Assembly (NCBI GenBank): GCA_902547535.1 | Contig: CACCOB010000002.1 | Span: 1-64,000, forward strand | Direction of reading: 5' to 3' | DNA length: 64,000 bases | Source: an uncultured Pelagibacteraceae bacterium | Lineage (GTDB): Bacteria; Pseudomonadota; Alphaproteobacteria; Pelagibacterales; Pelagibacteraceae | In this document: in pieces, positions 1 to 64,000 of the stretch | How the letters are laid out: each line of letters begins with the position of its first letter | How positions within the stretch are numbered: position 1 is the first letter of the stretch | Notes under the pieces: generated by a model | Database searches by the model: none | What the model saw: the letters and a program-made list of their open reading frames with translations, nothing else | Told to the model about the DNA's origin: nothing | Program-made: the position numbers and the translations under genes

Positions 1-1
1 A

Positions 2-682
2 ATAAGAAATTTTTTACTTGATACCTATTTTTATACACCTGTTTTCAAAAATTTTAGTAAAATTAATTTCATTTATAATTTTTTCTATATTCCATTTTTA
101 GTAGAAATTAAAAAAAAGTCATATTTAAAAAAAAAAAATATCAAAATCTTATTTGTTGGTAAATTCATTCCTAGAAAAAATTTAATATTATTATTAAAAA
201 CGCTTTATAAATTGGATAATAAATATGACTTTCAACTTACAATAATTGGTGAGGCTTCAAAAAGAGAGCATTATAAATTTCTCAAGTACTCTAAAAAATT
301 TATAAATAATAAAAATTTTAATAATAAAATAATTATTAAAACAAATCTTAAATATCGTGAAACCGTCAAGTATTACAAAGAAAGCGATCTGTTTATATTA
401 CCATCTAAAGCAGAGCCAGCTTCAATTTCAGTTCTTGAAGCAATGGGTTATGGTACGCCGGTAATATGTAGCAAGGGTAATGGTGCAAGTTTTTATGTTA
501 AAAATTATTATAGTGGATTATTATTTGATGAGGATAATGAAAAGCAATTATTAGATAAGTTATTATATTTTTTTAAAAACACAAAAAAAATTAAAACTTT
601 TAGTAATAATTGTTATCTACATATGAAAAAAAATTTTTCACATATAATGTTTGATAAATATTTTAAAAAAATATTAAAATGA
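2..682 (+). CDS. glycosyltransferase family 4 (partial, runs off left edge)
   Basis: Frame stays open from nt 2 (IRNFLLDTYFYTP...KILFVGKFIPRKNLILLLKTL) into the listed ORF 212..682; GT4-like 'SKAEPASISVLEAMGYGTPVICS' motif; the Met at 212 is internal. Confidence 0.8.
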   Translation: MRNFLLDTYFYTPVFKNFSKINFIYNFFYIPFLVEIKKKSYLKKKNIKILFVGKFIPRKNLILLLKTLYKLDNKYDFQLTIIGEASKREHYKFLKYSKKFINNKNFNNKIIIKTNLKYRETVKYYKESDLFILPSKAEPASISVLEAMGYGTPVICSKGNGASFYVKNYYSGLLFDEDNEKQLLDKLLYFFKNTKKIKTFSNNCYLHMKKNFSHIMFDKYFKKILK

Positions 683-1782
683 AATTATATTATATAGCAG
701 AAGCTACGGTACCCTCGTATACAGCTTATAGTCAGCATGTTATGAAAATGTCTAATTATTTGTCTAAATTCTTTGATGTAAAATTAATTACATTAAATCA
801 AAAAAAAGGATTTATAAATAAATCAAAAGATGTATTTGAATTTTATGATGTGGAAAAATTTGATCTTAAAATTATTAATCCATCAAATTATAAATTTTAT
901 AATAAATTTAAGCTTTTCTTTTATATTTTATTTGAAATTAAATTTTTTAATAAAAAAATATTTCTCTCTAGGAGCCCATTTATATCATTACTACTAATTT
1001 TATTTAATTTTAAAGTTATAATGGAAATTCACCATCCTTTTGGGAATAAGTACTACACTAAATTATTTAATATTTTTATAAAAAAAAACAATCTTCTCAG
1101 AGTTATAGTTATTTCTAATAGCCTAAAGAAATATTTTACAAAAAATATAAACCACAATTTTCATGACAAATTTATAATGCTACCAGATTGCTCAAGTGTT
1201 AAAAATTATGAGCCTAAATCATCAAGATTAAAATTTTCAAAATTTAATGTAGGTTACGTAGGTTCTTTTTATCAAGGAAGAGGAATAGATCTTATAAAAA
1301 AAATTGCAATGAGATTAAAAAATTATAATTTTTATTTAATAGGAAATGAAAAAGATTTAATTAATAAAAAAAAATTTACAATGAATAATATTCATTTTTT
1401 AGGTTTTAAAGATCAAAAAAGTTTAAAAAAATATTATAAAATTTTTAATATTGTACTCGCTCCATATGAAGAGCAAGTCAAAGTATATGGAAATAAATTA
1501 AACACTAGTGAGTATATGTCTCCTTTAAAAATTTTTGAATATATGTCCTTTAAAAAAGCAATAATCTCATCAAACAACAGTGTATTGAAAGAAGTATTAA
1601 AAAATAACATAAACTGTTTAATCTGCGATTATAAAAATCCAAGTGATTGGATACAAAAAATTAAACTTTTATCAAAAAATAAAAAGTTGTTTACAAAATT
1701 ATCTTCTCAGGCCCATATTGATTTTAAAAGAAAATTTACTTGGAGCTTAAGAGCAGAAAAAATTAGGAGTCTAATAAAGTGA
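679..1782 (+). CDS. glycosyltransferase (GT4/GT1 fold)
   Basis: ATGA overlap with previous gene; 'NVGYVGSFYQGRGIDLI' and 'MSPLKIFEYMSFKKAIISSNNSVLKEVL' GT-B motifs. Confidence 0.8.
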   Translation: MKLYYIAEATVPSYTAYSQHVMKMSNYLSKFFDVKLITLNQKKGFINKSKDVFEFYDVEKFDLKIINPSNYKFYNKFKLFFYILFEIKFFNKKIFLSRSPFISLLLILFNFKVIMEIHHPFGNKYYTKLFNIFIKKNNLLRVIVISNSLKKYFTKNINHNFHDKFIMLPDCSSVKNYEPKSSRLKFSKFNVGYVGSFYQGRGIDLIKKIAMRLKNYNFYLIGNEKDLINKKKFTMNNIHFLGFKDQKSLKKYYKIFNIVLAPYEEQVKVYGNKLNTSEYMSPLKIFEYMSFKKAIISSNNSVLKEVLKNNINCLICDYKNPSDWIQKIKLLSKNKKLFTKLSSQAHIDFKRKFTWSLRAEKIRSLIK

Positions 1783-2546
1783 GGAGGGTTTGTTTAATTG
1801 GAAAAAATAGTTTTCTATATAACGCTTTTAATTTTGTTGAAAAACATAATACCTTTTCTCATAAACAAATAAATAAGATCAATTTTGACAAATATGATAA
1901 ACTAGTCTTATTAAGTTTTCCTAGAAAATATTTTTTAAAAAAAGAAAAAAAATTTTTATTTGAAAAAAAACTATTTAAAAAATTTAAAAATAAAGAAATA
2001 CATTATATATCAACCTCAAAATTGTATCCCATGAAAATAAAGTGTTCTGAAAAAATTAAAGATATAAATTTAAATATGCCTTATGTCTACAATAAATTTA
2101 TGATAGAAAACATTTTAAAGAAATATACAAGAAAATTTTATATATACAGAATTTCTAATGCTTTCTTAAAGAATAAATATGCTAAAAAAACGTTCTTTGA
2201 TATATTAGTAAATAATTGGAATAAAAATAAAACGATAAATTTTGATATCAATTTTAAAAGTCAAAAAGACTTTATTTCAATTAATACTCTAAAAATGATA
2301 TTTAAAAAAATGTTAAAAATTGAAAAAAATTTCGGTGTTTATAATCTTGGTGCAGAGAAGGGTATAAATATTCAAAAAGTTATTAAATTATTCATAAATA
2401 ATAATGCTTTCGAAGAAGCAAATCTATTAATTGAGGGCTCAAAAATTAGTTCACAAACGCTGGATATAACTAAATTAACAACTTTACTTAAATTAAAAAA
2501 AAAAGATATTATAAAAGAAACTCTCAAAGAAATGAAAAAGAAATGA
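1779..2546 (+). CDS. NAD(P)-dependent epimerase/reductase-like SDR (sugar nucleotide)
   Basis: YxxxK-type motif 'YVYNK', 'YNLGAEKGINIQKVI' SDR C-terminal pattern; overlaps both neighbours. Confidence 0.6.
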   Translation: MRRVCLIGKNSFLYNAFNFVEKHNTFSHKQINKINFDKYDKLVLLSFPRKYFLKKEKKFLFEKKLFKKFKNKEIHYISTSKLYPMKIKCSEKIKDINLNMPYVYNKFMIENILKKYTRKFYIYRISNAFLKNKYAKKTFFDILVNNWNKNKTINFDINFKSQKDFISINTLKMIFKKMLKIEKNFGVYNLGAEKGINIQKVIKLFINNNAFEEANLLIEGSKISSQTLDITKLTTLLKLKKKDIIKETLKEMKKK

Positions 2547-3469
2547 AAAACAAATTAGTTATTACAGGTGGGCTTGGATTTGCTGGAAAAAACTTTTATT
2601 TGTTAAATAGACACAAGTGGAAGAATATAATTATTATTGATAAAAATACTTACGCTTCTGATTTAAAATATTTTAAAAAGATAAAACTTAAAAATCACAA
2701 ATTAGTTTTAGCTGATATTTGCAAGAAACATCTATATGAAAAATACATTGATAAAAATACAATACTAATTCATTTTGCTGCAGAATCACATGTTGATAAA
2801 TCCTTTAACTCATCGCTAAATTTTACAATAAACAATACTTTTGGATCACATGTTCTTTTGGAGATTTGTAGAAAAAAAAAACCAAAGAAGATTATTTTCA
2901 TTAGTACAGACGAAGTGTATGGTGAAACATTTAAATATAAAAATGAAAAGTCATTACTTGAACCTACTAATCCCTATTCTGCATCTAAGGCAGGTGCTGA
3001 TCTTTTAGCTCAAACATATATAAAAAGTTTTTCATTACCTATAATAATTATAAGATCAAATAATCTGTATGGAAACAGACAATTTTCTGAAAAAATAATT
3101 CCAGCAATAATTAAAGCATTGGTATCAAATAAAAAGGTATCTATTCATGGTAAAGGACAAACGTCTAGACATTTTTTACATATCAATGATTTCTGTAACG
3201 CAATAAATATAATTATTGCAAAATCAAAATTAAGAGAAATTTATAATATCAGAGGTAGAAAATGTTATAAAATTTTGGATTTAATGAAAAAAATGTCAAA
3301 AGTTGCAAATTTGGATTACAAAAAACATTTTACTTTCATTAAAGATAGACCTTTTAATGATAAAGTTTATAAAATTTCAGTCTCAAAATTAAAAAAACTA
3401 GGGTGGACTGAAAACAAAGTTTTTGACAAAGAGATATATAAATTGATTAGAGATAAATCTTTTTTATAA
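2543..3469 (+). CDS. dTDP-glucose 4,6-dehydratase-like SDR
   Basis: 'ITGGLGFAGKNF' Rossmann motif, 'HFAAESHVDKS', 'STDEVYGE', 'PYSASKAGAD' typical of RfbB-like dehydratases. Confidence 0.8.
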   Translation: MKNKLVITGGLGFAGKNFYLLNRHKWKNIIIIDKNTYASDLKYFKKIKLKNHKLVLADICKKHLYEKYIDKNTILIHFAAESHVDKSFNSSLNFTINNTFGSHVLLEICRKKKPKKIIFISTDEVYGETFKYKNEKSLLEPTNPYSASKAGADLLAQTYIKSFSLPIIIIRSNNLYGNRQFSEKIIPAIIKALVSNKKVSIHGKGQTSRHFLHINDFCNAINIIIAKSKLREIYNIRGRKCYKILDLMKKMSKVANLDYKKHFTFIKDRPFNDKVYKISVSKLKKLGWTENKVFDKEIYKLIRDKSFL

Positions 3470-3474
3470 CTTTA

Positions 3475-5703
3475 ATGAAAATAATTCATATTATCTCAGG
3501 ACTTGGACCAGGTGGTGCTCAAGTAGTTTTAAAAAGAATTCTTGAGGCTGATAATAGTAATTCCCACACTGTTATTTCAATGATGGACAAGGGAATATAT
3601 GGGGAAAAAATCCAGAATTTAAATGTACCAATTTATGAACTCGGATTTCCAAAGGGAAAAATAAAGTTAAAGGGATTAATAAAACTTTATAAAATTTTAA
3701 AAAAAGAAAAGCCAGATGTTGTTCAAACTTGGATGTATCATGCTGACCTTGTGGGAGGAATAGTTGCAAGATTAGCTGGAATAAAAAATATATTTTGGAA
3801 TTTAAGAAATTCGTCCTTTACTATTAAGACTCAGTCTTTGAATACCATGATTGTTGCAAAATTGTGTGCGTTATTATCAAAAATTATACCAAAAAAAATA
3901 ATTATAAATTCTTATGAGGGAAAAAACTTTCACTATCAATTAGGCTATCAAAGTAAAATGTATGTCATAAATAATGGATATACTAACAAAGATTATATTG
4001 ATAAGAAAAAATCTTTATCAACTTTTTCTTTTGGAATGCTTGCTAGGTGGGACCCGCAGAAAGACTATAACAACTTATTAAGTTCAATAGCTTACTTTAA
4101 ATCGCTAGATGAATTTAAAGAAATAAGTAAAAAAATCAAAGTAAATTTTGTTTTAGCTGGTCACAGAATAAATGAAGATAACAGCAAATTGAGGAAAATT
4201 ATTAATGACCTTAAAATAAACGATTTGGTCAAATTAGTTGGTGATTATAATGAAGAGGATATAGATGATTTTTATAAATCTATTGATGCTCATGTTTTAT
4301 CAAGTAGAAGTGAAGGTTTTCCAAATGTAATAGCCGAGTCCATGAGAGCAGGTGTGCCAAATATATCAACAAAAGTTGGAGATGCTGAAAAAATAATTAA
4401 TGATACAGGCTGGATTGTAGAGCCAAGAAATAAAATAAAGTTAGCAAATGCATTTATTGAAGCTTTAGAAATGTATAAAAATAATGAAAGTGAATGGGAA
4501 AAATTAAAAATAAAGTCCAATAAAAGAATAAATCTGGAATACAATATTTCAAAGATGATTGATAGTTTCAATCAACTTTGGAATAGTTCAAATAAAAATA
4601 AAGGTTTTAAAATTTTTCATATTATTTCTGGACTAGGATCAGGAGGAGCACAAACTATATTAGCCAGATTAGTTAAAAATGAAAAAAAATTTTCACACAC
4701 AATTATATCTTTTATAGATTTTGGCGACTATGAAAAATTCTTTAAAAAAGAGGGTATAAAATTAATTAAATTAAATATGAAAAAAGGAAAGTTTTCATTA
4801 AAAGGTTTTTTAACTTTATGTAAAATTATAAAAGAGGAAAGACCTGATATAATTCAAACCTGGATGTATCATGCTGATTTTTTAGGAGGATTGGTAGGAA
4901 GATTTTATAAAATTGAAAAAATTTTTTGGAATATAAGAAATTCAAATTTAAAGAGAGAATGGGCATCAATCTCTACAATAGTTATATCTAGGATCTGCGC
5001 ATACCTATCTAATTCTATTCCTACTAAAATAATTAGTTGTTCAAAAAAATCAAAAGATGTTCATATTGAGTTTGGATATAAAGAGGAAAAGATAAGCATA
5101 ATTAATAATGGTTATGATACTTCTCAAATGATATTTAAAAATAAAAATCGTGATAAAATATTTAAAATAGGCATGTTAGCTAGGTGGGATCCTCAAAAAG
5201 ATTATTTAAATTTAGCTAAATCTTTAATTCATTTTAACAAATTAACAAAACGTAAATGGATAGTTTATCTAGCTGGTGATAAAATTGATAAAAATAATAA
5301 AAAATTATTAGAGATTTTTGAGCATAAAGAATTAAAAAATAATATAATCTATGATGGAATGATTTCTGATATAGCATCCTTTTTTGATAAAATAGATCTT
5401 CATATATTGTCCAGTGCTGGAAATGAAGGTTTCCCAAATGTTGTGGCTGAAGCAATGGGTTTTGGTGTACCATGTATATCAACAGATGTTGGAGACTCAA
5501 AATATATAATTGATAAGTATGGATGGCTAGTTCCAGTTAAATCACCAAAAGAACTAGCAAATAAAATTAATTTAGCCTCTGAAGAATATTTTTTGAATGA
5601 GTCTGAATGGGAAAATAGAAGATTTAATTCAAGAAACCACGTAACTTCTAAATTTACTTTAAATAACATGGTTAAAAAATATATAAATATTTGGGAAAGT
5701 TAA
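3475..5703 (+). CDS. tandem two-domain glycosyltransferase family 4 (internally duplicated)
   Basis: 742 aa with two full GT4 units, each starting 'F/IIHIISGLGxGGAQ' and each with an EX7E motif ('EGFPNVIAE', 'EGFPNVVAE'). Confidence 0.88.
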   Translation: MKIIHIISGLGPGGAQVVLKRILEADNSNSHTVISMMDKGIYGEKIQNLNVPIYELGFPKGKIKLKGLIKLYKILKKEKPDVVQTWMYHADLVGGIVARLAGIKNIFWNLRNSSFTIKTQSLNTMIVAKLCALLSKIIPKKIIINSYEGKNFHYQLGYQSKMYVINNGYTNKDYIDKKKSLSTFSFGMLARWDPQKDYNNLLSSIAYFKSLDEFKEISKKIKVNFVLAGHRINEDNSKLRKIINDLKINDLVKLVGDYNEEDIDDFYKSIDAHVLSSRSEGFPNVIAESMRAGVPNISTKVGDAEKIINDTGWIVEPRNKIKLANAFIEALEMYKNNESEWEKLKIKSNKRINLEYNISKMIDSFNQLWNSSNKNKGFKIFHIISGLGSGGAQTILARLVKNEKKFSHTIISFIDFGDYEKFFKKEGIKLIKLNMKKGKFSLKGFLTLCKIIKEERPDIIQTWMYHADFLGGLVGRFYKIEKIFWNIRNSNLKREWASISTIVISRICAYLSNSIPTKIISCSKKSKDVHIEFGYKEEKISIINNGYDTSQMIFKNKNRDKIFKIGMLARWDPQKDYLNLAKSLIHFNKLTKRKWIVYLAGDKIDKNNKKLLEIFEHKELKNNIIYDGMISDIASFFDKIDLHILSSAGNEGFPNVVAEAMGFGVPCISTDVGDSKYIIDKYGWLVPVKSPKELANKINLASEEYFLNESEWENRRFNSRNHVTSKFTLNNMVKKYINIWES

Positions 5704-6789
5704 TTGTTTGTATATTTTTCACTTTATGGATTAATAGTTTTATTATCGATAGGTATCGACAAAAATATACATCAAAAGAAATTTTTTTTTCTTTTTATTT
5801 TATTTTCTATCTTAATTTTATTTTCAACATTTAGAGGTGATATTGGTACAGATATTGGAAGGTATAATAGAGATTATAATTATGTAAGAAATTTAGAAAT
5901 ATTTTCAATTAGTGAAAGCTTTAGATACTTGCCCTATGATTTTTTATACACGGGGCTTTATGTTTTATTAGGAAACATACTTCGTTTAGATTTCTGGTCA
6001 ATAAAATTTTTAGTTTCATTAATTTTTTGTTTTGGATTTTATCATTTTTCTGAAAAAATTAAAAACTACACAATTTCCTCAATAATATTCATACCCACAC
6101 TTTATTTAATTTTCTCATTTTCGTTAATAAGACAAGCTATTTCAATTTCTATTGGACTTTATATAATCACATTATTATTAAATAAAGATTATAAAAAATT
6201 AATTTTAGCTAGTTTAGTAGCAATGTTGTTTCATAAATATTCAATAATTTATTTAATAATATCTATATTAGTAATATTAATTGAAAAAATTGAGGAAAAT
6301 AAAAAAAAATTTATTTATGTAATATATGTATTAATTACATCAATTATATTTACTTTATTATATAAATTTACGTTATTAGGTCATTTTAATTGGTATGTAA
6401 TATCTACCCCAGCAAATCATGCATTACAATTTCCAATTGTCAAATTATTATTTTTAAACTATTCATATTTAGTAATTTTTTTTTTAGTTACATTAAGTGA
6501 AAGATCAACTCAAAAGAGGTCTGATAAAATTGTATTTATTGTAGCTATATTTAATATATTATTTCTAATAATTTATTTTATTAGTCCTATAGTCACCCTG
6601 AGGTTTATGATGTACCTAATAGTTATAAACCCATTTATAGTGATTAAATTTAAGCAATATTTTAATAATAAATTTGATGAAATTATCATGTTAATTTTAT
6701 TTCTAATTCACCTAAGTTATATGGCTATAATGTTTACTTATTCAGCACATAGTGGATCTTATATACCGTATAATTTCTACTTTTTTTGA
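5704..6789 (+). CDS. EpsG-family polysaccharide polymerase-like membrane protein
   Basis: Multi-TM; 'RGDIGTDIGRYNRDY', 'SLIRQAISISIGLY', 'HKYSIIY' as in EpsG/Wzy-like proteins; TTG start. Confidence 0.65.
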   Translation: MFVYFSLYGLIVLLSIGIDKNIHQKKFFFLFILFSILILFSTFRGDIGTDIGRYNRDYNYVRNLEIFSISESFRYLPYDFLYTGLYVLLGNILRLDFWSIKFLVSLIFCFGFYHFSEKIKNYTISSIIFIPTLYLIFSFSLIRQAISISIGLYIITLLLNKDYKKLILASLVAMLFHKYSIIYLIISILVILIEKIEENKKKFIYVIYVLITSIIFTLLYKFTLLGHFNWYVISTPANHALQFPIVKLLFLNYSYLVIFFLVTLSERSTQKRSDKIVFIVAIFNILFLIIYFISPIVTLRFMMYLIVINPFIVIKFKQYFNNKFDEIIMLILFLIHLSYMAIMFTYSAHSGSYIPYNFYFF

Positions 6790-6801
6790 TATGGTTCTTA
6801 A

Positions 6802-7842
6802 ATGATAAAAAATCAAATTTCTGAAAATTTTAATTTAATTGAGCCTCATATAATAATTTTAATCTTAATTCTTAATTTTATCATATTAGTTTATTTTAAA
6901 AAATTTGCTAATTTATTTAGTATTTATGACATGCCAAAAGAAAAGAGAAAAATTCATACTAAACCTATTCCGCTTATTGGTGGTATAATTATTTTATTAA
7001 ACATAATATTTTTTTATGCATTATTTTTTTCACTTGACTCAGGTGTCTTACTTAGTTTTGAAGGGGAAAGAAGTCTAATCAATCTGATCTTAATAGGAAC
7101 ATTAATATGTTTTTTTGGAGTTTATGACGATAAATATGGAATTTCACCTACTAATAAAATTCTGATTTTAACTTTATTAATTTATGTTTCTTTAGTTATT
7201 GATCCAAGCTTAATTATAAAATCGTTAAATTTTAACAACACATTTTTCATAAATATTGAACAATTTAGTATTTTCTTTACTATTTTGTGTTTCTTAATAT
7301 TTCTAAATACCTTTAATATGTTTGATGGTCTTAATGGTCAATCAGGATTTTATTCTATAGTAATTTTAATATTTATTTTAATAAAAAATTCAAATCTTTT
7401 TTCAATTTACCTTTTAATACCACTGGCTTTCTTTTTATATTTAAACTTAAGGAATAAAACATTCCTTGGGGATAATGGTTCTTATCTTTTATCTTATATT
7501 TTATCGTGTTTAATAATAAAGACTTATAACCATACGGGTACAGTTATGACAGTAGAAGAAATTTTTTTAATTTTATTTTATCCTGGTTTAGATTTAATCA
7601 GACTTTTTTTTTCTAGAACAACAAAAGGGAAGCATCCATTTTATCCAGACGACAATCATATTCATCATATTATCTTAAAAAAAACTAGGTCACAAAAAAA
7701 AGTACTATTAATTAATATTTTTTCAATAATACTACCAATTCTTTTGTATTTAATTATTGGAAATATTTATTTTGCTCTTTCAACTGTAACACTACTTTAT
7801 TTTATAAATATTATTTATTTTGGTAAAATAAAAAATGTATAA
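6802..7842 (+). CDS. undecaprenyl-phosphate sugar-1-phosphate transferase (WecA/MraY superfamily)
   Basis: 'GVYDDKYGISP', 'NMFDGLNGQSG', 'FLGDNGSYLL', 'HPFYPDDNHIHH' motifs. Confidence 0.85.
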   Translation: MIKNQISENFNLIEPHIIILILILNFIILVYFKKFANLFSIYDMPKEKRKIHTKPIPLIGGIIILLNIIFFYALFFSLDSGVLLSFEGERSLINLILIGTLICFFGVYDDKYGISPTNKILILTLLIYVSLVIDPSLIIKSLNFNNTFFINIEQFSIFFTILCFLIFLNTFNMFDGLNGQSGFYSIVILIFILIKNSNLFSIYLLIPLAFFLYLNLRNKTFLGDNGSYLLSYILSCLIIKTYNHTGTVMTVEEIFLILFYPGLDLIRLFFSRTTKGKHPFYPDDNHIHHIILKKTRSQKKVLLINIFSIILPILLYLIIGNIYFALSTVTLLYFINIIYFGKIKNV

Positions 7843-8350
7843 AAAATTTGTTTTATTTTTAATATTACATGAGTTAATTTTTTTTATTTTATATTTAACA
7901 AAAAGAAATTTTTTTCCAGGCAATTATGTTTATTTAGAATTTTTAAATTTTTACTTAATATTGTTAATTCCTTTATTAGTAATTTTTATAATTTTGAAAA
8001 ATAAAAGAAAAAGAGAGGATTTACTTAATTTTTTTACCTCATCATTAATTGGTTTTTTATTAAATTATGCAATACTTATGACATTTGTAGTAAACGGTGA
8101 TAGATCTCCTTCAATGTATATTTTGACATCTATTAAAACAAGCAATGGCATTAGTTTTGAGGAAACAAGAGATAAAATGTACAATAATTTTTTTATTGAA
8201 AAAGAACAGTTCAAAAAAAGAATTGACGAGCAGTTACATTTAAAAAATGTAGAAAAAAAAAATAACAATTTATATATCACTAATAAAGGTGAAAGAGTTA
8301 TTAAAATATTTAAGTTTTTTAATTATTTTACAAATATAGAAAATTTTTAA
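7835..8350 (+). CDS. hypothetical membrane protein
   Basis: Overlaps preceding gene by 8 nt; hydrophobic N-terminal half, no recognised motif. Confidence 0.6.
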   Translation: MYKKFVLFLILHELIFFILYLTKRNFFPGNYVYLEFLNFYLILLIPLLVIFIILKNKRKREDLLNFFTSSLIGFLLNYAILMTFVVNGDRSPSMYILTSIKTSNGISFEETRDKMYNNFFIEKEQFKKRIDEQLHLKNVEKKNNNLYITNKGERVIKIFKFFNYFTNIENF

Positions 8351-8367
8351 TAATAATTTTAAATTTC

Positions 8368-8973
8368 ATGATTGGAATTATTGATACAGAAACAGGTAAT
8401 ATAAATTCAGTTTTCAATATTTTGAAAAGGACGAAAATAAAATCAATTATAACAAAAAAAATGGATGAACTTCTTGAGTGTGATAAAATTATACTACCTG
8501 GCGTTGGAAGATTTGATGCTTGCATGAGAAATTTGCAAAAGTATGAACTTGATAAAATAATTAAGCATTTAATAATTGAAAAAGAAAAAAAAATATTATG
8601 TATTTGTGTTGGTATGCAACTACTATTAAATTATAGTGAAGAAGGAGATTGTGAAGGATTAAAAATAATTGATGGTCATTGTACAAAGTTTTTAATAAGT
8701 CAGGTTAATAATATACCACATATTGGTTGGTCTCCTATTAAATCAAAAAATAGATTTTTAAATTATGACGGACATGAAAAATCAAGATTTTATTTTTGTC
8801 ATTCGTACTACCCTGTTATTAAAGAAAAAAATATTGATTTAATAAATACAAATTTCAATATTGAATTTTGTGCAGGTTTTATAAAAAAAAATATAGTAGG
8901 TGTACAATTCCATCCTGAGAAAAGTTTACAGAATGGTGCAGATTTTCTAAAAAATTTTGTTGAGAAATTCTGA
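8368..8973 (+). CDS. hisH: HisH-like glutamine amidotransferase (surface sugar amidation type)
   Basis: Class I GATase triad context: 'ILCICVGMQLLL' (Cys), 'GVQFHPEKS' (His, Glu). Followed by HisF and an amidotransferase, not by other his genes. Confidence 0.88.
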   Translation: MIGIIDTETGNINSVFNILKRTKIKSIITKKMDELLECDKIILPGVGRFDACMRNLQKYELDKIIKHLIIEKEKKILCICVGMQLLLNYSEEGDCEGLKIIDGHCTKFLISQVNNIPHIGWSPIKSKNRFLNYDGHEKSRFYFCHSYYPVIKEKNIDLINTNFNIEFCAGFIKKNIVGVQFHPEKSLQNGADFLKNFVEKF

Positions 8974-9746
8974 TGAAAAAAAAAAGAATTAGAGTAATTC
9001 CTTCTATATTAATTGAAAATAATATTATGATTAAAGGAAAAAATTTTAAAAATCACAAATATATTGGGGACATTTTTAATGCTGTAAGAATTTATAGTAA
9101 AAAAAACGCTCATGAGCTAATAATACTAGATAAATCAGCAAAAGAAAAAAATAATTATTTTGATGCAAATTTGCTCAAAAAAATATCTAGTGAAATATTC
9201 ATGCCCATTACAGTTGGTGGAAATATATCCACGGTAAAACAAGCAAAATTTCTCATAAATTCAGGTGCAGAAAAAATTTTTTTAAATTCAACAATAATAA
9301 ATAATTATGAGCTTATAAGGGATATATCAAATGAAATTGGAAGTCAGAGTGTGGTAGTTGGTGTTGATGTAATGAATAATGGTAAAGAATATGGGATTTT
9401 CTACGATAATGGAAAAAAAAAATATGAGAAACAATTAACTGATCATTTATATTCAATTGTATCAGCTGGTGCTGGAGAAATAGTATTAAATTCTATCTCA
9501 AGAGAAGGCACTAGGAGAGGATTTGATATAAACTTATATCAAAAAGTACATAATAAATTTGAGATACCCATAATTGCCAGTGGTGGAGCTAACTCATTTG
9601 ATAGTTTTTTAGAATTATTTGATCAGACATACATATCAGCTGCTGCATCATCAAGCATGTTTTGTTTGTTTGGTAATAATGATGCAGTTTTAATAAATTA
9701 TTTAAATCAAAATGAATTAATTGATTTAATCAATAGATATGAATAA
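8973..9746 (+). CDS. hisF: HisF-like imidazole glycerol phosphate synthase cyclase subunit
   Basis: 'RVIPSILIENN', 'PITVGGNISTVKQAKFLINSGAEKIFLNS', 'IIASGGANSFDSF' TIM-barrel motifs. Confidence 0.88.
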   Translation: MKKKRIRVIPSILIENNIMIKGKNFKNHKYIGDIFNAVRIYSKKNAHELIILDKSAKEKNNYFDANLLKKISSEIFMPITVGGNISTVKQAKFLINSGAEKIFLNSTIINNYELIRDISNEIGSQSVVVGVDVMNNGKEYGIFYDNGKKKYEKQLTDHLYSIVSAGAGEIVLNSISREGTRRGFDINLYQKVHNKFEIPIIASGGANSFDSFLELFDQTYISAAASSSMFCLFGNNDAVLINYLNQNELIDLINRYE

Positions 9747-10677
9747 AAATTTAATCGTAAGATCTATTTTTTCTACATTACTACTAATAGTAATTTTAAT
9801 AGGAATTAAAAACTATATCACAAACCAAAATGAGACATTTAATTTTTTACTAAAAATCGATTTTAAATTTATAATATTTATACTTTTACTATCATTAAAT
9901 TATCTAATAATCGAAAGCTTTAATCAAAGAAAAATTATTCAGATATTTGCAAATCAAAAAGAAAAACTATTTATATGTTTTTTGATAATTAATTTTACAT
10001 ATTTGCTTAACACAATATTTAATTTTTTTGGAACATTTTTCAGATGCGTATATTTGAAAAAAAATTATAAAATAGATATCAAAGATTTTGTTTCTTTTAC
10101 ACTTTTACTTGCTTTACTTGAGTTGTTTGTTTTTATGGGATTAACTGTTATATTTAATATTGTATTTCAGGTTTTACAATTTAATGACTATCTTTTTATC
10201 TTAATGCTAATTTTATTTTTAATGTTATTTTTTTCACTATTGATAATTTATAATTTTAAAAAAATCACTATCGTACTTACTTTTTTAAATAAAAAAAATT
10301 TTTTATTTTTAAAAAACTTATTCATTAAGTATAATAAAAATCTTCCCTTTTTTTTTAAGCTTTTTTTTTATCAATATATTGTTCTTATGTGTATTTATTT
10401 TTCAGGATTTTATGAACTTAAGGGAATATTTAATATTGGATTTAGTAGTTTAGCATCGGCTATTACCTCGATTAGTTTTTTTTTTAATTTTACACCCTTA
10501 TCTATCGGAATTACAGAAACAATGTTGTACATCGGGACAAAATCTATGGAAATCAAATTTTCAGAAATAATTTTTCTTACTGGAATATTTAGAGTCTCAT
10601 TATTAATAATTTATTTAATTTTTGGAATTTTATCTATAATTATCCTTCAGAATAAAAAAAAGTATGATGAATTGTAA
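9739..10677 (+). CDS. multi-pass membrane protein, LPG synthase TM/flippase-like
   Basis: About 8 hydrophobic segments; 'NYLIIESFNQRK', 'FFNFTPLSIGITETML' resembles the lysylphosphatidylglycerol synthase TM family; overlaps both neighbours. Confidence 0.6.
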   Translation: MNKNLIVRSIFSTLLLIVILIGIKNYITNQNETFNFLLKIDFKFIIFILLLSLNYLIIESFNQRKIIQIFANQKEKLFICFLIINFTYLLNTIFNFFGTFFRCVYLKKNYKIDIKDFVSFTLLLALLELFVFMGLTVIFNIVFQVLQFNDYLFILMLILFLMLFFSLLIIYNFKKITIVLTFLNKKNFLFLKNLFIKYNKNLPFFFKLFFYQYIVLMCIYFSGFYELKGIFNIGFSSLASAITSISFFFNFTPLSIGITETMLYIGTKSMEIKFSEIIFLTGIFRVSLLIIYLIFGILSIIILQNKKKYDEL

Positions 10678-11794
10678 ATTTTGTTTAATGGATGAAACTG
10701 TTGGAAATCTAAAAATAGATAGTCAAGGTGAATGTAAGTATTGTAAGGCTCATAAAGAGATGGAAAAAGAATACCAATTAGGAGACAACTCTTTTGATAG
10801 ATTAAAAGAAATCGCTTCTAAAATAAAAAAAGAGGGAAAACACAAAAAATACGATTGTATATGTGGAGTAAGTGGAGGTAGAGATAGCTCTTATGCTTTA
10901 TATGTAACCAAAAAAATTTTAGGTTTAAGACCTTTAGCTGTACACTTTGATAATGGGTTTAATTCAGAAATATCAGTTAGCAATATTCACTCTATTTGCT
11001 CTAAAATGAATATCGATTTAGAAACTAAAGTAGCTGATTGGGAAACATTTAAAAATGTAACAAGATCGTTTTTCTTTGCTTCAGTACCAGACGTAGATAT
11101 AACAACCGATATTGGAATATTTAAAACTATGTACGAAATTGCCCATAGAGAAAAAATAAATTATGTATTTAATGGCCACTCTTTTAGAACAGAAGGTTTA
11201 GACCCCTTAGAGTGGACCTATATGGACGGTTTGTACATAAAAAGTATTTTCAGAAAGTATGGCAAAGGAAATTTGAAGAAATTTGATAATTTTACAATCA
11301 AAGATCTAATAAAGTATAAATTTTTAAGGAATATCAAAACTGTTTTACCACTAAACTTTATTGAATATGACAATGATAAAGTAATATCAACATTAAAAGA
11401 AAATTTTGACTGGAATTATTATGGATCCCATCATCATGAGTCTACTTTCACTAAGTTTTGTATCTCATATTATCTTCCAAAAAAATTTAATATAGATAGA
11501 AGAAAAACTGATTTATCTGCAATGATAAGATCAAAAAAAATAAAAATTGAAAAGGCGAGAGAATTGATAAGTAAAAAAGTTAAAATTGATGATGAGGAAA
11601 ATCTATTAGATTTTGTTTTAAATAAATTAGATATTTCCAAAAAAGAATTTGACGAAATATTAAAAAAAGAGAACAAAAATTTTAAAAATTTCTTTACTTA
11701 TTACGATATTTTAAAATACTTTAAATTTATCATTCATTTAATGACTAAAATAAAATTACTACCAAAGATATTATATTTAAAATATTTTTCATAA
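10664..11794 (+). CDS. N-acetyl sugar amidotransferase (WbpG-like)
   Basis: N-terminal Zn-ribbon 'CKFCLMDETV...CKYCKAH' plus PP-loop 'GVSGGRDSSYALY'; linked to hisH/hisF. Confidence 0.88.
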   Translation: MMNCKFCLMDETVGNLKIDSQGECKYCKAHKEMEKEYQLGDNSFDRLKEIASKIKKEGKHKKYDCICGVSGGRDSSYALYVTKKILGLRPLAVHFDNGFNSEISVSNIHSICSKMNIDLETKVADWETFKNVTRSFFFASVPDVDITTDIGIFKTMYEIAHREKINYVFNGHSFRTEGLDPLEWTYMDGLYIKSIFRKYGKGNLKKFDNFTIKDLIKYKFLRNIKTVLPLNFIEYDNDKVISTLKENFDWNYYGSHHHESTFTKFCISYYLPKKFNIDRRKTDLSAMIRSKKIKIEKARELISKKVKIDDEENLLDFVLNKLDISKKEFDEILKKENKNFKNFFTYYDILKYFKFIIHLMTKIKLLPKILYLKYFS

Positions 11795-12912
11795 TGAAAT
11801 ATTTAAATAAAAATTTCATTTTTTATTATATTTTTCCAATTCTACTTCTTTTACTATTTTTTATTTTTACAGGTTATAAAACATCAACAGATACTCAAAG
11901 GTTTATAGAGTGGTCTAATGAAATTAATTTTTCAATAAAAAACAGTATTTTATATTTATACGATCAAAGAGGAATTGATGGAGTAATGTTTTATATATCT
12001 GTTATATATTTTAAAATTACTTTTCTTTTCAGAGAATACTGGAAGGAAATCTTTCTTTTTTTAAACATATTGTGTTTTATTTTTACTCTTTTTTTATTTA
12101 AAAAAAATTTTTCGCAAATAATAAAACTTTATCAATTTTTACCTTATTTTTTGCTCTTGAACTATGATTATTTAAATTGGTCAAATTATATTCTTACCGA
12201 TTTTTTTTTTAGTTTTTTAGTTTTTATCTTTATTACTAATTTAATATTTACGAAAAATAATATTATTACTTACGTTTTGTTGGTACTAGTAATACTTACG
12301 CGTCCACCAGGGATAGTACTTTTATTTATTACAATACAATACTTTTATTTAAATTCCTCAATAGATGAGTCAAAAAAATTTAGATATAGAATATTTTTAT
12401 TATTAATATTTTATATTTTGTTTATATTTTTATCTTCTTATTTAATAATTAATAATATTTTTTTTGAAACTTTAAGTGACACTTTCCAATATCATAGATC
12501 TTATTTTTTGGAAGGTGTAATAATTAACGATAGACCTCATACATATGTTGAAAAACCAAATGATATGCTAGATATTATAAAAATTATATTGTTAAGATTT
12601 TTAAATTTTTTTTTCTTCATTGATAAATTATTTAGTTTTAAACATAATTTTATAAATTTAATAATATTTATACCATTATATTCTCTTTCCTTGTTAGCAA
12701 TTTTTAATTTTAATACTTTCAACAAAACACAAAAAAAAATTATATTAGCTATGTTACTCTCCGTTATTTCTTTTTGTTTTTTTCATTCAATTTTATTAAT
12801 TGATTTTGATTGGAGATATAGGTTGCCATGTATTTTGCCAATTACAATCGTTATGTTAGTAAGTATTGAAAAATTACTATCAAGTTATAAATTATTAAAA
12901 ATATTTACTTAG
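11794..12912 (+). CDS. multi-pass membrane protein, putative GT-C glycosyltransferase
   Basis: Highly hydrophobic; 'ILTRPPGIVLLF' as in GT-C/ArnT-like proteins. Confidence 0.55.
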   Translation: MKYLNKNFIFYYIFPILLLLLFFIFTGYKTSTDTQRFIEWSNEINFSIKNSILYLYDQRGIDGVMFYISVIYFKITFLFREYWKEIFLFLNILCFIFTLFLFKKNFSQIIKLYQFLPYFLLLNYDYLNWSNYILTDFFFSFLVFIFITNLIFTKNNIITYVLLVLVILTRPPGIVLLFITIQYFYLNSSIDESKKFRYRIFLLLIFYILFIFLSSYLIINNIFFETLSDTFQYHRSYFLEGVIINDRPHTYVEKPNDMLDIIKIILLRFLNFFFFIDKLFSFKHNFINLIIFIPLYSLSLLAIFNFNTFNKTQKKIILAMLLSVISFCFFHSILLIDFDWRYRLPCILPITIVMLVSIEKLLSSYKLLKIFT

Positions 12913-14155
12913 GTAAATTTTTAACTCTTTCTTGCCAATTTCTTGAAGGCTGTTCATTTGGGTGTTTCCATGGAAGATTAATAAAGAAAATTGAGGAATA
13001 TGAAAACCAGACTATAAATATAAAAGTTACGTATCTTTTAAATAAATAATAATTATTCTGCAAAATAATACCAAATGTCCAAAAAATAATAAAAGCGTAA
13101 TCACCCACCATGTACGCTCTTGTGTGATATGTCATTTGATCAAATGTAAACCTACCAAATTTTTGCGCTGCATATCCTTGAATAAAAGTAAAAAATATTA
13201 ACAGAAATCCAAATAATATTTCTTTCCTAAATTTAATATATGAATTTTTGTTAGACAAAAATATTATAAAAGGTATTAAAAATATAAAATAATAATCAAA
13301 ATTATACTTAAGAAAAACAAAAATACTTCTAATAAATGCTAAAAAAATTGTGTTTAAATCACTGCTTAAAATCCATGAACCATAACTATGATCACTCTCA
13401 AATAAATGAAAATAAATTTCATAACCAAGATTATTTATATAAATTAAATAAAATAATGGAAATAAAGAAATTACAATTATGAATAAAAATGCTTCTTTAA
13501 TTTTTTTATATATTATAAAATAGCTAATAATTGCTAGTATTATTGCGATATTGTGTTTAACAGTTATCAAATACCCTATAAAAAAAACTAAAATTAAAGA
13601 TTTAATTATTCTTTCTTTATGAACATTAGTGATTAGATATGTAGCAATAATTGGGTAAAGAAATTGAAATTCACTCGTATTGATTTGTGAAATCATTCTT
13701 ATACTTTCCCAACTTAGAAATAATGCAAATGTTGATATTATTGCAATCTTTCTGTCAAAATATCTTTCATAAATACCTATACACATCATCATAGATATTA
13801 AATAAAAAATAATTTTAGTTATTAAATATCCTGCAGTCCCAAAATATAAGTCAGATAATTCTACGTTTAATAAATTAAAAATATTTTTTAAAAATTCAGA
13901 AAAAAAAAACGATGGAATAAGATATCCAGGTCTCTCTAGTCTTGTATTATTTTTTTCAAAATATTCTGGAAAATATAGAGATGACAATACTTCTCCCGGA
14001 GTATCAGAGTCATACTGCCAAAAAAAAATTAAATCATTAAATGGTTTATAAACTTCATGCTCAGGATAAGGATTAGTCCATGGAAGAAAATTCGATACTA
14101 TAAAAATTACTATAATAAAAGAAGCACAATATATAAAATTTTTATATTTATCCAT
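12905..14155 (-). CDS. multi-pass membrane protein, putative glycosyltransferase
   Basis: Many hydrophobic segments; inverted relative to neighbours; 8-nt 3' overlap with the preceding convergent gene. Confidence 0.55.
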   Translation of the reverse strand: MDKYKNFIYCASFIIVIFIVSNFLPWTNPYPEHEVYKPFNDLIFFWQYDSDTPGEVLSSLYFPEYFEKNNTRLERPGYLIPSFFFSEFLKNIFNLLNVELSDLYFGTAGYLITKIIFYLISMMMCIGIYERYFDRKIAIISTFALFLSWESIRMISQINTSEFQFLYPIIATYLITNVHKERIIKSLILVFFIGYLITVKHNIAIILAIISYFIIYKKIKEAFLFIIVISLFPLFYLIYINNLGYEIYFHLFESDHSYGSWILSSDLNTIFLAFIRSIFVFLKYNFDYYFIFLIPFIIFLSNKNSYIKFRKEILFGFLLIFFTFIQGYAAQKFGRFTFDQMTYHTRAYMVGDYAFIIFWTFGIILQNNYYLFKRYVTFIFIVWFSYSSIFFINLPWKHPNEQPSRNWQERVKNLPK

Positions 14156-14222
14156 CCAAAGTTTGAATATAACAATAACACTTTAATTTAAATAAAAAAA
14201 ATATTATATGTAATTTTTCTCT

Positions 14223-15317
14223 ATGAAAATATTAATCATATCAAATACTTTTTGGAGTATTTATAATTTTAGATCAAGTTTTATTAAAAAATTTATAGAA
14301 AGTAAGAATGAAGTTTTGGTTGCCTCTTTAAAAGATAAAAATGTAAAGAAATTAAAAAAAATTGGTTCGAAAATTCATTTTATTGATATTTTTTCTAAAA
14401 ATACAAATCCCTGGAAGGAAATTATTTTGTTATTTCAACTAAAAAATTTATTTAATGAGTATAAACCTGATGTAGTAATAAATTTTACTATCAAACCTAT
14501 TATTTATAGTAGTTTATTACTGAAAACAAAAAAAGTTAAAGTAATAAATACACTAGATGGTTTTGGACTTAGTCTAACAAAAAATTTTTTCTTTAAAAAA
14601 ATGATATTTTTTTTATTTAGAATATCTCAATCAAAAATTTTTAAATTTTATGCTGTGACAAATAATGATTATGAACTATTAAAAAAAAAAAATTTGATTC
14701 CTAGAAAAAAATTATCTTTAATTAATGGGACAGGAATAAATCTTAAACATTATAACTATTCAAAACCAAATAATAAAAAAAATACAGTATTTATATTTAT
14801 TGGACGCTTTTTACTCTTAAAGGGTATAAAGCTTTTTGTGGAAGCCTCAGGAATAGTTAAAAAAAAATTCAGAAATACAAGTTTTATTGCCATAGGTGAT
14901 TTTAAAGAGGATAATTATTCTATTTCTAAAAAGGAATTGGATTTATGGAAAAAAAATAAAGTAGTAAAATTTATTAAACCTAAAGATGATATAAGAAATT
15001 TAATAAATAAATCTGACTGCATGGTCCTTCCAACTACATATCCAGAGGGTATAAATAGATCTCTTTTAGAGAGTTTATCAATGGGAAGACCAGCTATTAC
15101 AAATAAGGTAGGTGGATGCAAGCAGATTATTAAGAATAATTTTAATGGTTATATTAAATTAATTAAGAATGAGAATGATCTAGCAAATATGATGATAAAA
15201 TTTCATAATTTAAACTATAAAAAAAAATTAAGGTTTTCTATAAACGGCAGAGAATTTGTTGAAAAAAATTTCAATGAAGTAAATATTATTAATAAATATT
15301 TGAAAGATTTTAGATGA
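14223..15317 (+). CDS. glycosyltransferase family 4
   Basis: 'MKILIISNTFWSIYNFR', 'NTLDGFGLSLT', 'PTTYPEGINRSLLESLSMGRPAITNKVGG' PglA-like motifs. Confidence 0.85.
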   Translation: MKILIISNTFWSIYNFRSSFIKKFIESKNEVLVASLKDKNVKKLKKIGSKIHFIDIFSKNTNPWKEIILLFQLKNLFNEYKPDVVINFTIKPIIYSSLLLKTKKVKVINTLDGFGLSLTKNFFFKKMIFFLFRISQSKIFKFYAVTNNDYELLKKKNLIPRKKLSLINGTGINLKHYNYSKPNNKKNTVFIFIGRFLLLKGIKLFVEASGIVKKKFRNTSFIAIGDFKEDNYSISKKELDLWKKNKVVKFIKPKDDIRNLINKSDCMVLPTTYPEGINRSLLESLSMGRPAITNKVGGCKQIIKNNFNGYIKLIKNENDLANMMIKFHNLNYKKKLRFSINGREFVEKNFNEVNIINKYLKDFR

Positions 15318-16633
15318 GGCTTAAAAAAATAAAAATAGGAGTAATTGGTCTTGGATATGTTGGGTTACCACTGTTTGTAAAATTTGCACAAAAATATGAC
15401 ACTTTAGGTTTTGATATAAACAAAAAAAAAATTTTAGATTTAAAAAAAAATAAAGATATAACTTTACAATTAAAAAAGAAAGAATTTAGATATATATCAA
15501 ATAAAATTACTTTTAATATTGAAAATCTAAAAGATTGCAATATTTTAATCGTAACAGTCCCTACACCAGTTAATAAAAATAAAGATCCTGATTTAAATCC
15601 ACTAAAAAATGCTTGTTTGTTAATTTCAAAAATTATCAAACATAAAGATATCGTAATTTTTGAATCAACAAGTTTTCCTGGCACCACAGAGGAAATATGC
15701 GCTAAAATAATTGAGAAAAAATCTTTAATTAATTATGTAAAAAATGATGTTTACGAAAAAGTACTTAAAAAAAAAAATAAAGAATACTTTTATTGTGGTT
15801 ACTCCCCAGAAAGAATTAATCCAGGAGATGGAACTCACACATTAGAAAATATAGTAAAAGTTGTTTCAGCTAGTACTAAAAAAACTTTAAATTTTGTTAA
15901 TAATTTATATTTATCAATCATAAGAGCAGGTACCTACAAAGCTGAAAGTATTAAAGTTGCAGAAGCAGCCAAGATAATTGAAAATACACAAAGAGATATA
16001 AATATAGCTTTATTTAATGAACTATCGATAATATTTAACAAACTTAATTTAAATACAAAGTCAATTATTGATGCTGCATCAACTAAATGGAATTTTCATA
16101 AGTATGAGCCAGGACTCGTAGGTGGTCACTGCATTAGTACAGATCCTTACTATTTAACATATATTTCTAAAAAAAATAAATATTCTCCAAAAATAATTTT
16201 GTCTGGAAGAAAATTAAATGATGGTATGTCAAAGTGGGTGCTAAAAAATATTTTAAGGATTTTAAATAAAAAAACACCTAAAAAAAAAATAAAGGTATTG
16301 ATGTTAGGTTTAACATTTAAAGAAAATTGTCCCGACACACGAAACTCACAATTAATTCAACTCTCAGAAATGTTAATAAAAAAAAACATGAATATTTCTG
16401 TATTTGATCCATATATTAAGACTAAATCTGATGGTGAAATTAATAAAAAAATTGTCTTACTTAGAAATCTTCCCAAACAAAAAGGGAAATTTGATATTAT
16501 AATTATTGGAATAAAGCATAATTTATTCAAAAAAATTAAAGTAAATTATTTAAATAAAATTAAAAAAAAAGATGGTTTCATTATTGATTTAAAAAATCTT
16601 ATACCTAAAAGATTTTCAGATTTTCAACTATGA
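15314..16633 (+). CDS. tviB: UDP-N-acetylhexosamine 6-dehydrogenase (TviB/VipA/WbpO type)
   Basis: 'IGVIGLGYVGLPL', 'VTVPTPVNKNKDPDL', 'ESTSFPGTTEE', 'YSPERINPGD', 'GLVGGHCISTDPYYL'. Confidence 0.88.
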   Translation: MRLKKIKIGVIGLGYVGLPLFVKFAQKYDTLGFDINKKKILDLKKNKDITLQLKKKEFRYISNKITFNIENLKDCNILIVTVPTPVNKNKDPDLNPLKNACLLISKIIKHKDIVIFESTSFPGTTEEICAKIIEKKSLINYVKNDVYEKVLKKKNKEYFYCGYSPERINPGDGTHTLENIVKVVSASTKKTLNFVNNLYLSIIRAGTYKAESIKVAEAAKIIENTQRDINIALFNELSIIFNKLNLNTKSIIDAASTKWNFHKYEPGLVGGHCISTDPYYLTYISKKNKYSPKIILSGRKLNDGMSKWVLKNILRILNKKTPKKKIKVLMLGLTFKENCPDTRNSQLIQLSEMLIKKNMNISVFDPYIKTKSDGEINKKIVLLRNLPKQKGKFDIIIIGIKHNLFKKIKVNYLNKIKKKDGFIIDLKNLIPKRFSDFQL

Positions 16634-17862
16634 GTAATGATCCTTACATTTTAAAAAAAAATATTCTTAATATTATTTTTTTACTTATACCTATTTCATT
16701 AACAATAGGTCCACTAATTGCTGAAATTACTTTTAATATATTTACTATAATAATATTACATGAAATTTTTAAGTATAAAAAAATAGAAATATTTAAAGAA
16801 AAAATCTTTATTTTTTTTTATATTTTTTATTCTATCACTCTTTTATCTGCCATCCTTTATCAAAATTCTTTTCTAATAGTTAAATTTTTTTTTTATTTTA
16901 GATTAATTTTATTTTTAATTTGTGCAAAATACTTTTTTGATCAAAAATATTTTAACTATAAATATATAAACTTTTTATTTATATTTTTTTTAATTATTAT
17001 TATTGATGCAATTGCTCAGATTATTTCTGGAACTAGTCTATTAGGCAACTCAGGACAATACTCTGAGGGATTTACTTTTAATATATCAGGCATTTTTTTT
17101 AGTGAAGAAATATTGGGTAGTTACTTATCTAGATTATTACCAGTAATAAGCTTCTTTTCTTATATTAAATACAAAAATTATTTAGCTAATAATTTTAATG
17201 TTATTTTTTACATATTGTGTTTTTTCATAATATTATTTACAGGTGAAAGAGTAGCAATTATTATTATGTTATTAAATATTTTATTAATACTTGCGATAGG
17301 AAAAAATTTTAGAAATGTAACAATATTATTATTACTTTTACCAATAGTTTTATTTGGATCATTTAAATACGAGAGTAAAATATTTAATAGATTAATTGAT
17401 ACTACATACACACAAATTTTTGAGAATAATAAATTTAATTGGATTTCCGAAGCACATTCAAAACATTTGATAAGCTCTTACCACATATTTAAAGATAATA
17501 AATTTTTAGGTGCAGGGCCTAGATCTTTCAGAATTGAATGCAAAAAATATAATCATATAGTAAAAGGATGCTCAACTCATCCTCACAACAATTATGCTCA
17601 AATTTTAGCTGAGACTGGTATATTGGGATTTTCAATTTTTATATTTGGTATTTATTTTATATATAAGTCTTTTATTAAATACTTTTATTATTATTTTAAA
17701 AAAAAGCGTTTCGAATATATATATTTGGTACTACCTCTGGGAGCTTTAGTTTTTCAATTTATACCAATCCTACCAACAGGAAACTTTTTTAATAACTGGC
17801 TATCAATAATTTATTTTTATACATTATCTCTAATTTTTTTCAAAAGAGAAAAAATTAACTAA
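16630..17862 (+). CDS. O-antigen ligase/polymerase (WaaL/Wzy_C family)
   Basis: Multi-TM; 'GAGPRSFRIEC...STHPHNNYAQILAETGILGF' signature. Confidence 0.82.
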   Translation: MSNDPYILKKNILNIIFLLIPISLTIGPLIAEITFNIFTIIILHEIFKYKKIEIFKEKIFIFFYIFYSITLLSAILYQNSFLIVKFFFYFRLILFLICAKYFFDQKYFNYKYINFLFIFFLIIIIDAIAQIISGTSLLGNSGQYSEGFTFNISGIFFSEEILGSYLSRLLPVISFFSYIKYKNYLANNFNVIFYILCFFIILFTGERVAIIIMLLNILLILAIGKNFRNVTILLLLLPIVLFGSFKYESKIFNRLIDTTYTQIFENNKFNWISEAHSKHLISSYHIFKDNKFLGAGPRSFRIECKKYNHIVKGCSTHPHNNYAQILAETGILGFSIFIFGIYFIYKSFIKYFYYYFKKKRFEYIYLVLPLGALVFQFIPILPTGNFFNNWLSIIYFYTLSLIFFKREKIN

Positions 17863-18619
17863 CTTTCTTTGATTTTATTGTTAGTCTGAAAAAATAATAA
17901 GAGAAATAAATAAAATATGTAAGAAGTATTAATACCTCAGGATGAAAAAATAACTTATCACTTAGCTTTAGAGTATTAGGAATTCCTGATTGAATAAGAT
18001 CTGGTTGATAGTTTGGATCTTTTTGCATTATTTTAATATCGTAATTTTTTCTTGTTAAGTATTGAACTCTTTTTATTTTTTTAAAATATAATTCAAGTTC
18101 ATTTAAAAGAAATAGATCATATTCCTTTTTATTTACAAATTCGCTACCTCCTTTTTGCAATATAAACTTATCTAAGAGTTTTCTTTGTTTGGATATAAAT
18201 TGAACTCTTTTTTCTTCAAACTTTTTTTTAATGTCATTAACATCTATGTCTTTATTATGAAAAAAAGCATAATAATAATAATTATTCGAACTTTTTCTTC
18301 CTGGAACATATCTGTTTTCAAATTCAAAGAATCTTTCAATGAGTAATTCCTCAAAAACATCACCCAAAATTATGCTTGTTTGAAAGCCAGGATAAATTTT
18401 TTCAAACCATATATAGTATTGATAATCAGTGTACTTTTCATAAGCCTGATCGAATTCAAATAAATTTGCATCCGGACTAAGTTTTTTGATTTCTTCAACT
18501 TTCGATCTTTCATAATATTGAATAGAGTATGAAGTTGATAAAGAAATTAAAAGAATTAGAAATAGTACGTATTTTTTTTTATTTAAAAACTCTAAAAGAT
18601 TAAAATTTTCTTGTTTCAT
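17855..18619 (-). CDS. hypothetical protein with N- and C-terminal TM segments (Wzz-like topology)
   Basis: 'KKYVLFLILLISLSTSYSIQY' near N-terminus, charged middle, 'HPEVLILLTYFIYFSYYFF' near C-terminus. Confidence 0.5.
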   Translation of the reverse strand: MKQENFNLLEFLNKKKYVLFLILLISLSTSYSIQYYERSKVEEIKKLSPDANLFEFDQAYEKYTDYQYYIWFEKIYPGFQTSIILGDVFEELLIERFFEFENRYVPGRKSSNNYYYYAFFHNKDIDVNDIKKKFEEKRVQFISKQRKLLDKFILQKGGSEFVNKKEYDLFLLNELELYFKKIKRVQYLTRKNYDIKIMQKDPNYQPDLIQSGIPNTLKLSDKLFFHPEVLILLTYFIYFSYYFFRLTIKSKKVS

Positions 18620-18689
18620 TTTGAATTTAATCTTAATAAATCTCTATTAATTATTTTTTAATTTTATTAATGATGTATAAATCATATAT

Positions 18690-19688
18690 ATGAAAAGTAA
18701 AGTCGCACTAATCTTTGGTGTAACAGGTCAAGATGGCTCATATTTATCTGAGTTGTTGCTAAAAAATAAATATAAAGTTCATGGAGTTAAAAGAAGGTCT
18801 TCTTTAATAAACACTAAAAGAGTTGATCACTTATTCTACGATAACAAAAATTTTCACTTACATTATGGTGACGTTACCGATACTTTAAGTATAATTAATT
18901 TAATTAAAAAAATTAAACCAGATGAAATTTATAATCTTGCAGCTCAAAGTCATGTAAAAGTTTCATTTGAAATACCACTATATACTGCAGATGTTGATGC
19001 TTTAGGATCATTAAGAATATTAGAAGCAATTAAGTTAATTGATAAAAAAATTAAATATTATCAAGCATCGAGCTCAGAAATGTTTGGTAATACCGATAAA
19101 AAAATACAGGATGAAAAAACAAAATTTAATCCTCAATCAGTTTATGGAATATCAAAAGTTTTCTCTTTTTATGCAACTAAAAATTATAGAGATGCACATG
19201 ATATTTTTGCTTGTAATGGTATCTTATTTAATCATGAGTCTTCAAGAAGAGGTGAGACTTTTGTAACAAAAAAAATAGTGGATGGGTTAAAAAAAATTAA
19301 AAGTGGAAAAAGTAAAAAATTAGTATTAGGAAATTTGTACTCAATTAGGGATTGGGGTCATGCTAAAGACTTTGTTTATGCAATGTGGAAAATAATGCAA
19401 ATGAAAAAATCTGACGATTATGTAATTTCAACAAACAAACAAATTTCAGTAAAAAAATTTGTAGAATTAGTTGCTAAAAAACTTGATATAGACATTAAGT
19501 GGAGAGGAAAGGGTTTAAATGAAAAGGGTTACTATAAAGGAAGGCCCATTATTGAAGTTAGTAAAAAATATTTTAGGCCAACAGATGTGAATTATTTACG
19601 GGGAAGTTATAAAAAAGCAAAAAAATTAATTGGATGGAAGCCTAAACTAGATATTAATTATTTAATTGATGAAATGTTAAATAATTAA
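18690..19688 (+). CDS. gmd: GDP-mannose 4,6-dehydratase
   Basis: 'IFGVTGQDGSYLSELLL', 'AAQSHVKVSFE', 'SSSEMFGN', 'YGISK', 'NHESSRRGETFVTKKI'. Confidence 0.9.
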   Translation: MKSKVALIFGVTGQDGSYLSELLLKNKYKVHGVKRRSSLINTKRVDHLFYDNKNFHLHYGDVTDTLSIINLIKKIKPDEIYNLAAQSHVKVSFEIPLYTADVDALGSLRILEAIKLIDKKIKYYQASSSEMFGNTDKKIQDEKTKFNPQSVYGISKVFSFYATKNYRDAHDIFACNGILFNHESSRRGETFVTKKIVDGLKKIKSGKSKKLVLGNLYSIRDWGHAKDFVYAMWKIMQMKKSDDYVISTNKQISVKKFVELVAKKLDIDIKWRGKGLNEKGYYKGRPIIEVSKKYFRPTDVNYLRGSYKKAKKLIGWKPKLDINYLIDEMLNN

Positions 19689-19727
19689 TATTTTTAACTA
19701 TTATTTTTAAAAAAAAATTCATGCACT

Positions 19728-20471
19728 TCATAAATGATTTAAATTTTCTTTATTTATTTTTTTTTTTGATAAGAGATGTTTTTCAATGAAGCAATAGATT
19801 AAGGTAAAAATATATTTTGAGCTTAATTCTTTTATTTTAAATTTTGCTTCCCCATCTTTTCTGTTTGTCCAATTAATAGGCGTTATTTTATACTCATAAT
19901 TTCTACTTATTACTTTTAGCGGCATTTCTAAAAAAATATTAAAATTTTCTGATACTAACGGTTTTAAATCTTTTAAGCATTCCAATTTATAAATTTTGAA
20001 AGCATTTGTAAAATCATTATAATTAGAGAAAAAAATTATTTTAACAAAATAATTGAAAACTCTATTTAATATTAATTTTGATTTTGGATAATCAAATACT
20101 TTTGAACCCGAAATAAATCTTGATCCAAGAACAGCATCTAAATTATCTTTTATTAATATTTCATAATACTTATTTAAATCATTAACATCATCAGACATAT
20201 CTGCCATAAAGAAACAAATATTTTTTTTTGATGCTTCATTAATTCCTTTATTTATGGCCCCACCAAGTCCTTTTGAATTGTTTTTAAAATATTTCAAATT
20301 ATTTATTTTTTCAGATAATCTTTTTGTAATTTCTGGAGTTAAATCACTACTAAAGTCATCAATTATAAGTATTTCATATTCATTTACTTTAATATTTTTT
20401 ATAATTTCATTAACAGTCTTTTCTAAACCATTTTCTTCATTTCTACATGGGATTATTATTGAAAGTGACAT
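19728..20471 (-). CDS. glycosyltransferase family 2 (dolichyl-phosphate mannose synthase-like)
   Basis: 'SIIIPCRNEENGLEKTVNEI', 'IIDDFSSD', 'MADMSDD', 'LGSRFI'. Confidence 0.82.
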   Translation of the reverse strand: MSLSIIIPCRNEENGLEKTVNEIIKNIKVNEYEILIIDDFSSDLTPEITKRLSEKINNLKYFKNNSKGLGGAINKGINEASKKNICFFMADMSDDVNDLNKYYEILIKDNLDAVLGSRFISGSKVFDYPKSKLILNRVFNYFVKIIFFSNYNDFTNAFKIYKLECLKDLKPLVSENFNIFLEMPLKVISRNYEYKITPINWTNRKDGEAKFKIKELSSKYIFTLIYCFIEKHLLSKKKINKENLNHL

Positions 20472-20574
20472 AAACTTAAAAAATAAACAAAATATTATAC
20501 ATATTATGTATACTTTTTTTTTAAATTACTTAAAAGATTTATAATTTTTTAAATAATAATTAACATTAAATAAA

Positions 20575-21594
20575 ATGAAAATATTAATAACAGGAGGCTG
20601 TGGATTTGTTGGATCAAATCTAGCAATTTTTTTAAAAAAAAAAGGTTTTAATGTATTTTCTCTCGATAATCTTTTTAGAAAAGGCTCAAAATTTAATCTA
20701 TCAAGAATTAAAAAACTAAAAATTAAAAATTTTAAAATTGATGTCTCAAATCACATTTCAGTAAAGAAACTACCTAAATTTGATTTAATAATAGATTGTT
20801 GCGCAGAAGCATCTGTTGAGTCATCTCATAAAGAGATTTCAAGGGTTTTTGATACAAATTTAATAGGAACAAAAAATTTATTAATAAAATGTTCTTCTGA
20901 TAAGAGTAATATAATTTTTATATCTTCGAGTAGAGTGTATTCACTCAAAGATTTAAATAATTTAACAAATAGAGAAATAAAATATCCATTAAAATTAAAA
21001 AAAGAAATTGACCATAATGTTAATACCTTGTCCCCCAAAACTCTTTATGGCTTTACTAAATATGCTTCAGAAGAATTAATAAAAGAATTTTCGTATTTAT
21101 ATAATTTTAAATATCTTATAAACAGATGTGGTGTAATTTCTGGTCCTTGGCAATTTGGAAAAGTTGACCAAGGTTTTTTTAGTTTATTCATTTGGAGAGC
21201 TTTAAATAAAAAAATTATTAAACTTATAGGATTTGGAGGAAATGGACATCAGGTTAGAGATGTTTTACATATTTATGATCTATGTGATTTAATTTATTCA
21301 CAAATAAGAAAAATGAGCAAAATCAACAATCAATTATTTACTGTGGGGGGAGGACTCAAAAATTCGATAAGTCTTACTCAATTAGTAAAAATGTGTGAAG
21401 ATAAATTTAATATAAAAATAAAAATTAAAAAAATAAAACAGACTTCAAAATATGATATTCCTTATTTTGTAACTTCAAATAAAAAAGTAAATAAATTCTA
21501 CAGTTGGAAACCAAAAAGAAATTTGGAAATTATTTTTGATGATATATACATTTGGATGAATAAATACAAAATAAAACTAAAAAAATATTTATAA
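20575..21594 (+). CDS. NAD-dependent epimerase, CDP-paratose 2-epimerase-like
   Basis: 'ITGGCGFVGSNLA', 'YGFTK', 'RCGVISGPWQFGKVDQGFFSLF', 'GFGGNGHQVRDVLHIYDL'. Confidence 0.75.
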   Translation: MKILITGGCGFVGSNLAIFLKKKGFNVFSLDNLFRKGSKFNLSRIKKLKIKNFKIDVSNHISVKKLPKFDLIIDCCAEASVESSHKEISRVFDTNLIGTKNLLIKCSSDKSNIIFISSSRVYSLKDLNNLTNREIKYPLKLKKEIDHNVNTLSPKTLYGFTKYASEELIKEFSYLYNFKYLINRCGVISGPWQFGKVDQGFFSLFIWRALNKKIIKLIGFGGNGHQVRDVLHIYDLCDLIYSQIRKMSKINNQLFTVGGGLKNSISLTQLVKMCEDKFNIKIKIKKIKQTSKYDIPYFVTSNKKVNKFYSWKPKRNLEIIFDDIYIWMNKYKIKLKKYL

Positions 21595-21595
21595 T

Positions 21596-22645
21596 ATGTC
21601 TATTGTTTTAATTACTGGTTCGTGTGGCTTGGTAGGATCTGAAGCAGTTAAATTTTTTATTGAAAAAGGATTTGATGTGTATGGAATCGATAATAATAGT
21701 AGGAAATATTTTTTTGGTGAGGATGGTAATATCGTTAGTACAAAAAAAAATTTAAAAAAATTTAAAAAATATAAGCATTTTAATTTAGATATTAATTCTT
21801 CAAAAGTTTTAAATATATTTAAAAAATATAATAGAAATATTAAACTAATAATTCATTGTGCTGCACAACCCTCTCATGATTGGGCATATAAAGAACCTTT
21901 AAAAGATTTTTTTGTTAATTCTCTTGCTACTTTGAAATTATTGGAAAATACAAAAAACTTTTGCAAAGATTCAAATTTTATTTTTTTATCTACAAATAAA
22001 GTATATGGCGACAGTCCAAATAGGCTTAAGATAATTGAAAAAAGCCTACGATATGACCTTAAGATAAATGATAAATTATATAAAGGTATTAAAGAATATT
22101 TTCCTATTGATAATTCAACACATAGCCTTTTTGGTTGTTCAAAAGCCTATGCCGATTTAATAACTCAAGAATATGGAAAAAATTTAGGGATTAAAACCAC
22201 AATATTCAGGGCTGGTTGTATTACAGGTGTAAATCATAAAGGTGCAAAACTTCATGGCTTTTTGTCTTACTTAGTTAAATCTTGTATAAGTAACAAATCT
22301 TATGATTGTATTGGTTATAAAGGTAAGCAGGTTAGAGATAATATTCATAGCTATGATCTAGTTAATGCGTTCTGGGAAGTTTTTAAAAAGCCAAATTATG
22401 GGGAAGTTTTTAATATTGGAGGTAGTAGATATTCAAATTGCTCAATTCTAGAAGCTATTAAAATATTAGAAAAAAAAACGAATCTAAAGATAAAACTGAA
22501 ATTTATTAAATCACCAAGGGTAGGAGATCATCAATGGTATATATCTGACATTGGTAAATTTAAAAAAACATACCCCAAGTGGAAATTAAAATATAATTCA
22601 GAAAAAATAATTGATGAACTTATTGAAATCAATTCTTCCATTTAA
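21596..22645 (+). CDS. NAD-dependent epimerase-like SDR, CDP-paratose/tyvelose epimerase-like
   Basis: 'ITGSCGLVGSEAVKFF', 'RAGCITGVNHKGAKLHGFLSYL', 'GYKGKQVRDNIHSYDL'. Confidence 0.75.
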   Translation: MSIVLITGSCGLVGSEAVKFFIEKGFDVYGIDNNSRKYFFGEDGNIVSTKKNLKKFKKYKHFNLDINSSKVLNIFKKYNRNIKLIIHCAAQPSHDWAYKEPLKDFFVNSLATLKLLENTKNFCKDSNFIFLSTNKVYGDSPNRLKIIEKSLRYDLKINDKLYKGIKEYFPIDNSTHSLFGCSKAYADLITQEYGKNLGIKTTIFRAGCITGVNHKGAKLHGFLSYLVKSCISNKSYDCIGYKGKQVRDNIHSYDLVNAFWEVFKKPNYGEVFNIGGSRYSNCSILEAIKILEKKTNLKIKLKFIKSPRVGDHQWYISDIGKFKKTYPKWKLKYNSEKIIDELIEINSSI

Positions 22646-23771
22646 AATATTTATTTAAAAATACATAAAATCCAATACCAGCTATTGGAGTAATAAATAT
22701 ATATGCATGAGTAACAAATCTTTGATTACCATCAAGTATATACGGAAGTACTAGAAGAAAAGGTGCAATAAAGTTTAAAATATAAATTAAATTGTTTATA
22801 TTTTTTTTAAATCCATAGATTAAAAATACATAGTAAAATACAAGCATTGTTTTTGACAATATTTGATACTGTATCGACCAATTAGGAGATATCCAAAAAA
22901 TTCCATATAAAAATCTTTTGCTGTATAATTCTAACGAATAATCTAAGTCGCTAAAAATCATACATAAATGATTTTTAATTGAATTCATTTCTGTATAACT
23001 GCATTTCAAAAGAACTTCATTACTTAATGTGCTTAATACAGCTCCTTGTCTAACTATATCGTAACCCATTGCGGATTCTTTAAATAAAATAAATCCTGAG
23101 GATGTGCTTTCATTTAGTAAAGACAAATGATTAATTGTCAAAAGGATTGTTGAAAATATTATTAAAATCAATATCAATTTATTTGATCTTTTGTAAATTT
23201 TAAAAATAAAAAAAGAACTAAGTATTAGATAATTTAAAATTAACTTTGCATCATTCTTAAGAAGTAATATTAAAACTATAAATGTGAAAATTATTTTGTT
23301 ATCCTTAGAAATTAATAAACTTAAACTTAATAAACTTAAAGCAATAGTAATAATTAAAGGGTTTGCAGCATGACACCATTTAAAAAAAATTGGGTTTAAA
23401 ATAATCAAAAACCAGCAAATATATGCAATTTTTATGTTATAGGTTTTTGATAAAATTTTGAAAAAGTAAATACTTATTATATGCAACATTAAAAATTGGA
23501 CGATTGGAAGAAGGTATATAATATTGAGTTTCTTAAAAAGCCCAACAAAGAAATAATATAATGGAAATGAATTAAAGTACTGGCTATTAATCATTTCTAA
23601 TAAGTTATTTGGTCTTAAGTATCTATCACCATCCCATGGCATAAGAGGACCATTTATTGCTTCTGGGAATTTATATAAATTGTATTTATATGTTAGAAAT
23701 AATATTATTGAACTTAATAAAATAATAAAAAAGTTTGTGTTGGAGTATTTTTCAATTAATTTAATTTGCAT
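22629..23771 (-). CDS. multi-pass membrane protein, putative GT-C-like
   Basis: Hydrophobic; 'GPLMPWDGDRYLRPNN' near N-terminus; 17-nt convergent overlap with preceding gene. Confidence 0.55.
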   Translation of the reverse strand: MQIKLIEKYSNTNFFIILLSSIILFLTYKYNLYKFPEAINGPLMPWDGDRYLRPNNLLEMINSQYFNSFPLYYFFVGLFKKLNIIYLLPIVQFLMLHIISIYFFKILSKTYNIKIAYICWFLIILNPIFFKWCHAANPLIITIALSLLSLSLLISKDNKIIFTFIVLILLLKNDAKLILNYLILSSFFIFKIYKRSNKLILILIIFSTILLTINHLSLLNESTSSGFILFKESAMGYDIVRQGAVLSTLSNEVLLKCSYTEMNSIKNHLCMIFSDLDYSLELYSKRFLYGIFWISPNWSIQYQILSKTMLVFYYVFLIYGFKKNINNLIYILNFIAPFLLVLPYILDGNQRFVTHAYIFITPIAGIGFYVFLNKYFKWKN

Positions 23772-23789
23772 AGTTAAATAAAATTTCTC

Positions 23790-24524
23790 ATGAGCAAAAT
23801 ATTAATTTTTATACCTTGTTACAATGTAGAAAGAAAAATTAAAAAAGTTTTTCATAAATTACCAAGTAAAGTTTTGAAAAATGATAAAATTAAGCTTTTA
23901 TTCATAGATGATAATTCAAAAGATAATACACTTAAAATAATAAAAAAAATCAAAAAAAATTATAAAAAAAAAATCCAAATATTGTCTAATTCAAAAAATT
24001 ATGGTTATGGATACGTACAAAAAACTGCATTTCAATATTCTATAAAAAATAATTTTGATATTGTATTAATGTTACATGGTGATAATCAATATCCTGCAGA
24101 TAAAGTTATAAAAATTTTAGATCAATTTAGAATAAAAAAAAATAATGCAGTATTTGGAACAAGAATGCATAGTATAACATCTGCTTTCAAGGGTGGTATG
24201 CCTATGTATAAGATTATAGGCAATAAACTTTTAACATTTCTTCAAAATTTTATATTAGGATCAAAAATGAGTGAATTTCACTCAGGTTTTAGAGCATACA
24301 GAGTAAATAGCTTAAAAAAAATAAAATTTCAAAATAATTCTAATAAATTCCATTTCGATACAGAAATAATTATTCAATTTATAAAAAAAGGTTACCAAAT
24401 TAAAGAGGTTCCAATGCCAACTTATTATGGAGATGAAGTTTCACATTTAAAATCGATACCATATGGCCTAAATATTATTAAGAGCACTCTAAAGTATAAG
24501 TTTTCAAAAAAATCGTATGATTAA
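23790..24524 (+). CDS. glycosyltransferase family 2
   Basis: 'IFIPCYNVERKIKKVF', 'LFIDDNSKDNT', 'LMLHGDNQY', 'FGTRM', 'EFHSGFRAYR'. Confidence 0.87.
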   Translation: MSKILIFIPCYNVERKIKKVFHKLPSKVLKNDKIKLLFIDDNSKDNTLKIIKKIKKNYKKKIQILSNSKNYGYGYVQKTAFQYSIKNNFDIVLMLHGDNQYPADKVIKILDQFRIKKNNAVFGTRMHSITSAFKGGMPMYKIIGNKLLTFLQNFILGSKMSEFHSGFRAYRVNSLKKIKFQNNSNKFHFDTEIIIQFIKKGYQIKEVPMPTYYGDEVSHLKSIPYGLNIIKSTLKYKFSKKSYD

Positions 24525-25908
24525 TAAAATTAGATTACAGCCTTGTCCTGGTTCATTTAGAGATCCAAGTAATCAAGTTTATATTTTAAAAGATAGAGTC
24601 TTAAGAAAAATTATTGAAAAAGATAAAAAAAAATATTTAGATTTTTTTAATTCTAATTTTTATAAAAAAATAAGTGAAAGAATTGTCTATACTGAAATTG
24701 ATAATTCAATTTCTAATAAATATATATTACAAAACAACAATGATTTATTTTTTTCTCACGAGAAAATTAATTTTATCTCTTATCCATTTGAGTGGCCTTT
24801 TTTCCTCTATAAAAAAGCAGCTATTTTTCATTTAGAGCTACTTATAGATTGTTTAGAAAATAATTACATTTTAAGTGATAGTTCCCCATACAATATACAA
24901 TTCAACAAAGGTTTGGAACCAAAGTTTATTGATTTTGGATCTTTCATTCCATATGAGTTAAACAGTCCATGGCTAGGATATAAACAGTTTTGTGAACAAT
25001 TTTTGTCACCTCTATTAATTGAAAATTATTCAAAATTAAATTTCCAAAAATTAATAAGAAATAATTTAGAGGGAATTGATCTTATTTCTACTTCAAAAAT
25101 TTTGCCAAAAAAAACATTTTTAAACTATAAAATTTTTGCAAATATTCATTTTCATTCTTATCTTATAAATAAAATTGATTCTAAATCTGATCAAAAAAAT
25201 AAAAATCTTAAGTTCAAAAAGGAAAATATTATTTCATTATTGAAATCGCTTAAAGATTTAATAAGTAGTTTGAAATCGTTCAAAAAAAGCTATTGGGGAG
25301 GTTATAAAAGTGAAGATAGTTATTCAAATGAAGGTCAAAGTGAAAAAGAAAACATTTTAGCCAATTATATTCAGAATTCGAAGCCTAATAATATACTAGA
25401 TTTAGGCTGTAATAATGGAAAATTTTCTGAAATAGCGCTTAAAAATGGGGCAAATTTTGTTGTTGGAACAGACAACGATTTTGGTAGTTTAGAAAAGTCT
25501 TGCTTATTAGCACAGCAAAAAAATCTAAACTTTTTGCCATTATATATGGATTTAACTGAACCTACGCCAAATATAGGTTTTCAAAATTTAGAAAGAGAGT
25601 CATTTTTAAAAAGGTCAGAAATATTTGATGGACTTATCGCTTTTGCACTTATTCACCATCTTTGTTTGTCCAAAAATATACCTTTAAAAAAAGTAATTTT
25701 GTTTATTTTGTCACTTGCAAATTCAGGTATTATAGAATTTGTCCCTATCGAGGATCCTCAATGTAATAATCTAATGTTTAATAAAAAAGTTAAACATGAA
25801 GATTATAATTTAGAAAATTTTGAATTAATTTTAAAAAATAATACAAAGACTTTTAAAAAGCTCGAATTGCCAAATAGTTTGAGAGTATTGTATATCTATG
25901 AAATATAA
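24517..25908 (+). CDS. kinase-like N-terminal domain fused to SAM-dependent methyltransferase (NoeA-like family)
   Basis: 'ILSDSSPYNIQFNKGLEPKFIDFGSF' (kinase-like D-x4-N-x12-DFG) then 'NILDLGCNNGKFSEIALKNGANFVVGTDND' (SAM motif I). Confidence 0.72.
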   Translation: MINKIRLQPCPGSFRDPSNQVYILKDRVLRKIIEKDKKKYLDFFNSNFYKKISERIVYTEIDNSISNKYILQNNNDLFFSHEKINFISYPFEWPFFLYKKAAIFHLELLIDCLENNYILSDSSPYNIQFNKGLEPKFIDFGSFIPYELNSPWLGYKQFCEQFLSPLLIENYSKLNFQKLIRNNLEGIDLISTSKILPKKTFLNYKIFANIHFHSYLINKIDSKSDQKNKNLKFKKENIISLLKSLKDLISSLKSFKKSYWGGYKSEDSYSNEGQSEKENILANYIQNSKPNNILDLGCNNGKFSEIALKNGANFVVGTDNDFGSLEKSCLLAQQKNLNFLPLYMDLTEPTPNIGFQNLERESFLKRSEIFDGLIAFALIHHLCLSKNIPLKKVILFILSLANSGIIEFVPIEDPQCNNLMFNKKVKHEDYNLENFELILKNNTKTFKKLELPNSLRVLYIYEI

Positions 25909-27259
25909 AATATTAGATTACTTGCCCCTTTTATTGCTATTTATCGCACCTGTAATATTTTTAACAATAAAAAACTTTAATAATTCTTATCCTTTAAATT
26001 TTATATCAACATTAATAGCCCTAATTATTGTAAGTATTTTAATTTTCTTTTTCTTTAAAATATTATTAAAAAAAAAAAAATATATAAAGGTCCTTTATTT
26101 TTTATATCTTTTCTGGTTTTTTCAATTTTATATTAATACGACTAATTTAAATTTTTTAAGTTTATCTGATTTTAGTCAAAAAATAATAATATTAATCATA
26201 ATAATAATTATTTCATCTTTATTAAGTTTTTTCTTAAATCAATATATAAAAAATTTTATAATTATTTTTATATTTTTAAATTTCATTTATCTATTAAGTG
26301 ATTTACTTATACCAAAGAACTTTGAAAAAAGTGATTATTTAAATTCTTCTGAAATTCTAGATTTAAAATTTAAAAATAAAGAAAATATTTATTTTATAAT
26401 TTTAGATCAGATGACCTCTAAAAAATTATATTTAGAAAAATATGCATTAGATATCTCAACAAATTTAAATAATTTTCAAAAAAAAGGTTACAAATATATT
26501 GATAATACTCAAACTGATAATTTAGAGTCCACAAAAGTTATTTCTAGTATTTTTAACTTAAATAAAGATGTTTCATCAAAAGAAAGAAATTTATTTTTGA
26601 GTGAAAATTCAAATAGTCATGAATTACTATTTTTATTAAAGAATAATGGTTATAAAATATGGTACCTTGATAACGATATGGTCAAATGTCCAGTACATGA
26701 GTTAATAAACTGTATAAACAAGGGCTCATCTAGCCTCATCAATTCTCCAATTTATCATTTATTCTCAGTTTCAATATTTAATAAAGTGTATAAGTACCTC
26801 ATCCATGAGTATTTCGTTTCATTCAAAAAAGATAAATTGTATGCACATACTGAAATTGATAAATTTTTAAAATTCTTAAAGAACAATCAAAAATTAATAA
26901 TCAATAAAAAAAACTTTATTTTTATTCATAATCTAGGACCTCATCACCCTTATAGAGATAGAAATTGTAAACTGATTTCGTTCGATTATAAAATGAGTGA
27001 TGACGAAATTAATGATTATAGATCTTCAACATTATGTGTTTTAAAAAAGGTTGAAAAATTTGTTAGTCACATTGAGAAATATGATAATGATGCAACAATA
27101 ATTATTCAAGGGGATCATGGATTTAGTATAGATAACAATATTAAAAAGCGTGATAAGGATATTTTTAACTTGGTAAAAATTCCTAATAATTGTAATTTGA
27201 GTTTAAAACCTATAACAAATAATATAAATATTTTTAAAAATATACTTAACTGTATTTAA
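25898..27259 (+). CDS. membrane-anchored alkaline phosphatase/sulfatase-superfamily protein
   Basis: N-terminal TM segments; 'ENIYFIILDQMTS', 'FIHNLGPHHPYRDRNC', 'IIIQGDHGFS'. Confidence 0.72.
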   Translation: MKYKILDYLPLLLLFIAPVIFLTIKNFNNSYPLNFISTLIALIIVSILIFFFFKILLKKKKYIKVLYFLYLFWFFQFYINTTNLNFLSLSDFSQKIIILIIIIIISSLLSFFLNQYIKNFIIIFIFLNFIYLLSDLLIPKNFEKSDYLNSSEILDLKFKNKENIYFIILDQMTSKKLYLEKYALDISTNLNNFQKKGYKYIDNTQTDNLESTKVISSIFNLNKDVSSKERNLFLSENSNSHELLFLLKNNGYKIWYLDNDMVKCPVHELINCINKGSSSLINSPIYHLFSVSIFNKVYKYLIHEYFVSFKKDKLYAHTEIDKFLKFLKNNQKLIINKKNFIFIHNLGPHHPYRDRNCKLISFDYKMSDDEINDYRSSTLCVLKKVEKFVSHIEKYDNDATIIIQGDHGFSIDNNIKKRDKDIFNLVKIPNNCNLSLKPITNNINIFKNILNCI

Positions 27260-27263
27260 AACA

Positions 27264-27452
27264 ATGAAATTCTTACTTTTATTTATTATATTTTTTTCAT
27301 TTACTACTTATAGCCAAGCTTATGTAGATCCTGGATCAGCTAGTATAATTATACAGGCTATAATAGGATTTATTGCAGGAGCGTTAGCAACAATAAAATT
27401 ATGGTGGAAAAAATTTATTAGTTTGTTTTCAAAAAAAACCAAAAAAAATTGA
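27264..27452 (+). CDS. small exported/membrane protein, YVDPGS motif
   Basis: 62 aa; signal-like N-terminus, 'AYVDPGSASIIIQAIIGFIAGALATIKLWWKK'; 4-nt overlap with next gene. Confidence 0.65.
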   Translation: MKFLLLFIIFFSFTTYSQAYVDPGSASIIIQAIIGFIAGALATIKLWWKKFISLFSKKTKKN

Positions 27453-28453
27453 TGCATATATTCATAACAGGCATAGCTGGTTTTTTAGGTTCTAATTTAG
27501 CGAATTTTTATTTAAACAAAAAATTTAAAGTCTCAGGTTGTGATAATTTAGTCGGTGGTGATAGAGAATTTGTAAATCCTAAAGCTATATTTTATCAAGG
27601 TGATTGTGAAGATTTGGACTTTATGACTAGAGCAACTGCAGGTGCTGATATAATATGCCATGCCGCTGCTTATGCTCATGAAGGTCTTTCAAGTGTCTCT
27701 CCAACCCTCATCTGTAATAATAATGTTACAGGTAGTGTTTCTGTATTTACTGCAGGAATAAGAAATAACGTAAAAAGAATTGTATTTTGCTCGTCAATGG
27801 CTAGGTATGGTGACATAAAAATTCCATTTCATGAAAATGATAAAGTGAATCCAGTAGATCCTTATGGAGTATCAAAAGTTGCAGCCGAAAATATACTTAA
27901 AATTTTATGTAGAACACACAAGGTCGAATACAATATAGCAGTACCTCATAATATTATAGGACCTAATCAAAAGTATGACGACCCATTTAGAAATGTAGCC
28001 TCAATTATGATAAATTTAATGCTTCAAAAAAGAAGACCAATTATTTATGGTGATGGAGAACAAAAAAGATGTTTTTCAGATATCGATGATTGTATTTATT
28101 GTTTAGACAAATTGATTACTGATCCAAAAATAATTTCTCAAACAGTAAATATTGGACCTGATGAGGAGTATATTTCAATTAATGATTTATATAAAATACT
28201 TTCAAACAAACTGCAATTTAATGAGCCACCTATATATACAAATGATAGGCCCAATGAAGTAAAACATGCGACTTGTTCGTCCGAAAAGGCAAGAGAAATC
28301 CTTAAGTATAAAACTACAGTAGATTTATCCAGCTCACTAGATAAATTAATTAAATTTATTAAAAAAGGGGGTATTAAGGAATTTAAATATAATTATATGC
28401 TTGAAATAGAAAATGAAAATACTCCTTTGACTTGGAAGAAAAGACTATTTTAA
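27449..28453 (+). CDS. NAD-dependent epimerase/dehydratase (UDP-glucose 4-epimerase-like)
   Basis: 'ITGIAGFLGSNLANF', 'DPYGVSKVAAENIL', 'PHNIIGPNQKYDDPFRNVASIMI'. Confidence 0.82.
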   Translation: MMHIFITGIAGFLGSNLANFYLNKKFKVSGCDNLVGGDREFVNPKAIFYQGDCEDLDFMTRATAGADIICHAAAYAHEGLSSVSPTLICNNNVTGSVSVFTAGIRNNVKRIVFCSSMARYGDIKIPFHENDKVNPVDPYGVSKVAAENILKILCRTHKVEYNIAVPHNIIGPNQKYDDPFRNVASIMINLMLQKRRPIIYGDGEQKRCFSDIDDCIYCLDKLITDPKIISQTVNIGPDEEYISINDLYKILSNKLQFNEPPIYTNDRPNEVKHATCSSEKAREILKYKTTVDLSSSLDKLIKFIKKGGIKEFKYNYMLEIENENTPLTWKKRLF

Positions 28454-28502
28454 AAAGAAAAAAACTCTTTACCAAAAATATAAAATGTTATAAAAGTCTT
28501 TC

Positions 28503-28618
28503 GCCTGGTGATTATTGCGAAAGGGTAATACCCGATCCCATTCCGAACTCGGAAGTCAAGCCTTTCTGCGCCGATGGTACTTTGTCTTAAGACATGGAAG
28601 AGTAGGACGTTGCCAGGC
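28503..28618 (+). rRNA. rrf: 5S ribosomal RNA
   Basis: Terminal helix GCCTGG (28503-28508)/CCAGGC (28613-28618); conserved 'CCCGATCCCATTCCGAACTCGGAAGTCAAGCC' and 'GAGAGTAGGACGTTGCCAGGC'-like core. No 16S/23S in window. Confidence 0.93.
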
Positions 28619-28626
28619 TATAAATT

Positions 28627-28752
28627 ATGAAAATAGCAAGCTCACTAAAATCCTTAAAAAAAAGAGATCTAAATTCTAAATTAGTTCGTAGAAGAGGAAG
28701 AGTTTATATAATTAATAAAAAAAATCCGAAATTTAAAGCAAGACAAAAATAA
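28627..28752 (+). CDS. rpmJ: 50S ribosomal protein L36 (Cys-less form)
   Basis: Too short for the ORF track; translation [41 protein letters not shown]. Confidence 0.93.
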
Positions 28753-28765
28753 AAATTTAATACTT

Positions 28766-29854
28766 ATGAAAATTGGATCAATTTCAGAGGATAAAAATAT
28801 TGAAAAAAGAGTTTCAATAACTCCAGATATAGCAAAAAAATATATAGATCTTGGTATAGATGTGCAAATTACTGAAAATTATGGAGAACACTTAGGTTAC
28901 TCAAACTCAAATTATGAAAAACAAGGTGCCACGATAATTAAAAGTAAAAAGGAATTAATTGAAAAATCAGATATAATTGTCCAGATGGGTCTGATTGAAG
29001 ATGATGATTTATCACTTTTAAATTCAAAACATACTTATATTGGAGTTTTAAATTCGCACAAAAATAAAGAGAGACTTTCTTCATTGATAGAAAAAAAAGT
29101 AAATTTTTTTTCTTTAGATCTTCTTCCCAGGATAACAAGAGCCCAGTCAATGGATATACTATCATCCCAAGCTAATTTGGCAGGTTATAAAGCTGTAGTT
29201 GAATCTTTTTCAATATTTGAAAAAGCTATACCAATGATGATGACAGCAGCTGGAACAGTTCCAGCAGCAAAAGTATTAGTTGTTGGAGCAGGTGTTGCAG
29301 GCCTGCAGGCTATAGCAACGGCGAAAAGAATGGGTGCTATCGTATTTGCAACTGATGTCAGAGTTGCCTCAAAAGAACAAGTTGAAAGTTTGGGTGGTAA
29401 ATTTCTAGTAGTTGAAGGATCTGAAAATTTAGAAACTGAGGGTGGTTATGCCAAAGAAGCCTCAGAGGAATTTAAAAAGCAACAAGAAGAACTTCTTGCA
29501 GAAACATTAAAAAAAATTGATATTGTAATTTGTACAGCATTGATACCTGGAAAAACAGCACCATTAATTATATCTGAGAAAATGATTAATAATATGCAAT
29601 CTGGGTCAATAATTTATGACTTAGCTGCAGTTCAAGGAGGGAATGCAGCTTTTACAGAAGTTGACAAAATAATCGATAAAAATGGCGTAAAAATTGTAGG
29701 TGAGAAAAATATTTTAAATAAATTACCTTCATCTTCTTCAGGTCTTTATTCAAAAAATATTTTTAATTTTGTAACTAATTTATATGATAAAAAAAATAAA
29801 AAATTAAATATCAACCTAGAAGATGAAATAATTGCTAAAACAATAATTAAGTAA
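28766..29854 (+). CDS. pntAA: NAD(P) transhydrogenase subunit alpha part 1
   Basis: 'ERRVSITPD'-like N-terminus, 'VLVVGAGVAGLQAIATAKRMGAIVFATDVR'. Confidence 0.93.
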   Translation: MKIGSISEDKNIEKRVSITPDIAKKYIDLGIDVQITENYGEHLGYSNSNYEKQGATIIKSKKELIEKSDIIVQMGLIEDDDLSLLNSKHTYIGVLNSHKNKERLSSLIEKKVNFFSLDLLPRITRAQSMDILSSQANLAGYKAVVESFSIFEKAIPMMMTAAGTVPAAKVLVVGAGVAGLQAIATAKRMGAIVFATDVRVASKEQVESLGGKFLVVEGSENLETEGGYAKEASEEFKKQQEELLAETLKKIDIVICTALIPGKTAPLIISEKMINNMQSGSIIYDLAAVQGGNAAFTEVDKIIDKNGVKIVGEKNILNKLPSSSSGLYSKNIFNFVTNLYDKKNKKLNINLEDEIIAKTIIK

Positions 29855-29858
29855 ATTT

Positions 29859-30170
29859 ATGGAAATTGATCCTTTTATATTTAGATTAAGTATTTTTATA
29901 CTTTCAATATTTATCGGATATTATGTAGTTTGGAGTGTAACTCCATCACTACATACACCGTTAATGTCAGTAACTAATGCAATATCTTCTGTAATTATTG
30001 TTGGTGCAATAATTGCTTCATTATCAGGTGGATCTTCAAATAAATTTGATACCTCAAACATATTTGGTTATTTAGCAATAATATTGGCAGCAATAAACAT
30101 TTTTGGTGGTTTCTTAGTTACCCATCGTATGTTGGCAATGTATAAAAAAAAAACAAAAGATAAAAAATGA
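29859..30170 (+). CDS. pntAB: NAD(P) transhydrogenase subunit alpha part 2
   Basis: 'GYYVVWSVTPSLHTPLMSVTNAISSVIIVGA'. Confidence 0.93.
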   Translation: MEIDPFIFRLSIFILSIFIGYYVVWSVTPSLHTPLMSVTNAISSVIIVGAIIASLSGGSSNKFDTSNIFGYLAIILAAINIFGGFLVTHRMLAMYKKKTKDKK

Positions 30171-31567
30171 TTTCAGTTAATTTCCTAGCAATATTTTATC
30201 TAATTTCAGGTGTATTATTTATACTTGCTTTGAGGGGTCTATCTTCCCCAGAAACTTCTAGGAGAGGTAATGTATTTGGAATTATAGGGATGGCTCTAGC
30301 TATTGTTGTAACAATATTATCAGTCGATAATTTTTCATCAGGCTTAATATATCTAATTATTTTTTTAGCAATAGGGGGCTCTATAGGTGCTTTTATAGCA
30401 TTTAAAATACCGATGACGGCAATGCCAGAATTAGTTGCTGGTTTTCATAGTTTGGTAGGTTTAGCCGCTGTATTTGTTGCAATATCAGCATTTTTAAATC
30501 CTCAAGTTTTTAATTTAGGTTTTCCTGGAGAAATAAAAATTGCAAGTCTCATAGAAATGTCTTTAGGTGTATCAATTGGAGCTATCACTTTTACTGGATC
30601 CATAATCGCATTTTTAAAATTAAGAGGAATAATGTCCGGCTCGCCAATAACTTTTACAGGCCAACACTATTTAAATCTATTTTTTGGACTTTCTTTGATA
30701 GGACTGATCTTTTACTTGTGTATAACCCAGGGAAATATTTGGTTTTGGACTATTATCATTATTTCTCTATTGGTTGGTGTGTTACTTATTATTCCAATTG
30801 GAGGAGCTGATATGCCAGTTGTGATATCGATGTTAAATTCGTATTCAGGATGGGCAGCTGCTGGAATAGGATTTACACTTGAAAATACAGCTTTAATTAT
30901 AACTGGAGCATTAGTCGGTTCATCTGGGGCTATTTTATCATACATTATGTGCAAAGGAATGAATCGATCATTTTTTAATGTAATATTAGGTGGATGGGGA
31001 GCTTCAGAAACAGATTCCTCATCAAGATCATTAAAAGAGCAAAAGCCTGTAAAAAATGGAAATGCAGATGATGCTGCATTTCTTATGAAGAATGCTTCCT
31101 CTGTTATAATAGTACCTGGATATGGAATGGCAGTGGCCCAAGCCCAGCATGCATTGAGAGAGATGGTAGATGCTTTAAAAAAAAATGGGGTAAAAGTTTC
31201 GTATGCAATCCACCCAGTAGCCGGAAGAATGCCAGGACATATGAATGTTTTACTTGCTGAGGCAAATGTTCCATATGATGAGGTTTTTGAATTAGAAGAA
31301 ATTAATAATGATTTTTCAAATTGTGATGTTGCCTACGTAATTGGAGCAAATGATGTAACTAATCCAGTTGCAAAATCAGATCCGCAAAGTCCAATTTATG
31401 GAATGCCAGTTCTAGACGTTGAAAAAAGTAAATCAGTTTTATTTGTAAAGAGAAGTCTTTCACCCGGATATGCAGGGATAGACAACGATTTATTTTATAG
31501 AGATAATACTTTAATGTTATTTGCAGATGCAAAAAAAATGACTGAAGAAATAGTAAAAAGTTTATAA
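30167..31567 (+). CDS. pntB: NAD(P) transhydrogenase subunit beta
   Basis: 'GADMPVVISMLNSYSGWAAAGIGF', 'VPGYGMAVAQAQHALREM', 'HPVAGRMPGHMNVLLAEANVPYDEV'. Confidence 0.95.
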   Translation: MISVNFLAIFYLISGVLFILALRGLSSPETSRRGNVFGIIGMALAIVVTILSVDNFSSGLIYLIIFLAIGGSIGAFIAFKIPMTAMPELVAGFHSLVGLAAVFVAISAFLNPQVFNLGFPGEIKIASLIEMSLGVSIGAITFTGSIIAFLKLRGIMSGSPITFTGQHYLNLFFGLSLIGLIFYLCITQGNIWFWTIIIISLLVGVLLIIPIGGADMPVVISMLNSYSGWAAAGIGFTLENTALIITGALVGSSGAILSYIMCKGMNRSFFNVILGGWGASETDSSSRSLKEQKPVKNGNADDAAFLMKNASSVIIVPGYGMAVAQAQHALREMVDALKKNGVKVSYAIHPVAGRMPGHMNVLLAEANVPYDEVFELEEINNDFSNCDVAYVIGANDVTNPVAKSDPQSPIYGMPVLDVEKSKSVLFVKRSLSPGYAGIDNDLFYRDNTLMLFADAKKMTEEIVKSL

Positions 31568-31568
31568 C

Positions 31569-32261
31569 TTGACTAAAATATTTTGTGATATTGCAGATAA
31601 AATTTTAGTAAAGTCTTTTAATAAAAAAACTATTGTTAAAGGATTTACAACAAATCCAAGTCTAATTAGAAAAGCTGGAGCAAAAAACTATAAATCTTAT
31701 TGCTTAGAGCTCCTTAAAATAACAAATAAACCCATCTCTTTTGAGGTTTTTGCAGATAATGAAAAAGATATGATTTCACAAGGCTTAAAAATCAGTAGCT
31801 GGGGAAATAACGTTTTTGTGAAAGTTCCTGTATTAAATACAAAAGGAAAATTTATGGGAAAAGTAATTAAAAAACTAAATAAAAAAAATATAAAATTAAA
31901 TATTACTGCAGTATATACATCAAAACAAACCAGACAGATTTTAAAAGAAATAAATAAAACAACAAAAGTAATTATTTCTATTTTTGCTGGAAGAATGGCA
32001 GATGCAGGAAGAGATCCTATTCCAGAATTTTACAAAAGTATAAAGCTTTCAAAAAAATTTAAAAATGTAGAAATATTATGGGCCAGTACAAGAGAACCAT
32101 ATAATTATATTCAGGCAAAAAGATTAAAATGTCATATCATAACTATGCCACCTTCGATTATTCAAAAAATTGAGAATTTTGGAAAGACAACACAAATGTT
32201 AACAAAAGATACTGTAAAAGCATTTTTAAATGATAGCAAAAAATCTAAATTTAGAATTTAG
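31569..32261 (+). CDS. tal: transaldolase
   Basis: 'FCDIADK', 'KGFTTNPSLIRKAG', 'FVKVPV', 'NITAVYTSKQT', 'FAGRMADAGRDP'; TTG start. Confidence 0.82.
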   Translation: MTKIFCDIADKILVKSFNKKTIVKGFTTNPSLIRKAGAKNYKSYCLELLKITNKPISFEVFADNEKDMISQGLKISSWGNNVFVKVPVLNTKGKFMGKVIKKLNKKNIKLNITAVYTSKQTRQILKEINKTTKVIISIFAGRMADAGRDPIPEFYKSIKLSKKFKNVEILWASTREPYNYIQAKRLKCHIITMPPSIIQKIENFGKTTQMLTKDTVKAFLNDSKKSKFRI

Positions 32262-32283
32262 TTAAAATTTATAATATTAATAT

Positions 32284-33003
32284 TTAATCATCATATTTTG
32301 AAAACCTTGTTCTTCTTAAAATTTTTTTTATTAAAAAAAGTTTTAATTTTTTAAAGGGTCCATAAATCCATCTTGAGTTAAAAAGTAAACTTGGATTTTT
32401 AATAAATTTTTCATCAAATTTAATTTTTTCTATATATTCATTTTTGACAAAAATGCAGTTACCAGTATGACTGATGATTGTATAGTTTTTATTATTTGCA
32501 ACTTCTAAAGCAGAGGAGAAACTACAGCCTGGATTATTACTTTCGTGTCTCTTGAAAACTCCAGGCTTGTAAGTACTATTTATTTCTATCACAACTATTT
32601 TAGGATCATAAGCTTCAAAATTTTCCCAAATTTCGAGGTCGTAAGAGTCAATATCTATTGAGAGAACATCAAATTTTTTATTGAGTGAGGTTGATTTTAA
32701 AACATTTTTTAATGATTTTGTAGAATTAGGATCTGCCTCTATATTAACATTTATAGGAGTTATATTTTCATAATCTAAACAAGTTTTTTTTAAGTCCAAA
32801 AATCTTCCTTTATCACCTTCAATATATACTGCTTTAGCATTGAAGTTTTTTACTAAATTAAATGTATTTGAGTATAATTTACCATCCCAAGCTCCAAATT
32901 CACAAACCTCTAAATTTTTAATTTCCAACCTTTTAATCAGCTCCTCTATTATTCCGTCCTCTCCAAATTGGCTAAAAACATTTTTTTTAAATTTATCAAA
33001 CAT
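32284..33003 (-). CDS. FkbM-like methyltransferase / 'SQFGEDG' family protein
   Basis: 'SQFGEDGIIEEL', 'EVCEFGAWDGKLYSNT', 'DVLSIDIDSYDLEIWE'. Confidence 0.6.
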   Translation of the reverse strand: MFDKFKKNVFSQFGEDGIIEELIKRLEIKNLEVCEFGAWDGKLYSNTFNLVKNFNAKAVYIEGDKGRFLDLKKTCLDYENITPINVNIEADPNSTKSLKNVLKSTSLNKKFDVLSIDIDSYDLEIWENFEAYDPKIVVIEINSTYKPGVFKRHESNNPGCSFSSALEVANNKNYTIISHTGNCIFVKNEYIEKIKFDEKFIKNPSLLFNSRWIYGPFKKLKLFLIKKILRRTRFSKYDD

Positions 33004-33019
33004 AAACTTTAAATTAATT

Positions 33020-33096
33020 TGGTTGCGGGGGACGGATTTGAACCGCCGACCTCAAGGTTATGAGCCTTGCGAGCTACCAGGCTGCTCCACCCCGCG
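33020..33096 (-). tRNA. tRNA-fMet (initiator, CAT anticodon), CCA encoded
   Basis: Reverse complement CGCGGGGTGGAGCAGCCTGGTAGCTCGCAAGGCTCATAACCTTGAGGTCGGCGGTTCAAATCCGTCCCCCGCAACCA; C1:A72 mismatch typical of initiators. Confidence 0.95.
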
Positions 33097-33100
33097 GTAA

Positions 33101-33307
33101 TTAGATTCTATTTTTGAGCTTATTAAGTTTTTTAACTCTTTTAATGTTTTCCTGAAGAATTCTTTTTTTCTTTTCAGAGGGTTTTTCATATGTATTTTTT
33201 AATTTTATAATTTTAAAAAAACCATCCCTTTGAAGTTTTCTCTTTAAAACTCTTAAAGCTTGCTCAATATTATTATCTTTAACTTCTATTTTAATAACTA
33301 CCTCCAA
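33101..33307 (-). CDS. rpsU: 30S ribosomal protein S21
   Basis: 'VVIKIEVKDNNIEQALRVLKRKLQRDGFFKIIKLKNTYEKPSEKKKR'. Confidence 0.93.
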   Translation of the reverse strand: MEVVIKIEVKDNNIEQALRVLKRKLQRDGFFKIIKLKNTYEKPSEKKKRILQENIKRVKKLNKLKNRI

Positions 33308-33355
33308 AAAATGGCATCATTAACACTTTATGTTTTATTTGTCTATTATATTTCA

Positions 33356-33931
33356 TTAATTTTGTTTAGGTAATAATGCTTTCTCTTTTTCTTTCTTTTC
33401 TCTTTTAATTCTTCTATCTGCTTTTTCTAAAGCAACTATAAGATCTTTTTGAGTAAAAAGTCCCATTGCAACAGGATCTTTAGAATTTAGATTATTGTAG
33501 TTCCAATAACTTTTATTTCTTATCGCTGTTACAGAGTTTTTTGTAATACCTACTAATTTTGCAATCTGGGTATCCTTCAAATTTGAATGGTGTTTGATTA
33601 ACCATAATGCAGAATCTGGTTTATCCTGGCGTTTTGATAAAGGTACATATGTTTTTGATTTTTTTTCTTCATTTTCTATCTCAACATTATTCTCTTGCAA
33701 AATTAAATCTCTGTTTGGATCTTCTGAAGAAAGATTTATCTCGTCTTTAGTAAGTTGCCCGGCTATTATTGGATTATAACCAACTATACCTTTTGCAACC
33801 TCTCCATCTGCAATTCCTTGAATTTCTACTTCATGTAATTTGCAAAAGTTTGCAATTTGCTTAAAGGTCAAAGAAGTATTTTCTACAAGCCAAACAGCTG
33901 TTGCCATTGGCATTAATGGCGCGTTAGTCAT
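33356..33931 (-). CDS. trcR: DUF1013 / TrcR cell-cycle transcriptional regulator
   Basis: 'PLMPMATAVWLVENTSLTFKQIANFCKLHEVEIQGIADGEVAKGIVGYNPI', 'QIAKLVGITKNSVTAIRNKSYWN'. Confidence 0.87.
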   Translation of the reverse strand: MTNAPLMPMATAVWLVENTSLTFKQIANFCKLHEVEIQGIADGEVAKGIVGYNPIIAGQLTKDEINLSSEDPNRDLILQENNVEIENEEKKSKTYVPLSKRQDKPDSALWLIKHHSNLKDTQIAKLVGITKNSVTAIRNKSYWNYNNLNSKDPVAMGLFTQKDLIVALEKADRRIKREKKEKEKALLPKQN

Positions 33932-34158
33932 TATTTATTTTCAGCTCTAAAGTTTTGAAATTTTTTGTTAAATTTACTTACTCTTCCTTTATCTAATATT
34001 TTTTGTTTACCCCCAGTCCAAGCTGAGTGAGATTTAGGATCAATTTCAAGTTTGAGTATTTCTCCTTCGGAACCCCATGTTGATTTGGTTTCAAACTGAC
34101 TGCCATCAGTCATTTCAACAACTATTTTGTGATACTTTGGATGTAAGTTTTTTTTCAT
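33931..34158 (-). CDS. rpmE: 50S ribosomal protein L31 (Cys-less form)
   Basis: '[29 protein letters not shown]...[29 protein letters not shown]'. Confidence 0.93.
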
Positions 34159-34193
34159 AGGCGGTCTTATAACAAAAAGATTATTAAAAACAA

Positions 34194-34940
34194 TTAAAAG
34201 TTATCAAGTGTTTTCATCATTTTTGAATATATACTGCTACTTGCGGCTCTAATATCTATGCTATCATCTTTATATTTGCTGAAATCATTTGTAATTCCTC
34301 CAGCTTCTTTAACAATAAGTATGCCTGCAGCAATATCCCATAAATTAATATTATTATGAAAAAAACCATCTAATCTTCCAGATCCTACATACGCTAAATC
34401 CAGAGCTGCACATCCTGTATTTCTTATATTTAAATTGGGAAAAATGCTTTTCAATCCAATCTGATCAGATGAAAATAAACAATCTTCAATATCATTTTTG
34501 TTAGATACTCTTATTCTATGATTATTAAAAAAAGCTCCATTATTTTTTTCAGCAAAAAACATTTCATTTTTAATAGGATCATGTATCAGGGCAGATATTA
34601 AATCATTATCAATTTTAAGTGCAACTGAAATTGCAAAATGTGGTATTCCGTGTAAAAAATTAGTTGTTCCATCGATAGGATCAATTATCCAAACTTTGTC
34701 TTTGTCATAATTTTCAATTTTTCCATTTTCCTCTGTCAAAAAAGAATAATTTTTCTTTGCTTTAGAAAACTCCTCAATAAGAATTTTCTCAACTTTTTTA
34801 TCAGTCTTAGTTACAAAATCTCTTGGCCCTTTTTTTGCAACTTGTAAATTTTCTACCTCGCCAAAGTCTCTAATAATTATTTTTGATGCTTTTTCGCACG
34901 CTTTGATCATTATATTTAAATTTGGAGATATAGAGTTCAT
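34194..34940 (-). CDS. suhB: inositol monophosphatase family protein
   Basis: 'FLTEENG', '[25 protein letters not shown]', '[16 protein letters not shown]'. Confidence 0.92.
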
Positions 34941-34943
34941 TTA

Positions 34944-35504
34944 TTAAATTTTTTTTACGTATTCAAATGTTCTTGTATCTAATATTATCTCATCATTAGC
35001 CTCCACGAATGGTGGTACTTGTATTTTAACTCCATTATCAAGAATAGCAGGTTTATAAGAGGAGGAGACTGTCTGCCCTTTAAGTGCAACATCAGTAGAA
35101 GCGATTTTACAACTAACTTGATTTGGCAGCTCAACTTCAATTGGACTCTCATTATAAAAACTAACTGTTACCTCAAGGTTTTCAGTCAATAATTTACCTT
35201 TTTCACCAACTATGTTTTTTCTTATTTCAATCTGCTCAAATGTTTTAAGATTCATAAAATAATAATTATTTTCATCTGCATAAAGAAAACTAAAACTAAT
35301 TTCCTCTACTGAAGCTTTCTCGACTGACTCACTTGATCTAAATCTCTCATTTAATTTGGTATTTTTCCTAACACTTTTCATTTCTATTTGAGCAAAAGCA
35401 CCACCTTTTCCTGGCTTTACATGTTGTGTCTTAAGAACTTGCCATAAATCATTTTTATGTTCTAAAAGCATTCCTACTCTAATTTCTCCAGCATTAATTT
35501 TCAT
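34944..35504 (-). CDS. efp: translation elongation factor P
   Basis: 'HVKPGKGGAFAQIEMKS', 'PPFVEANDEIILDTRTFEYVKKI'. Confidence 0.94.
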   Translation of the reverse strand: MKINAGEIRVGMLLEHKNDLWQVLKTQHVKPGKGGAFAQIEMKSVRKNTKLNERFRSSESVEKASVEEISFSFLYADENNYYFMNLKTFEQIEIRKNIVGEKGKLLTENLEVTVSFYNESPIEVELPNQVSCKIASTDVALKGQTVSSSYKPAILDNGVKIQVPPFVEANDEIILDTRTFEYVKKI

Positions 35505-36115
35505 TTTAACATTTCCACAGCTTTTTTTGGGTTATATTTTTTATTATTCCAAATGTAACCTGAAATAGCTAAAAAATTAGCATTATTCAATAACAGATTT
35601 TTATAATTTTTTGAGTTGATACCACCAATTGCAACTAAAGGGATATTGGTCAATATTTTTATTTTATTTAGAACTTTCGTAGATGCTCTAAACTTTACTT
35701 TTTTAGTTTTTGTTTTACTAAAAGCACCAAAAGCTAAATAGCTTGCTTTTTTTTTAATAGCTTGTTGTGCAAGTTTAATAGAATTATGACAAGTTATTCC
35801 TATTATTTTATTCCCTATTATTTTACGGGCATCTTTTATATTCATATCTTTTTGTCCCAAATGACAACCATCAGCATCAAGTTTTTTTGCTAACCAAGGG
35901 TCATCATTTACTATAAACTTTACTTTCTTATCTTTACATAATTTCTGAATTTTTTTTCCAATTAAAATTTTTTTATCTAAATTATATTTTTTAAATCTCA
36001 TTTGAAAAAAACTTATTTTGTTTGTACTTAGAACTAATTTTAGATCCTTAAAGAAATAATTGTTTATTCTATTTGGGGAAATAAGATAAATAAATTTTTT
36101 TTTACTTATTTTCAA
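35501..36115 (-). CDS. thiE: thiamine-phosphate synthase
   Basis: 'IVNDDPWLAKKLDADGCHLGQKDM', 'IIGITCHN', 'LVAIGGINSKN'. Confidence 0.85.
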   Translation of the reverse strand: MKISKKKFIYLISPNRINNYFFKDLKLVLSTNKISFFQMRFKKYNLDKKILIGKKIQKLCKDKKVKFIVNDDPWLAKKLDADGCHLGQKDMNIKDARKIIGNKIIGITCHNSIKLAQQAIKKKASYLAFGAFSKTKTKKVKFRASTKVLNKIKILTNIPLVAIGGINSKNYKNLLLNNANFLAISGYIWNNKKYNPKKAVEMLK

Positions 36116-37112
36116 GTTCTTTTGACCATTTTCCTATAGCAGCTAGGGAACACATTTTAGCTCTATGATTAAAAGTATTTTGAGTTAATTCTTTATCTTT
36201 GTTATTTTTTGACCATATTTTCAGTGCACTTTGTTGCAAAGCTCTTCCAAAGGAATAAGTCATAATAAATTTAGTTTTATTATTTTTATTTATTAAATTT
36301 AAATTTTCAGTACTCTCTATTTCTAATTGACCTCCAGATAAAAAAGCAATCCCAGGCACCTCACTTGGCACTGAATTTTCAAGGCATTGAAGTGTTTTTT
36401 GAGCAACTTCCTCACCAAAAATTTTATCTTTTGACTGGTTACCAGCTAATATCATATTGGGTTTTAAAATTATTCCTGAAAGATCAACTTTATGTAATAT
36501 TAATTCCTCAAAACATTTTTTAATAACTTCTGATGTTTTTTTTAGGCAAATATCAGCAGAATGATCACCATCCATTAATACTTCTGGTTCAACTATTGGA
36601 ACCATTCTACTTTCTTGGACTATAGCAGAATACCTCGCAAGTGCATGTGCGTTAGAATGAATTGCTAGTTTACTCGGGTATTCCTTGCTTACACTATAAA
36701 CACCCCTCCATTTTGAAAATCGAGCACCAAGCTCATAGTATTTTTTTAATCTTTCTCTAAGTCCGTCCAAACCTTCAGTTATTTTTTCCTCAGTGGAGTT
36801 TGCTAAATCTTTTGTGCCTGTATCAACTTTAATTCCAGGTATAGCTCCTGAAGAAGAAATTAAATCAGGAATCGAAACTCCAAAACTTGTCTTTTGTTTT
36901 ATTGTTTCATCATAAAGAATTACACCACCAATATATTCCCCCATACTTTTAGATGAAAAGAGTGTTTCTCTGAATGAAAGTCTATTTTCTGGAGTTGAAG
37001 GAACATTTACTGCTTCAAGTCTTTTTGTCATTGTTCCATTACTTTCATCTGCTGCAAGGATACCTTTGCCATTAGAAATTATTTTAAGTACAATTTTATT
37101 AAGTTCAGACAT
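36102..37112 (-). CDS. fructose-bisphosphate aldolase class I
   Basis: 'KGILAADESNGTMTKRLEAVNVPSTPENRLSFRETLF', 'GVILYDETIKQ', 'PIVEPEVLMDGDH', 'ILKPNMILAG'. Confidence 0.94.
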   Translation of the reverse strand: MSELNKIVLKIISNGKGILAADESNGTMTKRLEAVNVPSTPENRLSFRETLFSSKSMGEYIGGVILYDETIKQKTSFGVSIPDLISSSGAIPGIKVDTGTKDLANSTEEKITEGLDGLRERLKKYYELGARFSKWRGVYSVSKEYPSKLAIHSNAHALARYSAIVQESRMVPIVEPEVLMDGDHSADICLKKTSEVIKKCFEELILHKVDLSGIILKPNMILAGNQSKDKIFGEEVAQKTLQCLENSVPSEVPGIAFLSGGQLEIESTENLNLINKNNKTKFIMTYSFGRALQQSALKIWSKNNKDKELTQNTFNHRAKMCSLAAIGKWSKELENK

Positions 37113-37113
37113 A

Positions 37114-38292
37114 TTAATTTAAAGCGGTTATACCAGGTAGCTTTTTGCCTTCAAGATATTCTAAAAAAGCTCCACCTGCAGTTGAAACAAAATTAAAATT
37201 ACCAACAACTTTTAAGTTATTTAATAATGAAACAGTATCTCCACCACCTACAACAGAAAAAATTTTGTTTAATTTTTTATTTTCAATTATTTTTTTTGCT
37301 ATTTTAATGCTTCCATTAGCAAAATTTGGGTTTTCAAAATATCCAGCTGGTCCATTCCACAATATTGTCTTACTATTATCAATTATGTTTATTATTTTAT
37401 TAACTGTTTTTGGACCAATATCTAAAATCATCTCATCAGGCAAAACTTGATTTAATTCTTTATTTTTAGAAAGCCCATTTAAATCTTTGGCTACAAGAAC
37501 GTCATCAGGATAAATTATTTTACATTCTTTTTTTTTTGAAAGTGATAAAATTTCTTCAACTATTTCGTTACAATTTTTTTCTTTTATTGATTTTCCAATA
37601 TTATTTCCAAAATATTCAATAAAATTATTAGCCATACCTCCAACAATCACAATATTATCAAGCTTTGGTATTAAATTTTTAATAATATCTATTTTAGTAG
37701 AAATTTTAGATCCTCCAATTATGCATGTTATTGGTTTCGTTATTTCTGCTGTAATTTTATTAAGAGCACCCACTTCTAAATCTAGTTGGAGTCCAGAGAA
37801 AGATGGTAAATACTTAGAAATTTGTTGAATTGATGCATGAGCTCGATGAGAGCAGGAAAAAGCATCATTTACATAAATATCCCCAAAACTTGCAAGATGT
37901 TTTGCAAATTTACTATCATTTTTTTCCTCCTCAGCATAAAACCTTATATTTTCTAAAATAAAAATCTCTTCATCAAATTTTTCAAAAAAGTCTTTATTTT
38001 TAATTTCATAAATATTTTCTGTGATTAATTTTATACTTTTATTCAATTTTTTTCTTAAGTCTTCACATATTGGTTTTAAGGATAGCTCTTTTACTGTTTT
38101 ACCTTTTGGCCTTCCCACATGTGATAGAATTATTATTTTAGTTTTTTGTTGTATTAAAAAATTTAAAGTAGGTAGTATTTTGTCAATTCTGGTTGTGTCA
38201 CTTATTTTTCCATCTTCTAAAGGGACATTTAAGTCTAATCTTAATAATATTTTTTTACTTTCAAGATTTTTTTCATTTGAAATACTTTTCAT
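37114..38292 (-). CDS. pgk: phosphoglycerate kinase
   Basis: 'LLRLDLNVPLEDGKISD', 'SHVGRPKGK', 'ILENIRFYAEEEKND', 'GGSKISTKI', 'VGGGDTVSLL'. Confidence 0.96.
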   Translation of the reverse strand: MKSISNEKNLESKKILLRLDLNVPLEDGKISDTTRIDKILPTLNFLIQQKTKIIILSHVGRPKGKTVKELSLKPICEDLRKKLNKSIKLITENIYEIKNKDFFEKFDEEIFILENIRFYAEEEKNDSKFAKHLASFGDIYVNDAFSCSHRAHASIQQISKYLPSFSGLQLDLEVGALNKITAEITKPITCIIGGSKISTKIDIIKNLIPKLDNIVIVGGMANNFIEYFGNNIGKSIKEKNCNEIVEEILSLSKKKECKIIYPDDVLVAKDLNGLSKNKELNQVLPDEMILDIGPKTVNKIINIIDNSKTILWNGPAGYFENPNFANGSIKIAKKIIENKKLNKIFSVVGGGDTVSLLNNLKVVGNFNFVSTAGGAFLEYLEGKKLPGITALN

Positions 38293-39299
38293 TAAGAGAT
38301 TTTATTCAAATTCTCTGCTATATCGCACATTCTGTTTGAAAAACCCCACTCATTATCATACCAAGCTGAAATTTTACCCATGTTAGTTCCAACCACATTT
38401 GTTAAAGAGGCATCAATAATTGCAGATGCAGAACGATGATTAAAATCAATAGAAACCAATTTTTCATGAGTTACCTCTAAAATTTTATTTAATTCATTTT
38501 TAGAAGCAGTCACAAATACATCGTTGATTTTTTTTATATCAATTTCTTTTTTTGTACAGAATACTAGTTCAACAAGCGACACATTGGGTGTAGGGACTCT
38601 CATTGCAACTCCTTCTAATTTCCCTTTTAGGCTGGGAATTATTTCTCCTATAGCTTTTGATGCCCCTGTTGAAGTTGGGATTATTGATTGGCTCGCAGCT
38701 CTTGCTCTTCTTGGATCTTTATGGGAATTGTCCAAAATTCTTTGATCACTGGTAAATGCATGAATAGTGGTCATAAAGCCCTTTTCAATGCCAAAATGAT
38801 TATGAAGAACATTTACAACTGGAGCTAAGCAATTAGTTGTACATGAAGCAGCAGAAATTATTTTATCATCCTTTGATATAATTTTTTCATTAACACCAAA
38901 CACTATTGTTTTATCGGCATTTTTACATGGAGCAGAAACAATTACCTTTTTTGCTCCATTTTTGATATGTGAAAGTAACTTTTCCTTTGAATTAAATTTA
39001 CCAGTACACTCAAAAACATAATCAACATTGTATTTTTTCCAATTAATATTTTCTATTTTACTTTCTTGCGAAAATGTAATTTTATTTTCATTAATTATTA
39101 TTTCACTTTCATCAAATTTTAATTCTGCATCAAATTTTCCATGAATAGAGTCGTATTTTATTAGTTCAGAGGTAGTTTCAGCACTAGATCTGTTATTTAT
39201 GTGTTGAATTTTTAAATTTTCGTTTTGGGTTTCGAAAATTGATCTAACGATCATACGACCAATTCTGCCCATCCCATTAATTCCAATTTTAATAATCAT
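38292..39299 (-). CDS. gap: glyceraldehyde-3-phosphate dehydrogenase
   Basis: 'IGINGMGRIGRMIVRSI', 'SAASCTTNCLAPVVNVLH', 'WYDNEWGFSNRM'. Confidence 0.96.
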   Translation of the reverse strand: MIIKIGINGMGRIGRMIVRSIFETQNENLKIQHINNRSSAETTSELIKYDSIHGKFDAELKFDESEIIINENKITFSQESKIENINWKKYNVDYVFECTGKFNSKEKLLSHIKNGAKKVIVSAPCKNADKTIVFGVNEKIISKDDKIISAASCTTNCLAPVVNVLHNHFGIEKGFMTTIHAFTSDQRILDNSHKDPRRARAASQSIIPTSTGASKAIGEIIPSLKGKLEGVAMRVPTPNVSLVELVFCTKKEIDIKKINDVFVTASKNELNKILEVTHEKLVSIDFNHRSASAIIDASLTNVVGTNMGKISAWYDNEWGFSNRMCDIAENLNKIS

Positions 39300-39301
39300 T
39301 T

Positions 39302-41260
39302 CTAGTTTTTTAATAATTTCTTTGATTTATTTGCAATATTTGATGATATTAAACCAAAATATTTATAAATATCTTTATATGGAGCACTCTTCCCAAATTC
39401 ATCAATTCCAAAAGTTATTCCATAATCACCTACATATTTTTTCCAACAATCACTTGATCCAGCTTCAATTGAAATTCTCAATTTAGTTTCCTTTAAAATT
39501 TTATCTTTATATTTATTTGATTGTGATTCAAAAAGCTCCATGCATGGCACTGATATAACTTTTGAATATATCTTATCTTTGGCCAATTTGTGGCTGGTCT
39601 CTATAGCTAAGTTTACCTCAGAGCCACTGGCTAAAATCGTTAGTTTAATTTTTTTGTGAGTTCTTAAAATTTCATAAGCGCCTAATGAGCATTTGTTAGT
39701 TTTTGAGTATTTATTTCTAATGGGATTTAGGTTTTGTCTAGTTAAGGATAGAATGCTTGGTGTTTTAAAACTCTCTAAAGCATGTTGCCAACATTCAATA
39801 GTTTCTAATCTATCTGCAGGTCTAAAAATATTAAGGTTGGGTATTAATCTTAATCCAGATAATTGTTCAATAGGTTGGTGTGTTGGCCCATCTTCTCCGA
39901 GTCCGATAGAGTCATGAGTCATCACATATATAACTTGTCGTTTCATCATAGCTGCCAATCTAATTGATGGCTTGCAATAATCTGAAAAAATTAAAAAAGT
40001 TCCTCCGTAAGGAATTATTTTACTATGCAAGGCTAATCCATTCATAATTCCACACATTGCATGTTCTCTTACTCCATAATGGATATAATTTCCGTTAAAA
40101 TTTCCGGGTGTAATTATTTCATGATTTTTAGTCTTAGTGTTATTTGATCCTGCAAGGTCTGCTGATCCACCAATAAGTGTATTACTTTTTTTAATAAGAG
40201 ATCTAATGATTGATTCTGAGGATTTTCTTGAAGCGATAATCTTATCTTCTTTTAAAGCTATTTTTTTTTCTTTTAAAATTGACTTTACAAAATCATTTTT
40301 GAAAAATTTATTTATTTTACTTTTTTTCTTTTTATAGATTTTGTTCCATTTGAATTCAATTTTTTCTCCCTTTTTTCCAATCTCTCTCCAAATCTCTAAT
40401 ATATTTTTTGGTATTTGAAATGGTTTATGCTTCCATCCTAATTCTCCACGCACCAATTCAATCTCCTCAACGCCTAGCGGGCTTCCATGCGAGGAAGCTT
40501 TTCCAGACTTATTAGGTGATCCATAACCAATTTTAGTCTTACAGGATATAACAGTTGGTTTTTTTGCATTTTGAACTTGTTTGAGAGCTTTAAATATTTC
40601 ATTTTCTTTATGACCGTTAATTTCTATGTAATCCCAGCCATAACTTTCAAATCTTTTTTTAAAATTATCCGAAACTGTTAAATTTGTTGGTCCATCAATA
40701 GAAATAGAATTATTATCAAACAACATTATTAAATTTTTAAGTTTTAGATGGCCTGCTAAACTCATAGACTCATGACTAATTCCCTCCATTAGACAGCCAT
40801 CACCTGCGATCACATAAGTTTTATGATTAATAATATCTTTACCAATTTTTTTTTTCAAAATTTCCTCTGCTATTGCAAAACCAACCGCATTAGAAATTCC
40901 TTGACCCAAAGGACCTGTAGTTGTTTCAATCCCTGAGTTTTCAACATACTCAGGATGACCTGCGCAAATAGAGTCTATCTGTCTAAAATTCTTAATATCT
41001 TTTAGTTTAACACTTTTATAACCAGTTAAATAGAGCAAAGAGTAAAGCAACATTGATCCGTGACCAGCTGATAAAACGAATCTATCTCTATTTATCCAGC
41101 TTGGGTTTTTTGGATTAAATTTTAGAAAATATTTGAAAAGAATTGTAGAAACGTCAGCCATTCCCATGGGCATACCGGGGTGTCCAGAATTAGCTTTTTG
41201 TACAGCATCCATCGAAAGAGCACGTATTGAGTTAGACAAGGTTTTATTAAGTTCTCTCAA
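39302..41260 (-). CDS. tkt: transketolase
   Basis: 'SIRALSMDAVQKANSGHPGMPMGMAD', 'AGDGCLMEGISHE', 'YGVREHAMCGIMNGLALH', 'HDSIGLGEDGPTHQPIE'. Confidence 0.96.
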   Translation of the reverse strand: MRELNKTLSNSIRALSMDAVQKANSGHPGMPMGMADVSTILFKYFLKFNPKNPSWINRDRFVLSAGHGSMLLYSLLYLTGYKSVKLKDIKNFRQIDSICAGHPEYVENSGIETTTGPLGQGISNAVGFAIAEEILKKKIGKDIINHKTYVIAGDGCLMEGISHESMSLAGHLKLKNLIMLFDNNSISIDGPTNLTVSDNFKKRFESYGWDYIEINGHKENEIFKALKQVQNAKKPTVISCKTKIGYGSPNKSGKASSHGSPLGVEEIELVRGELGWKHKPFQIPKNILEIWREIGKKGEKIEFKWNKIYKKKKSKINKFFKNDFVKSILKEKKIALKEDKIIASRKSSESIIRSLIKKSNTLIGGSADLAGSNNTKTKNHEIITPGNFNGNYIHYGVREHAMCGIMNGLALHSKIIPYGGTFLIFSDYCKPSIRLAAMMKRQVIYVMTHDSIGLGEDGPTHQPIEQLSGLRLIPNLNIFRPADRLETIECWQHALESFKTPSILSLTRQNLNPIRNKYSKTNKCSLGAYEILRTHKKIKLTILASGSEVNLAIETSHKLAKDKIYSKVISVPCMELFESQSNKYKDKILKETKLRISIEAGSSDCWKKYVGDYGITFGIDEFGKSAPYKDIYKYFGLISSNIANKSKKLLKN

Positions 41261-41313
41261 AAATTTATCCTTTGTAGACTTAGGTGAATCAATTTATTAT
41301 TATAGATATATAT

Positions 41314-41637
41314 ATGAATTCAATTAGTGAAAAAGAAAAAAAACTATTAGAAACTTTAGATAAATTAAAAAATTTAGAAAATATTAAACCAGATAAAATT
41401 TTGGCGTTAGAAAATCTACAAAACCAAAAAAATCAATTAGAAATTGAAAAAAAAGAAATAGAACAAAAATACTATTCACTTCAACAAGAAAACGAGACAC
41501 TTAAGCAAAAATTTGATGAATTTAAAAAAAAGGAGATTGAAGAAAAAAAAAAAGAAGACCAATTCTCACAAAAAATTGATGAATTAAACCAAGAAACAGA
41601 TAATTTGATGGAAGAAATTGATAAATGGCAAATGTAA
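41314..41637 (+). CDS. hypothetical coiled-coil protein
   Basis: Lys/Glu/Gln heptad-rich; Met at 41314 (MNSISEKEKK...) preferred over 41284 in the ORF track. Confidence 0.7.
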   Translation: MNSISEKEKKLLETLDKLKNLENIKPDKILALENLQNQKNQLEIEKKEIEQKYYSLQQENETLKQKFDEFKKKEIEEKKKEDQFSQKIDELNQETDNLMEEIDKWQM

Positions 41638-42071
41638 ATATTAAATTTAATGGTAAAGAATTTTTATTATCCTGTGAAGACGGCCAAGAAGAACACTTAG
41701 AGGAATTAGCTTTATATTTAAACGAAAAGTTTAGTAATCTTAAAAATTCTTTAGGAAACATAGGAGAAAGTAAGCTTTTACTTATAACATCTATTTCTGT
41801 GCTAGATGAATATTATGAGACAAAAAAAAAAATAGATAACCAAAAAAAAGAAATCAATAAAATTACCGAAAAATTTAAAGAACTTAAATCATTAGTTTAT
41901 AATTATAGAGATTTAAAAGAAAAAGAAATTTCTGAATTAAGTAAAAATCAAGACAATCTGAAGAATGAAATCGAAATCACTCAAAATAATTATGAAACTT
42001 TAGTTGATAAGACCACTCTTGAATTAGAAAATTTTATTAAAAGAAACGATCCAGACTTCAAGATCCAATAA
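41625..42071 (+). CDS. zapA: cell division protein ZapA
   Basis: 'MANVNIKFNGKEFLLSCEDGQEEHLEELALYLNEKFSNL', 'LLLITSISVLDEYYETKKKI'. Confidence 0.85.
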   Translation: MANVNIKFNGKEFLLSCEDGQEEHLEELALYLNEKFSNLKNSLGNIGESKLLLITSISVLDEYYETKKKIDNQKKEINKITEKFKELKSLVYNYRDLKEKEISELSKNQDNLKNEIEITQNNYETLVDKTTLELENFIKRNDPDFKIQ

Positions 42072-42076
42072 TAAAA

Positions 42077-42622
42077 GTGTCTAAGAAAATTTTAAGAAAA
42101 AAATTAATTAATATTAGAAGAAGTAATTTTGTAAATCATACTATATCTTTTGTTCGTTTTAAAAAAATATTAAAAAAATATTATTTAAAAAAGAATATTA
42201 ATATTGGTGGTTATTATCCTGTAAATAGTGAGATTAGTTGTTTAGATATTTTAGAAATTTTAGAAAAGAATAATTTTAAAATATCTTTACCCATTACTAA
42301 GAAAAATAATAAAATGGATTTTTACGAATGGTCTTTTCAAGACCCACTTAGAGTAGGTCAGCAAGGTATTCCTGAGCCAAATACTAAAAAAAAAGTTATT
42401 CCAGATGTCTTGATTGTACCCCTCGTTGGATTTGATAGATATAAATTTAGATTAGGATATGGAGGTGGATTTTATGATAGGTATATTAGCAAAACTCTTA
42501 AGTTAAAAAAAATTTTAACAGTTGGTTTTGCTTTTTCTTTTCAAGAAATTTCAAAAATCCCTATAAATAAATTTGATCAAAAGTTAAATTTTATTTTAAC
42601 AGATAAAAAAATTATTAGATGA
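42077..42622 (+). CDS. 5-formyltetrahydrofolate cyclo-ligase
   Basis: 'IGGYYPVNSEI', 'GIPEPNTKKKVIPDVLIVPLVGFDRYKFRLGYGGGFYDRYI'; GTG start. Confidence 0.9.
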   Translation: MSKKILRKKLINIRRSNFVNHTISFVRFKKILKKYYLKKNINIGGYYPVNSEISCLDILEILEKNNFKISLPITKKNNKMDFYEWSFQDPLRVGQQGIPEPNTKKKVIPDVLIVPLVGFDRYKFRLGYGGGFYDRYISKTLKLKKILTVGFAFSFQEISKIPINKFDQKLNFILTDKKIIR

Positions 42623-43425
42623 AAATTTTATTTTTAGGAGATATAGTTGGGAACAGTGGCTGTAGTGCAGTAAAAAAATTTTTACCTAATATTATTAAAT
42701 CAAAAAAAATTAACTTTGTTATTGTAAATGGTGAGAATGCCGCTAAAGAAGGTGTTGGCATAACGGAAAATATTGTTGACGAATTATTAAGTTGTGGAGT
42801 TGATGTTATTACTACTGGTAATCATGTTTGGGATCAAAAAGAAACATTCGATTTTATTAAAAAACAAAAAAGGCTGCTACGACCATTAAATTTATCAAAC
42901 GATGCTCCAGGTAATGGATTTGGTATTTATGAATCTATTGGTGGCTATAAAGTTGGTGTATTAAATTTAATGGGAAATGTTTTTATGAAAAAATGTGATG
43001 ATGTCTTTAAAAAAAGTAAAGAATTTTTAGATCAAAATATAAAAAAAGAAAAATATGATTTTCTAATAGTTGACTTTCATGGTGAAATTACAAGCGAAAA
43101 AATGGCTATTGGTCGTGTATTTGATGGTCATGCCACGTTTGTTGTAGGTACTCATACCCACGTGCCCACAAACGATGGAAGAATTTTAAGCAAAGGAACT
43201 GCATATCTAACAGATGCAGGAATGTGTGGTGATTATAATTCCGTAATTGGCATGAATGCTGAAAATTCAATTAATAGGTTTTTCAAAAGAGACTCAATAA
43301 AACATTTTCCTGCAGAAGGTGAAGCTTCACTTTGTGGGGCAATAATTGAAGCTAATCCGAAAAATGGTTTGGCATCAAGTATTAGTCAGTTTATATTGGG
43401 TGGTCAACTTCAGAAAGACAATTAA
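42619..43425 (+). CDS. YmdB-family metallophosphoesterase (TIGR00282)
   Basis: 'ILFLGDIVGNSGCSAV', 'VNGENAAKEGVGITE', 'TTGNHVWDQKE', 'DFHGEITSEKMAIG'. Confidence 0.92.
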   Translation: MKILFLGDIVGNSGCSAVKKFLPNIIKSKKINFVIVNGENAAKEGVGITENIVDELLSCGVDVITTGNHVWDQKETFDFIKKQKRLLRPLNLSNDAPGNGFGIYESIGGYKVGVLNLMGNVFMKKCDDVFKKSKEFLDQNIKKEKYDFLIVDFHGEITSEKMAIGRVFDGHATFVVGTHTHVPTNDGRILSKGTAYLTDAGMCGDYNSVIGMNAENSINRFFKRDSIKHFPAEGEASLCGAIIEANPKNGLASSISQFILGGQLQKDN

Positions 43426-43428
43426 ATT

Positions 43429-44142
43429 ATGGCAGGTCATTCTCATTGGGCAGGTATAAAACATAAAAAAGGAAAGGCAGACAAACGGAGATCTGCTGTA
43501 TTTTCAAAACTATCTAGAGAAATTACAGTAGCCGCAAAACTTGGAGATAAAAATCCAGACATGAATTCAAGGTTAAGATCCGCAATCCAAGCTGCCAGGT
43601 CAGCAAACATGCCAAAAGACAATATTGAGAGAGCTATTGATAAATCATCAATTGCGGCTGATTCTAATTTTGAAAACATCAGATATGAGGGGTTTGGACC
43701 AGCAAAAACTGCAATAGTAGTTATTACTCTAACAGATAATAAAAATAGAAGTGCGTCAAATATCAGAACAATTTTTCAAAAATATGGTGGAGGGCTTGGT
43801 ACCCAAGGTTCTGCATCACATAATTTTCTTCAACTAGGTGTTATAAAAATTAATAAAGAAGAAATTGAAGAAGAAAAAATTTTTAATCTAGTAACCGATG
43901 CTGGAGCTAATGATTGTATATTTCATGATGATTACTATGAAATTCACACAAATAAAGATGAAATATACGATGTAAAAAATATATTAGAAAAAGAAATTTC
44001 TAATTTTATATCTACAGAAATAGAGTGGGTTCCTATAAATAAAATTAAACTAAATGATGAAGACAAAGAAAAAATGATTAAGTTTTTGGAAATTTTGGAA
44101 GATGATGATGATGTTCAACATGTTTTTACAAATGCAATTTAA
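43429..44142 (+). CDS. yebC: YebC/PmpR family regulatory protein
   Basis: 'MAGHSHWAGIKHKKGKADKRRSAVFSKLSREITVAAKLG'. Confidence 0.96.
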   Translation: MAGHSHWAGIKHKKGKADKRRSAVFSKLSREITVAAKLGDKNPDMNSRLRSAIQAARSANMPKDNIERAIDKSSIAADSNFENIRYEGFGPAKTAIVVITLTDNKNRSASNIRTIFQKYGGGLGTQGSASHNFLQLGVIKINKEEIEEEKIFNLVTDAGANDCIFHDDYYEIHTNKDEIYDVKNILEKEISNFISTEIEWVPINKIKLNDEDKEKMIKFLEILEDDDDVQHVFTNAI

Positions 44143-44151
44143 CTTGATTTT

Positions 44152-44637
44152 ATGTTAATAATCGGAATAGATCCTGGAATTACTGGTGCAATTTGTTTTT
44201 TTGAAGATGGAGAATTAAAGGATGTTATTGATATGCCTACTATGGCATCAGGCAATAAAAATAAAAAGCAAATTAACGGTAGCCAAATATTCAACGAAAT
44301 ATCTTTAAGGATACAAAACCACAAATCTGAGAATATAAATGTAGTGGTAGAGCAAGTTTCAGCAATGCCCGGACAAGGTGTTACTAGTATGTTTAATTTT
44401 GGACAATCATTTGGAGTTTTGAAAGGAGTTTGTGCTGCAATGCAACTACCAATTTATTTTGTGAGACCAGCCAAATGGAAAAAGTATTATGATTTATTAA
44501 ATTCTCAAAAAGATTCGAGTAGAGTAAAAGCAATTGAAATGTTTCCTAAGTTTTCGTCAATGTTATCTCGAAAAAAAGATACCAACAAAGCAGATGCAAT
44601 ATTAATTGCCAATTATCATCTAAATTCACAAGAATAA
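44152..44637 (+). CDS. RuvC-like Holliday junction endonuclease (divergent)
   Basis: 'IIGIDPGITGAICFF', 'VVVEQVSAMPGQGVTSMFNFGQSFGVLKG', 'KADAILIANYH'; located directly downstream of yebC. Confidence 0.8.
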   Translation: MLIIGIDPGITGAICFFEDGELKDVIDMPTMASGNKNKKQINGSQIFNEISLRIQNHKSENINVVVEQVSAMPGQGVTSMFNFGQSFGVLKGVCAAMQLPIYFVRPAKWKKYYDLLNSQKDSSRVKAIEMFPKFSSMLSRKKDTNKADAILIANYHLNSQE

Positions 44638-44696
44638 TAGATTAAGCTTACTTTTATAGACAAATTCATGACACATTTTAGTGTGAAATCAATTAA

Positions 44697-45371
44697 ATGG
44701 ACGCAGATATAACTTCTCAAGCAGTAGGATTAGCAAGCAATACAGATTTTTCAATTTTAAGTTTATTTTTGAGAGCTGACTTTATCGTAAAATCTGTGAT
44801 TATCATTCTAATCGCTAGCTCAGTTTATTCTTGGGCGATAATTTTTGATAAAATTATAATGTTTAGAAAAATTAATAGAGACTCTGAGGAGTTTGAAGAA
44901 AGATTTTGGAAGTCTAAGTCTGCAGAAACATTTTACAATAGTCTGCCAACATCATTAGATAATCCAATGGCTCAACTATTTAAAGATTCGATGCAAGCTG
45001 TTATGAAATCAAGATCAAAAACAAATATAAGCCAAAGACTTGAAAATATTTTAGAAGTAAATATCGAAAAACAAATGAATGTTGTAAACAACAAATTTAC
45101 TTTTCTAGCAACAGTAGGATCTACAGCACCATTTATTGGATTATTTGGAACGGTCTGGGGAATAATGAATTCTTTTCAATCAATTGCTATATCAAGGAAT
45201 ACCAGTCTGGCTATTGTGGCCCCTGGAATTGCTGAGGCTTTATTTGCAACTGCCCTAGGTTTGTTAGCAGCAATACCAGCAGTAATCGCTTATAATAAAT
45301 TTGGAAATGATTCAAAAAAATATTTACAAAAATTAGAAAATTTTTCAAAAAGATTTATTTCAATAATTTAA
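44697..45371 (+). CDS. tolQ: Tol-Pal system protein TolQ
   Basis: 'FLATVGSTAPFIGLFGTVWGIMNSFQSI', 'VAPGIAEALFATALGLLAAIPAVIAYN'. Confidence 0.95.
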   Translation: MDADITSQAVGLASNTDFSILSLFLRADFIVKSVIIILIASSVYSWAIIFDKIIMFRKINRDSEEFEERFWKSKSAETFYNSLPTSLDNPMAQLFKDSMQAVMKSRSKTNISQRLENILEVNIEKQMNVVNNKFTFLATVGSTAPFIGLFGTVWGIMNSFQSIAISRNTSLAIVAPGIAEALFATALGLLAAIPAVIAYNKFGNDSKKYLQKLENFSKRFISII

Positions 45372-45372
45372 T

Positions 45373-45789
45373 ATGGCATTTAACTTAAAGCGCTCAGCAA
45401 GAGAACCTATGAGTGAAATAAATGTAACTCCTTTTGTTGATGTGATGCTTGTTCTTTTAATTATTTTTATGGTTACGGCACCTTTGCTTACTGTTGGTGT
45501 TCAAGTTGATCTCCCAGAAACATCTGCTGATACTTTACCGGAAGAAAATGAGCCACTTACATTAACTATAAACTCAAAAGGTGAAGTTTTTATTCAGGAG
45601 ACAAAAATTGAATTTAATAATTTAATTAAAAAAATTCTAGCTGTTTCTAACAATAGAACTGACACAAGAATTTACGTTAGAGGTGACAAGACAATTAATT
45701 ACGGGAGAGTATTAGAAGTAATGGGTATACTTTCAGGTTCAGGCTTTACTAAAGTTGCCTTAATCTCTGAACCATATAAAGAGAGATAA
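45373..45789 (+). CDS. tolR: Tol-Pal system protein TolR
   Basis: 'MSEINVTPFVDVMLVLLIIFMVTAPLLTVGVQVDLPE'. Confidence 0.95.
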   Translation: MAFNLKRSAREPMSEINVTPFVDVMLVLLIIFMVTAPLLTVGVQVDLPETSADTLPEENEPLTLTINSKGEVFIQETKIEFNNLIKKILAVSNNRTDTRIYVRGDKTINYGRVLEVMGILSGSGFTKVALISEPYKER

Positions 45790-45791
45790 AC

Positions 45792-46859
45792 TTGTTTAGT
45801 AAAATTGCATTAAGTGGTGTTCCAAAAGGATTTAATAATTTTTCTTTTGGTATGTTATTTTCAGTTATTTTTCATGGATCGATATTTGTCGCAACAATTT
45901 TTGCTCTTCCTTTCGTTGTAAAAAAACCAATTGAGTTACTCCCAAGTATATCAGTTGAATTAATTCAAATTTCTGAGCAGATGAATATTCCGTATGCCCC
46001 GAAAGCAGCTAAAATTATTGAAAAAGCAAAAACCGAAAATAAAAAATTACTTTCTGAGCAGGCTCCACCAAAAGAGATAAAAAAAGATATAAAAAAGCAA
46101 GTAAAATTTGATAATCAAAAAGATGAGATAGACCTATCAAAATCAAAAAAAATACCAGTTCCAGAAAAAAAACAGGAAAAAGTTAAATTAGAAAAATCTG
46201 AAGCTGTCCCGTTACCTGATAAAAAGTTAGAAAAAATAGAAACTAAGCAAGAAACAGAGCAACAACCATCTAAAGAAAAAAAAAAAACATTAGTCGAAAA
46301 AGAAAAAAGAAAAAAAATTAAAAAACAGGTAGAAAAAGACTTAGTTATTAAAGAATTTGTTAAAAAAACTAAACCAATCAAAGATGATAAAGCAGTCCAA
46401 GCTTCTGAATATGAAAAAAAAGAATTAGATGTTGATTTAATTAAAGGCTTGATTGCGAAGCAATACGAAAATGTTGGAGAAGTAAAAAAAAAATCTGATG
46501 GAACCACTCAATCTGAGGATAAATCAATGAGATTAACAAAATTATCTGTCACAACAGAATTTTCTATCCAGATGCAGTATAAAGATTGTTGGTCACCCCC
46601 TATTGGTGGTGAATATAAAAAAAATGATTATTTAGTTACAGTCAAACTTAGTTTAGAAAAAAATGGAAGAGTTAAAAGTAGAGAGATTTTAGAGAGAAAT
46701 AGAATGGGTACAGACACTAAATACAGAATTTTTGCTGAGTCTGTTGATCGCGCGGTATTAAAGTGTAACCCTCTTAGAAATTTACCACTTAAAAACTATG
46801 AAGATTGGAGTACTATGATATTAAAGTTTAATCCAGAAGGTATGATGGTTGGGCAATGA
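45792..46859 (+). CDS. tolA: TolA-like protein
   Basis: Single N-terminal TM, K/E/P-rich middle, C-terminal 'CWSPPIGGEYKKNDYLVTVKLSLEKNGRV'; synteny tolR-tolA-tolB; TTG start. Confidence 0.85.
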   Translation: MFSKIALSGVPKGFNNFSFGMLFSVIFHGSIFVATIFALPFVVKKPIELLPSISVELIQISEQMNIPYAPKAAKIIEKAKTENKKLLSEQAPPKEIKKDIKKQVKFDNQKDEIDLSKSKKIPVPEKKQEKVKLEKSEAVPLPDKKLEKIETKQETEQQPSKEKKKTLVEKEKRKKIKKQVEKDLVIKEFVKKTKPIKDDKAVQASEYEKKELDVDLIKGLIAKQYENVGEVKKKSDGTTQSEDKSMRLTKLSVTTEFSIQMQYKDCWSPPIGGEYKKNDYLVTVKLSLEKNGRVKSREILERNRMGTDTKYRIFAESVDRAVLKCNPLRNLPLKNYEDWSTMILKFNPEGMMVGQ

Positions 46860-48220
46860 AAAAAAATTTATTTTTGATAATTATTTTTTACGTTATTTTA
46901 AAACCAAGTATAAGTTTTTCACTTGTAGAAATTGATATTACCAGAGGTAATCTTGATCCGATGCCTATTTCGGTGTCACCATTTTTTTCTGATAAAATTA
47001 CTGACGAAAATATTAAAAAAAACTTAAATATTGAAAACCTAGGTCAAGAAATATCAAAGGTAATTGAGAACAATCTGGAAAAAACTGGTTTGTTTGATGC
47101 AATTGAAAAAGAGGCATTTTTGCAAAAACCAGATATTGCTCATTTAAAACCAAGGTTTGAAGATTGGGCCTTAATTAAATCACAAGTTTTGATCACTGGC
47201 AAAGTAACATCCAAAAAAATAAATGAGAAAGATTATATAAATATAGAATTCAAACTTTGGGATGTTCTAGGTGCAAAAATGGTCGATGGTTTTTCTTTAA
47301 CAACAACACCACGTTCTTGGAGAAGAGTTGGTCATAAAATTTCTGACAAGGTTTATGAACGCTTAACAGGTGAAAGTGGTTATTTTGATACTAGAATAAT
47401 ATATGTAGCGGAGGAAGGACCTAAAACTCAAAGAATAAAAAAATTAGCTTTGATGGACCAAGATGGTTTTAACACGAAGTATATAACATTAGGAAGTGAA
47501 TTAGTGTTAACTCCAAGATTTAATCCAGCTAACGATAAAGAAATAACTTATATGTCTTACTTTAGAAATATGCCCAGGGTTTATATTGTAAACCTTCAAA
47601 CTGGTGAGCAGAAAGTAGTAGGTGATTTTAGAGGCATGACATTTGCTCCAAGATTTTCGCCTGATGGAAAAAAACTCATAATGAGTCTCGCAAAAGATGG
47701 TAATTCGGAGATATGGGTCAGAAATTTGGAGACAAACATACAAGAAAAATTAACTGATCATCCATCTATTGATACTTCACCATCTTACTCACCTGATGGC
47801 AAATATATTACATTTAATTCTGATAGAAGTGGTTATCAGCAAATCTATGTAATGAGAAGCGATGGATCCAAAGTTAAAAGGATCTCATTTGGAAAAGGAA
47901 TTTATGGTACACCAGTTTGGTCACCAAGAGGAGACTTAATTGCCTTTACAAAGTTACACAAAGGTAAATTTTTTATTGGAGTTATGAGAACAGATGGGTC
48001 AGGAGAGAGATTACTTACAGAAAATTATTACCAAGAGGCTCCCTCGTGGTCTCCAAATGGAAGAATTATCATATTTTATAGAGAAACAAAAACTGATGAT
48101 AAAGGCCAGGGATTTTCAGCCAAGTTATGGTCAATTGATTTAACCGGATACAACGAGAGGTTGGTAAATACAGAGACTGATGCTTCAGACCCATCATGGT
48201 CTTCTTTATTAGGAAATTAG
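46856..48220 (+). CDS. tolB: Tol-Pal system beta-propeller protein TolB
   Basis: Repeats 'APRFSPDGKKLIMSLAKDGNSEIWV', 'SPSYSPDGKYITFNSDRSGYQQIYVM'. Confidence 0.95.
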   Translation: MKKNLFLIIIFYVILKPSISFSLVEIDITRGNLDPMPISVSPFFSDKITDENIKKNLNIENLGQEISKVIENNLEKTGLFDAIEKEAFLQKPDIAHLKPRFEDWALIKSQVLITGKVTSKKINEKDYINIEFKLWDVLGAKMVDGFSLTTTPRSWRRVGHKISDKVYERLTGESGYFDTRIIYVAEEGPKTQRIKKLALMDQDGFNTKYITLGSELVLTPRFNPANDKEITYMSYFRNMPRVYIVNLQTGEQKVVGDFRGMTFAPRFSPDGKKLIMSLAKDGNSEIWVRNLETNIQEKLTDHPSIDTSPSYSPDGKYITFNSDRSGYQQIYVMRSDGSKVKRISFGKGIYGTPVWSPRGDLIAFTKLHKGKFFIGVMRTDGSGERLLTENYYQEAPSWSPNGRIIIFYRETKTDDKGQGFSAKLWSIDLTGYNERLVNTETDASDPSWSSLLGN

Positions 48221-48316
48221 AAGAAAATATAAGATTCTGTTAAATTTGGTTGATTTTTCTAGACAAAACATCTAATTAAATGATTAAGTTCATAATATTC
48301 TATTGAAGGAGCAAAA

Positions 48317-48868
48317 ATGAATATAAGCAAAATTTTAAAAAATGCATTTCTTATTGTAATATTTGGTTTACTTGTTACTGCATGTGCAACTAAGAAATCT
48401 GTAAAAACTACAACGGAGTCGACATCTACTACTAAAGCAGAAGAGACTCAAAAAGCAGATCCGATTGAGAAATTGGATGCGTTAATGCAGGGTGACGTTT
48501 ATATAGGCTCTGATACTGTAGGTGAGCTCGCAAGTGGGGTTCCTGACAGAGTATTCTTTGCAACAAACGAGACAATATTAACAACAGCTTCTAGAGAAAC
48601 TTTAAGAAAGCAAGCTGCTTGGTTAAGACAGAACTCAAATGTAACAGTAGTGGTTGAAGGACATGCAGATGAGAGAGGTACAAGAGAATATAACTTGGCA
48701 TTAGGTGAGAGAAGAGCAAATGCAGCAAAAGACTATTTGATGACTTATGGTGTTTCATCTGATCGGATTAAAGTTTTAAGTTATGGAAAAGAGAGACCTG
48801 TGGACTCAGGATCTAACCCACTTTCATGGTCAAAAAATAGAAGATCTGTTACAGTAAAAGCAAATTAA
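48317..48868 (+). CDS. pal: peptidoglycan-associated lipoprotein Pal
   Basis: Lipobox 'LLVTACA'; 'VEGHADERGTREYNLALGERRANAAKDYL'; SD AAGGAG at 48306-48311. Confidence 0.95.
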   Translation: MNISKILKNAFLIVIFGLLVTACATKKSVKTTTESTSTTKAEETQKADPIEKLDALMQGDVYIGSDTVGELASGVPDRVFFATNETILTTASRETLRKQAAWLRQNSNVTVVVEGHADERGTREYNLALGERRANAAKDYLMTYGVSSDRIKVLSYGKERPVDSGSNPLSWSKNRRSVTVKAN

Positions 48869-48883
48869 ATACTAATTAATAAA

Positions 48884-48911
48884 GACCCTTACTTTAAAGT
48901 AAGGGTCTTCA
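48884..48911 (+). terminator. perfect 28-nt palindrome after pal, probable rho-independent terminator or mRNA 3' stabiliser
   Basis: AAGACCCTTACTTT/AAAGTAAGGGTCTT followed by 'CATTTTG'. Confidence 0.75.
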
Positions 48912-48942
48912 TTTTGCCATTATTATAACTACAAATGTATTT

Positions 48943-49962
48943 ATGAGATCATTAACTAAGTTAATCTTTGTTACCTTTGTTTCATTTCTATTTTTTTCAA
49001 CAAGCATTTCATTTTCTCAAGATCAAGGAGTGCGAGAAATTTTAGAAAATATTCAAAAAGATCTTAGAACTCTAGAAAGAGCAGTTTACTCGCAGTCATT
49101 TTCGGAAAATTCAGACACAAATACAATTCAAAAGGCATCGACAAAGGAATCCGAGCAGGCGTTGACAAAACATTTATTGAAATTAAGTGAAATTGAGACA
49201 CAATTCCAAGAATTAACAAATAAATTTGAGGAAATAAATTTTAAATTAGACAAACTTTCTAATAAACTTTCTAAAGTTGAGCAAGATAATCAATTAAGAT
49301 TTGAGCAAATTGAGAAAACTTCAATTTCGAATACAAACAATAATTCTCTTACTTCTTTGCCGAAAACTGAACAAACATTTGTAAATGAAGAGATAAATCA
49401 AAAAAAAATACTTCCTGGATCTTCAGAACCACAATCACTAGGTGAAATATCTTATAAAGATATGACTACCAGTAATGATACGCAAGTCATAGAAACTGTA
49501 GAACAAACTGAAGCAATAATTTCAGAAGTTTTTAACGCAGAGGAAAAAATATTGCCTGATACTAGTCCAAAAGAGCAATATCAATTTGCAAGAAATTTTT
49601 TAAAAGTAGGAGATTATGCTAATGCTGAAAAAGCATTTAGAGAATTTGTATTAATTAATCCTGATAATGAATTATCAGGTAATGCACAATATTGGTATGC
49701 AGAAACATATAGAATAAGACAAATGTACACCGATGCAGCCACTGCATATTTGGAAGGTTATCAAAAGTATCCAAAAAGTAAGATTGCTCCAGAAAATTTA
49801 TTAAAACTAGGGGTATCACTAGTTCAGATGGGAGAAAAAGATCAAGGATGCTTGATGATTGCTGGAGTAAAAAAACAATATCCTGATGCAACTCAATCTG
49901 TGCTTCAAAAAGCAAAGTATTATGAAGAAAAAGAATTTGAGTGTAAAAAAGAAAAGTCATAA
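48943..49962 (+). CDS. cpoB: cell division coordinator CpoB / YbgF
   Basis: Signal peptide, coiled coil, C-terminal TPR 'SPKEQYQFARNFLKVGDYANAEKAFREFVLINPDNELSGNAQYWYAETY'. Confidence 0.92.
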   Translation: MRSLTKLIFVTFVSFLFFSTSISFSQDQGVREILENIQKDLRTLERAVYSQSFSENSDTNTIQKASTKESEQALTKHLLKLSEIETQFQELTNKFEEINFKLDKLSNKLSKVEQDNQLRFEQIEKTSISNTNNNSLTSLPKTEQTFVNEEINQKKILPGSSEPQSLGEISYKDMTTSNDTQVIETVEQTEAIISEVFNAEEKILPDTSPKEQYQFARNFLKVGDYANAEKAFREFVLINPDNELSGNAQYWYAETYRIRQMYTDAATAYLEGYQKYPKSKIAPENLLKLGVSLVQMGEKDQGCLMIAGVKKQYPDATQSVLQKAKYYEEKEFECKKEKS

Positions 49963-50971
49963 TTTTTATTACAAAAAGTTAGAAGATCCAAAAATAAAAA
50001 GTATTTACTTAAAATTTAAAGAAAAAATATCTAGCTATATTACTAAAGACTTTAGTGTAGCTGTTTCAGGAGGTGAGGACAGCATGGCATTATCATTCTT
50101 AGCCAAATGTTATTCTATAGAAAATAAAAAAAAGTGTTACTTTTTTATTGTAGACCATAACCTAAGAAAAAATTCTTCAAACGAGGCTCATTATGTGAAA
50201 AAAAAACTTAAATTGTTTAAAATTTCCAGCAAAATACTTACTATTAAAAAAGAAAATATATCAAAAAATATTCAATCTTTTGCAAGAGATAATAGATATA
50301 AATTAATTATCAAACAAAGCTTATTAAAAGGGATTGATGTGATTTTGACAGCACATCATAGAGATGATTTGATTGAAAACTTTTTTATAAGATTATTAAG
50401 AGGCTCAGGATTAAAAGGTTTAATTTCATTTAGCAATATTAAATCTAAAATAAAGTTTGATGATAAAATTTATATTCTAAGACCACTAATTGATTTAACT
50501 AAGAAGGATTTAGCATACATTTCAAAGAATACTTTTAATTTTAATGTTAATGATCCTTCTAATTTTGATGAAAAGTTTTTAAGAGTAAAAGTAAGAAAAT
50601 TAATTTCAAATTTAGAGAAAGATGGATTAACTTTTAATAAAATTAAATTATCTCTAAATAATCTAAGCAAAAGTAATTATGCTGTAGATTATTATGTTAA
50701 AAAAAATATTAATGAAAATTCAAATTACTTGAATTTTACCAAAACAATTATTTTAAAGGATGATTTTCTTAAACAACCAGATGAGATAGTCTTTAGATCC
50801 TTTTCAGAAGTGATTCAAAAGGTAGGAAAAAAAGAGACCCTTGCAAGAGGTACAAAAGTTGAGAACTTACTTAAATATTTAAAATCTGTTAACAATCATT
50901 CAAAAAAGACACTTGCAGGATGTATAATTCAAAAAATTGAGAATTCAGTCATTATTTCTCGAGAAAAATGA
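49922..50971 (+). CDS. tilS: tRNA(Ile)-lysidine synthase
   Basis: 'VAVSGGEDSMALSFLAKCY', 'DHNLRKNSSNEAHYVKK', 'TAHHRDDLIENFFIRLLRGSGLKGL'; ATG at 49922 preferred over 49886, which overlaps cpoB further. Confidence 0.9.
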   Translation: MKKKNLSVKKKSHNFYYKKLEDPKIKSIYLKFKEKISSYITKDFSVAVSGGEDSMALSFLAKCYSIENKKKCYFFIVDHNLRKNSSNEAHYVKKKLKLFKISSKILTIKKENISKNIQSFARDNRYKLIIKQSLLKGIDVILTAHHRDDLIENFFIRLLRGSGLKGLISFSNIKSKIKFDDKIYILRPLIDLTKKDLAYISKNTFNFNVNDPSNFDEKFLRVKVRKLISNLEKDGLTFNKIKLSLNNLSKSNYAVDYYVKKNINENSNYLNFTKTIILKDDFLKQPDEIVFRSFSEVIQKVGKKETLARGTKVENLLKYLKSVNNHSKKTLAGCIIQKIENSVIISREK

Positions 50972-51037
50972 TAGAATACTTACAAATTGGAACAAATTGA
51001 CACTTGTTAAATTGATAATAATTCTTAGTTTATATAC

Positions 51038-52930
51038 ATGAATTTCAAAAATCTAGTTATGTGGGCTGTTATAGTAATCCTAACTATTGGACTATATAAT
51101 ATGTTTAAGAATCCACAGGGATCAGTTAATCAAAAAAATAATATAATATTTTCAGAGTTTTTAACACAAGTTGATAATGGAAGAGTTGTGCAAGTAGAAA
51201 TTCAAGGAAAAAACATTAAAGGTGTAATGTCTAATGGAGAAATATTTAGTACTTACGCTCCTGATGATCCAAATTTAATCCAAAAATTAAGTGACAAAGG
51301 AGTTAGCATATCAGCAAGTCCATTAGAGGAAAAAATGCCATCATTGTTTGGGGTACTTTTATCATGGTTTCCGATGCTACTTTTAATTGCAGTTTGGATA
51401 TTTTTTATGAGACAGATGCAAGGTGGCAAAGGTGGAGCGATGGGATTTGGAAAATCTAAAGCCAAAATGATGAACGAAATAAAAGGCAAAGTTACGTTTA
51501 ATGATGTAGCTGGAGTAGAAGAAGCTAAAGAAGAAGTTGAAGAAGTAGTAGAATTCTTAAAAGATCCTAAAAAGTTTAGTAGACTAGGGGGAAAAATACC
51601 AAGAGGATGTCTTTTGGTTGGACCTCCAGGAACTGGTAAAACTTTATTAGCTAGAGCAATAGCAGGTGAGGCTGGCGTTCCCTTCTTTACAATATCGGGC
51701 TCAGACTTTGTTGAAATGTTTGTTGGTGTAGGAGCTTCAAGAGTTAGAGATATGTTTGAGCAAGGAAAAAAACATTCACCATGTATTATATTTATTGATG
51801 AAATTGATGCTGTGGGAAGAAGTAGAGGTGCAGGTTTAGGTGGCGGTAACGATGAAAGAGAACAAACACTCAACCAATTACTTGTGGAGATGGATGGCTT
51901 CGATACAAATGAAGGTGTAATAATAATTGCAGCAACTAACAGACCGGATGTGCTTGATCCAGCTTTATTAAGACCTGGAAGATTTGATAGACAAGTAGTA
52001 GTTTCTAATCCTGACTTAATAGGAAGAGAAAAGATATTAAAAGTACATGCTAAGAAAATATCAATGGCCCCAGATGTAAATTTAAGAACAATAGCTCGAG
52101 GAACTCCTGGGTTTTCTGGTGCAGATCTTGCAAATTTAGTTAATGAAGCTGCGTTACTGGCAGCGCGAAAAAATAAAAGAATAGTTACTTATATGGAATT
52201 CGAGGAAGCTAAAGATAAAGTAATGATGGGGTCCGAGAGAAGATCAATGGTGATGAGCGAGGAAGAGAAAAAACTAACTGCTTATCATGAGGCTGGCCAT
52301 GCAATTGTTACTATAAATGAAAAGGCAGCATATCCTATACATAAAGCAACAATAATTCCAAGAGGTAGAGCATTGGGAATGGTAATGCAACTACCGGAGA
52401 GAGATGAAGTATCTCAAACAAGGGAACAACTACATGCACAAATGGCTATTGCAATGGGAGGTAGAGTTGCAGAAGAAATTATATTTGGTGATGATAAAGT
52501 CACTACTGGTGCAGCTAGTGACATAGAGCAGGCCACAAAAAGAGCAAGAGCTATGGTGATGAGAGCAGGTTTAAGTAAAGAACTTGGTCCAGTTGCCTAC
52601 GGTGAAAATGAGGAAGAAGTTTTCCTTGGAAGATCGGTTGCAAGACAACAAAATATGTCTGAGGAAACTGCAAGAAAAGTAGATACGGAGATAAGAAAAT
52701 TTGTTGATCAAGGTTATGATAGAGCAAAAAAAGTTTTGACTGATAAAATTGACGACTTGCATAAATTAGCTAAAGCATTACTTACTTACGAAACATTGAC
52801 GGGCCAGGAAATTGAGGACATAGTGAATAAAAATTTATATCCAAAAAATAAAGAAGATTTAAAAGTAGAGGAAGATGATCAAAGCTCTGCGTTAGGCTCA
52901 ATGGGATTAAAACCAAAGATTGTCCACTAG
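51038..52930 (+). CDS. ftsH: ATP-dependent zinc metalloprotease FtsH
   Basis: '[28 protein letters not shown]', 'HEAGHAIV' Zn site. Confidence 0.97.
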
Positions 52931-52936
52931 AATTTA

Positions 52937-53989
52937 ATGCAGAAATATTACACAAGAGCGTGTAATTTTTATTATAACAAAACATCCAGAGAAAAAGTTA
53001 AAAAAAAAATTTCACTTCCAGTTAGTGGTAACAAATCACTCTCGTTTGATACAATTGAAATCATTACCAGGACCAACAAAAAAAAAATAAATATTAGAAG
53101 TATTAAAAATCTTCCATCAAAAATTAAAAAAAAAGTTTTAATTGATATAAATAATATTTTAAGAGCTAAAAAAATTCCTAAATTGAAATTTAATAATATA
53201 CCAATATTCATGGGTGTTTTAAATATTACGCCTGATAGTTTTTCTGATGGTGGAAAATTTAATAATAAAAATTCTGCAAGAAAACAGATAAATAAACTAA
53301 TTGACGATGGAGCAATGATAATTGATGTAGGTGGAGAGTCTACTAGACCAGGCTCCAAAGGAGTTTCTCAAACAGAGGAGTGGCTGAGAGTAAATAAAGT
53401 CATGAGTTATTTAAAATCTAAAAAATTTTTTGTCTCGTTAGATACTAGAAAAAGTTTTGTAATGAAAAAAGCTTCAAAATATAAACTAGACCTAATTAAT
53501 GATATATCCGGCCTAAGCTATGACAAGGAGACAATTAATTTTTTAAAAAAAAGTAAATTACCATTTGTTCTTCATCATATGAAAGGAGATACAAAGACTA
53601 TGCAAAGAAATCCTGATTACAATAACGTTTTATTAGATATATACGATTTTTTTGAGGATAGGTTGAAGCTCATTAGAAAAAGTGGAATTAAACATAATCA
53701 TATCATTTTAGATCCTGGAATAGGATTTGGTAAAAATGTGAAACATAATATTACTCTAATTAATAACGTTTCTATTTTTCATTCTTTAGGATTACCAGTA
53801 ATGTTAGGAATTTCCAGAAAGAGGTTTATAAAAGATATATCTGGAAATAATGATAGCAAAGAAAGATTAGGTGGGACTGTGTCCTCAAGTATTTTTAGCA
53901 TGTTACAAGGAGTACAGATACTTAGGGTCCATGATGTAAATGAAGTCAACCAAGGAATAAAAGTTTTTAAAAAATTGAATTTTAACTAA
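52937..53989 (+). CDS. folP: dihydropteroate synthase
   Basis: 'FMGVLNITPDSFSDGGKF', 'IIDVGGESTRPGS', 'ILDPGIGFGK'. Confidence 0.94.
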   Translation: MQKYYTRACNFYYNKTSREKVKKKISLPVSGNKSLSFDTIEIITRTNKKKINIRSIKNLPSKIKKKVLIDINNILRAKKIPKLKFNNIPIFMGVLNITPDSFSDGGKFNNKNSARKQINKLIDDGAMIIDVGGESTRPGSKGVSQTEEWLRVNKVMSYLKSKKFFVSLDTRKSFVMKKASKYKLDLINDISGLSYDKETINFLKKSKLPFVLHHMKGDTKTMQRNPDYNNVLLDIYDFFEDRLKLIRKSGIKHNHIILDPGIGFGKNVKHNITLINNVSIFHSLGLPVMLGISRKRFIKDISGNNDSKERLGGTVSSSIFSMLQGVQILRVHDVNEVNQGIKVFKKLNFN

Positions 53990-55338
53990 TGATAAAAAAA
54001 TATTTTGGAACAGATGGAATAAGAGGAAAGGTAAATGGAGACAAAATAAATGGTTACATGTTTTTTAAGTTTGGTTTAGCTGCTGGTACATATTTTAAAA
54101 ATCAAAAAAAAAATAAACAGATAGCAATTATTGCAAAAGATACAAGGTTATCAGGATATACACTTGAGCCAGCATTGGTATCTGGTTTAACATCAGCAGG
54201 AATGCATGTTTTTACTTTTGGACCACTGCCAACAAATGGGTTAGCGATGCTTACAAAAAAAATGAAAGCTAATATGGGCATCATGATCACAGCATCCCAT
54301 AATCCTTATTATGACAATGGTTTAAAATTATTTGGACCTGATGGACTAAAATTATCTGATAAAATAGAAAAAAAAATAGAAAAGCTAATTGACTCTAAAA
54401 TATCAAAAAAATTATCAAATCCTAAAATATTAGGTAGGGTTAAAAGATTAGAGAATGGCTCAAATAAATATATCGAAATATTAAAAACAAATTTTCCTAA
54501 ACAATTTAATTTAAGAGGTTTAAAAATAACAATAGATTGTGCTAATGGAGCTGCATATAAAGTAGGGCCTCAATTGCTAAGATCATTGGGTGCTATAGTT
54601 TATGAAATTGGAACTTCCCCAAATGGATTTAATATAAATAAGAGATGTGGCTCTACATTTCCAAATAAAATTAAATATCATACAAAAAAAAATAAATCCC
54701 ATATTGGTGTTTCTTTAGATGGTGATGCAGATAGAATTATTATTTGTGATGAAAAGGGAAACATTATTGATGGAGATAAAATAATAGCTATGCTAGCATC
54801 AAGATGGAAAAGAAAAAAAATTCTAAAAGGTGGTGTTGTAGGTACCCTTATGTCAAACTATGGATTACAAAAATATTTTTCTAAAAATAAGATAAAGTTT
54901 ATAAGATCTAAAGTTGGTGATCGATATGTAAAAGAAGCAATGCAGAAAAGTAAATTTAACTTAGGAGGAGAGCAATCTGGACATATTATCCTTGGCAAAT
55001 TTGCGACTACAGGCGATGGTTTATTGGTAGCATTAGAAATTCTATTTTCTATGAGAAAAGGCAAAAAGGCGAGTGAGGTATTTGAGAATTTTATACCTAC
55101 TCCTCAATTATTAGAAAATGTTGAGGTAAAAGATAAATCCATAATAAATAATGTAAAGTGCAAAAATGCAATTAAAAAAGCAAATAGTTTAATAAAAGGA
55201 AAAGGTAGAATGTTAGTAAGAAAGTCTGGAACAGAACCGGTAGTAAGAATAATGTGTGAAAGTGAAGATACAACTATGCTTTCAAAATGTGTTAATACTG
55301 TAAAAAAATCAATTATCAAACTTGAAAATAAAATCTAA
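53989..55338 (+). CDS. glmM: phosphoglucosamine mutase
   Basis: 'YFGTDGIRGKVN', 'GIMITASHNPYYDNGLKLFGPDG', 'VSLDGDADRIIICDEKG'. Confidence 0.96.
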   Translation: MIKKYFGTDGIRGKVNGDKINGYMFFKFGLAAGTYFKNQKKNKQIAIIAKDTRLSGYTLEPALVSGLTSAGMHVFTFGPLPTNGLAMLTKKMKANMGIMITASHNPYYDNGLKLFGPDGLKLSDKIEKKIEKLIDSKISKKLSNPKILGRVKRLENGSNKYIEILKTNFPKQFNLRGLKITIDCANGAAYKVGPQLLRSLGAIVYEIGTSPNGFNINKRCGSTFPNKIKYHTKKNKSHIGVSLDGDADRIIICDEKGNIIDGDKIIAMLASRWKRKKILKGGVVGTLMSNYGLQKYFSKNKIKFIRSKVGDRYVKEAMQKSKFNLGGEQSGHIILGKFATTGDGLLVALEILFSMRKGKKASEVFENFIPTPQLLENVEVKDKSIINNVKCKNAIKKANSLIKGKGRMLVRKSGTEPVVRIMCESEDTTMLSKCVNTVKKSIIKLENKI

Positions 55339-56134
55339 AATTTTGATTATTGCTGGTTCAGACTCTTCTGGAGGTGCAGGTATACAAGCAGACATTAAAA
55401 CTGTTACATCGCTTGGCTCGTATGCAATGACTGCTATAACTGCTGTAACATCACAAAATACTACAGGTGTTAAGTCAATAATACCAGTGAATAGTAAAGA
55501 AATTTCTAACCAAATTGAATTTACTGCAAATGATATAAAACCAGACGCTTTTAAAATTGGAATGCTTCATTCAAAAGAAGTTATAAATTCAGTAATAAAA
55601 TCCTTAAAAAGGATAAAAGCAAAAAAAATAATATTAGATCCTGTGATGGTTGCAAAGGGTGGAAAAAAATTAATAAACGACTCAGCTATTAAAGTTTTAA
55701 AAAATAAACTCTTATCTGAAGTAGATTTAATTACTCCAAATATACCTGAAGCTGAAATTTTAACTAATTCAAAAATATCAACTACTCAGGACGTAATTTT
55801 AGCTGGTAAGTATCTAATTGAATTAGGTGCAAAAAATGTTCTTATTAAAGGTGGTCATTTAAATTATAAAGATATTCAAGACATATTTATTAATAAAAAA
55901 GAAATCTCAATCTTCAAAAATAAGAAAATAAATACAAAAAATAGCCATGGCACTGGGTGTACTCTTTCTAGCGCTATAGCTACCTACTTTTCATGTGGAA
56001 AAACTTTAAAGAAATCTTGTGAAATGGCAATTAAATATGTAAATCATTCATTAAGAACTCAACCAAACTTAGGGAAAGGCCACGGTCCTGTGAATCATTT
56101 AAATAGTATACAAATAAAAAAATATTTTAGATGA
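55322..56134 (+). CDS. thiD: hydroxymethylpyrimidine/phosphomethylpyrimidine kinase
   Basis: '[41 protein letters not shown]', '[18 protein letters not shown]'; TTG start. Confidence 0.94.
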
Positions 56135-57423
56135 AAAATGTAGTTGTAGTTGGTTCGCAGTGGGGAGATGAAGGAAAGGGTAAAATTGTTGATTGGCTCT
56201 CTAGTGAGGCTGATGTAATAGTAAGATTTCAAGGTGGACATAACGCTGGTCATACTCTTGTTATAGACGGTGTAATTTATAAATTAAGACTCTTACCATC
56301 AGGAATTGTAAGAAAAAATAAAATATCTATAATTGGAAATGGAGTAGTGGTTGATCCATGGGCACTGCTATATGAAATTGACGAAATTAAATCTAAAAGT
56401 GTAGAAGTTAACTCTGATAATTTAATTTTGTCTGAGGCAGCAACTCTTATCTTGCCATTTCATAAAGAAATGGACGAGATTAGAGAAGACGCAGCAGGAA
56501 AATCCAAAATAGGTACAACAAGAAGAGGAATAGGACCAGCATATGAAGATAAGATTGGGAGAAGATCAATAAGAGTGATGGATCTTGCATCAGAAAGTAA
56601 TTTAGATAAAAGATTAGACGCAGTATTAAGTCATCATAATGCCATAAGAAAAGGTTTAGGAAAAACAGAATTTAAAAAAGAGCAATTAAAAAAAGATTTG
56701 TTGAATATTGCGCCGCAAATACTTAAATTTTCACAGCCAGTATGGAAAAAAATAGATGAATTTAAATCTCAAAACAAAAAAATATTATTTGAAGGTGCGC
56801 AGGGAGTTCTTTTGGACGTTGACCATGGTACTTATCCATTTGTAACCTCTTCTAATACTGTCGCTTCGTCTGCGGCAACTGGCTCAGGATGTGGTATAAA
56901 CTCTATTAACTATGTTTTAGGGATTACAAAAGCATATACAACAAGAGTTGGAGAAGGTCCTTTTCCAACAGAACTTAAAGATGATATAGGTGACTTACTC
57001 GGAACAAGAGGAAAAGAATTTGGAACCGTCACAAGTCGAAAAAGAAGATGTGGTTGGTTTGATGGGGTCCTTGTAAGACAAACTCTTAAAATTTCAGGAA
57101 TTAATGGAATTGCCTTAACTAAACTGGATGTGCTAGACGAGCTAGATGAAATTAAAATATGTATTGCTTACGAGATAAATGGAAAAAAATATGATTACCT
57201 CCCAGCTTCAGTGGATGATCAATTTGCAGCTAAACCAATATATAAATCATTTCAAGGTTGGAAATCTTCAACTGTGGGTATAAAAAAATTTGAAGAACTA
57301 CCGGAAAATGCAAAAAATTATATAAAAGAGTTGGAAAAGTTTGTAGAGACCAGAATTTCAAGTATTTCCACTAGTCCAGAGAGAAATGATACGATCTTAA
57401 TTCAAGATCCTTTTAATCTTTAA
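56131..57423 (+). CDS. purA: adenylosuccinate synthetase
   Basis: '[39 protein letters not shown]'. Confidence 0.97.
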
Positions 57424-58310
57424 TTTGCTGGCAATAAGTTTTTTGATTTAGCTGAGTTAAGCATGTGCTTTTGAAGCTTTTCAAAAGCTTTATTTTCTAT
57501 TTGTCTTACTCTTTCTCTACTTATCTTATACTTTTTACTTAGCTCGTCTAAAGTTATAGGATCATCAGTTAATCTTCTTGAGTATAAAATTTTTTTTTCT
57601 CTTTCATTTAAAATTTTAATTGAATCTTGAAGTAAATCTTTTCTTTGTTCCATTTCTTCATTTTGAGCAATTTTTAATTCATGATCCATATTATTATCAA
57701 CTACCCAGTCTTGCCACTCATCTCCATCTTCACCTATTGGTGCATTTAAGGATTGTTCTTTTCCTGAAAGTCTTCTATTCATTGAAACAACTTCACTCTC
57801 ACTTACTGAAAGTCTTTTAGCTATATCCTGCACTTGTTCTTTTCTGAGATCCCCTTCTGATCGAGGAGCAATTTGATTTTTAATTTTTTTTAGATTAAAA
57901 AAAAGTTTTTTCTGCGCTGTCGTTGTTCCTATTTTCACTAAACTCCATGACCTTAATATATATTCTTGTATCGAAGCTTTGATCCACCACATTGCATAAG
58001 TTGCAAGTCTAAAACCCTTCTCTGGTTCAAATTTTTTTACTGCTTGCATTAATCCTACATTACCTTCAGATATCATCTCATTAAGAGGTAAACCGTAACC
58101 TTTGTAGCCCATTGCTATCTTTGCAACTAATCTCAAATGGCTCGTTACAAGTTTTTCTGCTGATTTTACATTTCCAGTTGATTGCCAATTTTTAGCCAAC
58201 ATATACTCCTCTTCAGCTGCAAGCATTGGAAATTTCTTAATCTGATCCAGGTATGCAGCTAATCCACCTTCATTTGAAAGTGTCGGCAAGTTATAAGTAT
58301 TTTTATTCAT
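57420..58310 (-). CDS. rpoH: RNA polymerase sigma factor RpoH (sigma-32)
   Basis: '[44 protein letters not shown]' RpoH box. Confidence 0.95.
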
Positions 58311-58353
58311 CAGAAGTATTTATTTAATAAATAAAAAATTTTTTACAATGTTT

Positions 58354-59334
58354 TTATTGCTTGATTTTTCTTAGTTTTTTTAAAATCTGTTCTAAATCTA
58401 ATGGTAATTTTGATGTAAATTTAAGCCTTGTATTATTTTTGGGATGATTAAAGTCAATAGTTTTCGCATGTAAAAATTGTCTATTTAATCTAGTTATACT
58501 ATCGTCAAGTTCACTATCAATATTAATAAATTTTTTGAATTTTTTTTTGTATTTTTTGTCACCTAAAATATTATTACCTTTGTAAGACAAATGAACTCTT
58601 ATTTGGTGTGTTCTTCCTGTTTCTAGTTTGCATTCAACAAGGCTAAATGTCGGAATTTTTTCATTCTCAAATATTTCTAAAGTTTTATAATTTGTTATAG
58701 CTTTTTTCCCTTTCTTGGTTGAAACTTCCATCATTTGTCTGTTTCTTGAACTTCGCGTTATCAAAGTTTCAATTTTCCCATTTTGAGGTCTTATTTTACC
58801 CCAGACCAAAGCTTGGTAAACCCTTGAAATAGAATGGTCTGAAAATTGTTTTGATAAATTCTCGTGTGAGGCATTATTTTTGGCGACAACTATTAATCCA
58901 GATGTATCTTTATCTATCCTGTGAACAATTCCTGGCCTTAGTTCTTTTCCAATATTTGATAAATTTTTACTATCATAGTTAATCAATGCATTTACAATTG
59001 TGTTGTTATAGTTTCCTGGTCCAGGATGCATAGAAATTCCAGCAGATTTATTGATAACTATTAAATCTTTATCTTCATAAACAATATCTAAAAGATATTT
59101 ATATGGTTCAAGTGTCTCTTTTTTTGGCTCTGAAATCTCGAAATAAATTTCATCATTCAATTTTATTTTCTTTGAAGGATCTTTAACAATAATATTATTA
59201 ATTTTTAATTTATTTTCTAAAATTAAACTTTTTACTCTTGATCTACTTAATTTTCTATCCTGATTGGATAATAGAATATCTACTCTTAAATTATCTTCTT
59301 TATTTTTGACTTTTATATTTATAAAACTTTTCAT
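58354..59334 (-). CDS. rluD: RluA/RluD family 23S rRNA pseudouridine synthase
   Basis: 'GIVHRIDKDTSGLIVVAKN', 'TGRTHQIRVHLSYKGNNILGDKKY'; Met at 59334 (MKSFINIKV) preferred because the listed start 59370 lies inside a tRNA. Confidence 0.9.
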   Translation of the reverse strand: MKSFINIKVKNKEDNLRVDILLSNQDRKLSRSRVKSLILENKLKINNIIVKDPSKKIKLNDEIYFEISEPKKETLEPYKYLLDIVYEDKDLIVINKSAGISMHPGPGNYNNTIVNALINYDSKNLSNIGKELRPGIVHRIDKDTSGLIVVAKNNASHENLSKQFSDHSISRVYQALVWGKIRPQNGKIETLITRSSRNRQMMEVSTKKGKKAITNYKTLEIFENEKIPTFSLVECKLETGRTHQIRVHLSYKGNNILGDKKYKKKFKKFINIDSELDDSITRLNRQFLHAKTIDFNHPKNNTRLKFTSKLPLDLEQILKKLRKIKQ

Positions 59335-59355
59335 TTTGATATAAATATACAATAT

Positions 59356-59432
59356 GCGCTTGTAGCTCAACTGGATAGAGCGCCAGATTTCGGCTCTGGA
59401 GGTTCAGGGTTCGACTCCTTGCGGGCGCACCA
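59356..59432 (+). tRNA. tRNA-Arg (TCG anticodon), CCA encoded
   Basis: GCGCTTGTAGCTCAACTGGATAGAGCGCCAGATTTCGGCTCTGGAGGTTCAGGGTTCGACTCCTTGCGGGCGCACCA folds as cloverleaf; loop TTTCGGC. Confidence 0.93.
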
Positions 59433-60224
59433 TTATTCACCCATATTAATTAAAGTTCCCTTATTTTTTGCAGCATTGAAAGAATAGTAAAACAAAGCTA
59501 TTGAAAGAGAAAAATAAAAAGCATTCCACATAAAAGCATAGTAAACATTTTGAATATTAACTGTTTGGTTAATCAAAATATTTCTAGCTTCTTCAAATAT
59601 ATAAACTAATGGGAGAACATATGCTATTTTTTGAAATATTTCTGGAAGAGTTTCTATTGGATAATAAATACATCCAAAGGGTGCGAGTAAAAACATTGTT
59701 GACCATGCAATATTTTCAAATGAAGGACCAAATCTAAGCAAACCAGAGGAAACTAAAATACCAAGTGTAATTCCAAAAATATAAAGACTTAAGAAAAGAA
59801 AAAATAAAAATATGCCTAAATCTAAAATTGAAATTCCAAACAATGGGGATGTTAGTAAAATTGCTGGAACCAGACCAATTAGTGATCTAATTAAAGCAGT
59901 TATAACAAGTGAAGTTAAAATCTCACCAATTCTCATCGGTGCTATGAAAAGATTAGTAAAATTTCTACTCCAAATTTCTTCTAAAAAAAGCATATTGAAA
60001 CCAATACTTGTTCTAAACAGAAAATCATAAAGTATTGCGCAGGTGAGAATTACTCCAACTGCATTATTGTAATAAGTTGTATGAGTAGCAAAAAAATTAG
60101 ATATAAATCCCCATAATGTTATTTGAATAGATGGCCAGTAAACTAAATCTAATATTCTAGGAAATGATCTAGTGATTAGATAAAAATGTCTTAAAAATAA
60201 ACCATATATTCTAGTTAAACTCAC
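59433..60224 (-). CDS. ABC-2 type transporter permease
   Basis: 'RSFPRILDLVYWPSIQITLWGF', 'LEEIWSRNFTNLFIAPM', 'APFGCIYYPIETLPEIFQ'. Confidence 0.87.
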   Translation of the reverse strand: MSLTRIYGLFLRHFYLITRSFPRILDLVYWPSIQITLWGFISNFFATHTTYYNNAVGVILTCAILYDFLFRTSIGFNMLFLEEIWSRNFTNLFIAPMRIGEILTSLVITALIRSLIGLVPAILLTSPLFGISILDLGIFLFFLFLSLYIFGITLGILVSSGLLRFGPSFENIAWSTMFLLAPFGCIYYPIETLPEIFQKIAYVLPLVYIFEEARNILINQTVNIQNVYYAFMWNAFYFSLSIALFYYSFNAAKNKGTLINMGE

Positions 60225-60948
60225 TTTTGCTCCTTGATAACTTTAAAAAAACTTCCTCTAAATTTGTTCTTCCATGTTTTGTAATTAAATCATTAGGTTT
60301 ACCTTGGTCTATTATTTCACCATTTTTCATCATTAAAACAGATTTGCATAAACGTGTGACTTCATTCATATTATGAGAAGCTAATAGTATTGAAATTTTT
60401 TTTTCTTTTTTATATTCCTCCAAAAATGTTCTAACAAAATCACCTACCTCAGGGTCTAAAGATGCAGTTGGTTCGTCTAGCAGCAGTACTTTTGGTTCAT
60501 TAACTAGGGCTTTGGCTAAACTTACTCTGTTTTTTTGACCTGATGAAAGCTCCCCAGTAATACTGTTTAATAATTCAGCTATTCTAAGTTTTTCAGATAA
60601 ATACTCAATTCGTTCCTTGATATTTTGAACTTTATAAAGTTTTGAGTATACATATAAATTTTGTTTTACTGTAAGTTTTTTAGGAAGCTCAATATAAGGG
60701 GATATAAAATTAATAATTTCAAGAATTTCAATTCTATTTTCTTCAAGTTTAAGATTATTTATAAATATTTGACCACTTGTAGGCTTAAGCAAGCCTAGCA
60801 ACATTCCAATAGTTGTTGTTTTTCCAGATCCATTGGGACCAAGCAAGCCTAAAATTTCATCTTCATTCACATTAAATGATAAACCTTTTACAGCTTCTTT
60901 TTTTCCATAATTTTTTTTTATGTTTTTAACTTCAATTAATTTTTTCAT
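60211..60948 (-). CDS. ABC transporter ATP-binding protein
   Basis: 'LGLLGPNGSGKTTTIGMLLGLLKPTSG', 'ELSSGQKNRVSLAKALVNEPKVLLLDEPTASLDP'. Confidence 0.94.
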   Translation of the reverse strand: MKKLIEVKNIKKNYGKKEAVKGLSFNVNEDEILGLLGPNGSGKTTTIGMLLGLLKPTSGQIFINNLKLEENRIEILEIINFISPYIELPKKLTVKQNLYVYSKLYKVQNIKERIEYLSEKLRIAELLNSITGELSSGQKNRVSLAKALVNEPKVLLLDEPTASLDPEVGDFVRTFLEEYKKEKKISILLASHNMNEVTRLCKSVLMMKNGEIIDQGKPNDLITKHGRTNLEEVFLKLSRSKSEFN

Positions 60949-61877
60949 TTTTTTGATGCTCTTAAAATTCTATCATTAATAGCTTCACCAATATTCTTAT
61001 TTGGTATTTTTTCAATAGCAATTTTTTTATACCCATATTTTTTTATTTTTCTTAAAGTTTTGTATAAATTTTTTGCTGCTTCTTTCAAATTTTTTGTTTT
61101 ACTTAAATAAAAATAATTTTTATTTTTTTTTTTCCTTTTTTTTATCAAAATAAAAGCTTCTCCATCATTATTTTTTTTGGCATTTAGTCTCATAGGGATA
61201 CCAGGAGAATAATGCAATTTACTGCTACCTGGCATTTTTACATTTACTTCTCTTTTTTGACTATTTTTTGATGATTTGATAAATTCATAAATTGTTTTAC
61301 TGCCTATACCCCCCAATCTAAGAATATTAGGCTTACCGACAAGATTTATTATAGTTGACTCCAAACCTACCTCTGAAGAGCCTCCTTCTAAAACAAATTT
61401 AATTTTATTCCCAAATTCATCAATTACGTCTTGTTTTGAAACTGGACTAATACTTGATGAAATATTTGCACTCGGAGCTGCGAGTGGATAATCAATTTTT
61501 TTTAACAATTTTCTTGTCAAATGATGACTTGGAAATCTTACTGCTACCAAATTTGATTTATTTGTGACTATTTTTGAAATTTTACTCGTCTTTTTAAGTT
61601 TCAAAACAAACGAAATTGCTCCTGGGCAAAATTTTTTGTAAAGTCTCCTGAAAACACTATTTAATTCACAATCCTTTTTTAATTGATTGATATTATGATA
61701 GTGAACAATTAGAGGATTACTACTAGGCCTTTTTTTTAATTTAAATATTTTTGAAACAGCCTTTTTCGAGTAGGCATTTGCAGCCAACCCATATACAGTT
61801 TCGGTGGGAATTGCTACACATTCATCATTATTCAAATATTTTATTGTTTTTTTGATATTTGAATCGTCAATTTTCAT
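60945..61877 (-). CDS. L-threonylcarbamoyladenylate synthase (Sua5/TsaC, long form)
   Basis: 'VAIPTETVYGLAANAYSKKAVSKIFKLKKRPSSNPLIVH', 'APSANISSSISP'. Confidence 0.92.
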   Translation of the reverse strand: MKIDDSNIKKTIKYLNNDECVAIPTETVYGLAANAYSKKAVSKIFKLKKRPSSNPLIVHYHNINQLKKDCELNSVFRRLYKKFCPGAISFVLKLKKTSKISKIVTNKSNLVAVRFPSHHLTRKLLKKIDYPLAAPSANISSSISPVSKQDVIDEFGNKIKFVLEGGSSEVGLESTIINLVGKPNILRLGGIGSKTIYEFIKSSKNSQKREVNVKMPGSSKLHYSPGIPMRLNAKKNNDGEAFILIKKRKKKNKNYFYLSKTKNLKEAAKNLYKTLRKIKKYGYKKIAIEKIPNKNIGEAINDRILRASKK

Positions 61878-61897
61878 ATAATATTACCAACTAATAT

Positions 61898-62152
61898 ATG
61901 AATGAAAAAAATTTGCTAGATGATATTACATCAAAATCTTTAAATGAGCTTACAGATTTAGCTGATAAAATTATTAAAAATTTGGAAAATGAAATAAATT
62001 TAGAAAACAAATCAGAGGATTATGCAAATTTAATTAAAATAAATAAACTTATAGAAAAAAAATTTCAAAAAAATTTTACAGAAATATCAAAAAAAACATA
62101 TTTTAAAATCAAAGAGATAAAATCAAAGAAAGATGGAAAAAAAACTAAATAG
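61898..62152 (+). CDS. xseB: probable exodeoxyribonuclease VII small subunit
   Basis: Small helical protein with XseB-like pattern; xseB-ispA-dxs synteny. Confidence 0.6.
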   Translation: MNEKNLLDDITSKSLNELTDLADKIIKNLENEINLENKSEDYANLIKINKLIEKKFQKNFTEISKKTYFKIKEIKSKKDGKKTK

Positions 62153-63002
62153 AATTGTTAAAAAAACTAATAATTATCTCTATAGATATTTTTCAAAAGA
62201 AAAAAAAACAGATTTAATCAAGCCAATGTTATATGGGCTTCTTCCTGGAGGAAAAAAGGTAAGATCAAAAATATTATTTGATGTTGGTTTAATATTTGAT
62301 CTAGATAAAAAAACTATCTTGCAAGTAGCTGCTGCAGTAGAATGTATTCATGCTTACTCACTCATTCATGATGATTTACCCTGTATGGATAATGATAATT
62401 TAAGGAGAGGTAAGTTGACAACCCATAAAAAATATAGTGAGTCGACAGCAATACTCGCCGGTAATTCTTTACTTACAATAGCTTTCCAAATTTTGAGTCA
62501 CAAAAACTTAAATCTAAGTGGAAAGAAGAAAATAAAATTAATAAACTTACTATCAGAGAGTTCTGGTCATGCAGGTATAGCTGGGGGTCAATTTCTAGAT
62601 TTAAGTTATGAGAAAATAAAAAAAAATAAAAGACAAATTATTGATATGCAAATTAAGAAAACTGGTAAACTTTTTAGTTTTTGTTGCGTGGCACCAATTA
62701 TTATGTCAGGTAAAATAAAATATGCAAACAAGTTTAATAAAATTGGAAATCAAATAGGCTTACTGTTCCAAATTGCTGATGATTTAATAGATTTAAAGGG
62801 AAAAACATCAAGTGTTGGAAAAAAAACTAGAAAAGATTTAAAAATGGGAAAAGCTACTTTAATAAGTTTACTAGGTACTAAAAATACTATTAAATACGCA
62901 AATAACCTGAAATTAAATATATTTAAAAGTTTAAATAAATTTGGAAAAAAAAGTAGAGATCTAAAAGAAACCATAAATTATATTTTAAGTAGAACAAAAT
63001 GA
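62133..63002 (+). CDS. ispA: farnesyl/geranyl diphosphate synthase
   Basis: '[11 protein letters not shown]', '[26 protein letters not shown]', '[13 protein letters not shown]'. Confidence 0.94.
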
Positions 63003-64000
63003 GCAATAATTACAAATTTTTAAACAATGTCAATTTTCCAGGCGATATCAGAAAATTATCTCAATCTGAGATAAAAGTTTTGGCTGACGAGGTAAGACAT
63101 GAATTAATTGAAGTTGTTTCAGAAACTGGTGGGCACCTAGGAGCTGGTCTTGGAGTTGTAGAGCTCACTGTGGTTTTGCATTATATATTTAATACTCCAC
63201 ATGATAAATTAATTTGGGATGTTGGGCACCAAACCTATCCTCATAAAATATTAACTGGTAGAAAAAATAAAATTAGAACACTAAGAAAAGGGAAGGGATT
63301 ATCTGGTTTTACAAAAAGATCAGAAAGTGAGTATGATCCTTTCGGCGCTGCTCATAGTTCAACTTCTATATCTTCAGCATTAGGAATGGCTGTTGCTAAT
63401 AAATTGTCAAATAAATCTGATAATGTAATTGCGGTCATAGGTGATGGAGCGATAAGTGCTGGTATGGCATATGAGGCAATGAACAACGCAGGAGAAAGTA
63501 AGACTAAAATGATAGTCGTTTTAAACGATAATGACATGTCAATTGCAAAACCTGTTGGAGCAATGAGAAAGTATCTTGCAAAAATTCTGTCTGGTAAAAT
63601 TTATTTTAGTTTTAGAGAGACATTAAAATTAATCATATCTGCCTTCTCAAAAAGATTTAAAAACAAAGCAGGAAAAGCTGAGGATTTTTTAAGATCTGCA
63701 GTTACTGGTGGTACTTTATTTAATTCCATGGGATTTTATTACATTGGGCCAATAGATGGACATGATATTGATACAATGGTTTCTGTATTTAAAAATGCAA
63801 AAGAAATTAATTATGATGGTCCAATTTTAGTTCATGTAAAAACTAAAAAAGGAAAAGGTTATAAATTCGCTGAAAAATCAGAAGATAAATTCCATGGAGT
63901 TTCAAAATTTAATGTAAAAACAGGAGAACAGATAAAGTCTTCATCTAATGCACCATCATATACAAAAGTATTTGCTAACACTTTAATCAAGCATGCTGAA
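62999..64000 (+). CDS. dxs: 1-deoxy-D-xylulose-5-phosphate synthase (partial, runs off right edge)
   Basis: ATGA overlap with ispA; translation includes '[24 protein letters not shown]', '[16 protein letters not shown]', '[19 protein letters not shown]'. Absent from ORF track because no stop in window. Confidence 0.95.

Follow-up and report, generated by a model that had tools for sequence, protein, structure and literature searches.

The window analysed here, a 64,000-nucleotide stretch of a contig from an uncultured SAR11 bacterium (Pelagibacteraceae), contains a run of four genes called as ORFs on the forward strand. They encode a GT2 glycosyltransferase (23790–24524; 244 aa), a NoeA-family kinase-methyltransferase fusion referred to here as KMT (24517–25908; 463 aa), a NoeB-like membrane enzyme, SULF (25898–27259; 453 aa), and DPG, a small membrane protein with the motif YVDPGS (27264–27452; 62 aa). 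As stated in the preliminary description, the four are co-directional, and the ORF coordinates confirm overlaps of 8 nt between GT2 and KMT and of 11 nt between KMT and SULF, followed by a gap of 4 nt between SULF and DPG. The DPG gene in turn shares a single base with a gene for an NAD-dependent sugar epimerase/dehydratase (27452–28453, forward strand; PF01370, 5e-43). The two meet in TGATG at 27450–27454, with the epimerase ATG at 27452, and the co-directional run thus extends into the epimerase.

Downstream of the block lies an isolated 5S rRNA gene (28504–28618, forward strand; Rfam RF00001, 93.3 bits). The GC content is 0.20–0.24 upstream and about 0.28–0.33 downstream of the block, a step that marks the edge of an AT-rich island; together with the 5S gene it bears out the island-edge position, beside the epimerase and 5S, that had been proposed earlier. 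By its published definition, the SAR11 hypervariable region HVR2 is a surface-polysaccharide island lying between 23S and 5S. The window has no 23S gene, and its first position is also the first of the contig. The setting fits an AT-rich surface-glycan island ending at 5S, as in HVR2. A second SAR11 genome (L042) retains the order GT2-KMT-SULF-small gene-epimerase, with the four genes at 50–69% identity to those of the window and the epimerase at 83%.

The initial family calls for GT2 and SULF both hold, with matches to PF00535 (6e-22) and to the sulfatase-superfamily model PF00884 (3e-9), respectively. The best NCBIfam match of GT2 is AglJ, at 79 bits far under the cut-off of 325, and the protein appears to be an AglJ/polyprenyl-phosphate-hexose-synthase-like glycosyltransferase. 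Convergent with it, on the reverse strand, is a gene for a 380-aa multi-transmembrane (TM) protein without a family match (22629–23771), possibly a GT-C partner in a polyprenyl-phosphate-sugar pair.

In KMT, a kinase-like domain at the N-terminus is followed by a class I SAM methyltransferase domain, whose SAM motif DLGCNNG occupies residues 295–301. The AlphaFold2 model is confident (pLDDT 92.2, pTM 0.92), and no signal sequence is evident. Family libraries returned isolated weak matches at most for the kinase part, which has no Pfam family, and the methyltransferase family call is itself weak (1e-4). A tblastn comparison with Sinorhizobium/Ensifer plasmids gave matches at 33.5% identity over 98% coverage (E value about 1e-75), and several annotated records name the matching gene noeA. 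By this comparison, KMT is a full-length homologue of Sinorhizobium NoeA. Aligning 53 NoeA homologues revealed that the kinase-pattern residues R30, D121, N126 and D139 are invariant in 53/53, as are D295/G297/N299/G301, D319/D321 and H380/H381. As judged from this alignment, the active-site residues of both domains are intact in KMT. In a quick tree, limited by long branches and biased composition, the SAR11 NoeA proteins split over more than one clade, with those of the window and L042 grouping with L013, near Bacteroidota and candidate-phylum sequences. This placement is consistent with horizontal movement. One further NoeA gene nests among the SAR11 sequences while lying on a contig labelled Acidimicrobiaceae SP49 (L051), which is probably a misbinned SAR11 contig.

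The architecture of KMT is reminiscent of WbdD, the chain terminator of the E. coli O9a O-antigen, which performs a kinase step and then methylates the phosphate on the glycan. WbdD is among the best matches of the KMT methyltransferase domain both by profile and by fold, and both proteins combine a kinase and a SAM methyltransferase and are encoded in a surface-glycan locus. However, WbdD has the order methyltransferase-kinase-coiled coil, whereas the order is reversed in KMT, which lacks the coiled coil. The kinase domains are dissimilar by sequence and the neighbouring genes differ. On domain order, membership of KMT in the WbdD family was ruled out.

The AlphaFold2 model of SULF (pLDDT 83.5) comprises five TM helices and a periplasmic catalytic domain, and its best matches among solved structures in Foldseek are EptC, MCR-1, EptA, ICR and LtaP. 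Like EptA/MCR/EptC and LtaS/LtaP, SULF pairs five TM helices with a periplasmic domain of the alkaline-phosphatase (AP) superfamily that has a Thr-type nucleophile and a DHG motif, although identity is only 12–13% and TM-scores are moderate (about 0.4–0.6). SULF differs from these enzymes in its association with a small, putative partner protein. In 45 aligned SULF-family sequences, the nucleophile column holds T in 36 and S in 9; the window protein has S211 and keeps D170, H349, D406 and H407. SULF thus has the several TM helices, AP-superfamily domain, Thr/Ser nucleophile and metal ligands of the EptA/LtaS type. Searching plasmids with the window SULF protein returned no match; its link to NoeB was reached by pairwise comparison (BLASTP, 1e-8 over 115 aa) and by profile comparison with the NoeB group (profile-profile probability 97.7%, E 2.4e-12). 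These comparisons place SULF as a distant NoeB homologue within the AP superfamily. The family is divergent, with 19% mean column identity, and PF00884 genes are rare in the order, where 53/97 genomes have any and no genome exceeds three matches.

Membership in PF00884, and the sulfation of S. meliloti Nod factors known from the literature, might suggest a genuine sulfatase, whose substrates would be marine glycans or Nod factors that carry sulfate. Yet the C/S-x-P-x-R formylglycine motif was found at the nucleophile column in none of the 45 sequences, all of which have T or S there, and the membrane topology and the best fold matches to EptA, MCR and LtaP point the same way. With the sulfatase nucleophile motif missing, an EptA/LtaS-type fold and a Thr/Ser nucleophile, sulfate chemistry is unlikely. 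We accordingly rejected the sulfatase assignment, to which we attach only a very small probability, and consider a phosphotransferase with an EptA/MCR/LtaS-like fold more likely. Of the phospho- or sulfo-activity suggested at first for this gene, the sulfate part is unlikely to hold.

DPG of the window consists of a signal peptide ending in SQA, followed by YVDPGSAS, one TM helix and a basic tail. Across 59 aligned family members, Y20, D22 and Q31 are invariant within the motif Y-x-D-P-G-[ST]-G-S-x3-Q. The residue preceding the Tyr is Ala in 85/91 sequences and the residue at –3 is Ala or Ser in 78/91, a signal-peptidase signature that makes the motif the predicted mature N-terminus (Y-[LIV]-D-P-G-[ST]-G-S). 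This is the sole strongly conserved part of the protein; the tail that follows the TM helix is net basic in 65/91 but not conserved. A library search gave isolated weak matches at most, and no Pfam or NCBIfam model covers the family. Where a tiny exported protein had been envisaged earlier, the prediction for DPG is a protein of the inner membrane whose N-terminus lies in the periplasm.

The co-localisation of these genes was assessed from 102 NoeA-family genes found with a SAR11-based profile, of which 82 were flanked on each side by 2.5 kb or more of sequence. Among the 82, a small gene was present at 81, a phosphatase-superfamily gene at 73 and both at 72. Removal of duplicate contigs left 77 non-redundant loci, with a small gene within 2.5 kb in 76/77, a SULF-type gene in 68/77 and both in 67/77; no SULF gene was detected near the remaining 9/77, and 1/77 lacked the small gene. 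Control ORFs, which were long ORFs lying beyond 5.2 kb at the same loci and are not all independent, had a small gene in 0/280 and a phosphatase-superfamily gene in 4/280 (0–1.4%), which rules out a chance neighbourhood of the trio. At the genome level, the small protein accompanies NoeA in 9/9 NoeA-positive genomes among 399 Pseudomonadota and in 12/12 among 297 genomes of the SAR11 order (hypergeometric p of 8e-15 and 1e-12, respectively, values that ignore the relatedness of the genomes). The trio spans Proteobacteria, Bacteroidota, Actinomycetota, Acidobacteriota, Planctomycetota, Nitrospirota and candidate phyla. Its usual order is small-NoeA-NoeB, as in a Legionellales MAG (L050), and NoeA-NoeB-small in the window, L042 and L013. 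KMT, SULF and DPG are thus a conserved three-gene unit. The preliminary description had set independent occurrence of the homologues against a shared function, and the opposite pattern was found.

An incidental gene set in a hypervariable glycan island would require no joint function. Such islands are reshuffled by recombination and horizontal transfer, and the presence of NoeA in the SAR11 order is patchy (12/297 genomes). The trio, however, stays together across many phyla, at 67/77 loci against near-zero controls. The incidental reading, which we hold to be scarcely credible overall, is refuted for the three-gene set and holds for GT2: tried as a core member of the cassette, GT2 was ruled out, since L042, a syntenic SAR11 relative, is the only other genome in which it stands beside the trio. 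The four-gene module first proposed therefore survives as a trio, with GT2 a companion local to the window and L042.

The trio also has a named counterpart, contrary to the initial view that it matched no named pathway: it corresponds to the noeA and noeB genes in the nod box n5 operon of Sinorhizobium, and the kinase-methyltransferase and its neighbours were described in 2022. In Ensifer canadensis, the gene order is nodL, a hypothetical protein (216-bp CDS), noeA and noeB. The second of these encodes YLDPGTGS, and S. meliloti pSymA has such a protein too; in our Sinorhizobium/Ensifer loci the YLDPGTGS gene lies between nodL and noeA on the forward strand (L033:5721–5969, L032:5754–5969). Like the window, the n5 operon of S. 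meliloti and its relatives thus comprises a NoeA homologue, a NoeB-type enzyme and a DPG-type small gene. It differs in its small-noeA-noeB order, against KMT-SULF-small in the window, in including nodL, in place of which the window trio is flanked by GT2 and the epimerase, and in its symbiotic setting, against a SAR11 surface-glycan island. According to papers citing Ardourel 1995, the nodL-noeA-noeB operon is needed to nodulate particular Medicago species. Both noeA and noeB were recognised as host-range genes as early as 1995; in the literature found, their role is given as hypothesis only. A name for the small gene of the operon was not found in our literature search, outside which most subscription papers lay, nor was any work joining the KMT, SULF and small-protein components.

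A survey of the Legionella pan-kinome (PMC9758233) reports a kinase-methyltransferase family, Lani_1194, with conserved kinase residues R/D/N/D and identifies NoeA as a homologue. Lani_1194 is described there with two conserved neighbours, Lani_1193 and Lani_1195, and Lani_1195/NoeB is assigned an AP fold. The neighbour rates of 65% and 38% of 816 neighbourhoods given in the survey are below those obtained here. By these descriptions, KMT of the window belongs to the same family and lies in the conserved neighbourhood, and Lani_1193 may be the small protein. The kinase-methyltransferase and its conserved neighbours are thus already reported in that study. Its main text does not describe Lani_1193 or a small membrane family with its motif, the independent pairing or fusion of the small protein with an AP enzyme, or SAR11 members. 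Apparently new are the identification of the small protein, the observation that it pairs with the NoeB-type enzyme, and the occurrence in SAR11.

DPG-type small genes also occur without NoeA. Among 20 such genes, taken from the order and class samples and counted by reading of the loci, about 15 either lie no more than about 1.3 kb from a SULF-type gene or are fused to one. A SAR11 genome (L166:6126–7796, forward strand) encodes a 556-aa protein in which an AYIDPG module is fused ahead of a sulfatase-superfamily enzyme. The pairing without NoeA and this fusion indicate a partnership between the small protein and SULF. In three further genomes, the DPG module is fused ahead of a PF04464 CDP-glycerol glycerophosphotransferase-like domain (L211:3433–4731, reverse; L215:3451–4809, reverse; L217:4458–5723, forward). 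Two of these fusions adjoin a gene for a YidC/60KD_IMP insertase-sulfatase superfamily fusion of 913–1003 aa (L211:383–3394, reverse; L217:1720–4461, forward). The presence of PF04464 fusions beside SULF-type genes indicates phosphate chemistry. From these arrangements we infer that DPG and the NoeB-type enzyme form the core, with NoeA an accessory dependent on it.

Cousin small proteins with AYLGPG(x)GGG adjoin a protein of about 450 aa at L161–L165, L167, L169 and L170. At L163, the sole SAR11 cousin locus scanned, this neighbour is a PF14269 arylsulfotransferase with a sulfotransferase gene nearby, and the seven further loci are arranged similarly. This suggests that sulfate transfer has a small-partner family of its own, parallel to DPG.

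DPG might instead be a substrate, with KMT and/or the AP-superfamily enzyme modifying its Y-x-D-P-G-[ST] terminus or basic tail to yield a decorated surface peptide. The location of the only strongly conserved segment at the predicted mature N-terminus would suit this, as would the small protein accompanying nearly every NoeA. KMT, however, having no evident signal sequence, would reach only the unconserved tail; the fusions in L166 and at the three glycerophosphotransferase-like loci suit a partner or anchor better, and the settings of the trio are islands of glycan genes and a nod operon. We regard a substrate role as improbable. Somewhat less doubtful, yet still unlikely, is that the NoeB-type enzyme belongs with lipid-dependent transferases such as EptA/OpgB, adding phosphoethanolamine or phosphoglycerol with DPG as cofactor, and that modification by KMT is independent, its gene being merely a co-inherited surface-variation gene. 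The EptA/LtaS-kind fold and nucleophile agree with this, as do the roughly 15 of 20 DPG-type loci that pair the small gene with SULF in the absence of NoeA. The occurrence of NoeA without the small gene at just one of 77 loci, on the other hand, argues for functional dependence rather than loose co-inheritance.

We therefore return to a horizontally mobile NoeA-NoeB-DPG cassette in a SAR11 surface-polysaccharide island, serving phosphate-based glycan decoration, which we judge to have an even chance of being correct. Acting in the cytoplasm, the NoeA-type protein would phosphorylate a sugar on a surface glycan that is lipid-linked or nascent, and would also methylate that glycan, perhaps at the phosphate, in the manner of WbdD. 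Once the glycan has been exported, the NoeB-type enzyme would move or remove a phosphoryl-type group on it in the periplasm by means of its Thr/Ser nucleophile. DPG, with its one TM helix, would partner the NoeB-type enzyme and expose Y-x-D-P-G to the periplasm, while its basic tail on the cytoplasmic side could link the NoeA-type and NoeB-type enzymes. The precedent of WbdD, with its kinase step followed by phosphate methylation on a glycan, counts in favour of this mechanism, as do the co-localisation, the joint presence of NoeA and the small protein in whole genomes, the trio in the nod operon, the pairing of DPG with SULF where NoeA is absent, the L166 and PF04464 fusions, the conserved residues, the EptA/MCR/LtaP-like fold and the island context. 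Against it count the reversed domain order relative to WbdD, a kinase part without a known family match, the 9/77 loci lacking SULF, the SAR11-based profile, the lower published rates and the divergence of the SULF family, whose members may differ in chemistry.

The product in SAR11 would be a variable surface group, and host-range specificity in rhizobia would rest on the same chemistry. More broadly, DPG could represent an unrecognised single-TM family of partner subunits for AP-superfamily membrane phosphotransferases, with GPG cousins beside arylsulfotransferases; the classical host-range operon n5 would in that case include an overlooked fourth gene on which NoeB depends, and phosphate-based glycan decoration by NoeA-NoeB-DPG would be widespread. 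We advance this proposal tentatively, as falling a little short of an even chance. With the small gene of the operon, and with the resemblance to an EptA/LtaS-type fold, hypotheses on noeA and noeB become concrete and open to testing. SAR11 bacteria are among the most abundant in the sea, and in them the cassette may determine a surface trait that matters for recognition by phages and grazers.
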